Below, piece after piece: positions 1 to 43,056 of a stretch of 43,056 nt of DNA (position 1 is its first letter; the number at the start of each line of letters is the position of its first letter). A model generated the notes under the pieces. That model made no database searches. It was given only the letters and a program-made list of their open reading frames with translations, and was not told the DNA's origin. The DNA comes from Clostridia bacterium (GTDB lineage: Bacteria; Bacillota; Clostridia; UBA1212). The stretch lies in contig JAGDAX010000035.1 in NCBI GenBank assembly GCA_017848335.1, positions 1 through 43,056 on the forward strand, given 5' to 3'. The position numbers were made by a program, and so were the translations under genes.

Positions 1-183
1 CTTCTCACCGCAGGCGTGCTGGCCGTGGTGCTCCTGCTGGGCCGGTCAAGCGTCTTCGGGCTCGTGAAGCTCCCCGGCCTCTCCGGCCTGCTCGTCAATC
101 TCATCTTCTGCGGCGGCCTCCTGCTGGCGCTTGTAATCCTCGCGGCGATAAGGTATACTGTGGTGAGACGGAAGAAGCTATAG
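1..183 (+). CDS. C-terminal end of an integral membrane protein (partial)
   Basis: The frame is open from the first base and stops at 181-183, giving the last 60 residues of a protein whose start lies outside the window. The tail holds two hydrophobic stretches (about residues 3-13 and 30-50 of the visible part) and ends in a basic RYTVVRRKKL, as expected for a last membrane helix followed by a cytoplasmic positive tail. Such an end is common in polysaccharide flippases and other polytopic transporters, but nothing visible separates these, so no function is assigned. The stop codon lies inside the first of three AGGCTAG-type heptamers. Confidence 0.6.
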   Translation, partial: LLTAGVLAVVLLLGRSSVFGLVKLPGLSGLLVNLIFCGGLLLALVILAAIRYTVVRRKKL

Positions 184-202
184 GCTAGAGGCTAGAGACT
201 AG
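182..202 (+). repeat. Three AGGCTAG-type heptamers at a stop codon
   Basis: AGGCTAG, AGGCTAG and AGACTAG follow each other without a gap and start inside the stop codon of the upstream gene. They resemble the AGAGGCC heptads found at 2231 and 8317, so this may be a short member of the same spacer repeat family. Confidence 0.5.
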
Positions 203-270
203 GTGGCCGGAGATCTCGGCAGCTGCCGAACGAAGCAGTATGAACAACAAATCACAAAGGAGAAAACAAC

Positions 271-2112
271 ATGAAAATCAGACTTGCCGACTATGTCGCT
301 GACTTCCTCGTAAACCACGGAGTCACGGACGTCTTCAGTGTTGTCGGAGGCGGCGCAATGCACCTCAATGACGCCCTCGGCCACAACCCCGGGCTTAAAG
401 TCACGTACAATCACCACGAGCAGGCCTGCGCCCTGGCGGCGGAAGCCTATGCCCGCATCGACAATAAAATTGCCGCGGTCTGCGTCACCACGGGCCCCGG
501 AGGAACCAATGCCATCACCGGCGTTGTGTGCGGCTGGTTGGATTCCATTCCCATGTTTGTCATCAGCGGCCAGGTGCGCTACGACACCACCGCAAGGTAT
601 GCCGAGAAGGTCACCGGGTATCTTCCCAGGGCCATGGGCGACCAGGAATACGACATCGTGAAGTCCGTGGAGCCGATGACCAAATACGCGGTCATGATCG
701 AGGACCCCAGAGAGATCCGCTATGCGCTCGAGAAGGGCTGGCACCTTGCCACCACGGGCCGTCCGGGGCCTGTCTGGATCGACATTCCCGTCAATTTTCA
801 GGGCGGCTACGTTGAGACCGACGAGCTCAGAGGCTACGACCCCGCAGAGGACGACGCGCTGCTTCCGCCGCCTGTTTCGGAGGAAGTCATTGAGGAGATC
901 ATCGCAAAGGTCAGGAACGCCAAGCGCCCCGTTTTCCACGCGGGCTACGGCATAAGGCTGTCCGGCGGCTATCCGGCTTTTCGCGAAGCCATGGAGCGGC
1001 TGAATATTCCCGTGGTCACCTATTGGAACGCAGTGGACCTTATCGAGGACGAGCACCCGCTGTACTGCGGACGCGCCGGCAATATGGGCGACCGTCCGGG
1101 CAACTGGGCCATTCAGAATGCGGATCTTATTCTCGCGGTGGGCACCCGCATCTCCATCCGGCAGGTGGGCTATAACTGGAAAACATGGGCCCGCGAAGCC
1201 GAGGTCATAATGGTCGATATCGATCAGGCCGAACTCAGGAAGCCGACCCTTCACGTGGAATATCCCGTCTGGGCCGACGCCAAGGACTTTTTGGGCAAGC
1301 TGGCCGCCGCGTGCCCCAAGGACGAGCCCGTCTTCAAAGGTGTTGACTGGCTGGAGACCTGCCTCCGCTGGAAGCGCGACTATCCGGCGGTCCTTCCCCG
1401 TCAATGGGAGGAGAACGGCACCACCGCCAACGTCTATGCCTTCATCAGATACCTCAGCAGCCGCCTGCCCGAGAACAGCCTCACCGCAGTGTCCAACGGC
1501 GCTTGCTGCGTGGTGGGCAACCAGGCCTACGTCATCCGGAAAGGCAGCCGCATGGCCAACAACAGCGCCATCGCCAGCATGGGCTACGGACTTCCCGCGG
1601 CCATCGGAACCTGCATCGGCGGCGGCAGACGCACCACTATTTGCCTTGAAGGCGACGGCAGCATCATGATGAACCTTCAGGAGCTCCAGACCATCATCAC
1701 CGGCAGGCTCCCCATCAAGGTGTTCCTGATCAACAACAACGGCTACCATTCCATCAGGATCACGCAGAACAACCTTTTCGGGCACCACACCAAGGTAGGC
1801 ATCGGTCCGGAGTCCGGCGACCTGTCCTTCCCGGAGTTCCGCAAGATCGCGGAGGCGTTCGGCTACGACTATTACAGCGCCTCTTCCAACGCGGAAATGA
1901 TGGAAGCCGTGGACAAGGTGCTGGCCACCGAGGGGCCCGTGTTCTGCGAGATATTCACGGACACCGCGCAGGTGTGGGAGCCCAAGAGCAGCACCAAGCG
2001 CCTTCCCGACGGCACGCTCGTAAGCCCGCCGCTGGAGGACCTGGCGCCATTCCTGCCGCGCGAAGAGCTCGAGAAGCAGATGTTCATCCCGATGGTGGAT
2101 CAGGGGGATTGA
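271..2112 (+). CDS. Thiamine diphosphate-dependent enzyme, acetolactate synthase-like
   Basis: The 613-residue protein has the three-domain layout of the ThDP decarboxylase/synthase family: an N-terminal pyrimidine-binding domain with the cofactor-activating glutamate in HHEQACALAAEAYA (E50), a central Rossmann-like domain (about 200-340), and a C-terminal diphosphate-binding domain with the GDG...NN signature (GDGS at 461-464, INNNGY at 487-492). The start is supported by AAAGGAG eight bases before the ATG. Length and motifs fit the large subunit of acetolactate synthase, but no regulatory subunit or other branched-chain amino acid gene is next to it. Relatives of this type also occur in surface-sugar clusters, where they act on sugar or keto-acid substrates, so the substrate is not assigned. 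A perfect-looking terminator follows at 2147, so it is the last gene of its transcript. Confidence 0.85.
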   Translation: MKIRLADYVADFLVNHGVTDVFSVVGGGAMHLNDALGHNPGLKVTYNHHEQACALAAEAYARIDNKIAAVCVTTGPGGTNAITGVVCGWLDSIPMFVISGQVRYDTTARYAEKVTGYLPRAMGDQEYDIVKSVEPMTKYAVMIEDPREIRYALEKGWHLATTGRPGPVWIDIPVNFQGGYVETDELRGYDPAEDDALLPPPVSEEVIEEIIAKVRNAKRPVFHAGYGIRLSGGYPAFREAMERLNIPVVTYWNAVDLIEDEHPLYCGRAGNMGDRPGNWAIQNADLILAVGTRISIRQVGYNWKTWAREAEVIMVDIDQAELRKPTLHVEYPVWADAKDFLGKLAAACPKDEPVFKGVDWLETCLRWKRDYPAVLPRQWEENGTTANVYAFIRYLSSRLPENSLTAVSNGACCVVGNQAYVIRKGSRMANNSAIASMGYGLPAAIGTCIGGGRRTTICLEGDGSIMMNLQELQTIITGRLPIKVFLINNNGYHSIRITQNNLFGHHTKVGIGPESGDLSFPEFRKIAEAFGYDYYSASSNAEMMEAVDKVLATEGPVFCEIFTDTAQVWEPKSSTKRLPDGTLVSPPLEDLAPFLPREELEKQMFIPMVDQGD

Positions 2113-2146
2113 CCGCTAATTGACCGCTATACGAAAGCGCTATCCG

Positions 2147-2181
2147 AAGGCCGCAAAGCGATTTGCAGCCTTCTTTTTTTT
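2147..2181 (+). terminator. Rho-independent terminator
   Basis: An 11-pair stem with one mismatch (AAGGCCGCAAA and TTTGCAGCCTT) around a GCGA loop is followed by a run of eight T. It lies 35 bases after the ThDP enzyme and should end that transcript. Confidence 0.9.
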
Positions 2182-2230
2182 ATAAGATGCCGGGCGACAG
2201 GAAAAAGTGCCGGGTGATTGGCGCAACCGT

Positions 2231-2395
2231 AAGGCCAGAGGCGCTGGAGGCCAGAGGCTGGAGGCTGGAAAGCGCTTCGCGGCTGACAAGAGCTAAGTGC
2301 CGCTTCGCGGCAGATAAAGGACTGAAGTTATGGGACGCGAGTTATGGCACCGGAGTTATGAGTGTCAAGTGCCCGGTGCGCTGCGCGACGGATCG
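2231..2395 (+). repeat. Heptad spacer element, copy 1
   Basis: Six heptamers of AAGGCCA/TGGAGGC type (2231-2272) precede a hairpin TGCCGC-TTC-GCGGCA (2298-2312). Six heptamers follow in exact register from 2327 to 2368 (GTTATGG, GACGCGA, GTTATGG, CACCGGA, GTTATGA, GTGTCAA), then a GC-rich tail with GGTGCGCTGCGCG. The same order of parts recurs at 8317, and parts of it at 20747 and, on the opposite strand, at 27219. Confidence 0.8.
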
Positions 2396-2399
2396 GATC

Positions 2400-3324
2400 T
2401 CGCTTCTGCATATTGTTTTATGAAACCCGGACAGCATGCCCCTCACGCGCTGTCTGTGGGCAGCAGGTCTTTGACTTGCCGCCCCATTTTTGCGCCCTTT
2501 TGCGAGGCCAAATCAAGAGACCAGATAATGCCTGTGGATCAACTCCTCTGCGGAACCTAAAAGCGGCAAAAACAGCCTTAATCAGACGCCGGAAGTGCGA
2601 TAGCTAAAAACAGAAAAAAGGGAGAAAACAGCAGAAAAGCGAAATGAATTTCGCTGAATGACACGATATTTACTCAACTTTATCTCAAATTTTGCATAAA
2701 CTTCTTGTCAACGGTTTTTGGTCAGTCACGACAAGTTTTTCCTTTTTTAGATCTGCTGATTCTTTTAGTTATACGTTCTCTGCAAGGTTAAGGAATTGAT
2801 TCACCTTCCCCGGGAACCGTTCCGATTTTTTGCCCGTGCAGTCGCCAGAGCGGCGGCCAAACCGCCGCCACAAAGAAAGTCTTGACAAACCGCATTTTCA
2901 ATGCTATTATACTTGAGAGTAAGGTACTGCCAAACAATGTGCTGACTGAGAAAACGAAGACAATAATTTTTAGAAATGATAACAAAATAATAGGATTAAA
3001 GTAAAAATCGCGAGCGGCTTTATGCATCTTTCAAGCATCGATAGCGCAGTCATGATCTGATATAGCCTTGACCTCCAGGGATCGTCTGTGCGACAGAATC
3101 AGAATTTGCCAAGATAGCTGACAAACTGAATGGGGAACCCATAAGGGAGCTTAGCTATACACTTCCCGTTTTTGGAATTCACAGGGAATGTTCATACAGC
3201 CGTCATCTGTATAATTCTCACGGTAACCGGTCTATCGAAGACTAAAGAAAACAAGTTTGATTTTATATGAAAAATGAAAAATGAACAGAACCACGAAATC
3301 ATTTATACATGTTATGGGGGAATT
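2400..3324. other. Long gene-free spacer, AT-richer than its surroundings
   Basis: No convincing gene was found here. From about 2640 the base composition turns clearly AT-richer than the coding DNA around it. It holds one near-consensus promoter (2882-2910) and a 57-codon frame without a start codon (3072-3245) that resembles nothing I recognise. A 79-codon minus-strand frame at 2788-3027 has no ribosome site. The stretch could be acquired or decayed DNA, or carry an untranslated RNA. Confidence 0.4.
2882..2910 (+). promoter_or_regulatory. Sigma-A type promoter, TTGACA-17-TATTAT
   Basis: The -35 box TTGACA (2882-2887) and the -10 box TATTAT (2905-2910) are 17 bases apart. The next gene start is about 405 bases downstream, so this promoter would give either a very long leader or an unrecognised small RNA. 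Confidence 0.55.
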
Positions 3325-5256
3325 ATGAAAAAACGAATTCTCGTTGTTCAATTAATCGCAGTACTGTTCCTGTTATTGGCGTGCACACACGGGCCCGGGC
3401 AGCCGGTGCTTCCTTCAGGCGTCAATGACGTTTCGCCTGCGCCGTCTGCCGAAGCTACGGCCGCGCCGACTGCGGAGGCTACGCTGTCGGACGTCACCTC
3501 CGCGGCCGGGTTTCTAAAGCTGTCCCGTGTCATACAGAAGGTTGACGATGAAACGGAGCTGACAAAGAACCCGCAGGCTTTGCAGCCAGGGGAAGTCTTC
3601 ACGGGAATCACGCCCAACCTTCACCAAAAATATAATATGTTGATCCTCGACAAGGAGCAGTCTCTCAAGATACTGAAGGCACAGGACCTGACCGAGATAC
3701 CGTATGAGCTGACCGAGTGCCTTCCGCAAATGCTCAGATGGGACGACGTCAGCGTGCTTGACGTGCCCCGGTATTCGCAAAAATACGATGATAAAGTCTG
3801 TCGGGCATACTATTACTATCTTGACGATGCGACGGTCATTATCGTGAACGACGCTGTGAGATCTGTTTCAGGAAACACAGGTTATACCAAAGCCTGGATA
3901 TTGGTGGTTCCGAAGGGAGATGAGTCCGGGCAGGCTTCCTGGATTCCGCCGAAGGGAACCTTTGTCACCGGAGAAGCCCCGGAACCGAGCCTGTATGAAC
4001 CATGTTATGACCGTATCCGCGCTTATTTTATGTCGGATTCCGGTTTGCCGCGGCACGACGAAGAGTTTACTCCCACCCTTGAAGATTATATGATTGATTA
4101 TCTTGTATGGATGAAGCGGAGAGAGGAACACCCGGAATATTATGAAAAGTGGAAAAACACGTCTTTCCCGCCTAAGAAGCTTGCGGAAGCCAAAAACGAT
4201 TCCTTCAGGATCGACTGGCTTTACTGGTGCGAAGCCTTCAGGGACGATGATGAGAAACCGGTGGCAGCGCCTGAGCTTCCCTCGAGGGACCTTCCTTGTG
4301 TATATTTACAGGTAAAACAGTACGGAGTTCCCAAGGAAGAGATGCTCGAATACGTGAAGTGGATGCAGTGGTCCGGGGCGTATGGCAGATTGGTCATTAA
4401 CGAGGAACACGTCGAGGCCTTGTATTCGTATGACGACGATAAGGTTCGCCGGTCTCTGATATCGGAAGCTGCCATATATTTTGAAGGAAAGGTTTACAGA
4501 GACTCGGATATTACAGGCTGGGTTCCGGCGTATGACGTCGCACGTATGTTTTCGCGGGAAGAATTTGAAGCGCGTTTCCACGATTGGCTGCGATACTACG
4601 GCCTCGACGGACCCCCCAGCGAACGCCAATCAGAACTCATGAACTGCTGGGATGAATACGAAAAACTCCGCCGGGAGGACGAGGGGCCTCTCAATATGAG
4701 TTCCGCCGTGCGGGTGCTTAACGCGTTTATGGAGTTCTACAGGGAGGTAAGATATTCCCCGGAGGTTTTGGCCGGCGAGCTTGCTTCATCCTATGACGAG
4801 GAGTACTTCTCTCAAAACGAATATTATAAGTCGCTGCACCGCTCGAACAAGAGCATTGGCGCAATACGCGAAGAGATGTATTGGATCTTTACTCCTGAAA
4901 TGTGTGCTCACTTGAAGGCCGACGGGGAAGCGTATGATACGATTTTTTACAGCAATCAGTTCAAGCTATTCATATGGGATTGGGTTCCGCTCAGTTTCCT
5001 TGTTTCAGATTTGAGCAAATATTATGACGGCCCCATTGAGCTGTTCGGCGATGACTACAGGCTCGAAGACCATATCAGAATAGACAGCAGCGATTCCTTG
5101 AGCGCCAAGGTGACGCTGACCGCCAGGAACCGTTTCGAAGAGGGCGAACGCACGTACAGCGTTGAGCTTTCCAAAGCGACCGGGAGGTGGGTCATTTCGG
5201 GAGGCACGATAATCGAACTTGTGGAGAATGACGAAACTGCGAATCAGTGGGGATAG
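3325..5256 (+). CDS. Large lipoprotein of unknown function
   Basis: The 643-residue product begins with a lipoprotein signal peptide: MKKR, a hydrophobic core, and the lipobox LLLAC with the lipidated cysteine at position 20. A short Ala/Pro/Thr/Glu-rich linker (about 30-55) follows. The rest is a mixed, charged and aromatic sequence without a motif I can name, including acidic and Tyr-rich stretches and a likely beta-rich C-terminal part (about 585-635). I start it at the ATG at 3325, preceded by GGGGG, rather than 51 bases upstream, because only this start puts the signal peptide at the N-terminus. It stands alone, closed by the terminator at 5394. The product is probably anchored on the outer face of the cytoplasmic membrane. 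Confidence 0.8.
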   Translation: MKKRILVVQLIAVLFLLLACTHGPGQPVLPSGVNDVSPAPSAEATAAPTAEATLSDVTSAAGFLKLSRVIQKVDDETELTKNPQALQPGEVFTGITPNLHQKYNMLILDKEQSLKILKAQDLTEIPYELTECLPQMLRWDDVSVLDVPRYSQKYDDKVCRAYYYYLDDATVIIVNDAVRSVSGNTGYTKAWILVVPKGDESGQASWIPPKGTFVTGEAPEPSLYEPCYDRIRAYFMSDSGLPRHDEEFTPTLEDYMIDYLVWMKRREEHPEYYEKWKNTSFPPKKLAEAKNDSFRIDWLYWCEAFRDDDEKPVAAPELPSRDLPCVYLQVKQYGVPKEEMLEYVKWMQWSGAYGRLVINEEHVEALYSYDDDKVRRSLISEAAIYFEGKVYRDSDITGWVPAYDVARMFSREEFEARFHDWLRYYGLDGPPSERQSELMNCWDEYEKLRREDEGPLNMSSAVRVLNAFMEFYREVRYSPEVLAGELASSYDEEYFSQNEYYKSLHRSNKSIGAIREEMYWIFTPEMCAHLKADGEAYDTIFYSNQFKLFIWDWVPLSFLVSDLSKYYDGPIELFGDDYRLEDHIRIDSSDSLSAKVTLTARNRFEEGERTYSVELSKATGRWVISGGTIIELVENDETANQWG

Positions 5257-5393
5257 AAATCGGACTGAGGGCTGAGGGCCGTCCGGAGCGCATCAGGAAC
5301 GCCCGTACGAAATACGGGCAGCTCTGCAAGGACGACGAGGGCGGCGTATCATAGCGCTGTGATACGTTTCTCATAACAAATATTATCTATCGC

Positions 5394-5442
5394 AAAAAGA
5401 ACCTGAAGCCGCCTGCGTATAGGTGGATCCGGGTTCTTTTTT
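5394..5442 (+). terminator. Rho-independent terminator
   Basis: AAAAAGAACC pairs with GGTTCTTTTT and encloses an inner CCGCCT/AGGTGG pairing; the 3' arm runs into six T. It closes the lipoprotein transcript. Confidence 0.85.
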
Positions 5443-5483
5443 GACGGAGTTATAATATGGCGCTTAAGAGTATGCGCAGTTCC

Positions 5484-5526
5484 TCCTGCGACTGCCGGCT
5501 CCTGCGACTGCCGGCTCCTGCGACGC
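5484..5526 (+). repeat. 16-nt tandem repeat, about 2.7 copies
   Basis: TCCTGCGACTGCCGGC occurs twice in a row (5484-5499, 5500-5515) followed by a partial third copy. It sits between the terminator of the lipoprotein and the promoter of the HAD gene; nothing else is visible in that gap. Confidence 0.75.
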
Positions 5527-5543
5527 ATGTTCCTGCGGAATCA

Positions 5544-5572
5544 TTGACACCGCCCGGTAAATAGAGTATCCT
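5544..5572 (+). promoter_or_regulatory. Promoter TTGACA-17-TATCCT for the HAD gene
   Basis: TTGACA at 5544-5549 and TATCCT at 5567-5572 are spaced by 17 bases. The HAD hydrolase starts about 135 bases downstream on the same strand. Confidence 0.55.
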
Positions 5573-5707
5573 CTATGTGGGCGCGGATCACGTGATCAAT
5601 CGGACCATGTGATTAAGCGCTTCACTGACAGGACGGGTAAAAATGAGGCCTTCGCGGGGCACGCGCCCCTGCCCTTGCCCGATTATCGTTTTTAGAAAGG
5701 TTCTATT

Positions 5708-6580
5708 ATGCCAAACGCAATTATCGCGCTGATGTACGATTTCGACCGGACGCTGTCCACGCAGGACATGCAGAATTACCGCTTCATTCCCGCGCTGGGC
5801 ATGACCGCCGAGGAATTCTGGAGCACCGCCAATAAATTCGCCGCCGACAATACCATGGACGGCATATTGGCGTATATGTACACTATGGTGAGCGAAGCCA
5901 AAAAGCGTGGCGTGGTGCTGCGGAGAGAGACGTTGGTGGACATGGGGCGCGGCATCGAGTTCTTCCCGGGCCTTGACACATGGTTTTCCGAGATCAACGC
6001 CTTCGGCGCGAGCATGGGCGTCACGGTGGAGCACTACGTCATTTCCTCGGGGCTGCGGGAAATCATTCAGGGATCCTCGATCTGCCACGAGTTCAGGGAG
6101 GTCTTCGCGGGCGAATTCCTGTACGACGCGGACGGTATGCCGGTCTGGCCCAAGGCGGCGGTCAACTACACCAACAAGACCCAGTTCATCTACCGCATCA
6201 ACAAGGGCGTCCTGGACATTTCCAACGACAGGGATCTCAACGAGTCCATGCCCGACGACGACAAGCGCGTCCGCTTCAGCAACATGATCTACCTGGGCGA
6301 CGGTCTTTCGGACGTGCCCTGCATGAAGATGGTGAAGGCATACGGCGGCAAGTCCATTGCAGTATACAATCCGGATGAGGCTTTAGACCCCGCCAAGCAC
6401 CGCCGCGTCCTGGACCTCATCACCAAAAACCGTGTGGATTATATCTATCCCGCGGACTACCGGAAAGGCAAGCCGCTGGAGGCCACCGTGAAGCACATTA
6501 TCGAGATGATGGCCATTGCCGATATACTGTCCGGCGAGAGCCACAGCCAGCGGAGGGAGGCGCTTAACGATCGCTCCTGA
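5708..6580 (+). CDS. HAD-family hydrolase
   Basis: The 290-residue protein has HAD motif I as YDFDRTLS, with the nucleophile D11 and the acid/base D13, motif II in VISSGL, and motif IV as GDGLSDVPC (197-205), where D198 and D202 would bind magnesium. The long region between motifs I and II forms a helical cap, which suits a phosphatase acting on a small soluble substrate in the cytoplasm. The substrate cannot be read from the sequence. The start has AGAAAGG at a normal distance. The gene has its own promoter and no operon partner; the HtrA gene converges on it across a spacer full of tandem repeats. Confidence 0.85.
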   Translation: MPNAIIALMYDFDRTLSTQDMQNYRFIPALGMTAEEFWSTANKFAADNTMDGILAYMYTMVSEAKKRGVVLRRETLVDMGRGIEFFPGLDTWFSEINAFGASMGVTVEHYVISSGLREIIQGSSICHEFREVFAGEFLYDADGMPVWPKAAVNYTNKTQFIYRINKGVLDISNDRDLNESMPDDDKRVRFSNMIYLGDGLSDVPCMKMVKAYGGKSIAVYNPDEALDPAKHRRVLDLITKNRVDYIYPADYRKGKPLEATVKHIIEMMAIADILSGESHSQRREALNDRS

Positions 6581-6605
6581 TCGCGAGCTCAAGCCTGCTT
6601 TCCAG

Positions 6606-6680
6606 CGCTTTTGCAATGCGTTCCGGCGCTTCTGCAATGCGTTCCGACGCTTCTGCAATGCGTTCCGGCGTCTCTGCAGA
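6606..6680 (+). repeat. 21-nt tandem repeat
   Basis: Three units of CGCTTYTGCAATGCGTTCCGR (6606-6626, 6627-6647, 6648-6668) with single-base differences are followed by a degenerate fourth copy. It lies just downstream of the HAD gene. Confidence 0.85.
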
Positions 6681-6692
6681 AGGATATGCGAT

Positions 6693-6785
6693 GAAAGGAT
6701 TTGCGATGCGGCGCTCAATTTTCGAAAGGATTTGCGACGCCGCTTTCATTTCTCGGAAGGATTTGCGACGCCGCTTTCAATTTTC
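6693..6785 (+). repeat. 31-nt tandem repeat, three copies
   Basis: Three units begin at 6693, 6724 and 6755; each starts GRAAGGATTTGCGA and ends with a T-rich segment. It is a different repeat from the 21-nt one 13 bases upstream. Together they fill the gap between the convergent HAD and HtrA genes. Confidence 0.85.
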
Positions 6786-6854
6786 GATATGTGATTTATC
6801 CCATATAATCAAGTCTTTTTTCGTATCCGCGCTGCATATATGCTGCAGCTTTGT

Positions 6855-8192
6855 CTAAACCATCGTTCCCTTGATCTCCACGCCCTCCGGCAGCTTCACG
6901 TCCGGAGTGTATTCGTCCAGTGTGACCTGATATTCATATTCCGAGCTGCCGTCGTTGCCCTTGATGGTGACGGTGCTGCCGGCTTTGCGGGCCCGAAGCA
7001 CGGTTTCGAGATCCTCAGGCGAAGTTATGGCCGTGCTGTTGACAGACGTTATGAGAATGCCCGGTGTGATGCCCGCCTTGTCCGCCGCTCCGCCTGGAAT
7101 GACGTATTCGACGTACGCGCCGCTGACGATCACCGAGCCCCAGAAGGAATTGCGGTACGCAGTGGCAACGCTTGCCGAGAGAGCCGCCTTGCCCTTAATA
7201 TAGCCGAATTCGATAAGCTGCCCCGCGATGTTGAGGGCGTCGTTGGCGGGTATGCAGAAGCCGATGCCCTCCACCATGTCGGAGTTGATCTTGGCGGTCA
7301 CGACGCCAATGACGTTGCCTGAGGCGTCGAAGCAGGGGCCGCCCGAGTTGCCTTCGTTGACGGCCGCGTCGATCTGGAAAACCGTGATGGGCGCTCCGTC
7401 GTTGCTGAGGGCGCGGTTGAGGGCGCTGACGATTCCCCGAGTCATTGTGTACGTGAGCTCGCCCAGAGGATTGCCGATCACCGCCACGTCCTGGCCCACC
7501 ATTATCGCGTCGGAATCCCCGAAGGCCGCCGGCTTGAGCCCCTTCGCGTCGATCTTCAGCACGGCCACGTCGTTGTTCTTCTCGGCCCCCACCACGGTGG
7601 CTTCGTATGTCTCGCCGTTGAACAGGTCGACGCTGAATTTGGTGCCCTTTTCGACCACGTGGTTATTGGTGAGAATGTAGCCGTCCTCCGTGAGAATGAT
7701 GCCCGTGCCGCTGCTGGCGGTAAGGCTGGTCTGCCCGAAAATGTTGCGGGTCTTGCCCTCGGACCGAATGCCCACCACGGAATTGACGCTGTTTTGGTAA
7801 AGCTCCGCCGCGGAGTAATCCTTTTCGTTCCGCCCGCGAATAAACTCCACCGCCTTGCCTGTGCCGCCTCCGTTGGACGAAACGGTCGTGGTGTCGCCTG
7901 CCTTGCCGGGGGCTGCCGTGCTCTCCGCCATACCTATCTGCCCGAAAAGACCCGGGTCGATCGTTATGCATCCGGCAAGCAAAGCCACCGCCAGAAGAAG
8001 CGTCAGCGCCGCCGCTGCCGGCTTAAGGGCGCGCGCGGTTTTTGAATGCCGCCGGGCCGGCCGCGGCCCTTGTGCCTTAGTTTGTGCCGGCTTTGGCCGG
8101 GTATGAGTTTGTGCCGGCCGCGGCTGCGTTGTTTGCGGATCGATCGTCCGCGGTTGGCAGGATCTTGGTTGAATTTGTTTTGAAGAACGCAT
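6855..8192 (-). CDS. HtrA/DegP-like serine protease with PDZ domain
   Basis: This 445-residue protein is an S1C protease that would degrade or refold damaged exported proteins. The catalytic triad is visible: H178 in TNNHVV, D208 in NNDVAVLKI and S283 in GNSGGP. A single PDZ domain covers about 340-425. A hydrophobic segment (about 56-75) follows a Pro/Gln/Arg-rich N-terminal stretch of about 54 residues and ends in LLAGC, which looks like a lipobox. The long N-terminal tail suggests a membrane-anchored form with a cytoplasmic tail, but lipidation at C75 cannot be excluded. The start has GAGGTG six bases upstream and an extended -10 promoter further up. Confidence 0.92.
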   Translation of the reverse strand: MRSSKQIQPRSCQPRTIDPQTTQPRPAQTHTRPKPAQTKAQGPRPARRHSKTARALKPAAAALTLLLAVALLAGCITIDPGLFGQIGMAESTAAPGKAGDTTTVSSNGGGTGKAVEFIRGRNEKDYSAAELYQNSVNSVVGIRSEGKTRNIFGQTSLTASSGTGIILTEDGYILTNNHVVEKGTKFSVDLFNGETYEATVVGAEKNNDVAVLKIDAKGLKPAAFGDSDAIMVGQDVAVIGNPLGELTYTMTRGIVSALNRALSNDGAPITVFQIDAAVNEGNSGGPCFDASGNVIGVVTAKINSDMVEGIGFCIPANDALNIAGQLIEFGYIKGKAALSASVATAYRNSFWGSVIVSGAYVEYVIPGGAADKAGITPGILITSVNSTAITSPEDLETVLRARKAGSTVTIKGNDGSSEYEYQVTLDEYTPDVKLPEGVEIKGTMV

Positions 8193-8246
8193 TTTTTCAC
8201 CTCGTTTGTCGGAAGCTCGCCTGAAGCGGCTTCCTGCTTCGCAATA

Positions 8247-8255
8247 ATTATACCA
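8247..8255 (-). promoter_or_regulatory. Extended -10 promoter of the HtrA gene
   Basis: On the minus strand the sequence reads TGGTATAAT, an extended -10 box, 55 bases before the HtrA start. No good -35 box lies at the usual distance. Confidence 0.55.
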
Positions 8256-8316
8256 CGGATGCTGAAATTTTTATTAAAGCAATTGTGAACGGGCCGCCGG
8301 GTGCAGCTGTAAGGGC

Positions 8317-8457
8317 AGAGGCAAGAGGCAAGAGGCCAAAGGCCAGAGGCCGGAGGGCGCTTCGCGGCGGTTATGGGATGCGAGCTGCAAGCTATGGGAC
8401 GGGAGTTGCGAGTTGACAGGTGCTGCGCGAGTGCCGCACAGCGGCGCTCGCGCAGCA
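8317..8457 (+). repeat. Heptad spacer element, copy 2, with a 17-bp hairpin
   Basis: Six heptamers AGAGGCA, AGAGGCA, AGAGGCC, AAAGGCC, AGAGGCC, GGAGGGC (8317-8358) are followed by GCTTCGCGGC. Seven more heptamers in register run from 8370 to 8418 (GTTATGG, GATGCGA, GCTGCAA, GCTATGG, GACGGGA, GTTGCGA, GTTGACA). The element ends in a strong hairpin with 17-base arms (8421-8437 and 8441-8457, one G-T pair) and an ACA loop. This is the most complete copy in the window. Confidence 0.85.
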
Positions 8458-8487
8458 GCTCTTGCGCAACGGTTTATGGGATTTGTG

Positions 8488-8516
8488 TTGACAGCTATTG
8501 GCTGCGCGTTTAAAAT
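8488..8516 (+). promoter_or_regulatory. Promoter TTGACA-17-TAAAAT for the small lipoprotein
   Basis: TTGACA (8488-8493) and TAAAAT (8511-8516) are 17 bases apart, 86 bases before the lipoprotein start and directly after the heptad element. Confidence 0.6.
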
Positions 8517-8602
8517 AAACCCGGTCCCGGCTTGACGGAAAGCGGGCCCGACCGGAACCTGACCGGAAAGTGACTGTATTTAACGAGACAGGAGAAAGCA
8601 GC

Positions 8603-9502
8603 ATGAAGTTCTTTCATTCACATAAAACAGGCCTTTGGGTCGCGGCAAGGCTTGTCGCGGCTGTACTGGCAGCCGTGCTGGCGCTGGCTTTATTCCCGGG
8701 CTGCAAAAAACAGGCAGCTCCAGGCGGCGCCACCGCCTTGCCCTCAGACAGCGGGACCGGGACACCCTCAAGCGACGTGATCCCCGGCGAAACCGGAAAG
8801 CCCGCAAACGACGCAGCCCCGGACGCAACTGAAGGCGCGGAAAATTCAGAAAGCGCGACGGACGGCGCGGAAAATGCAACGGAAAACCCGACGGGAAACA
8901 CGGAAAACGCGACGGGAAACACGCCTGATCCGACCTGCAAGCCGGACACTCCGCGCACGCCCCCGGCAGGCGAAGCGAAGCAGACCCACAACGCCGCCAA
9001 CGACACCTTCGACTACATCCGCTCGGTGGCTTACACCACGGAGGAAGGCATTTTCGTGTCGATTTTCGACTACACCTGGCTCAGCTGGTTTGGCCTTGCC
9101 CGCGAAGACGTTGACGCGGAAAAAGCCCTTTGCGAGGCGGCCGGCGAGCCCTTCACCGTCAAGGTCAAGGCGACTCAGTTTTCGACCGTGAAGCTCACCG
9201 AGGCGGAGCTTGAGGATCAGGTGAACTACAAGGCCGCGGACGGCACCGACGTCGAGCGGGACGGGCTCTATTCGTACACGCTGGCGCTCTTCTGCCCTTC
9301 CGAGATCACCTTCGGCACCAGAACCGTATCGGCTCCTTTTGGCCGCTACAAGATCCAGCCCTTCGACGGAACAACACCCCTCAGCGAGCGGGCGCTGGCC
9401 GACGGGGGCTTCAAGGAGCTGGTGGAGGAAAGCCGCACCGACGAAGAGGTCGTCTACCATTACGAATACCACACGCTGGTCTATTCGCTGCCGACAAGGT
9501 GA
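8603..9502 (+). CDS. Lipoprotein of unknown function
   Basis: The 299-residue product has a type II signal peptide with the lipobox LFPGC (cysteine at 34). A low-complexity linker of about 85 residues follows, rich in Asn, Thr, Ala, Glu and Gly, with a repeated NATENPTGNTENATGN pattern. The folded part (about 125-299) is acidic and aromatic, with FDYTWLSWFGL near its start, and matches no family I recognise. The ATG at 8603 is chosen over one 33 bases upstream because AGGAG precedes it and the signal peptide begins there. It is a single-gene transcript, and the product is expected outside the cell on the membrane surface. Confidence 0.8.
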   Translation: MKFFHSHKTGLWVAARLVAAVLAAVLALALFPGCKKQAAPGGATALPSDSGTGTPSSDVIPGETGKPANDAAPDATEGAENSESATDGAENATENPTGNTENATGNTPDPTCKPDTPRTPPAGEAKQTHNAANDTFDYIRSVAYTTEEGIFVSIFDYTWLSWFGLAREDVDAEKALCEAAGEPFTVKVKATQFSTVKLTEAELEDQVNYKAADGTDVERDGLYSYTLALFCPSEITFGTRTVSAPFGRYKIQPFDGTTPLSERALADGGFKELVEESRTDEEVVYHYEYHTLVYSLPTR

Positions 9503-9595
9503 CGAGGGCTTCCGAGGCGCGCTGCCATTGCCCGGGCGCGCCTCGGGAGCTTTGCGGCATACCTGTCGAACAGCCGAAGAGAGAAGAGGACATCT

Positions 9596-9644
9596 GACAG
9601 ATGACAGATGACAGATGACAGATGACAGATGACAGATGACAGAG
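9596..9644 (+). repeat. GACAGAT heptamer, seven copies
   Basis: Six perfect GACAGAT units (9596-9637) and a seventh GACAGAG run straight into the stem of the hairpin at 9640. The perfect copies suggest recent expansion. Confidence 0.95.
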
Positions 9645-9676
9645 AGCCGCGAGCGTACACCGCTCGCGGCTCTCTG
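9640..9676. terminator. 16-bp perfect hairpin between convergent genes
   Basis: The arms 9640-9655 and 9661-9676 pair perfectly around a TACAC loop (inner part CCGCGAGCG/CGCTCGCGG). It lies between the convergent lipoprotein and aminopeptidase genes and may end both transcripts, although no clear T-run follows on either side. Confidence 0.55.
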
Positions 9677-9807
9677 CGTTCCGGCCTCCGGCCACTGTCT
9701 CCTGCCATTAACTTCATATTTGCAGGCATAGCTTTGGCCTTTTAGCCTGCAGCCTTGCCGTTATCAGAACCGTTTTCAAAACCGTTTCCGGAACCGTTCT
9801 CAAAAAC

Positions 9808-11037
9808 TCAAAACGCCCACAGCCCGTTTTCCAGAAGCTTCACCTTTTTCCCGCTGCCGGTGGTGCCGGTGATGCAGAGCGTTTCGTCGCCGATCATGAA
9901 ATCCACGTGGGTCAGCGAGTCGTTGATGCCCATCTCGCAGAGCTCTTCCATGGTTTTGTCCTCGTAATCTAAGATGGAGCTGGAGATGCCGCGGCCGAGC
10001 GCCAGGTGGCAGCTGGCGTTCTCGTCGAAAAGCGTGTTGAGGAACAGTATTCCGGTCTGCCCCAAGGGAGAAGTCTCGGGCACAATGGCCACCTCGCCGA
10101 GCATTGACGAGCCTTCGTCCAGCGTGATGATGCTGCCCAGCAGATCCTCGCCTTGTTCGGCCTGCCAGCTCACGGCCTTGCCGTCCTTGAAGGTAATCGA
10201 AAAATTGTCGATGATGTTGCCGCTGTAGCTGAGGGGCTTAGTGGAATAGACCACGCCTTCGCAGACGCCCCTCATGGGTGTAGTGAAGATCTCCTCGGTG
10301 GGCAGGTTGGGCACGAAATCAATACCGATAAGAGATGTCGCGCCGCCGCCCTCGAAAACCGCGCCCTTGATGAGCCCGACCGTGAGGTCGGTGCCCTTTG
10401 CGCTCGTGTAGTGGAGCTCGCGCAGATCCAGCGAGTTGAGCCGTCTGCACCGCCTCTCGAAATCCTCACGACGTTCCTCCCAGATCTCCTCCGGATCATT
10501 CTCTTCGTCCACGTAAACGCTCGCAAGAATGGCCTCCCAGAGCTTTTCCACGGCTGCCGCGGTGCTTACGCCCGGGAACACAGTCTTCGCCCAGGCCTTC
10601 GAGGGACAGGCGGCGATGCACCATTGCTGCTTGCCGTCCAGCTCGTCGCGGTACTTCTTAAAGACCGCCCGGCGCGCGCGGGTCACTTTTTGCGCCTTTT
10701 CAACGTCGATCCCCTTGAGGGCCATCGGGTCTGAGGAGGAAATCAGAAGCTTTGCCGGGTTTTGGTTCGCTTCCTCCTTCGCCTTCTCCTCCTGCCAGAC
10801 GCTGACGCGCTGCAGGGTGCTCAGCTTCTGGTACTTGTAATCCAGCCTTGTGAGCTTGTTGGAAAGGAAATCGACAACGACCTTGCCGGCGCCCGCTCTG
10901 TAGCATTCCTCCGCCACAAGGACCGCGAAGTCCTCGCACTCCGGCTCCGCGTTTATCAGGACGCCCTGGCCTCTCTGGATGTTCAGGCCTATCCGCGCAA
11001 TGGTGCGCGCGTACTTTTTGATCAGTCTTTTTTTCAT
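9808..11037 (-). CDS. M29-family aminopeptidase
   Basis: The 409-residue protein fits the M29 (AmpS/PepS/thermophilic aminopeptidase) family in length and C-terminal motifs. The expected metal-binding residues are in LPTEEIFTTP, LGEVAIVPETSP, NASCHLALG and THVDFMIG, giving two glutamates, two histidines and an aspartate for a two-metal site. It would remove N-terminal residues from peptides in the cytoplasm. I start it at the ATG at 11037, which has GAGGAATT upstream; the reading frame extends further but into repeats with no similarity to the family. The downstream end is near a hairpin at 9640. Confidence 0.9.
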   Translation of the reverse strand: MKKRLIKKYARTIARIGLNIQRGQGVLINAEPECEDFAVLVAEECYRAGAGKVVVDFLSNKLTRLDYKYQKLSTLQRVSVWQEEKAKEEANQNPAKLLISSSDPMALKGIDVEKAQKVTRARRAVFKKYRDELDGKQQWCIAACPSKAWAKTVFPGVSTAAAVEKLWEAILASVYVDEENDPEEIWEERREDFERRCRRLNSLDLRELHYTSAKGTDLTVGLIKGAVFEGGGATSLIGIDFVPNLPTEEIFTTPMRGVCEGVVYSTKPLSYSGNIIDNFSITFKDGKAVSWQAEQGEDLLGSIITLDEGSSMLGEVAIVPETSPLGQTGILFLNTLFDENASCHLALGRGISSSILDYEDKTMEELCEMGINDSLTHVDFMIGDETLCITGTTGSGKKVKLLENGLWAF

Positions 11038-11183
11038 GTTAATTCCTCGCTTTTCTTTGGCTGCCGGGCCTCCTTGTCCGGCCGGCCGCCTGAATATGGG
11101 CTGCTGTTTTCGGCTCCCGTTCCCGCGTTTAGGCAAGGAACGACAGCCACGCATCCCGTTTTTCCCGATAATTTCGCAGTGCC

Positions 11184-11416
11184 CGGCAATTTCCTTCAGC
11201 GCCCGCAGGTTTCGCTGTGGCCGGCAATTTCCTTCGGTGCCCGCTAACAGCAAAAGCGACCCTCCGGCATCTCCGCCGTTAAGCCGCTTTTTACCGTCTC
11301 AATGTACATCTCACGGGCGCGCCGCTGACGGACTTTCCGCACCTGCAGGCGCGCCGCCTGCGGCCTTGCCGCGCTTACGGACGTGCCGCCTGTGGCTTGC
11401 CGCGCTTACGGAGTGC
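11184..11416 (+). repeat. Two short tandem repeats in the spacer before the aminopeptidase
   Basis: A 38-nt unit containing CGGCAATTTCCTTC occurs twice (starts 11184 and 11222), and a 32-nt unit beginning GCCGCCTG and containing TTGCCGCGCTTACGGA occurs twice (starts 11353 and 11385). Apart from these I see no promoter, terminator or gene in the 380-base gap 11038-11419. Confidence 0.7.
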
Positions 11417-11419
11417 CTT

Positions 11420-11980
11420 TCATTCTTCCCGGCCTATCGGGCAATGGGCGCAGTCGTCCTCGTCGCACTGGCTGCAGGGATCCGGTTCATCAGGATTCCC
11501 CTCGTCATCCTCGTCATCTTCGTCATACTCAAACGTGATGGTGACTGCTTCGCCGCAGCCCGGACATTCGACGGTGACCTCGTCGTCATCCCCGAAAAGG
11601 TCCATATCTACGGGCAGCGCCTCGCCGCAGTTCGGGCACTCAAAGATCTCGATGGGATAGTCGTCGTCGAAATCCTCGTCGTCATCGTCGAAGTCTTCGT
11701 CATCTTCTTCATCGCCGTCGTAATCTTCGTCCTCGTCGTCATCGTAATCGCCGGGCCCCGTAATATCCGGTAAAGGAAGATAATCAAGCTGGTCCACCAG
11801 ATCCTCGAGGGTTTCGTCTGTGCGCTCCTGCTTTTCGTCAAGACCCTCTACAGACATAACGATGTCCTCGAGAAGCTCGGTAATGGCATCAAAGATCCTG
11901 CTCTGAGCGCTTTGCTTGTCCAGCGCGCAGCCGTCGATGACGCCCCTCAAATAACTGACTCTTTCAGATAAATATCCCAT
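11420..11980 (-). CDS. CD1247 N-terminal domain protein with zinc ribbon
   Basis: The 186-residue protein starts MGYLSERVSYLRG, the N-terminal domain named after CD1247 of Clostridioides difficile, here about 75 residues and mostly helical. A highly acidic Asp/Glu tract (about 77-107) follows, then a zinc-ribbon-like pair CPNCGEAL and CPGCGEAV, another acidic stretch, and a Cys-rich end (CSQCDEDDCAHCPIG) that could bind a second metal. The molecular role of this family is not known to me. AAAGGAATGAG supports the start. It lies 139 bases after efp on the same strand and is probably cotranscribed with it. Confidence 0.85.
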   Translation of the reverse strand: MGYLSERVSYLRGVIDGCALDKQSAQSRIFDAITELLEDIVMSVEGLDEKQERTDETLEDLVDQLDYLPLPDITGPGDYDDDEDEDYDGDEEDDEDFDDDDEDFDDDYPIEIFECPNCGEALPVDMDLFGDDDEVTVECPGCGEAVTITFEYDEDDEDDEGNPDEPDPCSQCDEDDCAHCPIGREE

Positions 11981-12119
11981 AATCTCATTCCTTTCATTGA
12001 AAACGGCTGCGAAACGCTATTGCCTCAAGGAAAGCCGCTGAGCTCCGGCCGCAGATGCCGCGGATGCTGCTGATGCTCCGGACGCCGCAGAGGGTCACAT
12101 TCTCGCGGAACAAGGAGAA

Positions 12120-12677
12120 TCAGGCTCTCTCCATGTACTCCTCGGTCCTGGTGTCGATCCTGATGCGGTCGCCTACGTTGATGAACAGCGGCACCTTGAC
12201 GGTGGCTCCGGTTTCGACAGTGGCAGGCTTCACAGCGCCTGTAGCGGTATCGCCCTTAAAGCCGGGTTCGGTCTCGGTCACCTCAAGCTCCACGAAAATC
12301 GGGGGCTCGATGCCGAAAACGTTTCCCTTAAAGGACAGGATCTTGCAAATATCATTCTCTTTGACAAATTTGAGCGCGTCGCCTACGGTGTCTTTATTGA
12401 TGGGAAGCTGGTCGTAGGTCTCGGTGTCCATGAAGTAGAAGAGATCCTCGTCACTGTAAAGGAATTGCATATCTCTCCTGTCCACGCGGGCATTCTCAAA
12501 TTTATCGGTAGGGTTAAACGATCTCTCGACGGTAGCACCGGTGATAACGTTCTTCATTTTCGTTCTCACAAAAGCGGCTCCCTTTCCGGGCTTTACGTGC
12601 TGAAATTCGACTACCTGCCAGACACCATTATCCATCTCAAATGTTACGCCATTTCTAAAATCACCGGCTGTCAGCAT
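12120..12677 (-). CDS. efp: Translation elongation factor P
   Basis: The 185-residue protein is full-length EF-P, which binds between the P and E sites of the ribosome and relieves stalling at polyproline stretches. The N-terminal KOW-like domain carries the modifiable loop KPGKGAAF with lysine 32, the residue modified in Bacillus-type EF-P. The C-terminal OB domains contain the typical [21 protein letters not shown] region (about 145-170). GGAGG lies seven bases before the ATG. A promoter and a small leader hairpin are visible upstream. No EF-P lysine-modifying genes lie in the window. Confidence 0.97.
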
Positions 12678-12721
12678 AAATTAACCTCCAAAAAAACTAA
12701 GTAACTTGTCATGTGTAATAT

Positions 12722-12740
12722 TCACGGTCAGAAGCCGTGA
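12722..12740 (-). promoter_or_regulatory. Small hairpin in the efp leader
   Basis: TCACGG and CCGTGA pair around a 7-base loop about 45 bases upstream of the efp start, within the predicted leader. Its role is unknown. Confidence 0.35.
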
Positions 12741-12749
12741 CATGCGCTT

Positions 12750-12779
12750 ATTATAACATTATCCGGCAAGGCTTGACAA
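12750..12779 (-). promoter_or_regulatory. efp promoter, TTGTCA-18-TATAAT
   Basis: On the minus strand TTGTCA (12774-12779) and TATAAT (12750-12755) are spaced by 18 bases, about 75 bases before the efp start. Confidence 0.65.
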
Positions 12780-12917
12780 GAGGCTTTCGCCGCCCGTCGC
12801 TTTCGGCCTTTCGCGGCCTTTCGTTTCTTTCACCCTGTCGGGCTCTTCCGCAACAAGCGGCACGGCGCCGCAAGCCTCTCCGCAGCCGCAGTCCGGCCCG
12901 GTCCTTCTGCCCGGTCC

Positions 12918-14762
12918 TCACTCTGTCTTGACGCGGTAGACCCACCCGTCGCCGAGCGCCGCCCCCTTGGCAACGAGATCCCTGCAGTCCTCACCGATTT
13001 CGCCGTCCTCAAAATACACGAACTCGTATTCGCCGCTCAAAAGCAGCGACCTGACGTCGTCGCACTCGGCACCGCAGACCTTGAGGGGCGCCGCGTTGTA
13101 ATTTGTGATCAGCCGGAGCTTATTGTCGTACCGCGAAGACACCAGCAGCACCTTTTCGTACCTGTCGCCGCGCAGCGCACGCACTCTGACGTTGAGGCCG
13201 GAGCTTGTTTCGCAGTCCGCGCGGTATTGGCGGGCATCTGCCTTCTTATAGGGATAAAACGCCGCGAAGAACACTATCATCGCCGCCAGGAACAGCCCCG
13301 ACGCCGTGAAGCCGACGGCGCGCAGCCCGGACGTGCCGATGCCGCCGCTTGAAGAGGCTCTGACCGCGAGCCGCCGCAGTATTCCCGGGATTATCGCGAT
13401 AATGACCACCGCCGCCGTCAGCCAGCTCCAGAAGGTCAGGAAGCTGCCCATGTACCGCTCGAAGGACGCCGCGACCAGCGCCTCGCCCTCGGAAAATTCG
13501 GACAGATAGGCGATGAAAAGCCCGAAGCAGTAAAGCGGCAGCTCGATCCACATTCCGATGAACATGGCCCGGGTCATGCCGAGGTTGGCGTTGCCGCGCT
13601 TTTTCAGGATCACCAGCACGACAATATTCACCGCCGCAATCGCCGCGATCACCGCCGCGGCAGGCAGCACCTTTATCACGCGGGGCTCCGTGAAGGCACG
13701 CAGGAACGCCAGCGCGATCTCCTTCTCGCGGGGAAGCAGTCCGCGCCGGATGATAGTTACGAGCACGCCGAAATCGTCGCCGCCGCCGGATACCTTGTTG
13801 AACACCAGCACCACGTTCCAGAGGAGCTTCGCCACCACGGACATAAGCACCACCGGCAGCACCGTGCTGAGAAAGACCTTGAGGAAATGCCTGAAGCTGC
13901 GCCTGCGCAAGCCCTCGCTCACGGCTGCGACCAGCAATATTCCCGCGGCGAAAAGCGCGAAAATGAGCCCGGTCGGCTTGGTGACTGCGAGGCAGAAGCC
14001 CGTCAGCATGGCGCTGAATATCCGCGATTTTCCCTTGCCGCAAATGACCTCCGTCACCATGTAGAAGGCCATCACGCCCAGCAGCGTGTCCACGGCGATG
14101 ACCGTGAACGCGGAGAGCTTGAAGGCCAGCAGCAGCACCACCATGCCAAGAGCCGGTATGCCCGCGAAGGCCCTTCCGACGCCCGGGATCTTCTTGTGCC
14201 CGCAGGCCCTGAGGTACGCGGAGATCACCGGCATAATGCCCGCAGCAAGCGCCAGATCCATCGGAATGAAGGTGGCGTCTTCACGGAGAACGCTGCTGAA
14301 GCAGGTCCCCAGGTAGCTGATTGCCGTGGCAAAGGGCGGGTAGTCCGGGAACAGCGCGTTGGTGCTCGCCCCGTAGGGCAGCTCCTTCAGCAGGAATATG
14401 TTTTTGATCGCCAGGCCCCAGTGGGAAAACTCGTCGTTCAGGATATACATCCGGCCGGCGTTGAGAATGAAGCAAAGCGCCGCGAAGACCGCGAACACAA
14501 AGAATTCCGTGGTCAGCACGTAGACTGCGTTCTTGCGGTCGCGTATGATTTTGACAGCCGTGTAGACGGCCCCTGTCAGGGCCAGAAAGCCGAACACGTA
14601 GGGGCAGGCCTCCGGGACTCCGGCCACGAGAAGAAACACCGCCACCACCCCCGAAAGGCAGATCGACGGCAGCAGCATGTGGCCTATACGCGTCCCCGCG
14701 GCAACAGACAGCGCCGACGCAATGAATATTGTGAAAATAAAATAGATGATCCCGCTGTACAC
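12918..14762 (-). CDS. Polytopic membrane protein resembling GT-C glycosyltransferases
   Basis: The 614-residue protein has about 12 hydrophobic segments up to residue 510 and a soluble C-terminal domain of about 100 residues. An Asp-Glu pair in the first long outer loop (NDEFSHW, D110-E111), followed by aromatic residues, is the arrangement of the catalytic acid in GT-C enzymes that use lipid-linked sugars. The C-terminal domain is predicted extracellular. The start is GTG with AGGAGGG at the right distance. It follows the VTC-DUF4956 pair on the same strand after a 438-base spacer, so cotranscription is uncertain. The donor and acceptor cannot be inferred; a non-enzymatic role is possible. 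Confidence 0.6.
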   Translation of the reverse strand: MYSGIIYFIFTIFIASALSVAAGTRIGHMLLPSICLSGVVAVFLLVAGVPEACPYVFGFLALTGAVYTAVKIIRDRKNAVYVLTTEFFVFAVFAALCFILNAGRMYILNDEFSHWGLAIKNIFLLKELPYGASTNALFPDYPPFATAISYLGTCFSSVLREDATFIPMDLALAAGIMPVISAYLRACGHKKIPGVGRAFAGIPALGMVVLLLAFKLSAFTVIAVDTLLGVMAFYMVTEVICGKGKSRIFSAMLTGFCLAVTKPTGLIFALFAAGILLVAAVSEGLRRRSFRHFLKVFLSTVLPVVLMSVVAKLLWNVVLVFNKVSGGGDDFGVLVTIIRRGLLPREKEIALAFLRAFTEPRVIKVLPAAAVIAAIAAVNIVVLVILKKRGNANLGMTRAMFIGMWIELPLYCFGLFIAYLSEFSEGEALVAASFERYMGSFLTFWSWLTAAVVIIAIIPGILRRLAVRASSSGGIGTSGLRAVGFTASGLFLAAMIVFFAAFYPYKKADARQYRADCETSSGLNVRVRALRGDRYEKVLLVSSRYDNKLRLITNYNAAPLKVCGAECDDVRSLLLSGEYEFVYFEDGEIGEDCRDLVAKGAALGDGWVYRVKTE

Positions 14763-14901
14763 GCGGCGGCCCTCCTTTTCCTGCCTGTGGTCAAGCTTTC
14801 CCTGCGGTCATTCCCTTTTTTCCAAAATGCTTTCGTTGGAAAATGTGCGTTCGGTATGGGCTCGCGGCTTTTTCCGCTTCGCATTTTCCGGAAAATCTGC
14901 G

Positions 14902-14956
14902 CTTTCGGCGAAGACCTACCCTTTGGCGAAGACCTTCCCTTTGGCGAAGACGCGCT
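14902..14956 (+). repeat. 18-nt tandem repeat, three copies
   Basis: CTTTSGGCGAAGACC-type units start at 14902, 14921 and 14939. The remainder of the 438-base spacer 14763-15200 is T- and C-rich DNA with copies of TTTTCCGGAA but no visible promoter, terminator or gene. Confidence 0.75.
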
Positions 14957-15200
14957 TTTGCGAGCGGCTTTTTCCGGAATCCTTTATCCGGAAAATATTC
15001 CCCTCTTTGACAGAAAACCTTCCCGCATGGGTAAACCGCCCGGCAGGAAGGTTCTCAGCCAATATTCTGTTCGCGAGTCCTTGCGCGTCCGGATGCGCCG
15101 ATCCGTTCTGATGCTGCGGATCAGTCCGCACTCAGTCAGAGCAGAAATCTGCGCCCGAACGATGCCAAAACCGGTCTTCAGACTGCGCCTAAATCCGCCC

Positions 15201-15893
15201 TCAGACGAGCCTCTCCAGAGGCATCCATTCCTGGAGCGTGATCTTAAAGTTGGCGTTGAGCGTCCTCAGCTCGTCAATAAACGCCTTGGTGTCCTTCGTG
15301 TCCTTGACCTTCACGGAGTAAATAAGCTCCGTCACGGTGCCGCCGCTGATTATCCGGATGCCCTCGACCCTGTAGCCGTTGGTGTACTTGCCGAGCACCT
15401 CGTCGAACATGCCGTCGTAATTGATGCTCTCGGGCACCGCGATCCTGAGGGTCTTCTTGATGTTCCTGGTGCGGTCGGCAGTGCAAAGGCCGTAAATCGC
15501 CGCCACGATCGCGCCGATGATCACGAAGATCAGCGCCCCCACGTAAAGCCTGACGCCTGCGGCAAAGCCCACCGCCACGCTGAAGAAAATGTATACCAGG
15601 TCGCGGGGATTCGTGAGCGTGCTCCTGTAGCGGATGATGGCCAGAACGCCCGCGATGCTGAGCGCTCTTGCGATGTTGGAGTTGGTGACCGAAATGAGCA
15701 GCGCCACTGTCGCAGGCACAAAAAGCATCACCAGGCCGAAGTTCTTGTCGTAGCTGAACGAGTCGCTGGTGAATTTGTGGGTAAAGAAGACCAGCACGCC
15801 CAGCAGGACGGCGATTGCTACCGACGCACTCACCTCCAGCAGATTTATGCCCGAATTTGTCTCAGTAAGCGACGTCAAAAATGTTTGCCACAT
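15201..15893 (-). CDS. DUF4956 membrane protein
   Basis: The 230-residue protein has four predicted membrane segments in its N-terminal 130 residues (about 17-42, 53-70, 77-88 and 98-128) with the conserved IRYRSTLTNPRDLVYIFFS stretch of the DUF4956 family. A soluble C-terminal domain follows (about 135-230). Its start lies inside the end of the VTC gene with a 32-base overlap, and AAAGGAG precedes the ATG, which points to translational coupling. In Gram-positive bacteria DUF4956 genes regularly accompany VTC-domain genes, often with CotH-like kinases; no CotH gene is seen here. Its biochemical role is unknown; a membrane partner of the VTC protein is the obvious guess. Confidence 0.88.
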   Translation of the reverse strand: MWQTFLTSLTETNSGINLLEVSASVAIAVLLGVLVFFTHKFTSDSFSYDKNFGLVMLFVPATVALLISVTNSNIARALSIAGVLAIIRYRSTLTNPRDLVYIFFSVAVGFAAGVRLYVGALIFVIIGAIVAAIYGLCTADRTRNIKKTLRIAVPESINYDGMFDEVLGKYTNGYRVEGIRIISGGTVTELIYSVKVKDTKDTKAFIDELRTLNANFKITLQEWMPLERLV

Positions 15894-16794
15894 ATTTGTA
15901 TTCTCCTTTCGCGTCCGGATTCCCTTTCCGGTCCGTGTCTGTTGCCTTTATGTCTCCTGTAAGCCCGTGAAGAACGTTCTCCCCGGGAAGTTCCTTCTCC
16001 CCGCCGGCCGCTGCTGCGTCAAGAGCCTTCCTGCCGTGCGTATTGCCGCTTTCGGGGCCCGACAGCATGACAGGCTGCGGCGCAAAATGGGAGCAGTATT
16101 TCGAGAAGGTCTGGTTGCGGTAGCCGAAGCCCCCGAGAATCTCCACCAGCCAGTAAGGGATGGCCTTGGAGGTCTTCACCTCCAGGATCGCGACGCCCTC
16201 GGGGCAGCTGCGCTCGCCGTAGGTTCCGTGCGTCAGATCCAGATCCTCTCCGCGCGTCCTCACGTTGTAATCGAAGGTGATCCGAAGGTCCGGGTCCGAC
16301 AAGCAAACGAAGGGCAGCCTCTCGTAGCTGACAACGTTAACGGGCCTGAGGCTCTTCGCGACGATCACCCGCCGCAGCTCCTCCAGGATCTGCGTGTTGG
16401 TGCTCCTGTACCTGCTAAGGTCGAAGCCGTTGCCCTTGTCGACGCACTCGCCGATGAACCGCATGGCGGAGTCCACCGTCATCCTGACGCGCCTCTTGAC
16501 CACGAGCCCGTCAATTTTCCCCTTGATCTCAAGGAAGGCCGGCGAATCTCCGTCGTTGTGAAGCCCGTAGACCCTGAGCCGCACCTTCTGACGGAAAAAG
16601 TCATTGTTGACCGTCTCGTAGTAGCACTGCCGGGCGGCATTGTCCAGATAAATGCTGCTGATGGAATAGATGCCCTGCTCATTGACGTGCTCGTCGGGAG
16701 CCACGTAAGGATTTATCTCGCCGATCAGAAGATCCATATCTGCATACGTCATGGGAAATTTGAACTCATAACGGCTGAAATTATCCAGAAACAA
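15862..16794 (-). CDS. VTC-domain polyphosphate polymerase-like protein
   Basis: The 310-residue protein has the VTC tunnel-fold signature: an N-terminal RYEFKFP (R8, E10, K12), basic strands with KVRLRVYG, LEIKGKIDGLVVKRR and, near the end of the domain, ILEVKTSKAIPYWL. In yeast Vtc4 these basic residues and glutamates line a tunnel that makes polyphosphate from ATP. Here the domain fills residues 5-245, and a variable polar tail of about 65 residues follows. The start is taken as TTG at 16794, eight bases after AGGAGG; the ATG four bases further upstream is in another frame, and the longer frame has no ribosome site. The gene is coupled to DUF4956. Product polyphosphate is inferred from the family only. 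Confidence 0.85.
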   Translation of the reverse strand: MFLDNFSRYEFKFPMTYADMDLLIGEINPYVAPDEHVNEQGIYSISSIYLDNAARQCYYETVNNDFFRQKVRLRVYGLHNDGDSPAFLEIKGKIDGLVVKRRVRMTVDSAMRFIGECVDKGNGFDLSRYRSTNTQILEELRRVIVAKSLRPVNVVSYERLPFVCLSDPDLRITFDYNVRTRGEDLDLTHGTYGERSCPEGVAILEVKTSKAIPYWLVEILGGFGYRNQTFSKYCSHFAPQPVMLSGPESGNTHGRKALDAAAAGGEKELPGENVLHGLTGDIKATDTDRKGNPDAKGEYKYVANIFDVAY

Positions 16795-16834
16795 AGCATC
16801 GCACCTCCTTCCGGCAACTCGCGTTTGTCCCAAA

Positions 16835-16863
16835 AGTATAACTAATTTGCAGAATCTTTGCAA
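16835..16863 (-). promoter_or_regulatory. Promoter of the VTC operon, TTGCAA-17-TATACT
   Basis: On the minus strand TTGCAA (16858-16863) and TATACT (16835-16840) are 17 bases apart, about 40 bases before the TTG start. This also supports the short form of the VTC gene. Confidence 0.65.
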
Positions 16864-16960
16864 GGGTTTTTATTTTTGCCTATTTAAAGGCGAATTCAGG
16901 CGTGGGTATCGGGCTGTATCCCGGACAGATCGAAAAACGGGTTTTTGGTTGTGATTTGAT

Positions 16961-17047
16961 GGCTGCAAAACAGGGCCGCGTTCTTCGGATCACGGGCGGC
17001 AAAACAAGGGCATCGTTCTTCAGATCACGGGCTGAAAACAGGGCCGC
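16961..17047 (+). repeat. 35-nt tandem repeat, 2.5 copies
   Basis: Units start at 16961, 16996 and 17031 (the last partial); each has GCAAAACARGG near its start and ends TTCTTCRGATCACGG. It occupies the gap between the HAD phosphatase and the VTC promoter. Confidence 0.8.
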
Positions 17048-17134
17048 AAGATAAGGGCGGCGCACCGTGTCGATGGCCCGGTCAGAAAGCGCCGCGGGTC
17101 AGAACGTTAATGCGGCGCTCCCAGCCGCGCCGCG

Positions 17135-17803
17135 TTAAGGCCGCGCGTCTGTAAGGCCCATTATGATCCCGCGCAGCTCCTCCACGTCCCGGGCGATATA
17201 TTCCGGCGCACAGGCCGAAAGCTCCGCGAAGCTGCCGTACCCGTACAGGACGCCGATGCCTGCGATGCCGGCTTCGTGGGCCCCTTCGACGTCGTGGCTC
17301 CGGTCGCCGACCATGACGCAGTCCTTTTTACTGTCGGGCGTGACACCCGCAGCCTGCAGCACGTCCTCGATGAGGCCGCACTTTTTCTTGTACTTCTCGG
17401 TCATATTGTTGCCCGCCGTGAAGTCGAAAAACTGCTTTATGTTGAAGTGCTCGAGAATCCTCTCCGCGAAGTGAAGCGGCTTGGCGGTCGCGAGAATGAC
17501 CTTCCCCCCGGCAGCCTTTATGTCCGCCAGAAGCTCCGGAATGCCCGGGTAGATCTCATTTTCCAGCAGCCCCCTGGGGCCGAAATATTCGCGGTAATAC
17601 GCAATGGCCAGAGGGGCGTCTTCGCGGGGAACTCCGCAAAGGTTCACAAAGGACTCCGTCAGCGGCGGGCCCACAAAGGCATAGAGCTCTTCGCGGGGAG
17701 GCACGGGGCGGCCCAGCTTCTCCAGCGCGTACATCACGGAATTCGTGATCCCGACGCCCGGATCCGTGAGGGTTCCGTCAAGGTCAAACAGGAAATACTT
17801 CAT
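17135..17803 (-). CDS. HAD phosphatase, phosphoglycolate phosphatase-like
   Basis: The 222-residue protein is a HAD hydrolase of the Gph/PpaX type: motif I FDLDGTLTD (nucleophile D7, D9), a small helical cap (about 18-85), motif II ILATAKP, a lysine in the EKYKKK region and motif IV VMVGDRSHDVEGA. Family members dephosphorylate phosphoglycolate, pyrophosphate or nucleotides; the exact substrate is not set by these motifs. The start codon overlaps the stop of the upstream GH2-like gene by ATGA, so the two are translationally coupled. A hairpin (17112-17133) follows the gene but lacks a T-run. Confidence 0.85.
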   Translation of the reverse strand: MKYFLFDLDGTLTDPGVGITNSVMYALEKLGRPVPPREELYAFVGPPLTESFVNLCGVPREDAPLAIAYYREYFGPRGLLENEIYPGIPELLADIKAAGGKVILATAKPLHFAERILEHFNIKQFFDFTAGNNMTEKYKKKCGLIEDVLQAAGVTPDSKKDCVMVGDRSHDVEGAHEAGIAGIGVLYGYGSFAELSACAPEYIARDVEELRGIIMGLTDARP

Positions 17804-20628
17804 CTGGCGGCCTGCTTTCTGGTTCTCTTGTCATAATTGCGGGACATGAAGAACGCAATGGCCACCGCCCCGAATATCAGCAGGCCCAGGGCCGCCGTCA
17901 CTGTTGCCACGATCGTGTCCGAATAGGGCGCCTCGTACGTGGCTCCGCCGCTCACCTCCGCGATCCTGTAGCTTTCCACCGTCCTGCCGTTCACGACAAG
18001 GTGCGCGGTAAGCGTGACCACCGTGCCGTCCCTTATGCTGCGCGGCATCTCGAAGGAATATTCGCGGCGCATAATGTCTCTGCCGGGGGTGCCCAGCTTC
18101 TTGAGCGAGTCGTACTGCTTGGTCTCCTGGTAAAGCACCGTGGAGCCCGAGGCCAGCGTGAAGGTCACCTCGACCGTGCCGAGGTCCGAGGGGGTGTTGT
18201 TGGTCACCGCCACGTCCACCGCCACGCGTCCGCCGCGCTCAGCTTCCACACTGTAGGCCTCGATGTTGAGACCGATGGGCGCGAAGGCATTGCCGAGCGC
18301 CGCCTCGAATTCGCTTCTAAACAGGCCGCCGCCTGCAGCGTCGCCGGGAACGGCAGCCTCGGTAAGGCCCGTTTTCACGACGTTCACGGGCAGTATAATG
18401 CCCGCGTATTTGCGCGAGGTCCGCCAATAAGCCAGCATGTCTCTCAGCACGCCGTAATAGTCGGAAAGCACCTCCCGGGGGGATTTCCCTGCCGGGGGCG
18501 GCACGGGCCCGGATCGTCCGGATTGCCCGGAGAGGGCTGCGTCGGCGTCCGAGGAATTGTTGGTGTCCGCAGAATTGCCGGCGCCCGAAGGCTCGCTTGT
18601 GCCTGAAGGATTGCCGGTTTCCGAAGTATTGCTGCGCCCGGCAAGGCCCGTCTCCACCGCCCACCAGTCAGCGGATTCAGCCGAAGCATATTCGCCCCCT
18701 CGGGTCACGAGAATGCGGTCGGTCAGCGAGGTTACGATTCCTGCGCCTTCAGCGGTTCTGATGCTCCAGGAGACGCTCTCCGGCATATTGTTTAAGTGCG
18801 GCGCTTCCACGGGAAGGTCGCCCGGGTACGTATCCGCGCCAAGTATCGAAACGTTGCATCCTATGACGTAATTCCCCGAAGCAGGCTCAGTAAGGCCGAT
18901 ATTCACGGGGACGGCGTATTCGGACGCCAGCAGCTCCTCTGCCACCTCCGCGATCCCCGGGACCACGGCGCCGTCCGCTGCAGCGTCGAAAATGACGTGC
19001 GACGGGTGGTTGAAAAGGCTGCGCGCAAGCCCGGTAATCTCATTTCTGAAATAAGCCGCGGACTTCCCCGCATTTTCCGCCGTACCCAGGGGATACTCGG
19101 AAATGAGGAGGATGCCCGCCTTGTCGGCCGCATCGTACCAGCGGGACGGAAAAATCATATTGTCCGCCTTCACGGTGTTGATGCCGAAGCCCTTGATCTC
19201 GTCGAAAAATGCCGCGATCTCGCGGTCCTCCGCGCCCGTCCCGAGGCCTGTCTCAGCCAGAAAAGCGCGGTCAACGGTGATCCCCGAAATGAACAGGGCG
19301 TTCCCGTTAAGAGTCACGTAGCGGTTTTCGTCCACGGCTGCGCTTCTCATGCCGAAGATCAGATTCGTTTCAAGTCCTCCGGCGGTAACCACGGCCTCGT
19401 AAAGGAAAGGCACTTCCGGTGTCCAGCGCTTCTTTTCGTCAAAGCTCCTGAGCCTCACGTGCAGCCGGAACACGGAAACGCTGCCGGCGCCTTCGCGGTG
19501 AATGATTACCGCGTCGGTGCCGGCTCCGTTGTGGATGGCCGCCTCTCCGTTCTCGAACACGCCAAGCTCGAAAATATTCACCTCAAGCTTTTCGCCGTTC
19601 AGCACCCCTTTGGGGTCGTAAACCGCCACCTCCAGCGTCACCTCGCCGGAATCGACGTCCGGGATCGCATTGACGCGCTCAACGTATGCGCCGGGGCCGT
19701 AGCTCAGCACCACGTCGCCGTCAATTCCCATAACCTCGCCGCAGCCGTAGACCGACTCCCGCCCGTTCCTGAGAATGACGCTCAGTGTGTTGGCGCCGTC
19801 CTTCACGAAGTCCGAAACGTCCGCGATGATTTCACCGTAGGAAAACCGCGCGGCGGTGACGGGCTGCCCGTTGATGAATATTTTGGGCTCGTAAAGCGTG
19901 CCGCTCATTCTCAGGAAGATCCTGCCGGTGGTCGCGGGGGCGTCGTTGTCGGTGTCATTGTCGGAATCGTTTGTGTCGTTGTCGGTTTCATTGTCGGGGG
20001 CGTCGGGATTTTCGTTGTCGGGAGTGTCGCTGTCGGCGTCGTCCCGGTCGTCCTGACCGCCTTGGCTGCCCTCGTCATTGCGTTCGCCGTCCCACGCGAA
20101 GCCGTCCCCGAACCCGTCAATATAGAAGGTCTTCTCGAGAAGAAGCGCCTCCGCATCCTCATAGCCGGTGCCCGGTACCGGGAACAGCCGCCCGGCCTGC
20201 AGCGCCTCTCCGTTGTATTGTTCGTATTGCTCCAGCGTCTTCCGCTCCGCGTTCCAGGCGCCGTTCAGCCTGACCTCCGCAGGGGTAGCGTTCCTGCAGT
20301 GGAGGTATTGCGTGCCGTCCTCCGCGAAGTCCGGCGCAGGCGTGGCGGCAGGCTCCCCGGAAGGCCCGGGCGTGTTCTCCTGATCCCTTGTCCCTGCAGT
20401 CTGGCCCGTCCCGTAAGGATCTTCGTCCGTCTCTCCCGGCAAGGAAGTCTCCGCGCCGGCAGTCTCTCCGGGATAAGCCGATTGAGCAGGATAAGCCGTG
20501 TCGGCAGGGTCTTCGGCCGTCACACGCGTGATTCCGTAAACAGACAGCGCAATCACAAGCATTGCCGGCAACGCAATAAGAGCAATAAGATATTTGACGC
20601 TGTGCGCGGATTCTCGGTAACCTTTCAC
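17800..20628 (-). CDS. Membrane-anchored glycoside hydrolase 2-like protein, probably not catalytic
   Basis: The 942-residue protein has an N-terminal membrane segment (about 13-33), a Pro/Thr/Glu linker, and a GH2-like order: sugar-binding jelly roll (about 105-320), immunoglobulin-like domain, and a TIM-barrel-like region (about 430-600) with ISEYPLGTAEN and FNHPSHVIFD (N540-D548). In active GH2 enzymes NHPS is followed by the acid/base motif NE; here the region reads DAAADG, so the catalytic glutamate is missing. A second membrane helix (about 905-928) ends with a basic tail. An Asp/Asn-rich insert (about 180-233) interrupts the jelly roll and a Ser/Gly-rich one lies at about 657-708. The start is GTG with AAAGGAG ten bases upstream. 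Confidence 0.75.
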   Translation of the reverse strand: MKGYRESAHSVKYLIALIALPAMLVIALSVYGITRVTAEDPADTAYPAQSAYPGETAGAETSLPGETDEDPYGTGQTAGTRDQENTPGPSGEPAATPAPDFAEDGTQYLHCRNATPAEVRLNGAWNAERKTLEQYEQYNGEALQAGRLFPVPGTGYEDAEALLLEKTFYIDGFGDGFAWDGERNDEGSQGGQDDRDDADSDTPDNENPDAPDNETDNDTNDSDNDTDNDAPATTGRIFLRMSGTLYEPKIFINGQPVTAARFSYGEIIADVSDFVKDGANTLSVILRNGRESVYGCGEVMGIDGDVVLSYGPGAYVERVNAIPDVDSGEVTLEVAVYDPKGVLNGEKLEVNIFELGVFENGEAAIHNGAGTDAVIIHREGAGSVSVFRLHVRLRSFDEKKRWTPEVPFLYEAVVTAGGLETNLIFGMRSAAVDENRYVTLNGNALFISGITVDRAFLAETGLGTGAEDREIAAFFDEIKGFGINTVKADNMIFPSRWYDAADKAGILLISEYPLGTAENAGKSAAYFRNEITGLARSLFNHPSHVIFDAAADGAVVPGIAEVAEELLASEYAVPVNIGLTEPASGNYVIGCNVSILGADTYPGDLPVEAPHLNNMPESVSWSIRTAEGAGIVTSLTDRILVTRGGEYASAESADWWAVETGLAGRSNTSETGNPSGTSEPSGAGNSADTNNSSDADAALSGQSGRSGPVPPPAGKSPREVLSDYYGVLRDMLAYWRTSRKYAGIILPVNVVKTGLTEAAVPGDAAGGGLFRSEFEAALGNAFAPIGLNIEAYSVEAERGGRVAVDVAVTNNTPSDLGTVEVTFTLASGSTVLYQETKQYDSLKKLGTPGRDIMRREYSFEMPRSIRDGTVVTLTAHLVVNGRTVESYRIAEVSGGATYEAPYSDTIVATVTAALGLLIFGAVAIAFFMSRNYDKRTRKQAAR

Positions 20629-20688
20629 GGAAGCGACGCTCCTTTAAGAAATTGTATGCCGCGGGAATTGCCCCCGGCTTCTGCCCTT

Positions 20689-20717
20689 ATTATATTCATA
20701 TTTGCGGGAATTGTCAA
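20689..20717 (-). promoter_or_regulatory. Consensus promoter TTGACA-17-TATAAT
   Basis: On the minus strand both boxes match the sigma-A consensus exactly (TTGACA 20712-20717, TATAAT 20689-20694, spacer 17). It lies about 60 bases before the GH2-like gene and should express the GH2-like and HAD phosphatase genes strongly. Confidence 0.85.
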
Positions 20718-20746
20718 AAAGGGGGATCGGAGGGCGCTGCGCGGCA

Positions 20747-20851
20747 GCTATGGGACTTAAGTTACGAGACCGGAGCTATGGGACGCGAGTTATGGGACTT
20801 AAGTTTTGAGACGGGAGTTATGGGCTTTGAGTTATGGGACGGGAGTTGCGA
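20747..20851 (+). repeat. Heptad spacer element, copy 3 (15 units)
   Basis: Fifteen heptamers follow without a slip in register: GCTATGG, GACTTAA, GTTACGA, GACCGGA, GCTATGG, GACGCGA, GTTATGG, GACTTAA, GTTTTGA, GACGGGA, GTTATGG, GCTTTGA, GTTATGG, GACGGGA and GTTGCGA. GGAGGGCGCTGCGCGGC precedes it and GTGTCTGCCGCTGCGCTGC follows. This is the longest array of the family in the window and directly abuts the AAA ATPase remnant. Confidence 0.9.
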
Positions 20852-20873
20852 GTGTCTGCCGCTGCGCTGCTAA

Positions 20874-21176
20874 ATTGCCGTAACCGGAAGGCGCAGGACC
20901 GGCAAGACTTACCTTGTCAGAGAAGCCTTTGACCACAAGTTTGTTTTTCAGCATACCGGGATAAGCAACGTTTCGGTCAGACATTCGGAACGCAGACAAA
21001 TGCAGCTCGATAAGCTCGCCGAATCGCTTCGCGACGCAGGGTTTCCCTGCAGAGAAAGGCCGGTTTCGCAAAGCGACGCGTTCAACGCTCTAAAGGACGG
21101 GATAAACGGCTCGAAGGTGACAAAACCGAAATATGCCGCCCGGTTTCGTCCGGATCATGCCCGGATTTTGCCTTGA
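20874..21176 (+). pseudogene. Remnant of an AAA ATPase (COG1672-type)
   Basis: A frame open from 20874 to the stop at 21174 encodes AVTGRRRTGKTYLVREAF, the Walker A region typical of the COG1672/DUF234-type ATPases. A helical stretch with LDKLAESLRDAGFPC and SDAFNALKDGI follows, as in that family, but similarity fades near 21120, before the Walker B motif. There is no start codon, no ribosome site and none of the usual N-terminal lead-in; the frame begins where the heptad element ends. About 80 of the usual 400 or more residues remain. I read it as a decayed internal fragment. Confidence 0.75.
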
Positions 21177-21202
21177 CACGCCGCCTCTTTTCGGGTTAAA
21201 AT
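21173..21202 (+). promoter_or_regulatory. Promoter TTGACA-18-TAAAAT for the DUF1538 gene
   Basis: TTGACA (21173-21178) and TAAAAT (21197-21202) are spaced by 18 bases. A hairpin AAGGCC-CCCGC-GGCCTT (21213-21229) lies in the leader. Confidence 0.6.
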
Positions 21203-21260
21203 CACAGTAAGCAAGGCCCCCGCGGCCTTTGTGGAAACCCACCCGGAAAGAAATGATCAT

Positions 21261-22787
21261 TTGAAAATACTGGCTCTCAAAATCAAAGAAGCTGCGCTCT
21301 CGGTTCTGCCGGTGATGGCTATTGTCGCGGTGATGTACTTCATGCCCTTCATCAGCCTGTCGCTGACGGAGCTTTTTGCGTTTTTGATATCCGCGGTTCT
21401 TCTCGTGGTAGGCGTCGGCTTTTTTAACCTTGGCGCGGACCTCGCAATGTCGCCCATGGGGCATCACATCGGTATCGGCCTCTCCAAAGCCGGCAAGCCG
21501 GTGATGCTGCTGATCGTCAGCTTCATTATGGGCGTCATGATCACCGTGGCCGAGCCTGACCTGTCGGTGCTGGCGGAGCACGTTTCGGACATGGTCAACG
21601 GCTGGGTGCTTATCGGCGTGGTGGGTCTGGGCGTCGGCCTTTTTCTGATGCTTTCCATCATTCGCACGGTCAGGAACAAGCCTCTGCCGCAGTATCTGAT
21701 GTTCTTTTATCTGGCTCTTTTCGCGCTGGTGGCGGTTCTTCTCATCCGGGAAGGCGGCGGCTTCACGGCGCTGGCCTTCGACTCGGGGGGCGTCACAACG
21801 GGGCCGATCACGGTGCCTTTCATTATGGCGCTGGGCATAGGCATTGCCTCCACCGTGGGCGGTTCGAAGGACGCCGAGAATAATTTCGGTTCCATCGCCC
21901 TCTGCTCCGTGGGGCCCGTGCTGGCGGTGATCATTATCGGGGTGGCCTCCAAGGGCAGCATCAATTACACGCTTCCTGACTATTCGGTAGAAGCGCAGCT
22001 GGGGCCGCAGCTTTTCCGCACGGTGCTCGCGACAATGGGCGAGGTGGCCGTCGCGCTGGTCCTCATTGCCGTGATGTTCTTCATACTCCAGTTCACGCTG
22101 CTGAAGCTGCCCGCCAAGAAAATTTTCCACATCCTTCACGGGATACTGTACACCTTCATCGGCCTCGTCATTTTTATGACCGCCGTCAAGGTGGGCTTCA
22201 TGCCCGTCGGCTTCAAGCTGGGCACCGAGCTGGCGTCCTCCGGGTATTCGTACGTGCTGGTGATATTCGGGTTTATTATCGGGATGGCCACGGTGCTGGC
22301 GGAGCCTGCGGTGCACGTTCTCAACAGCCAGGTGGATCAGGTGACGGACGGGGCGGTCAGCAAACGCTCGATGACGGTGGCGCTTGCCATTGGCGTGGGG
22401 CTCTCCATCGCCCTCTCCATGATAAGGATCATTTTTGATTTCAGCATATTGTATTACGTCATCCCGGGGTACATCATTTCGCTGGGGCTTTCGCTGCTGG
22501 TGCCCGGGCTTTACACGTCCATCGCGTTCGATTCGGGCGGCGTGGCCAGCGGGCCGCTGACGTCCAGCTTCATATTGCCCCTTGCGATCGGCGCCTGCTC
22601 GGTGCTTCAGGGGAACGGCGCGATTCCGTTTGACGCCTTCGGGGTCGTGGCGATGGTGGCGATGACGCCGCTCATTACGCTTCAGATCTTAGGCTTCAAG
22701 GCCGTGGTCACCAAGAGTCTCCGGACGAGGCGCGCGATGGCGAGGATCCTGGCGGCGGACGACGAGCAGATCATTGAGTTTACGTGA
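21261..22787 (+). CDS. DUF1538 membrane protein with internal duplication
   Basis: The 508-residue protein has about 12-14 hydrophobic segments and matches the DUF1538 family. It is an internal duplication: AEPD (97-100) recurs as AEPA (347-350) and AFDSGGVTTGP (172-182) as AFDSGGVASGP (422-432), both exactly 250 residues apart. The acidic and glycine-rich motifs inside membrane segments resemble ion- or substrate-binding sites, so a transporter is likely, but the substrate is unknown. The start is uncertain: TTG at 21261 follows GGAAAG, while GTG at 21231 would add ten polar residues and has no ribosome site. Two P-II-like genes follow on the same strand and may control it. Confidence 0.82.
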   Translation: MKILALKIKEAALSVLPVMAIVAVMYFMPFISLSLTELFAFLISAVLLVVGVGFFNLGADLAMSPMGHHIGIGLSKAGKPVMLLIVSFIMGVMITVAEPDLSVLAEHVSDMVNGWVLIGVVGLGVGLFLMLSIIRTVRNKPLPQYLMFFYLALFALVAVLLIREGGGFTALAFDSGGVTTGPITVPFIMALGIGIASTVGGSKDAENNFGSIALCSVGPVLAVIIIGVASKGSINYTLPDYSVEAQLGPQLFRTVLATMGEVAVALVLIAVMFFILQFTLLKLPAKKIFHILHGILYTFIGLVIFMTAVKVGFMPVGFKLGTELASSGYSYVLVIFGFIIGMATVLAEPAVHVLNSQVDQVTDGAVSKRSMTVALAIGVGLSIALSMIRIIFDFSILYYVIPGYIISLGLSLLVPGLYTSIAFDSGGVASGPLTSSFILPLAIGACSVLQGNGAIPFDAFGVVAMVAMTPLITLQILGFKAVVTKSLRTRRAMARILAADDEQIIEFT

Positions 22788-22836
22788 TTTCGGCGGGCCG
22801 AAGGGCGCCGGGCAGGATTATCGGCAGAGGCCGTGG

Positions 22837-23099
22837 GGCGCGTGAATTTTCCGGGGCGCGGGAAGATTTCGGGGCGCGGGAAGCGGCTCCGTGACGCTCA
22901 AGCTTCTCACAGGCGCGTGAATTTTCCGGGGCGCGTGAAGATTTCGGGGCGCGTGAAGCGGCTGCGTGACGCTCAAGCTTATCACAGGCGCGTGAATTTT
23001 TCGGGGCGCGTGAAGCGGCTCCGTGACGCTCAAGCTTCTCACAGGCGCGTGAATTTTCCGGGGCGCGGGAAGATTTCGGGGCGCGTGAAGCGGCTCCGG
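22837..23099 (+). repeat. Tandem array of 75/75/57-nt units
   Basis: Units start at 22837, 22912, 22987 and 23044. A full unit has two 18-nt subunits (GGCGCGTGAATTTTCCGG and GGCGCGKGAAGATTTCGG) and a 39-nt segment with GTGACGCTCAAGCTT; the third unit lacks one 18-nt subunit. All lengths are multiples of three, and the plus frame that runs into the P-II-like gene stays open. It fills the gap between the DUF1538 and first P-II-like genes; no other signal is visible there. Confidence 0.92.
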
Positions 23100-23174
23100 T
23101 TCAGCGAAACTATTGTCGGGCGCGCAGAACTCTTGTCGGGCCGCGAAATTCAGACGATTTTGGAGGTTGTTTTT

Positions 23175-23558
23175 ATGGCCAAGAATACTGTTCCCGAGCC
23201 GGTCAGCTCACCAGAGAAGCTGAAGCTCCTCATCACAGTGGTGAACCGCGTCAAGTCCGAGTACTACGCGGATCTCATACAGGGCTTCGGGGCAAATCTG
23301 CAATGCTTCGTGTCCGCCAAGGGCACCGCCGACTCGAAGATGCTTGACGCGATCGGCCTCGCAGACGACCGCAAGAGCGCCATTTTCAGCATCATCCGCG
23401 AAGACCGCGCCGGGGAGCTTCTGGCCACCCTCGCCAACAGGTTCGAGACCATCCGCTACGGCAGGGGAATTGCCTTCACGGTGCCGCTGAACAGCGTCAT
23501 CGGCGTGCTGGCTTACAGGTTTCTGGCCGACAAGCGGGACACTCAAAGGTTTTTGTAA
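23175..23558 (+). CDS. P-II-like signalling protein 1
   Basis: The 127-residue product resembles the ferredoxin-like fold of P-II: a first strand KLLITVVNRVKSEYYADLIQ, a second with LQCFVSAKGTAD, a helix with DRAGELLATLANRF, and a final strand GRGIAFTVPLNSVIG in the place of the nucleotide-binding segment of GlnB. The T-loop is short and lacks the uridylylated tyrosine, so classical GlnD control is unlikely. The start is ATG at 23175 with GGAGGT upstream; the longer frame translates the repeat array and is not used. It lies between DUF1538 and a second P-II-like gene, which suggests a role in controlling the DUF1538 protein. Confidence 0.75.
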   Translation: MAKNTVPEPVSSPEKLKLLITVVNRVKSEYYADLIQGFGANLQCFVSAKGTADSKMLDAIGLADDRKSAIFSIIREDRAGELLATLANRFETIRYGRGIAFTVPLNSVIGVLAYRFLADKRDTQRFL

Positions 23559-23645
23559 GGAAGGCCGCGGCCGGAGGGATCACACAGGTTGGCCCAACGG
23601 GTTTATTCGGGGCTTCAGCCGGGGGTTTTACACAGGGGATTCAAA

Positions 23646-23984
23646 ATGGAAAACAAACATGAAGTGATATTTTGCATAGTAAACGAGGGCTTCAGCGAGG
23701 TCGTTATGGAAGCGGCGCGCAGGGGCGGCGCAAGAGGCGGCACGGTCCTCAGGGCACGCGGCACCGCCAATCTGGATGCGGAGAAATTCTTCGGCGTCTC
23801 GATCTCGCCCCAAAAAGAAATCGTTATGATCCTTTGCGACGCCGCCATCAGGAATGACATCCTGCACGCGCTCTATTCCACCTGCGGCCTTGACACGCCC
23901 GGTCACGGAATCGCGTTCGCGCTGCCGGTAGACGCGGTGGTGGGGCTCAAGCTGCCGGAGGAATTCAAGGACGAATCGGAGTGA
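23646..23984 (+). CDS. P-II-like signalling protein 2
   Basis: This 112-residue protein shares the plan of its upstream neighbour: EVIFCIVNEGFSEVVMEAA as first strand and helix, GGTVLRARGTAN as second strand, KEIVMILCDAAIRNDILHAL as third strand and helix, and GHGIAFALPVDAVVGL as the last strand. The ARGTA and GIAF(A/T)xP elements are common to both. There is no conserved T-loop tyrosine. The ATG at 23646 has GGGGATT upstream; the gap to the first P-II-like gene is 87 bases without a terminator. The two proteins may form mixed trimers, which is inference. Confidence 0.75.
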   Translation: MENKHEVIFCIVNEGFSEVVMEAARRGGARGGTVLRARGTANLDAEKFFGVSISPQKEIVMILCDAAIRNDILHALYSTCGLDTPGHGIAFALPVDAVVGLKLPEEFKDESE

Positions 23985-24031
23985 GAGCAGCGGCCGCGCG
24001 AATTGCATTCATTTTTCCGCCGGTCCCTTCG

Positions 24032-24115
24032 CACGCTTCACCCACGCTTAACTCACGCTTCACGCGCTTAACTCACGCTTCACCCACGCTTAACTCACGC
24101 TTCACGCGCTTGATT
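24032..24115 (+). repeat. 42-nt tandem duplication
   Basis: Two units (24032-24073 and 24074-24115) differ only at the very end; each holds CACGCTTCACCCACGCTTAA and CACGCTTCACGCGCTT. It lies just before the zapA promoter. Confidence 0.9.
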
Positions 24116-24120
24116 TTCAA

Positions 24121-24149
24121 TAGACTTTGCCGCGCCGATTTGGTATACT
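24121..24149 (+). promoter_or_regulatory. zapA promoter with extended -10
   Basis: TGGTATACT forms an extended -10 box (24141-24149); TAGACT lies 17 bases upstream as a weak -35. The zapA start is about 50 bases downstream. Confidence 0.6.
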
Positions 24150-24197
24150 GTCCGCAGGAAAACCGCCGGGTTCCGCCCGGAAACGAGGGAGGCCTTT

Positions 24198-24575
24198 ATG
24201 AGCGACCGCAAAAAATATATTCTTACGATCAACGGGACCAAGTACCCGATCACCACCGAGGAGCCCGAGGAATACGTGCGCAAGATCGAGTTTTACCTCA
24301 ATTCCCGCATTCAGAGCGCCAAGGACAAGACCGGCATGATCTATTCCGACTCGATTACGCTGGCGCTTCTGTCCATCGAGCTGGCGGACAACCTTTTCAA
24401 GACGCAGCACCAGTTCAGCCAGCTTAAGGAGGAAACCGACAAGCTCATCGACCGCTACGACGCCCTGTCCAGTATGCACGATTCCAGCCGGACGGAAATC
24501 GAGTCTCTCGAGAAGGAGATCCAGGACCTCAAGGAGAAGATCCTCATCCTGAAGCTTGGCGGATCCCTCGAATAA
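24198..24575 (+). CDS. zapA: Cell division protein ZapA
   Basis: The 125-residue protein has the ZapA layout: an N-terminal globular part with YILTINGTKYPITTEEPEEY and a C-terminal coiled coil (about 68-122) through which ZapA forms dimers and tetramers. ZapA crosslinks FtsZ filaments at the division ring. GGGAGG lies at the right distance from the ATG. A strong terminator follows at 24599. The U32 genes after it match a gene order common in Clostridia (family knowledge). Confidence 0.88.
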   Translation: MSDRKKYILTINGTKYPITTEEPEEYVRKIEFYLNSRIQSAKDKTGMIYSDSITLALLSIELADNLFKTQHQFSQLKEETDKLIDRYDALSSMHDSSRTEIESLEKEIQDLKEKILILKLGGSLE

Positions 24576-24598
24576 TTTACCCTTGTTATAGAGAAGAC

Positions 24599-24635
24599 GG
24601 GGCGGCTCCCTTGTACGGCGAGGAGCCGCCCCTTT
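24599..24635 (+). terminator. Rho-independent terminator after zapA
   Basis: An 11-bp perfect stem GGGGCGGCTCC/GGAGCCGCCCC around a 12-base loop is followed by TTTG. The T-run is short, so readthrough into the U32 genes is possible. Confidence 0.75.
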
Positions 24636-24767
24636 GTAACTTCACGCCGTTGCAGATCATTCGCGGCACAGCAGACAATGCGCCGCGGCACAGCTGCGGC
24701 GATCTGAGGTACGGCGCACGGCAGAACTCTTTGCGCCCCGGCGCACGGCAGAATTGCGGAGCTTTTT

Positions 24768-26324
24768 ATGACACATCTTTTGGCACCCGCCGGCGGCCCG
24801 GAAAGCCTTGTGGCCGCAGTCCAGAACGGAGCAGACGAAATATACCTGGGCCTCAGGGAATTCAGCGCAAGGGCAGGAGCGGAAAACTTCTCCCTCGAAG
24901 ACCTTGAAGCCCGGATCGGGTATGCCCACGTTCGCGGGGTGCGCATCAACGTGGCCGTCAACATTCTGCTGTCTGACGCGGAGCTGCCCCGGGCGGAGGC
25001 TCTTGTCGCGGAGGCGGACAGACTTGGCGCGGACGCTTTCATTATTCAGGACACGGGGCTTGCGCGGCGGCTTGCCGGCAAGGTCTCGGCGGCTCTTCAC
25101 GCGTCCACTCAGATGACGGTTATGAACATTCACGGGCTCCGCGAAGCCAGGGCAATGGGGTTCAGCCGGGCGGTGCTGGCGCGGGAGCTTTCGATTGAGG
25201 AGATCGGGGAGCTTTGCGCCGCGGGAATCATGGAAACGGAGGTCTTTTGCCACGGGGCGCTGTGCATGAATTATTCGGGACAGTGCCTTTTGGGGTATGC
25301 GGTTTCGGGGAGAAGCGGCAACAGGGGAACCTGCTCGCAGCCCTGCCGCCTGCGCTACCGGCGCCGGGACGACGGCTTCTCGTACCTTATGAGTCCTGCG
25401 GATCTGTGCGCGCTGCCGTACCTTGACAGGCTTGCGGCGACCGGTGTTTCTGCCCTAAAAATAGAGGGACGGCTGAAGTCTCCGGACTACGTGGCCGCCG
25501 TCACGTCGGCTTACAGAAGGGGGCTCGACAGCATTGCGGCGGGGACGTTTGACGGCTTTGACAGCGCCGCGGAGGTCAAAAAGCTCGCGACGGTCTTCAG
25601 CCGCGGCGGCTTCTGCTCCGGCCACCAGCTCGGCAAGCTGCAGCTCTCCGACGTCACCTCCGGCTATCCCGGCAAAACAGGGCTTCTGTGCGGAAGCTCC
25701 GTCGGCAGGTGCTCCTCTTTTGAAAAAAACGGCGTCAGGCTTTTCAAGTTCACCGCCTCCGTTACCGAGAAGCTCAGCTGCGGCGACGGGATCTCCTTTA
25801 AGGACTCCCCGGATCGCGGCGGCGTTGTGAACGTCATAGAGGCGGACGGCCGGCGCGCAGACAGTCTTCTTCCGGGGCGCGCCGGTGTTATCACCGTCTG
25901 CGGCGAGGCGCCCTCCGGCGCGGACGTCCCCTTTTACAAAACCTACGACAAGGCCCTCTCGGAGGAGCTTTCGGCGACCTATAAGCCCGGTGCAGAGCTT
26001 CGGAAAATCCCTGTCGCAGCAAGCCTTTACCGCTCGGGCGGCACGGTTTTTCTCGCCCTGAGCGACGGTAAAAACACGGCGGAAGCGGCCGCCGAGGCCT
26101 TGAGCAGGGCCCCCGGAGAGGCGGCCGCGGCCCCCGACAGCGGCTTTGCCGAAAAGGCCGAAAACGTCATCCGCGCCACCGGAGGCACGCCCTTTGCGGT
26201 CACCGTCGCGGCATTTCCACCGGAAGACCCCGAAGCTCTCTCCGGCGTCACTTTTTCCATGCTCAAACATTTGCGTCGCGAGGCTGTGGAAAAACTCGCG
26301 AAGCTGCGCGAAAGGAGGCAATAA
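24768..26324 (+). CDS. U32 family protein, N-terminal part
   Basis: The 518-residue protein starts HLLAPAGGPESLVAAVQNGADE, the usual opening of U32 proteins, and carries the signature EVFCHGALCMNYSGQC (158-173) and the cysteines of SGRSGNRGTCSQPC, expected to hold an iron-sulfur cluster. Characterised relatives (RlhA, TrhP) hydroxylate bases of 23S rRNA or tRNA, so an RNA-modifying role is more likely than proteolysis. The C-terminal half (about 300-515) corresponds to the DUF3656-type region. The protein ends where longer family members continue; the rest is encoded by the next frame four bases downstream. The start has GGAG upstream. Confidence 0.88.
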   Translation: MTHLLAPAGGPESLVAAVQNGADEIYLGLREFSARAGAENFSLEDLEARIGYAHVRGVRINVAVNILLSDAELPRAEALVAEADRLGADAFIIQDTGLARRLAGKVSAALHASTQMTVMNIHGLREARAMGFSRAVLARELSIEEIGELCAAGIMETEVFCHGALCMNYSGQCLLGYAVSGRSGNRGTCSQPCRLRYRRRDDGFSYLMSPADLCALPYLDRLAATGVSALKIEGRLKSPDYVAAVTSAYRRGLDSIAAGTFDGFDSAAEVKKLATVFSRGGFCSGHQLGKLQLSDVTSGYPGKTGLLCGSSVGRCSSFEKNGVRLFKFTASVTEKLSCGDGISFKDSPDRGGVVNVIEADGRRADSLLPGRAGVITVCGEAPSGADVPFYKTYDKALSEELSATYKPGAELRKIPVAASLYRSGGTVFLALSDGKNTAEAAAEALSRAPGEAAAAPDSGFAEKAENVIRATGGTPFAVTVAAFPPEDPEALSGVTFSMLKHLRREAVEKLAKLRERRQ

Positions 26325-26328
26325 TCCT

Positions 26329-27207
26329 ATGCGGTCAACCTTTCTTTTCTCGCCCGACAAGCTCAGCCCTTCACGCGGTGACTCCCTCCTCGACGCGGAT
26401 TTCATATACCTCTCCTGCATTCCCCTTCTTACAGGCGGCAGGCAGGCCCGCGAAGACTCCCTCGAAAAGTCATCCGCAAGAGCCTTCGAAGAGTCGTTGA
26501 CGGACTTCAGGCGGCGCGCTGCCGCAGCCAAAAGCCCGGAAAAAGTGCCGAAAATTCTGCTTTCGACGCCCTTCATCTCAAAGGGCAGGCTTTTTGCGGG
26601 ATTTTGCGAGAAATTCGCGGAATTCGCGCCTCTTTTCGACGGGTTCATCCTCCAGAATATCGGAGACGCCGCTCTTATCGAGAAGCTCACCGCCGAGGCC
26701 TTCGGCGCCCCTCTCGCGAAGCCCGACGGCAAGCGGTTTCTGCTCGCAGGGGACACGGCCTTCAATATCACGAACCGCGAATCCGCCGAATATTGGAGCG
26801 GCAGGCTCGACGTTCTGGCCATTCTTCCGGAGCTGACCGCGGCGGCCCAGCAATCGCTTGCACAGACTTTTCCCGGAAATATCATCCCGGAGATCACCGC
26901 TTTTTCCACCGCCGTTATCACGCGGTCGGAGCACTGCCTTGCAGCCCAGGGCGGCTTCGGGTGCGGAAAATGCGGGCCCTGCGGCCTTGACGCGGGCAGG
27001 CTCATTGACGAGCGCGGCAGAAGGTTTGACATTGTCACCGATCCGCTTGACTGCACGTCGCTCCTGCTTGGCCGTACGCAGGAAGCGCCGCCCGCCGGCA
27101 GCGGCGGTTTTGCCGGGCTGCTTTCGCCGCTTCCAAAGGAGCACGTCACGCCGGGCGCCCGAAGCAGCTCTGCGGTCATAAGGCGCGACTCCGGCGATTT
27201 CATGTAA
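26329..27207 (+). CDS. U32 family protein, separate C-terminal part
   Basis: The 292-residue product looks like the last barrel-like domain of long U32/DUF3656 proteins: it has FDGFILQNIGD, FLLAGDTAFNITNRESA, ILPELTAA, a Cys cluster (EHCLAAQGGFGCGKCGPCG) and FDIVTDPLDCTSLLLG. In many Firmicutes this domain is fused to the preceding one. Here a TAA stop separates them, and an AGGAGG inside the end of the first gene serves the ATG at 26329. The good ribosome site argues for a real split gene rather than a sequencing error. The two products probably work as a complex. Confidence 0.75.
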   Translation: MRSTFLFSPDKLSPSRGDSLLDADFIYLSCIPLLTGGRQAREDSLEKSSARAFEESLTDFRRRAAAAKSPEKVPKILLSTPFISKGRLFAGFCEKFAEFAPLFDGFILQNIGDAALIEKLTAEAFGAPLAKPDGKRFLLAGDTAFNITNRESAEYWSGRLDVLAILPELTAAAQQSLAQTFPGNIIPEITAFSTAVITRSEHCLAAQGGFGCGKCGPCGLDAGRLIDERGRRFDIVTDPLDCTSLLLGRTQEAPPAGSGGFAGLLSPLPKEHVTPGARSSSAVIRRDSGDFM

Positions 27208-27218
27208 AAGCCGCAAGC

Positions 27219-27315
27219 CTGCAGCTCACGTCTCACAGCTTGCATCTCGCATCCCGTAACTTTAATTCCATAACCCACGGCCCATAACTCCTGCCCCATA
27301 GCTGCCGCGAAGCGG
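27219..27315 (-). repeat. Heptad spacer element, copy 4 (minus strand)
   Basis: Read on the minus strand, a hairpin TGCCGC-TTC-GCGGCA (27303-27317 area) is followed by twelve heptamers in register: GCTATGG, GGCAGGA, GTTATGG, GCCGTGG, GTTATGG, AATTAAA, GTTACGG, GATGCGA, GATGCAA, GCTGTGA, GACGTGA and GCTGCAG. The opposite orientation shows that the family is mobile or otherwise spread independently of the genes around it. Confidence 0.88.
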
Positions 27316-27336
27316 CACTCCGGCACTTGTAACGTC

Positions 27337-27364
27337 TTGTAAATTCCGCCCGTTATGGTATAAT
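27337..27364 (+). promoter_or_regulatory. Promoter TTGTAA-16-TATAAT with extended -10
   Basis: TTGTAA (27337-27342) and TATAAT (27359-27364) are 16 bases apart and the -10 is extended (TGGTATAAT). It lies about 265 bases before the first secreted-protein gene. Confidence 0.7.
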
Positions 27365-27456
27365 TATCGCGGAGAGAATATATCGCCGTCTCCGATTCCG
27401 GGGACAGGATTTTCTGGGTATCTGTATTCCGCCGCAGACAGGCCGCTTTTCCCAAG

Positions 27457-27510
27457 GATTTCCCGGGGATTTCCCGATGATTTCCCGAAGATTTCCGGGG
27501 ATTTCGGATC
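27457..27510 (+). repeat. 11-nt tandem repeat in a leader
   Basis: Four units of GATTTCCCGRN type start at 27457, 27468, 27479 and 27490, with a partial fifth. It would lie in the untranslated leader of the first secreted-protein gene. Confidence 0.8.
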
Positions 27511-27630
27511 ATTCACAAGGTTCACGGCAATTCACGGGTCTTCACAGAGCTTTGCGGGCATTCCGGGGCTTCGCGGGGACGGGCACTGCCCACGGAGGGG
27601 TGCGGATAAATCATTAGGAGGATTAAGCAT

Positions 27631-29115
27631 ATGAAAAAATCAAGTATTCTCGTGATGCTTCTGGCTCTGGCCGTCATGCTGAGCGCGATACCCTTCGCGT
27701 CCTTTGCTGCCGACAACGATCCGGGAGCGGTTTTCGACTTTTACTATGAGAAAAATGCCACGACAGGCGCGTTCAAGAATATTACCGGCTGTAAGCTCGG
27801 CTGGGAGTCCGACGGATTCCTCAGAATCACGTCCGATGAGGATATTCTCGAGAAGGACGAAGGCATCGGCGACGTGAACTTCTACCTCGTGGACGCGGAA
27901 TACTGCGAGCTTGACTGCGACGAATATCCTTATTTCGCAGTCAACCTGAGGAACCCTTCCACGGCCACGCAGTTCGAGGCGCACTTCGGCACGGACGTCT
28001 ATCCGCTGTCGGCTTCCAACGTGTTCCACGCGGACATTGAGGCGGGCATGGACGGCTTCAAGACCTTCGTTTCGCACATTCCCTCGTCCAACGTGACCTG
28101 GGTCAACCTGCTTAACGCGCCGGGCGGTCTTACCGAGCAGGAGACGGGCTCGGCCACGGCGGAGGAGCTTGCTGAGGACGATTACACCTGGTCGGGCATT
28201 CTTACCGGGTTCAGGGTGGACGGCCTTTATTTCGGCGGACGTTCCGGACTTGACCAGGGCGGCAACGTGCTCGATATTGCCTGGATAGCATTCTTCAAGA
28301 CCGAAGAGGCTGCCCGCAATTTCCAGGGCCCCGATCACACGGTTGTTCCCGCAGACGAGACAGAAGCACCCGTGGACGACGATCCCCTGCCCTTCGGCAC
28401 GCTTATTTTCGACACGGACGACTACGACGACTTCTGGGGTAACCTCAACGGCGTTGACGACGTTTTCTTCAACGAGGAGGAGAAATGCTACGAGTTCGCG
28501 CTCTCCGACAGCAACGACCCCTTCGCAGCAATGCAGTTCGACAGCTACGTGGAGTACGGCGTTATTGACGACATTGACCTTGACGTTTACAAGGTCATGC
28601 AGCTGAAGGTCAAGATCGACCCCTCCGCAGGCTCGTCCGGCAACATCTACTTCACCACCGATGACGCTCCCGGCGCATACGCCGAGGCCAAGAACGTCGC
28701 CTTCCAGTACGAGAAGACCGACGAGTGGCAGATCGTCAATATCGACTTCTCCAGGCAGCGCACGTGGACGGATTATCTGTCTGTTACGAGATTTGACATG
28801 TTCTCGTCAGTTCATACCGAGACGTCCGTGAAGATCGCCTACGTCACCTTCTTTAAGACGATGTCCGCCGCCACGGCATTCGCGGAGGGCGGTTCTCAGT
28901 TCCCGGCTACACCTGAGCCGACTGCCACCCCCGAAGCAACTCCTACGCCCGAAGCCACCGCGACACCCGAGGCCACAGAGGCGTCCGGGGCGACAGCCGC
29001 TCCTGAGGCGACAGCTGAGCCGAAGCCCGGCAACGGCTGCAAGACCTTCATCGGCTCTGCTTCCGTTGTTATTATTTCACTCGCCGCTGTGGCAGTGTTC
29101 CTCAAGAAGCACTGA
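27631..29115 (+). CDS. Secreted protein 1 with Thr/Pro/Glu linker and Gly-Cys tail
   Basis: The 494-residue protein has a signal peptide (MKKSS, hydrophobic core, cleavage likely after SFA near residue 26) and two similar acidic beta-rich domains: both end with IAWIAFFKT/IAYVTFFKT and AA-F (about 28-235 and 255-420). A Thr/Pro/Glu/Ala linker (about 423-465) precedes a tail GCKTFIGS, a hydrophobic helix and KKH, with the cysteine at 470. The domain pair resembles carbohydrate-binding beta-sandwiches in general pattern but I cannot name a family. TAGGAGG supports the start. It probably sits at the cell surface, held by the tail. Confidence 0.8.
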   Translation: MKKSSILVMLLALAVMLSAIPFASFAADNDPGAVFDFYYEKNATTGAFKNITGCKLGWESDGFLRITSDEDILEKDEGIGDVNFYLVDAEYCELDCDEYPYFAVNLRNPSTATQFEAHFGTDVYPLSASNVFHADIEAGMDGFKTFVSHIPSSNVTWVNLLNAPGGLTEQETGSATAEELAEDDYTWSGILTGFRVDGLYFGGRSGLDQGGNVLDIAWIAFFKTEEAARNFQGPDHTVVPADETEAPVDDDPLPFGTLIFDTDDYDDFWGNLNGVDDVFFNEEEKCYEFALSDSNDPFAAMQFDSYVEYGVIDDIDLDVYKVMQLKVKIDPSAGSSGNIYFTTDDAPGAYAEAKNVAFQYEKTDEWQIVNIDFSRQRTWTDYLSVTRFDMFSSVHTETSVKIAYVTFFKTMSAATAFAEGGSQFPATPEPTATPEATPTPEATATPEATEASGATAAPEATAEPKPGNGCKTFIGSASVVIISLAAVAVFLKKH

Positions 29116-29291
29116 CCGGCGTCACGGGCCTGCCGCGACAGGTTTCCACGCGTCCGGTCTCGTTTTCCCGGCTTTTGACGCTTTAATGCATTGCTTTTGG
29201 CTCTTTAATCCATTATCATGCAGACTTGATTTCACGGACGAAATCACGCAAACTGACTATTTATTTCATTTTATTTTTAAGGAGAACGCTT

Positions 29292-30647
29292 ATGAAAAAA
29301 TTACTTTCCGTTTTAATCGTGGCTTCAATGCTCTTCACGTTCTTTGCAGTCTCTTCCTTTGCCGAGGAAGCGGAGAACCGCGTATTGGTGCCCATTTACG
29401 AGGGCGACGCCGCCCCCGGGCAGTGGCTCAACCAGTTCAATGCGGACGACGAGAATATCGCATACTCTTATTGCGCATTTAACGCCGCCGCTCCCTTCAC
29501 GGACATTGTGTTCCCGGTTATTTACGCGGGAACCTCCGCTGACGACAGGGACTGCGACTCCACCTTCGAGCTGTTCAATTACAAGACGACCATTGAGGAA
29601 GCGATGGCCTCCGAGCCCGCTTTCAAGGCCGAGATCCACTTTGACGGCGACATAGTCAACTACACCGTTCCGCTGGAGAAAGAAATGCCCGCGGGCCAGT
29701 ACGTGCTCAAGATCAGGGAGACCTCCGACAGAGGCCCCAACCCCGACGCAGGCCGCTACATGGTGCTCCCCGCCGCTTCTATCATCTATGCCAACGATAA
29801 GGTCGAATTCGGCGGCAAGAGCGTTTCCGGAGACTTCGCATTCGCGCTCAACTTCGTGAAGACTGAAGGCGTGACCGAATATTTCGCACCCTTCGCGTCG
29901 GAACAGGTTCCTGTGTTCAAGGATGACCGGGCGGTGACTATTGTCGCGCGCGACGGCAACAACCCTGTCGAGATGAACAACTTCGGCGACTTCAGTATCC
30001 TCACCGCTGAGATTCCCGAGGGCAAGGTTCTCCGCAACTTCATCTTCAAGAACGCCCCCACCTGGAACAACGTGGAGGACAACTCCGACCTCGGCTTTGA
30101 GGTTTATCTCTGGGATACAGATTACGACACCTCCTACAGAGGCAGACCCATCGTGTCCGGCACCGTGGAGGGCCACCTCGACAATCAGGACCTCATTCTC
30201 GATTTCGGCGCATGGCTGAAGGGCGGCGCAAGGTACCTCATCGTCTGCATGACCGAGAACGACGGCAAGGTCGGCTTCTGGGGCGGCAGCTCCATCTCCC
30301 AGGAAGGCTGGGAATTCTTTGCCGACGGCGAAGAGTCCGACCTCCTGCCCTCCTCACAGTACAAGCTGTCCACCTACACCGGCCCTGAGCTCACTCCGGA
30401 GCCCACTCCCGAGGAGACTCCCGAGCCCGAAGTAACCGAGGCGCCCGAAGTCACGGAAGAGGTTCCCGAAGAGCCCACAGATGCTCCCGAAGAGCCCACA
30501 CAGGCGCCCGCCGATGAGCCCACCAAGGAGCCCGAGGCCACCAAGAAGCCCGACGACAAGAAGGGCTGCGGCAGCTTCGTGGGCGGTGCGTTCGCAGCAA
30601 TGTCGCTCCTGGCAGTCGCCTCCTTCGTGCTGAAGAAGAAGGTCTGA
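29292..30647 (+). CDS. Secreted protein 2, paralogue with Gly-Cys tail
   Basis: The 451-residue protein has a signal peptide ending near SSFAEEA, an N-terminal beta-rich region (about 28-220), and a second region with FIFKNAPTWNNV and GFWGGSS shared with the third secreted protein. The Pro/Thr/Glu linker (about 365-420) leads to KKGCGSFVGG (cysteine 426), a hydrophobic helix and KKKV. The start is the ATG at 29292 with AAGGAGA; the longer frame lacks a signal peptide. It lies 176 bases after the first gene with no clear terminator between them, so it is probably coexpressed. No enzymatic motif is visible; the function is unknown. Confidence 0.8.
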   Translation: MKKLLSVLIVASMLFTFFAVSSFAEEAENRVLVPIYEGDAAPGQWLNQFNADDENIAYSYCAFNAAAPFTDIVFPVIYAGTSADDRDCDSTFELFNYKTTIEEAMASEPAFKAEIHFDGDIVNYTVPLEKEMPAGQYVLKIRETSDRGPNPDAGRYMVLPAASIIYANDKVEFGGKSVSGDFAFALNFVKTEGVTEYFAPFASEQVPVFKDDRAVTIVARDGNNPVEMNNFGDFSILTAEIPEGKVLRNFIFKNAPTWNNVEDNSDLGFEVYLWDTDYDTSYRGRPIVSGTVEGHLDNQDLILDFGAWLKGGARYLIVCMTENDGKVGFWGGSSISQEGWEFFADGEESDLLPSSQYKLSTYTGPELTPEPTPEETPEPEVTEAPEVTEEVPEEPTDAPEEPTQAPADEPTKEPEATKKPDDKKGCGSFVGGAFAAMSLLAVASFVLKKKV

Positions 30648-30782
30648 TCTGAGTATCTGGCGGCGCGGCCGCGCTCCCGCGAAGGGGTTTTTCCGGCCGC
30701 ACGGAGATTTTGACTGCGCAGCACGGCCGCACGGAGATTTTCCGGGTGTGCGGTTGATTTTTCCCGGATAATACGTTTTGGC

Positions 30783-30818
30783 CCGGCCGGCTCTCTTTTT
30801 CGGAGCCGGCCGGTTTTT
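30783..30818 (+). terminator. Rho-independent terminator
   Basis: A perfect 11-bp stem CCGGCCGGCTC/GAGCCGGCCGG with a 9-base loop is followed by TTTTT, 135 bases after secreted protein 2. Confidence 0.92.
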
Positions 30819-30825
30819 CGTTCCT

Positions 30826-30957
30826 TTAGGGCTTGCTCTGCTGCATTGGCGGCTCGTTTTTCTGCCTTTCGGCGCTTGCTTTGCCGCATTGACGGCTCGT
30901 TTTTTCTGCCTTTCGGCGCTTGCTTTGCCGCATTGACGGCTCGTTTTTCCGCTTTTG
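30826..30957 (+). repeat. 44-nt tandem repeat, three copies
   Basis: Units begin near 30827, 30870 and 30914 and share GCTTGCTYTGCYGCATTG and GGCTCGTTTTT. The rest of the gap to 31264 holds a promoter at 31164 and nothing else that I recognise. Confidence 0.85.
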
Positions 30958-31163
30958 GGCTCGGCTTGTTTTCGCGCTTTCGGTGCCTGCTCCTGCGCTT
31001 TGGGTGCAGCTTTTGTTTTTGTGCGGCAGCCGTTTTTCCCTTAGAGTCAAAGCGCGGAAACGTGCATAAGGCGCGTGTGAAGACGTGCAGCATGGATGCG
31101 GGTATGTTCGGCATGCTTACAGTGTAAGCGAGCGTGGAAAATGTGTGGAAAATTTATTTCTTG

Positions 31164-31192
31164 TTGCGAAGGGTTGACAATTCATTTATAAT
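31164..31192 (+). promoter_or_regulatory. Promoter TTGCGA-17-TATAAT
   Basis: TTGCGA (31164-31169) and TATAAT (31187-31192) are spaced by 17 bases, about 70 bases before the third secreted-protein gene. Confidence 0.6.
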
Positions 31193-31264
31193 CTTGTCAG
31201 GGGTTATTCGCGGGCAAATTGACGCACCTCGGACAGGCTCCTAAACGCAGAAAGAGGCTTATTT

Positions 31265-32734
31265 ATGCGCACGTTCAAAGGATGGCTTCGGCTGCCAAAA
31301 CTACTGCTTTGCATTGCAATCGCGGCAATTATGACAGTGCCCGCTGCTAACTTCAGCTTTTCCGTCGGCGACGGATTTTCGGCAGGAAGACGCATTTCAC
31401 AAGGGCGCGGTTCTTCCGCGCTTCAGGTTTATGCCGGGGAAGCGCCCGGACCCGTGACGCCTGTGCCCACGTCGCCGCCTACCGTGGACCCGAAAACGAC
31501 GCGGCAGCACCTTTACGTTGGCGAGCCCAAAATAGGCACGTGGCTGAGTATTTTTGAGGACGACGGCAGCTGCAAGGGCAACGTTTACGTGGTGTTCAAC
31601 GCCGCAAGGCCTTTTCACCAGATAGGCATTCCTGTTCTCTGGGCCGGCACGCCTGAGCACAACACGGACGTGATGCTTGAATTTCGCCTCTTCGCATTCT
31701 CGGAGGACGACGAGACTACGCTTCGCGGGGAGCCCCTTTTCGCGGACGAGCAGCACATTTCGCACGACAACGGCTACGGTATCATAATCCCAATGCAGGA
31801 ATTTTTCCCGGCGGGCCAGTATATTTTTTCCGTTAGTCAGACCAGCGGCGTCAGAGGCGAGGCCAGGCCCTATGCGGTCATTCCCAACGCTACCTCGGCT
31901 TATCCCGACCACTATCTCCGCTTTGGGGGCACCGGCGACGCACCGGTTTGCATCTACATCGACTTCCTGGAGGACGCTTCCGCGGACGGCAATTATCTGC
32001 TGCCCCTCAAGGGTTCCAAGGGCGGTTTGATCGTCAGCGACGAGCCGATTCCCATTATCGAGCACGGCGGACACGATCCTCACGCCATTTCGGACGACGA
32101 GGAGTTTGCGATGCTTTCGCCGCTGATTCCCGAGGACAAGATCCTGCAGAAGTTTATTTTCCTCAGCGCTCCCACCTGGAGCAACGTGGGGCCCGGCTCA
32201 AATCTGGGCTACACCGTCTACGAATGGACCGGCAATTACAAGAGCAGCCTCGAGGGCCCCGTGCTCGCTTCGGGCACGGTTGTGAACCATAAGGACAACG
32301 ATCAGCTGACCCTTAACCTGGGCATCAGCCTCACCGGCGGCAAACAGTATCTTATCGTCACGAAATCCGTGGGCACTTTTGCCATAGGCTTCTGGCAGGG
32401 CACCGACCGCCTGGACAGCGACGCACCCTGGGCCTTCTACGAGAACGGCCGCAAATCAAAGCTTCTGCCGAGCTGCGCATACGTGCTGGCAAGTATTGTC
32501 GATCCGGTGGACGACCCGTCCGGATCAGGCACCGGCGAAGGAACCCCCCTGCCGCCTGCCTCCGGAGGGCCTTCGGACGCAGCCACGCAGCCGCCCGCCA
32601 ATACTTCCGGCGGCTGCGGAAGCTCACTGTCTGCTGCGGCCGCCGCGCTGTGCCCGGCCGTTTTGCTTCCTGTTTTGAAAGGCTTCGCGTTTGTGCAGCG
32701 CGGCGCTTCTATGCGCAAAAAGGACAAAGGCTGA
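31265..32734 (+). CDS. Secreted protein 3, paralogue with modified Gly-Cys tail
   Basis: The 489-residue protein has an N-terminal membrane/signal segment (about 10-32), an extracellular region similar to secreted protein 2 (GEPKIGTWLS near 85, FIFLSAPTWSNV, GFWQGT), a Gly/Pro/Ser linker (about 408-448) and a tail SGGCGSS (cysteine 451) followed by a hydrophobic stretch and RKKDKG. The tail is longer than in the other two and has a second cysteine. AAAGAGG precedes the ATG. It has its own promoter. As with the other two, no catalytic motif is visible and the role is unknown; a ligand-binding surface protein is plausible. Confidence 0.78.
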   Translation: MRTFKGWLRLPKLLLCIAIAAIMTVPAANFSFSVGDGFSAGRRISQGRGSSALQVYAGEAPGPVTPVPTSPPTVDPKTTRQHLYVGEPKIGTWLSIFEDDGSCKGNVYVVFNAARPFHQIGIPVLWAGTPEHNTDVMLEFRLFAFSEDDETTLRGEPLFADEQHISHDNGYGIIIPMQEFFPAGQYIFSVSQTSGVRGEARPYAVIPNATSAYPDHYLRFGGTGDAPVCIYIDFLEDASADGNYLLPLKGSKGGLIVSDEPIPIIEHGGHDPHAISDDEEFAMLSPLIPEDKILQKFIFLSAPTWSNVGPGSNLGYTVYEWTGNYKSSLEGPVLASGTVVNHKDNDQLTLNLGISLTGGKQYLIVTKSVGTFAIGFWQGTDRLDSDAPWAFYENGRKSKLLPSCAYVLASIVDPVDDPSGSGTGEGTPLPPASGGPSDAATQPPANTSGGCGSSLSAAAAALCPAVLLPVLKGFAFVQRGASMRKKDKG

Positions 32735-32818
32735 ACGGCAGCGCAGGACAGCTCGTCCCGGTTTTAAGCCGGTTTTCAGGGCGGCTTTTTCGCGGCCTTC
32801 AGGAGGCTTTTCGAGCCG

Positions 32819-32890
32819 GATTCAGACGAGGCTTTCGAGCTTGATTCAGACGAAGCTTTCAGGCTTGATTCAGACGATAGTTTCGGGCAG
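32819..32890 (+). repeat. 24-nt tandem repeat, three copies
   Basis: GATTCAGACGA recurs at 32819, 32843 and 32867 with AGCTTTC-type segments between. It lies just after secreted protein 3. Confidence 0.85.
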
Positions 32891-33012
32891 CTTTGCCCGC
32901 CGCCTGTATTCTGGGCGGCGGGCTTTATTTATTTGAGGAGAGCGGCTTGCTTGGCTGCGGACGGCTGAAATGTGATTATTACAGCGACAGTCAGTTGGCG
33001 GATTCTCGGGAG

Positions 33013-33564
33013 TTTCCCACATTTTGTGGATTTCTTCCCACATTTTCACAAACGAAAGCCACAAAAAAAACGAAAAACTGCGCGCCGGAAATTTCACATT
33101 GTGGGAAACTCCGAAAAAAGGGTGTTTGAAGGGCGCCGTGGCCGAGTTACCCACAATTTCCCCGAAATTACCCACATTTTCGGCGGAGAAACCCACGGTA
33201 ATCAGCAAGTTTCCCACCATTTTTTGTAAGTTTTGTTCGTGTTTCATTTCATGTCGTTTGGGCTGTTTTTTTCAAAAATCGCTTTTCCCACCTTCGGAAG
33301 CATACTCCAAATACCGCCGGACACCCGAAATAGCAGTTTTTGCCTTTTTTTCGGCACATTCAATGTGGGAAACCTTTTGGGGGCAGATTTACCCACATTG
33401 ACGCGGCCTGAGAATGTGGGAAACTCGCTCTTTTCCCACATTTTTATATCAAATTCGAGGGGTCCCTGTTTTTCAAAGTTGCTCGAGTCCGATTTTTTGC
33501 AGTTTTTTGTGGGTAATTTCCGGGTTACCCACATTTTCGGGACCGAAAAGCCGCTTTTCCCACC
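33013..33564. promoter_or_regulatory. Cluster of TTWCCCACM sites on both strands
   Basis: About 14 copies of the 9-mer TTTCCCACA, TTACCCACA or TTTCCCACC occur in 550 bases. Plus-strand sites start at 33013, 33034 (CTTCCCACA), 33147, 33168, 33210, 33284, 33389, 33432, 33525 and 33556; minus-strand sites occupy 33100-33108, 33364-33372, 33415-33423 and 33508-33516. Two inverted pairs (33415/33432 and 33508/33525) have the same 8-base spacer and matching half sites. The area is AT-richer than the genes around it, and no gene is supported in it. The 9-mer resembles a DnaA box (TTATNCACA) with C at position 4, but binding by DnaA is only a guess. Confidence 0.6.
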
Positions 33565-33730
33565 GTTTTTCGGTATTCTCGCGAACGGAGAGCGCCTTCG
33601 AAACACCCTTTCAAAGCAGCCTCTCGAAAAACCGTGTTTTGATCCTCAAAAGGCTTTTGCGGAATGCGTATGAGAATCACCCGAAGACCTCGATGCGTCG
33701 CAAACCTCGCCGCTAAACCGGACGCGAAAA

Positions 33731-33820
33731 GCTTGCGGCGCTCCGCGGATCTCGCCGCGAGATCTGCCGTCGGGAGCTTGCGGCGCTCCGCGAATCTCGA
33801 CGCGGATCTCACCTCTAAAT
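33731..33820 (+). repeat. 45-nt tandem repeat, two copies
   Basis: GCTTGCGGCGCTCCGCG starts at 33731 and again at 33776, followed each time by RATCTCGMCGCG. It lies between the TTWCCCACM cluster and the xpt promoter. Confidence 0.75.
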
Positions 33821-33901
33821 CTGACGCGAAGATCCCCGGGATGCGGCCCGTTTTTTTGCTGATTTTCGCGGTATTTTTTACTGATTTTTTCCAATTTTCG
33901 G

Positions 33902-33931
33902 TTGCGTTTTGGCGCCCGTTTGTGGTAGAAT
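33902..33931 (+). promoter_or_regulatory. xpt promoter with extended -10
   Basis: TGGTAGAAT gives an extended -10 box (33924-33931... -10 TAGAAT at 33926-33931) with TTGCGT 18 bases upstream. The leader to the TTG start is only about 35 bases, so there is no room for a purine riboswitch. Confidence 0.55.
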
Positions 33932-33969
33932 TTATGTGTATTTCTTTTCGCGGAAAGAAGGTGAACTCG

Positions 33970-34542
33970 TTGCGGCTTTTGGAAGAGAAAATCCTCACAG
34001 AGGGGAAGATTTTCCCCGGTGACGTACTCAAGGTGGACTCCTTCCTGAACCACCAGCTTGACACGGAGCTGCTGGATGCTGTCGGCGCAGAGATCGCCTC
34101 TCTTTACAAGGACTCGGGCGTTACGAAGGTTCTCACGATGGAGGCCAGCGGCATTGCCATAGCCTGCTTCGTGGCCCGCGAGCTGCATTGTCCCGCATTG
34201 TTTGCCAAAAAATCCAAGACCGCCAATATTTCGGATAATTTCTGGAGCTCCCCGGCCCATTCATACACCCACGGCAACAACTACACAATGGTAGTTTCCC
34301 GTGAATATCTCGGCAGCGACGACGTCATCCTGATAGTGGACGATTTTCTGGCCAGCGGCAACGCGTTAACGGCGCTTCTCAATATCTGCCGGCAGGCGGG
34401 CGCCACCGTCGTGGGCGCGGGAATTGCCATCGAGAAGAAATACCAGGGCGGCGGGGATGCTCTTCGCGCGGAAGGTCTGCGCGTCGACTCCATGGCCACC
34501 ATTGCATCAATGAGTTCTGAGGACGGTATAGTCTTCTGCTGA
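33970..34542 (+). CDS. xpt: Xanthine phosphoribosyltransferase
   Basis: The 190-residue protein matches Xpt in length and sequence: it starts RLLEEKILTEGKIFPGDVLK, has VDSFLNHQLD and the PRPP-binding loop LIVDDFLASGNAL (about 121-133, D124-D125), and KKYQGGG near the C-terminus. It converts xanthine and PRPP to XMP in the cytoplasm for purine salvage. The start is TTG at 33970, eight bases after AGAAGG; the longer open frame translates repeats. The purine-type transporter genes follow 258 bases downstream on the same strand, which fits a salvage unit. Confidence 0.93.
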   Translation: MRLLEEKILTEGKIFPGDVLKVDSFLNHQLDTELLDAVGAEIASLYKDSGVTKVLTMEASGIAIACFVARELHCPALFAKKSKTANISDNFWSSPAHSYTHGNNYTMVVSREYLGSDDVILIVDDFLASGNALTALLNICRQAGATVVGAGIAIEKKYQGGGDALRAEGLRVDSMATIASMSSEDGIVFC

Positions 34543-34800
34543 ATCGGCAGGAGCGGCCGCCCTCATATTCTTTTTCCAAAAATCGTATGCCGGAAAAACC
34601 GCGCCCGTTCAAGGAGCACAGCGGACGCAGCGGACACAGCAAGGCAAGCCGCAGCATTCACGGGCTCAGCAGAATTTCCCGGAATTTGAGAACACGTAAG
34701 AAGATCCCTATTCAGTTTACAGCAGAGAACGAACCAGTCAACACGGATTGCACGGCGCAATCGCCGGTGATCATAAATATCTTTTTAGGAGGAACGTAAA

Positions 34801-35997
34801 ATGTTCAGAAAAATCATCTCACTTGTTTTGGTGGTTCTGATGGCCGCAGGACTCTTCGCGGGCCTCACCGGATGCACAGAATCCGGCGATACCTTCAAGA
34901 TCGGCGTCATTCTGCTTCACGACGAATCATCGACCTACGACAAGAACTTCATCACCGCTGTGGAAGACGCGCAGCAGGCTCTTGGCCTCTCCAACAGCCA
35001 GGTCATCATCAAGAAGGGCGTCCCCGAGGGCAACGAATGCTACGAGGCAGCCAGAGACCTTGTTGCTGAGGGATGCAAAGTCATCTTCGCCGACAGCTTC
35101 GGCCACGAGGACTATATGATCAAGGCCGCGAAGGAATTCAAGGACGTTGAGTTCTGCCACGCCACCGGAACCAAGGCGCACACCGAGAATCTCGCCAACT
35201 ACCACAACGCATTTGCGTCCATTTACGAGGGCAGATACCTTGCCGGCATCGCCGCAGGTCTCAAGCTCAAGGCCATGATGGAGGCTGACAGCGCGGTTGT
35301 TCCGAAGATCGGCTACGTCGGCGCTTTCACCTACGCAGAGGTTATTTCCGGCTACACCGCCTTCTACCTTGGCGTTAAGGAGATCGTTCCTGATGTCACG
35401 ATGGACGTTCAGTTCACCGGCTCCTGGTACGAGGAGACAGAAGAGAAGAACGCCGCCAACGCGCTTATCAACAACGGCTGCGTACTGATCAGCCAGCACG
35501 CTGACTCCATGGGCGCTCCTTCTGCCTGCGAAGACAAGAACATCCCCAACGTGTCCTACAACGGCTCCACGGCAAGCTCCTGCCCCAACACCTTCATCGT
35601 TTCCTCCAGAATCGACTGGGCTCCGTACGTTAAGTACATTTGCCAGCAGACAATGGACGGCAAGCCGATCGACACCGACTGGACAGGCACCATCAACACC
35701 GAGTCCGTTAAGCTCACCGAGCTCGGCCCCAACGCTCCTGTAGCAGACACCCAGACCACCATCGACAAGTACAAGGCGGAGCTGGTCGCCGGCACGCGTC
35801 ACGTGTTCGACACCAATAACTTCACCGTCAATGGCGAGAAGCTCACCAGCTACATGGCAGACGTTGATACCGACGCCGAATTCCAGGGCGACACCGAGGT
35901 TGTCAAGGACGGTTACTTCCATGAGTCAGAATTCCGTTCCGCTCCTTATTTCGATCTCGAAATCGACGGAATCACCAGACTTAACACGAAATTCTGA
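34801..35997 (+). CDS. BMP-family nucleoside-binding lipoprotein
   Basis: The 398-residue protein has a lipoprotein signal with lipobox LTGC (cysteine 25) and the BMP/PnrA-type periplasmic-binding fold: FKIGVILLHDESSTYDKNF at the start of the mature domain, VIFADSFGHEDYM, ASIYEGRYLAGIAAGLK and KIGYVGAFTYAEVISGYTAF. Family members bind purine nucleosides outside the membrane and deliver them to the ABC permeases. TAGGAGG precedes the ATG. It is the first gene of the transporter operon and is followed by a hairpin at 36011 that may keep its level higher than that of the membrane parts. Confidence 0.93.
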   Translation: MFRKIISLVLVVLMAAGLFAGLTGCTESGDTFKIGVILLHDESSTYDKNFITAVEDAQQALGLSNSQVIIKKGVPEGNECYEAARDLVAEGCKVIFADSFGHEDYMIKAAKEFKDVEFCHATGTKAHTENLANYHNAFASIYEGRYLAGIAAGLKLKAMMEADSAVVPKIGYVGAFTYAEVISGYTAFYLGVKEIVPDVTMDVQFTGSWYEETEEKNAANALINNGCVLISQHADSMGAPSACEDKNIPNVSYNGSTASSCPNTFIVSSRIDWAPYVKYICQQTMDGKPIDTDWTGTINTESVKLTELGPNAPVADTQTTIDKYKAELVAGTRHVFDTNNFTVNGEKLTSYMADVDTDAEFQGDTEVVKDGYFHESEFRSAPYFDLEIDGITRLNTKF

Positions 35998-36010
35998 TCT
36001 TTGCGAAATT

Positions 36011-36050
36011 ATACAGGAAGGGCAGGCGCAACACCCTGCCTTCCCTGTAT
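36011..36050 (+). terminator. Hairpin after the binding-protein gene, possible attenuator
   Basis: ATACAGG-A-AGGGCAGG pairs with CCTGCC-TT-CCCTGTAT, with a bulge, 13 bases after the stop. No T-run follows. Such hairpins often protect the binding-protein mRNA or reduce readthrough into the ATPase gene. Confidence 0.55.
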
Positions 36051-36093
36051 CAGTGAGGACGGCTCTGCCGGTCAAAGGGATTTAAGGGAGCTC

Positions 36094-36246
36094 CGGACGC
36101 TTCGGGCGCTTCGGGCGCTTTGGGCGCTCTGGGCGCTTTGGGAGCTCTGGGCGCTCTGGGCGCTTTGGGCGCTCTGGGCGCTCTGGGCGCTTTGGGAGCT
36201 CTGGGCGCTCTGGGCGCTTTGGGAGCTTTGGACGCTTCGGGCGCGG
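36094..36246 (+). repeat. 9-nt tandem repeat, 17 units
   Basis: Seventeen units of YGGGCGCTY (with GGAGCTC and GGACGCTT variants) run from 36094 to 36246 without a slip. In one plus frame it reads as Trp-Ala-Leu repeats, but there is no ribosome site and no signal that it is translated. It lies inside the transporter operon. Confidence 0.95.
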
Positions 36247-36353
36247 GTCATGGCGCGTTTTGGCATATTTTGGCCGAAGCATCGGCGTCACCCTCCCTGA
36301 TAAGCCTGCGCTATCCCTTCCGATAAGCCCCGGCCGCAGGAACCGCCTCCCTT

Positions 36354-36368
36354 AACTTGTTACAAGTT
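36354..36368. promoter_or_regulatory. Palindrome AACTTGTTACAAGTT, possible operator
   Basis: Two 7-base arms flank a single central base, as in operators bound by dimeric repressors. It is followed by GTTTTATTTT, so a weak terminator is the alternative reading. It lies 264 bases before the ATPase gene. Confidence 0.35.
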
Positions 36369-36522
36369 GTTTTATTTTACCCGGTGAATATTATCGGGCG
36401 CGACAATACACGCTGACGCATTTCGGAAGCGCGCTTTTTTATTTTAGAGGCGGCGCCCAGGTGCGGCAGCAGCGCCGGATCAATACGGCGGAACGACCGC
36501 CCCCGGCACTTTTTGTGTACGG

Positions 36523-36600
36523 AAAACGGGAAACCGGAAACAAAACGGGAAACCGAAAACAAAACGGGAAACCGAAATTAACGGGAAACGGGAAACGGAA
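36523..36600 (+). repeat. Short AAACGGGAAACCG repeats before the ATPase gene
   Basis: AAACGGGAAACCG-type units of 18-20 bases recur about four times, ending 30 bases before the ATPase start. They are open in the frame of the ATPase but lie upstream of its ribosome site. Confidence 0.7.
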
Positions 36601-36631
36601 ATCAGGATCGCATTTCCCGGAGGACGAAAAC

Positions 36632-38572
36632 ATGGAAAAAGCAGCAATGCACACAAATCAGCCTCAGGACCTGCCCCGCGAAGACATTCCTCAGGGAGAC
36701 ATTCCTCAGGGAGACCTTCCTCGGGAAGATTTTTCGCAGGAGGAATTATTGCAGGAGGAGCCGCTGGCTCTGGAGCTTCGGGGCATCACCAAGACCTTTG
36801 GCACGATAAGGGCAAATTACAAGGTCGACCTTGACCTCAGGCACGGGGAGATTCTTGCGCTTCTCGGGGAAAACGGCTCCGGCAAGACCACGTTGATGAA
36901 CATGGTGGCCGGCATTTACTATCCCGACGAGGGGCAGATTTTTGTTGACGGAAAAGAAGTGGTCATCTCTTCACCGAAGGATGCCTTTAAATACAAAATC
37001 GGCATGATCCACCAGCACTTTAAGCTGGTCGATCTGTTTTCCGCCGCGGAGAATATCGTTCTCGGCGTCAAGGACGGAGCAAAATACAATATCAAGGAAG
37101 TAAACGAGCGGGTGCGGCAGATTGCCGAGCGCTACGGTTTTGTCATAGATCCCAAGGAAAAAATTCACGAGATGTCCGTTTCGCAGAAGCAGACGGTGGA
37201 AATACTGAAGGTGCTTTACCGGGGCGCGGATATTCTTATTCTCGATGAGCCTACCGCGGTGCTTACGCCGCAGGAGACCTCCAAGCTTTTTGCGGTGCTC
37301 CGCAAGATGAAGGAGGACGGCAAGTCCATCATTATTATCACGCACAAGCTTCACGAGGTGCTGGCGATCTCCGACCGCGTGGCGGTGCTCCGCAAGGGCC
37401 TGCACGTGGCCACCGTCGACACGGCCTCAAGCACGGAAAGCTCTCTCACGGAGCAGATGGTGGGGCAGAAGATCACGCTCAACATCGACCGCTCGGAGCC
37501 TCACAACGTGGTGGAAAGGCTGACGGTGAAGGGCCTCTCCGGCGTCAACGAGGAAGGCCTCAAGGTGCTGGACGACGTCACCTTCACGGCGTACGGCGGT
37601 GAGATTCTCGGGATCGCAGGAATTGCCGGCAGCGGGCAGCGCGAGCTTCTTGAGGCCATCGCGGGCATTTACAATCCCTCGGAGGGGGAAATCGTTTACC
37701 GCGACCCCAGGACAGGCGCGGCGGTCAACCTGCGCAAAAAGACGCCCCTCCAGATCCGCGACCTGGGCGTGCGGCTGTCCTTCGTCCCCGAAGACCGTCT
37801 CGGCATGGGCCTTGTGGGCAGCATGGACATTACCGACAACGTAATGCTCCGCAGCTACCGTTCCGGGTTTGTGCTGCTTAACCGCACCGACCCCAAGAAG
37901 CTGGCGGAGGAGATCGTCCGGGACCTGGAGGTCGCCACGCCTAACCTTAACACGCCGGTTCGCAGGCTTTCGGGCGGCAACGTGCAGAAGGTATTGGTGG
38001 GCCGCGAGATCGCGTCCGCGCCGTCGCTTCTGATGGCGGCTTACCCGGTGCGCGGGCTGGACATCAACTCCTCTTACGCAATTTACAATTTGCTCAATGA
38101 GCAAAAAGAGCGCGGCGTGGCTGTCATTTTTGTGGGCGAGGATCTGGACGTGCTGCTGGCGCTGTGCGACAGGATTCTGGTCATCAACTCCGGGCGCGTC
38201 ACAGGCATCGTGGACGGGCGCACCGCCACCAAGGAGGGCGTCGGGTTCCTGATGACGAAATCCGAAATGATACGCGACGCGGATGCGGATGCTGCAGCGC
38301 CGCGCTTTGAAGGCTCTGACCCGGAGGCGCCGCGCTTTGAAAACCCCGGTTCGGCAGACTCTGCCGCGGCGCAGGCGGAACAGGCGAACCCGGCGGCGCC
38401 GGCGGAACAGGCAAACCCGGCGGCGCCGGCGGACAACGCCTCAGACGCCCCCTTAACTGCCCTATCAAACGCTCCCTCAAATGTTCTATCAAACGCACCC
38501 GGAGACCCGGCGCCTGACAGCGCCACGCACACCACTCCGCACAACGACTTTACGGAAGGAGGCAACGCGTAA
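36632..38572 (+). CDS. ABC transporter ATPase with two nucleotide-binding domains (BMP/sugar type)
   Basis: The 646-residue protein holds two ATPase domains. The first (about 45-290) has Walker A GENGSGKTT (79-87), a degenerate signature MSVSQKQ and Walker B ILILDEPTA. The second (about 310-555) has the usual degenerate P-loop GIAGSGQREL, signature LSGGNVQK and AAYPVRGLD. This is the layout of nucleoside and sugar importers in which one polypeptide replaces the dimer. The N-terminus has an acidic repeat (DIPQGD, DLPRED), and the last 90 or so residues form an Ala/Pro/Asn-rich tail absent from usual members. The start is ATG 36632 with GGAGGAC. The stop overlaps the next start (TAATG). Confidence 0.93.
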   Translation: MEKAAMHTNQPQDLPREDIPQGDIPQGDLPREDFSQEELLQEEPLALELRGITKTFGTIRANYKVDLDLRHGEILALLGENGSGKTTLMNMVAGIYYPDEGQIFVDGKEVVISSPKDAFKYKIGMIHQHFKLVDLFSAAENIVLGVKDGAKYNIKEVNERVRQIAERYGFVIDPKEKIHEMSVSQKQTVEILKVLYRGADILILDEPTAVLTPQETSKLFAVLRKMKEDGKSIIIITHKLHEVLAISDRVAVLRKGLHVATVDTASSTESSLTEQMVGQKITLNIDRSEPHNVVERLTVKGLSGVNEEGLKVLDDVTFTAYGGEILGIAGIAGSGQRELLEAIAGIYNPSEGEIVYRDPRTGAAVNLRKKTPLQIRDLGVRLSFVPEDRLGMGLVGSMDITDNVMLRSYRSGFVLLNRTDPKKLAEEIVRDLEVATPNLNTPVRRLSGGNVQKVLVGREIASAPSLLMAAYPVRGLDINSSYAIYNLLNEQKERGVAVIFVGEDLDVLLALCDRILVINSGRVTGIVDGRTATKEGVGFLMTKSEMIRDADADAAAPRFEGSDPEAPRFENPGSADSAAAQAEQANPAAPAEQANPAAPADNASDAPLTALSNAPSNVLSNAPGDPAPDSATHTTPHNDFTEGGNA

Positions 38573-40095
38573 TGGCTTTTGACAACCGCAACCGGACCGG
38601 CAACGGTTCCGCAAATACGTCCGCTAACCGGACCGGCAACGGCCCCGCACCCGGAGCCGCTAACGAAAATCCCGCGGCGGCCAAAACCGCCCCGAAGCCC
38701 ACGGTCAGAATATCCGGCCGCGAGCCGCTCATTCACATCACCAAAAATGCTTCGCTTCCCATGTGGAAGGGCTTCCTGATACGGGTCGCCGCAGTGGCGA
38801 TCGCGTTCCTGCTCTGCTCCTTGCTGGCGTACGTTTTTATCAATGCAAACCCGCTTGATTTCTTCAAGGCCTTCATCGAGGGCAACTTCGGAAGCAACGC
38901 AAGCACCGCGAAGCTGCGCATCTGGACGCTCCTCAAGGACACCGCAATATTGCTGTGCATCGCCCTCGCCGTGACCCCGGCGTTCCGCATGCGTTTCTGG
39001 AACATCGGAGCCGAAGGCCAGGTGCTCATCAGCGCTCTTGCCGCGGTGGCGGTGGTTTATTACGGACAAAGGTACATCCCCGAAAATCAGGAGGTGCTCC
39101 TTCTCGTGCTCATGTTCCTCGCCGCAGTGGCCGCAGGAATGATCTGGGCGGTGATCCCGGCCATTTTCAAAGCCCTCTGGAACGCCAACGAGACGCTCTT
39201 CACGCTGATGATGAACTACGTGGCCACCTTCTTTGTGGCATATTGCCTCGTCAAGTGGACCCCCAACGGCTCCAGCGTCCTGGGCGAGCTGCAGCGCGGG
39301 CACCTGCCCTCCCTCTTCAACAGAGATTATCTGATTTTCGTTCTGGTGGTGCTTGTCACGACCGCAGTAATGTTTGTCTACCTGTACTACGGCAAGCACG
39401 GCTACGAAATTTCCGTGGTGGGCGAGAGCCAGCGCACTGCCTGCTACATCGGCATCAACGTCAAGAAGGTCATCGTCCGCACAATGGCCCTCTCCGGCGC
39501 GCTTTGCGGTCTCACCGGATTCACGCTGGTGGCCTCCCTTGACCACTCGGTCACAACCACCTCCGTGGGCGGGCGCGGCTTCACCGCCATCATCGTTTCC
39601 TGGCTCGCCAAGTTCAACCCCCTCATCATGATAGGGACCGCGCTACTGATCGTCTTCCTGAACCAGGGCGCGTCAAGGCTTGCCACGGTCTTCCGCGTCA
39701 GCTTTGCCTTCCCGGACATCGTAGTGGGCATCATTATTTTCTTCATTATCGGGTGCGAGTTTTTCATTCGCTACAAGGTGCACTTCCGCCACAAGGCGCG
39801 TCCCGCCGCGAAGGCAGCATCGGCCCCGGGAGGTTCATCAGGCATTGACGGAGCAGGAGGCTCAGGGGGTTCAGGGAGTTCCGGCGACTCAGGCAACGGT
39901 CCCGGCGGCGCAGGAGGCTCAGGCGCTTCCGGCGACTCAGGCATTGACGGAGCAGGAGGCTCAGGGGGTTCAGGGAGTTCCGGCGACTCAGGCAACGGAC
40001 CCGGCGGAGCAGGAGGCTCAGGCGCTTCCGGCGGCATTATACCCGATTACGACCCCGACCAAGTGATCCCTGACAAAGGAGGGCGACTGAAATGA
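38572..40095 (+). CDS. ABC transporter permease 1 with Gly/Ser-rich tail
   Basis: The 507-residue protein has a permease core (about 62-410) with eight to ten membrane segments and the typical NIGAEGQVLI, NANETLFTLMMNYVA and GRGFTAIIVSWLAKFNP stretches of the nucleoside importer family. Family members are usually about 350-370 residues; here a hydrophilic Asn/Ala/Pro-rich N-terminal extension of about 55 residues and a Gly/Ser/Asp-rich C-terminal tail of about 90 are added. The tail contains two identical 33-residue repeats. Its start overlaps the stop of the ATPase gene by one base, and its end overlaps the second permease by ATGA. Confidence 0.92.
   Translation: MAFDNRNRTGNGSANTSANRTGNGPAPGAANENPAAAKTAPKPTVRISGREPLIHITKNASLPMWKGFLIRVAAVAIAFLLCSLLAYVFINANPLDFFKAFIEGNFGSNASTAKLRIWTLLKDTAILLCIALAVTPAFRMRFWNIGAEGQVLISALAAVAVVYYGQRYIPENQEVLLLVLMFLAAVAAGMIWAVIPAIFKALWNANETLFTLMMNYVATFFVAYCLVKWTPNGSSVLGELQRGHLPSLFNRDYLIFVLVVLVTTAVMFVYLYYGKHGYEISVVGESQRTACYIGINVKKVIVRTMALSGALCGLTGFTLVASLDHSVTTTSVGGRGFTAIIVSWLAKFNPLIMIGTALLIVFLNQGASRLATVFRVSFAFPDIVVGIIIFFIIGCEFFIRYKVHFRHKARPAAKAASAPGGSSGIDGAGGSGGSGSSGDSGNGPGGAGGSGASGDSGIDGAGGSGGSGSSGDSGNGPGGAGGSGASGGIIPDYDPDQVIPDKGGRLK
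39838..40035 (+). repeat. 99-nt tandem duplication inside a coding region
   Basis: Units 39838-39936 and 39937-40035 are nearly identical at the DNA level and in frame, giving two copies of a 33-residue Gly/Ser/Asp segment (SGIDGAGGSGGSGSSGD...) at the C-terminus of permease 1. Confidence 0.95.
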
Positions 40096-41057
40096 CCGTA
40101 CTCGATTTTCTTCTCAGCGCGTTGGCAATCGGCGTCACCTTCCTTTACGGCTCCACGGGTGAGATCATCACCGAAAAGGCGGGCCACCTCAACCTCGGAA
40201 TCCCCGGCATTATGGGCATTGGCGCGGCTTGCGGGTGCGCGGCTCTCAACGTCATGATACCCGCGGGCACAAGCAGTCCGGCCCTGCCGCCCTGGCTGAT
40301 CGTCATCATCGCTCTTCTCGCGACCGTCGCCGGCGGCGGCCTCATGGGCCTTTTGTACAGCTTCCTGGCGGTCACCCTCCGCTCCAACCAGAACGTTACG
40401 GGCCTCGCCATGACCATCTTCGGCACCGGCCTCACCAAGTTCATTTTCACCGGCCTCGAAAGCAAGGGCGTTTCCTATATTAAGGCAAAAACCTATTTCA
40501 GATTCCCCTTCGCAAGCTCGACTACGGCGCTGCAATATTGCGGCGTAATGGTATTCCTGGGCATTGCAATCGCGATCGTCTCCTCGATAATCCTGACCCG
40601 CACCAGGGGCGGCCTGCATTTGCGCGCAGTCGGCGAAAGCCCTGCCACAGCGGACGCGGCCGGCATCAACGTCACCAGGTACAAGTACCTCGCGACAATT
40701 ATCGGATCAGGCATCGCCGGGCTCGGCGGCCTCTTCTACGTCATCGACTACGCCGGCTCCCAGGAAGCCTACCTGACCGTGGAGGCCATGGGCTGGCTCA
40801 GCGTCGCGCTGGTCATCTTCTCGCTCTGGCGGCCGTACATCAGCATTTTCGGATCCTTCGTGTTCGGCGCGCTGTTTATCCTTGGCGCGTACCTGCCGTC
40901 CTTCGGCCTCAAGATCGACGTGGCGACCTCGAACCTCATCAAGACGCTGCCCTACGTCGTCACGATCGTCGTCCTGATAATCACCAGCATAAGGAACAGG
41001 CGCGAGAATCAACCTCCGGCGTCGCTGGGCGTGTCGTATTTCAGGGAGGACCGCTGA
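40092..41057 (+). CDS. ABC transporter permease 2
   Basis: The 321-residue protein has about eight membrane segments and the family features GEIITEKAGHLNLGIPGIM, SNQNVTGLAMTIFG and AVGESPATADAAGINV. It pairs with permease 1 to form the membrane pore of the nucleoside importer. AAAGGAGGG lies before the ATG, which overlaps the stop of permease 1. A terminator follows within 40 bases, so it ends the operon. Confidence 0.94.
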   Translation: MTVLDFLLSALAIGVTFLYGSTGEIITEKAGHLNLGIPGIMGIGAACGCAALNVMIPAGTSSPALPPWLIVIIALLATVAGGGLMGLLYSFLAVTLRSNQNVTGLAMTIFGTGLTKFIFTGLESKGVSYIKAKTYFRFPFASSTTALQYCGVMVFLGIAIAIVSSIILTRTRGGLHLRAVGESPATADAAGINVTRYKYLATIIGSGIAGLGGLFYVIDYAGSQEAYLTVEAMGWLSVALVIFSLWRPYISIFGSFVFGALFILGAYLPSFGLKIDVATSNLIKTLPYVVTIVVLIITSIRNRRENQPPASLGVSYFREDR

Positions 41058-41093
41058 GCTTAAGTCTTATGCATTTTCCGTTATAACAAAGGC

Positions 41094-41129
41094 GCCGCCG
41101 CCCGGAAAAATTTCTGTGGCGGCGGCTTT
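41094..41129 (+). terminator. Terminator of the transporter operon
   Basis: A 9-bp stem GCCGCCGCC/GGCGGCGGC with a 15-base loop is followed by TTTGTTG and flanked upstream by CAAAG. It lies 36 bases after the last gene. Confidence 0.8.
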
Positions 41130-41169
41130 GTTGCCCTTATTTTACCCATTATCATGTGCGGTTCGTCGG

Positions 41170-41435
41170 GTGAATCGGCCGCCGGCGGGTGATTCGGCGG
41201 CCTGAGATCGAATCCGATACCATCGGCTGCCGGCGGTCGAGTCGGATAACCTGTGATTGACCCCGATACCATCGGCCGCAGGCGGTCGTCTCCGCGGCCG
41301 GAGATCGAATCCGATACCATCGGCCGCCGGCGGTCGTCTCCGCGGCCGGAGATTGACCCCGATACCATCGGCTGCCGGCGGTCGTCTCCGCGGCCGGAGA
41401 TTGATCCCGATACCATCGGCTGCCGTAAATTGACT
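41170..41435. repeat. 48-nt tandem repeat, about 4.5 copies
   Basis: GATACCATCGGC recurs at 41216, 41265, 41313, 41361 and 41409 (spacing 49, 48, 48, 48). Each unit also holds GGCGGTCGTCTCCGCGG and the palindromic core CCGCGGCCGG. Because 48 is a multiple of three, frames stay open on both strands (16-residue periods), but no ribosome site supports translation. It fills the gap between the convergent permease and DUF1846 genes. Confidence 0.92.
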
Positions 41436-41546
41436 CGGTTTTCGCAGCCTGCAGATGGCTGTCTCCTGCGCTCGCGGCCCGAAGACGATCACGGAGCGGG
41501 CCGCTCGCCGTCCGCCGCGGGGATTATATTGTCGCGGTCATCGCGT

Positions 41547-43031
41547 TTAATTTGCGTGGTAGAGCTTCTTGGTCTGGTAATGCGGCTCGCATGTCATTGT
41601 CAGGCCAAGCTTCGACATCACGTTGTCGTCAACGTGGGACAGGATGACCGTGGCATGGGCGTCGCAGCCCCTGAGCCTCGGCAGCATTTCGAGGGCCAGC
41701 GCCGCGTCCTTGTTGGTAATCGCGCTAATCGACAGCGCAATCAGCACCTCGTCGGTGTGAAGCCGCGGATTCCGGTTGCCCATGTATTTGGTCTTGAGCT
41801 GCTGCACGGGCTCGATGACCTCCTTGGGGATGATCTTGGTGTCGTGGTCGATGCCCGCAAGCGTCTTGATCGCGTTAATAAGAGCCGCCGCCGACGCACC
41901 CAGCAGGGATGAAGTCTTGCCGGTGATGACCTGCCCGTCAGGAAGCTCGATGGCCACCGCAGGCGCACCGGTCTCCGCCGCACGACCAACCGCCGCGCCG
42001 ATCACAGGACGTTCGCCCGCGTCAATCTGCAGCTTCGCCATGATCGTCTCGATTTTTTCGCTCTCGTTCTTGCCCGCGAAGCCCTGCCTGATGGCGCACA
42101 GGGTCTTGTAGCGCCGCCGGATGATCTCGCGCTTGGCCGCCGCCGAAACCACGCCGTCATCGACAATGCAAAAGCCCGCCATATTCACGCCCATGTCCGT
42201 CGGACTCTTGTAGGGCGACTCGCCCATAATGCCCGACAATATCGCGTTAAGCACCGGGAAGATCTCAATGTCGCGGTTGTAATTGATGCACACCTCGCCG
42301 TAATTTTCCAGATGGAACGGGTCGATCATATTCACGTCGTTGAGGTCCGCCGTGGCCGCCTCGTAAGCCAGATTCACGGGGTGGTTGAGGGGCAGATTCC
42401 AGATCGGGAAGGTCTCGAATTTTGCATAGCCCGCCTTGATGCCTCGCTGCTGCTCGCAGTAAAGCTGTGAAAGGCAGGTCGCCATCTTGCCGCTCCCGGG
42501 GCCCGGCGCAGTCACGACCACCAATTGTCGCGTCGTCTCAATGTACTCGTTTTTTCCAAAGCCGTTGTCGCTGAGAATATTCGCCACGTTGTTCGGGTAG
42601 CCCTCGATCGGAAAATGCCTGAAGACCCTGACGCCCAGCGTCTTCAGCCGCTCGATAAACTTGTCCGCGTTGGTCTGGCCGGCATACTGCGTGATGACCA
42701 CGGAGCCCACGTACAGGCCCGCGTCCCTGAACGCATCAATAAGCCGCAGCGTGTCAAGGTCATACGTAATGTCAAGGTCGCCGCGCTTCTTGCTCTTCTC
42801 GATGGCGTCCGCGTTAATGACAATAACGATCTCCGCCTCTTCCTTCATGCTGAGGAGCATTCTCAGCTTCGAGTCCGGCATAAACCCGGGAAGAACCCTC
42901 GACGCATGAAAATCATCAAAAAGCTTGCCGCCGAACTCAAGGTAGAGCTTGCCGCCGAACAAGTCAATCCGCTGGCGGATTTTCTCGCTCTGAAGCCTTG
43001 TATACTTCTCGCTGTCAAAACCAATTTTCAT
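41547..43031 (-). CDS. DUF1846 domain protein
   Basis: The 494-residue protein is a full-length DUF1846 (UPF0371) member: it opens KIGFDSEKYTRLQSEKI, carries TAPGPGSGK (174-182), a P-loop-like glycine-rich turn, YAKFETFPIWNLPLNHPVN, and HTDEVLIALSISA near the end. Solved members have a Rossmann-like fold but no established reaction, so no function is assigned. GGAGG lies eight bases before the ATG. It is transcribed towards the transporter operon, from which it is separated by the 48-nt array; its promoter lies outside the window. Confidence 0.92.
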   Translation of the reverse strand: MKIGFDSEKYTRLQSEKIRQRIDLFGGKLYLEFGGKLFDDFHASRVLPGFMPDSKLRMLLSMKEEAEIVIVINADAIEKSKKRGDLDITYDLDTLRLIDAFRDAGLYVGSVVITQYAGQTNADKFIERLKTLGVRVFRHFPIEGYPNNVANILSDNGFGKNEYIETTRQLVVVTAPGPGSGKMATCLSQLYCEQQRGIKAGYAKFETFPIWNLPLNHPVNLAYEAATADLNDVNMIDPFHLENYGEVCINYNRDIEIFPVLNAILSGIMGESPYKSPTDMGVNMAGFCIVDDGVVSAAAKREIIRRRYKTLCAIRQGFAGKNESEKIETIMAKLQIDAGERPVIGAAVGRAAETGAPAVAIELPDGQVITGKTSSLLGASAAALINAIKTLAGIDHDTKIIPKEVIEPVQQLKTKYMGNRNPRLHTDEVLIALSISAITNKDAALALEMLPRLRGCDAHATVILSHVDDNVMSKLGLTMTCEPHYQTKKLYHAN

Positions 43032-43056
43032 AAGCCCTCCAATGCAGCTCGGTCGC

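What the first reader, a model, noticed from the sequence alone, without database searches (positions are those of the whole stretch)
33013..33564. Dense two-strand cluster of TTWCCCACM 9-mers upstream of xpt
About 14 sites in 550 bases, including two inverted pairs with exactly 8 bases between matching half sites and three pairs of neighbours at 21, 21 and 42 bases, is far above chance. The area is gene-free and AT-richer. The 9-mer is one to two changes from the DnaA box, so an origin, a DnaA-titration site or a cluster for another DNA-binding protein are candidates. Gene strand bias does not switch here as it would at an origin, which speaks for a non-origin cluster.
Basis: partly seen in the sequence, partly recalled or inferred. 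Interest (0 to 1): 0.8.

Follow-up and report, generated by a model that had tools for sequence, protein, structure and literature searches.

The report
Accessory DnaA-box array, altered box sequence
A gene-free stretch packed with binding sites for DnaA, the protein that starts chromosome copying; in this family of rumen-type Clostridia the DnaA binding word has changed together with the DNA-reading part of DnaA itself, and the stretch is a conserved side array (probably a DnaA sink or regulator), not the replication origin.

Summary
The cluster is real: 13 exact TTWCCCACM sites plus one near match in 552 bp, and it is the only cluster in the assembly. The motif is the family's DnaA box. In sister genera the dnaA-dnaN spacer carries NNNCCCACA boxes next to a DnaA-trio-like run. 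GC skew flips there in G007, and weakly in two genomes of the window's genus. In 17 genomes of other families of the order the same spacer has ordinary TTWTNCACA boxes. DnaA helix-5 residues at known base-contact positions (432, 433, 439) differ only where the boxes differ. The window's array is not the origin: it shows no skew flip, no DnaA-trio-like run and no dnaA, and clear or likely origins lie elsewhere in relatives. All nine held genomes of the family have such an accessory array. In the window's genus it lies beside one conserved gene, with same-strand sites at 21-bp steps; in two other genera it lies upstream of spo0A. Best reading: an accessory DnaA-box cluster, comparable to B. subtilis DnaA-box clusters or E. 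coli datA, that binds DnaA cooperatively and tunes its availability. Binding and function are inferred, not measured. The window's own dnaA is missing from its bin, so its DnaA sequence comes from congeners.

The parts
33013..33564 (.). accessory DnaA-box array: 13 exact TTWCCCACM, one CTTCCCACA and one AAACCCACG
33013..33021 (+). box TTTCCCACA
33034..33042 (+). box CTTCCCACA, 21 bp after the previous one
33100..33108 (-). box TTTCCCACA
33147..33218 (+). run of four CCCAC cores at exact 21-bp steps (boxes 33147, 33168, 33189, 33210)
33284..33292 (+). box TTTCCCACC
33364..33397 (.). inverted pair of boxes, 16 bp between
33415..33440 (.). inverted pair TGTGGGAAA-8-TTTCCCACA
33508..33533 (.). inverted pair TGTGGGTAA-8-TTACCCACA
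33556..33564 (+). box TTTCCCACC
31265..32734 (+). conserved neighbour (secreted-type protein, no Pfam match); homologues flank the array in G001-G005 (G003 included)
33973..34542 (+). xpt, phosphoribosyltransferase; adjacent here and in G006, not in G002

Best explanation
The stretch is an accessory array of DnaA boxes in a family whose DnaA box has changed from TTWTNCACA to TTWCCCACA (position 4 T to C). DnaA, with a matching changed recognition helix, binds the array cooperatively; same-strand boxes sit two helical turns (21 bp) apart and so face the same side of the DNA. The array binds DnaA away from the origin and so tunes how much is free to start replication, and where it abuts spo0A (two sister genera) it may also couple spo0A transcription to replication. 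Shown here: the array, its conservation, its register, the box change and the DnaA covariation. Inferred: DnaA binding, titration or inactivation, and any regulation.
For: Same box word in the dnaA-dnaN spacer of G007/G008 (8 and 10 CCCACA), in G008 directly beside CTACTACTACTACTA (a DnaA-trio run) and an AT-rich stretch; GC skew flips there in G007 (negative in every 10-kb bin to 150 kb, mostly positive after 160 kb). 17 non-family genomes of the order: TTWTNCACA 2-7, CCCACA 0-1; seven family members: CCCACA 2-10, TCCACA 0-2. In 80 DnaA loci, C-type boxes outnumber T-type only with L/I/M432 plus N/H433 plus D/G439; these positions are base-contact residues (PMC7561715, PMC5043019; mapped on 1j1v). 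Arrays in all nine held family genomes. 21-bp steps: G000 4, G002 3, G003 3, G004 11 against 0.05-0.6 expected. Helical phasing P 0.0005 in the window. No skew flip and no trio at the array.
Against: No binding data. The window's own dnaA is not in the assembly. The box change is one evolutionary event in one small clade, so covariation is suggestive rather than replicated. In the window's genus the dnaA-dnaN spacer has only 2-4 CCCACA boxes, fewer than the array. The array's distance from the origin in the window's genus is unknown. G006's array shows no 21-bp steps and no significant phasing.
Confidence: 0.78

Rival explanations
1. The array is the chromosomal origin itself, moved away from dnaA in this genus.
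For: It holds more exact boxes than the dnaA-dnaN spacer of its own genus; the assembly has no dnaA-dnaN to compare with.
Against: Skew changes sign near dnaA in congeners G005 and G002 (weakly) and clearly in G007, not at the arrays; dnaA-dnaN spacers keep boxes followed by a trio-like CTCTATTAATACAACTAT; no trio-like run in the window or G006 arrays. No gene-strand switch at the array.
Confidence: 0.07
2. The array mainly controls transcription of a neighbour (spo0A in two genera, xpt or the 31265 gene here) through DnaA.
For: Arrays lie upstream of spo0A in G006, G007 and G008, with a 0A-box match (TTTGTCGAA) inside the G006 array.
Against: In the window's genus the array is kept without a full-length spo0A; xpt is not beside it in G002; the conserved neighbour in that genus points into the array, so its promoter is on the far side.
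Confidence: 0.2
3. The sites belong to another DNA-binding protein that also binds near dnaA.
For: No binding data exist; the array's 21-bp spacing is unlike the 2-3 bp gaps preferred by E. coli DnaA (PMC11317965).
Against: In G007/G008 these sites largely replace ordinary boxes in the origin spacer beside the trio, and the DnaA recognition helix changes in step.
Confidence: 0.06
4. Chance or a decayed repeat element.
For: Short direct and inverted repeats pair up across the region.
Against: Expected 0.014 sites in 552 bp; no tandem unit carries the boxes; only the boxes and their register recur between species.
Confidence: 0.01

Closest known systems
Bacillus subtilis DnaA-box clusters outside oriC (Okumura 2012; known here only as a citation in PMC4447404, otherwise from memory)
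   Same: Cluster of DnaA boxes outside the dnaA-dnaN origin; in G007 about 11 kb from it
   Different: Box word TTWCCCACA instead of TTWTNCACA; 21-bp register in the window's genus; neighbour genes differ
Escherichia coli datA (PMC5835720)
   Same: Non-origin cluster of DnaA boxes
   Different: datA needs IHF and a specific box set for DnaA-ATP hydrolysis; no IHF site was looked for and the box word and spacing differ
oriC dnaA-dnaN spacer of G007/G008
   Same: Same box word, both strands, dense
   Different: It has a DnaA-trio run, an AT-rich stretch, a GC-skew switch (G007) and dnaA/dnaN; the array has none of these

Membership tests
Accessory DnaA-box cluster | several boxes of the host's own DnaA-box type close together outside oriC | tested here: met
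   the box type is taken from relatives, since the window's own dnaA is missing
Accessory DnaA-box cluster | bound by DnaA in vivo or in vitro | not testable with these tools
   no experiments possible
Accessory DnaA-box cluster | conserved position among related species | tested here: met
   syntenic in G000-G005 beside one gene family; upstream of spo0A in G006-G008
oriC | GC-skew sign change at the site | tested here: not met
   window, G006, G007 array; only short flanks on one side in the window and G006
oriC | DnaA-trio next to boxes | tested here: not met
   none in window or G006 array; present in G002, G004, G007, G008 dnaA-dnaN spacers by the same scan
datA | IHF site between boxes and stimulation of DnaA-ATP hydrolysis | not tested
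   no IHF scan was made; hydrolysis needs an assay

The most novel reading that the evidence does not exclude
A natural switch of DnaA-box specificity (T4 to C with L/I/M432, N/H433, D/G439) in one bacterial family, with a dedicated array in which DnaA assembles in a two-turn (21-bp) register that I have not seen described for DnaA, acting as a new kind of DnaA-controlling element.
Probability: 0.35. Interest if true: 0.75.

Novelty: new variant of a known kind. Interest (0 to 1): 0.62.

Why it matters
DnaA and its box are among the most conserved protein-DNA pairs in bacteria, and origins are commonly sought by TTWTNCACA-like boxes. A clade in which both partners changed together gives a testable case of how an essential specificity can shift, warns that searches for the standard box will miss such origins, and offers a regularly spaced DnaA array for studying cooperative binding and initiator titration.

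Tried and rejected
One search covered 391 genomes with the wrong pattern (a direct repeat with an 8-bp gap, absent even from the window), so its zero says nothing. Absence of dnaA in G000 and G006 first looked like a link with the array, but dnaN is missing too, so it is a bin gap. Residue 433 alone, or L432 alone, does not predict the box: K432-N433 and K432-H433 families and two L432-D433 Solobacterium loci keep TCCACA boxes. One search used a faulty regular expression and was replaced; misread the helix in some loci. xpt as the array's partner was dropped after G002. Phasing was tested on nine clusters (four with P below 0.05, one of them, G005, nearly identical to G001). The 21-bp test was suggested by the window, so only the other genomes are independent; G001 gives P 0.034 and G002 0.012. 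One literature search for the B. subtilis clusters found nothing, and the Okumura paper is not held. A text search for TTTCCCACA or TTACCCACA with DnaA found no paper on such boxes. No Rfam match in the window.

Full report
Observation. The 9-mer TTWCCCACM occurs 14 times in the window, 13 of them at 33013-33564; shuffles give 0.81. One more site has a single change. Genome-wide there are 74 sites in 2.41 Mb and no second cluster.

Which protein. dnaA was searched in 28 relatives. In G007 and G008, same family but another genus, the dnaA-dnaN spacer carries 8 and 10 CCCACA boxes of the window's type. In G008 the last two (TTTCCCACATAACCCACAG) are followed by CTACTACTACTACTA, the reverse complement of a DnaA-trio run, and an AT-rich stretch. 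GC skew over 260 kb of G007 is negative in every 10-kb bin up to 150 kb and mostly positive after 160 kb, with dnaA at 154-155 kb. So in this family the origin uses CCCACA boxes. The 17 genomes of other families of the order have TTWTNCACA there and no TTWCCCACA.

DnaA covaries. Mapped on the E. coli structure 1j1v, residues 432/433/439 are R-or-K, mostly D, and Y/H/T in the other families of the order, but I-H-G in G007/G008 and L-N-D or M-N-D in the window's genus; 423 is Q instead of P in that genus. These are among the positions named as base-contacting (PMC7561715, PMC5043019). Across 80 DnaA loci, C-type boxes outnumber T-type only with these combinations; L432 with D433, or N/H433 with K432, keeps T-type boxes. 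One of the four L-N-D loci (G002) has only a few boxes of either type and no majority. It is a single clade, so this is one event. A second dnaA in G003 with an ordinary helix is set aside as a possible contaminant.

Not the origin. The window and G006 show no skew flip at the array, and G007's array lies 11 kb from the flip. Congeners G005 and G002 change skew sign near dnaA, weakly, and members of the genus keep boxes plus a trio-like stretch (CTCTATTAATACAACTAT in G001 and G005) in the dnaA-dnaN spacer. The window and G006 arrays have no such run. The window's own dnaA and dnaN are both missing from its bin, so that comparison could not be made in the same genome.

Conservation. Four other genomes of the window's genus have one main array of exact boxes away from dnaA: G001 C55, G002 C83, G004 C14, G005 C140, all 3' of a homologue of the window gene 31265-32734. 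G003 has arrays with a drifted word, AAACCCACM, one beside the same gene homologue. G006 has it between xpt and a Spo0A_C protein, G007 upstream of spo0A, and G008 has the same four-box array just upstream of its spo0A. Four congeners' contigs end within about 0.2-0.6 kb of the array, and in G001, G004 and G005 another contig ends 1-1.6 kb upstream of xpt; whether they join was not shown, and in G004 and G005 the gene just upstream of xpt is a tuf-like gene instead. In G002 and G003 xpt is not directly beside the array, so xpt is not the constant partner.

Register. Same-strand cores at 21 bp: window 4, G001 2, G002 3, G003 3, G004 11, against 0.05-0.6 for random placement. Best helical period in the window is 10.45 bp, P 0.0005 allowing for the choice of period; G001 and G004 0.0025; G002, G006 and the origin spacers not significant.

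Mechanism. Boxes on one face of the helix suit cooperative DnaA binding; with no unwinding element found, the likely outcome is sequestration or nucleotide-state control of DnaA, as at B. subtilis DnaA-box clusters or E. coli datA (PMC5835720). Upstream of spo0A in two genera it may also act on that promoter. No binding was measured.

Names. Public records whose DnaA-contig lengths equal those of G001-G005, G007 and G008 are metagenome bins titled Mageeibacillus sp. UBA1243 and UBA1212, Clostridia bacterium RGIG10266, RGIG3519 and RGIG4242, uncultured Ruminococcus RUG12790 and Oscillospiraceae SIG423, several from rumen or gut of ruminants.

Noticed in passing
L127-L132 (G001-G005 and G000): The window's genus has short proteins matching only the Spo0A C-terminal domain (open frames 136-167 aa) and no full-length Spo0A hit; G006-G008 have a longer one.
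   Followed up: partly
L067 6371: A perfect 0A-box match TTTGTCGAA lies inside the DnaA-box array upstream of the spo0A-like gene of G006.
   Followed up: partly
window 27631-32734: Three neighbouring secreted-type genes, two of them without a Pfam match (the first not tested); the second and third are related to each other, and homologues sit in the same order in congeners.
   Followed up: partly
L086, L137 (G003 contig 25): A second dnaA-dnaN pair with an ordinary RDHTT helix in G003, perhaps a contaminant or a plasmid.
   Followed up: no
window 32803-32888 and 33699-33845: Tandem 24-bp and 45-bp repeats flank the array on both sides.
   Followed up: no
L096, L101, L102, L103: In four congeners' assemblies the contig ends just beyond the array.
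   Followed up: partly
window 36001-36300, 41253-41700, 22833-23100: ORFs made of short repeated peptide units (LWALWELW, RPEIDPDTIG, RVNFPGRGKISGR).
   Followed up: no
window 33565-33972: No riboswitch or other Rfam family upstream of xpt.
   Followed up: yes
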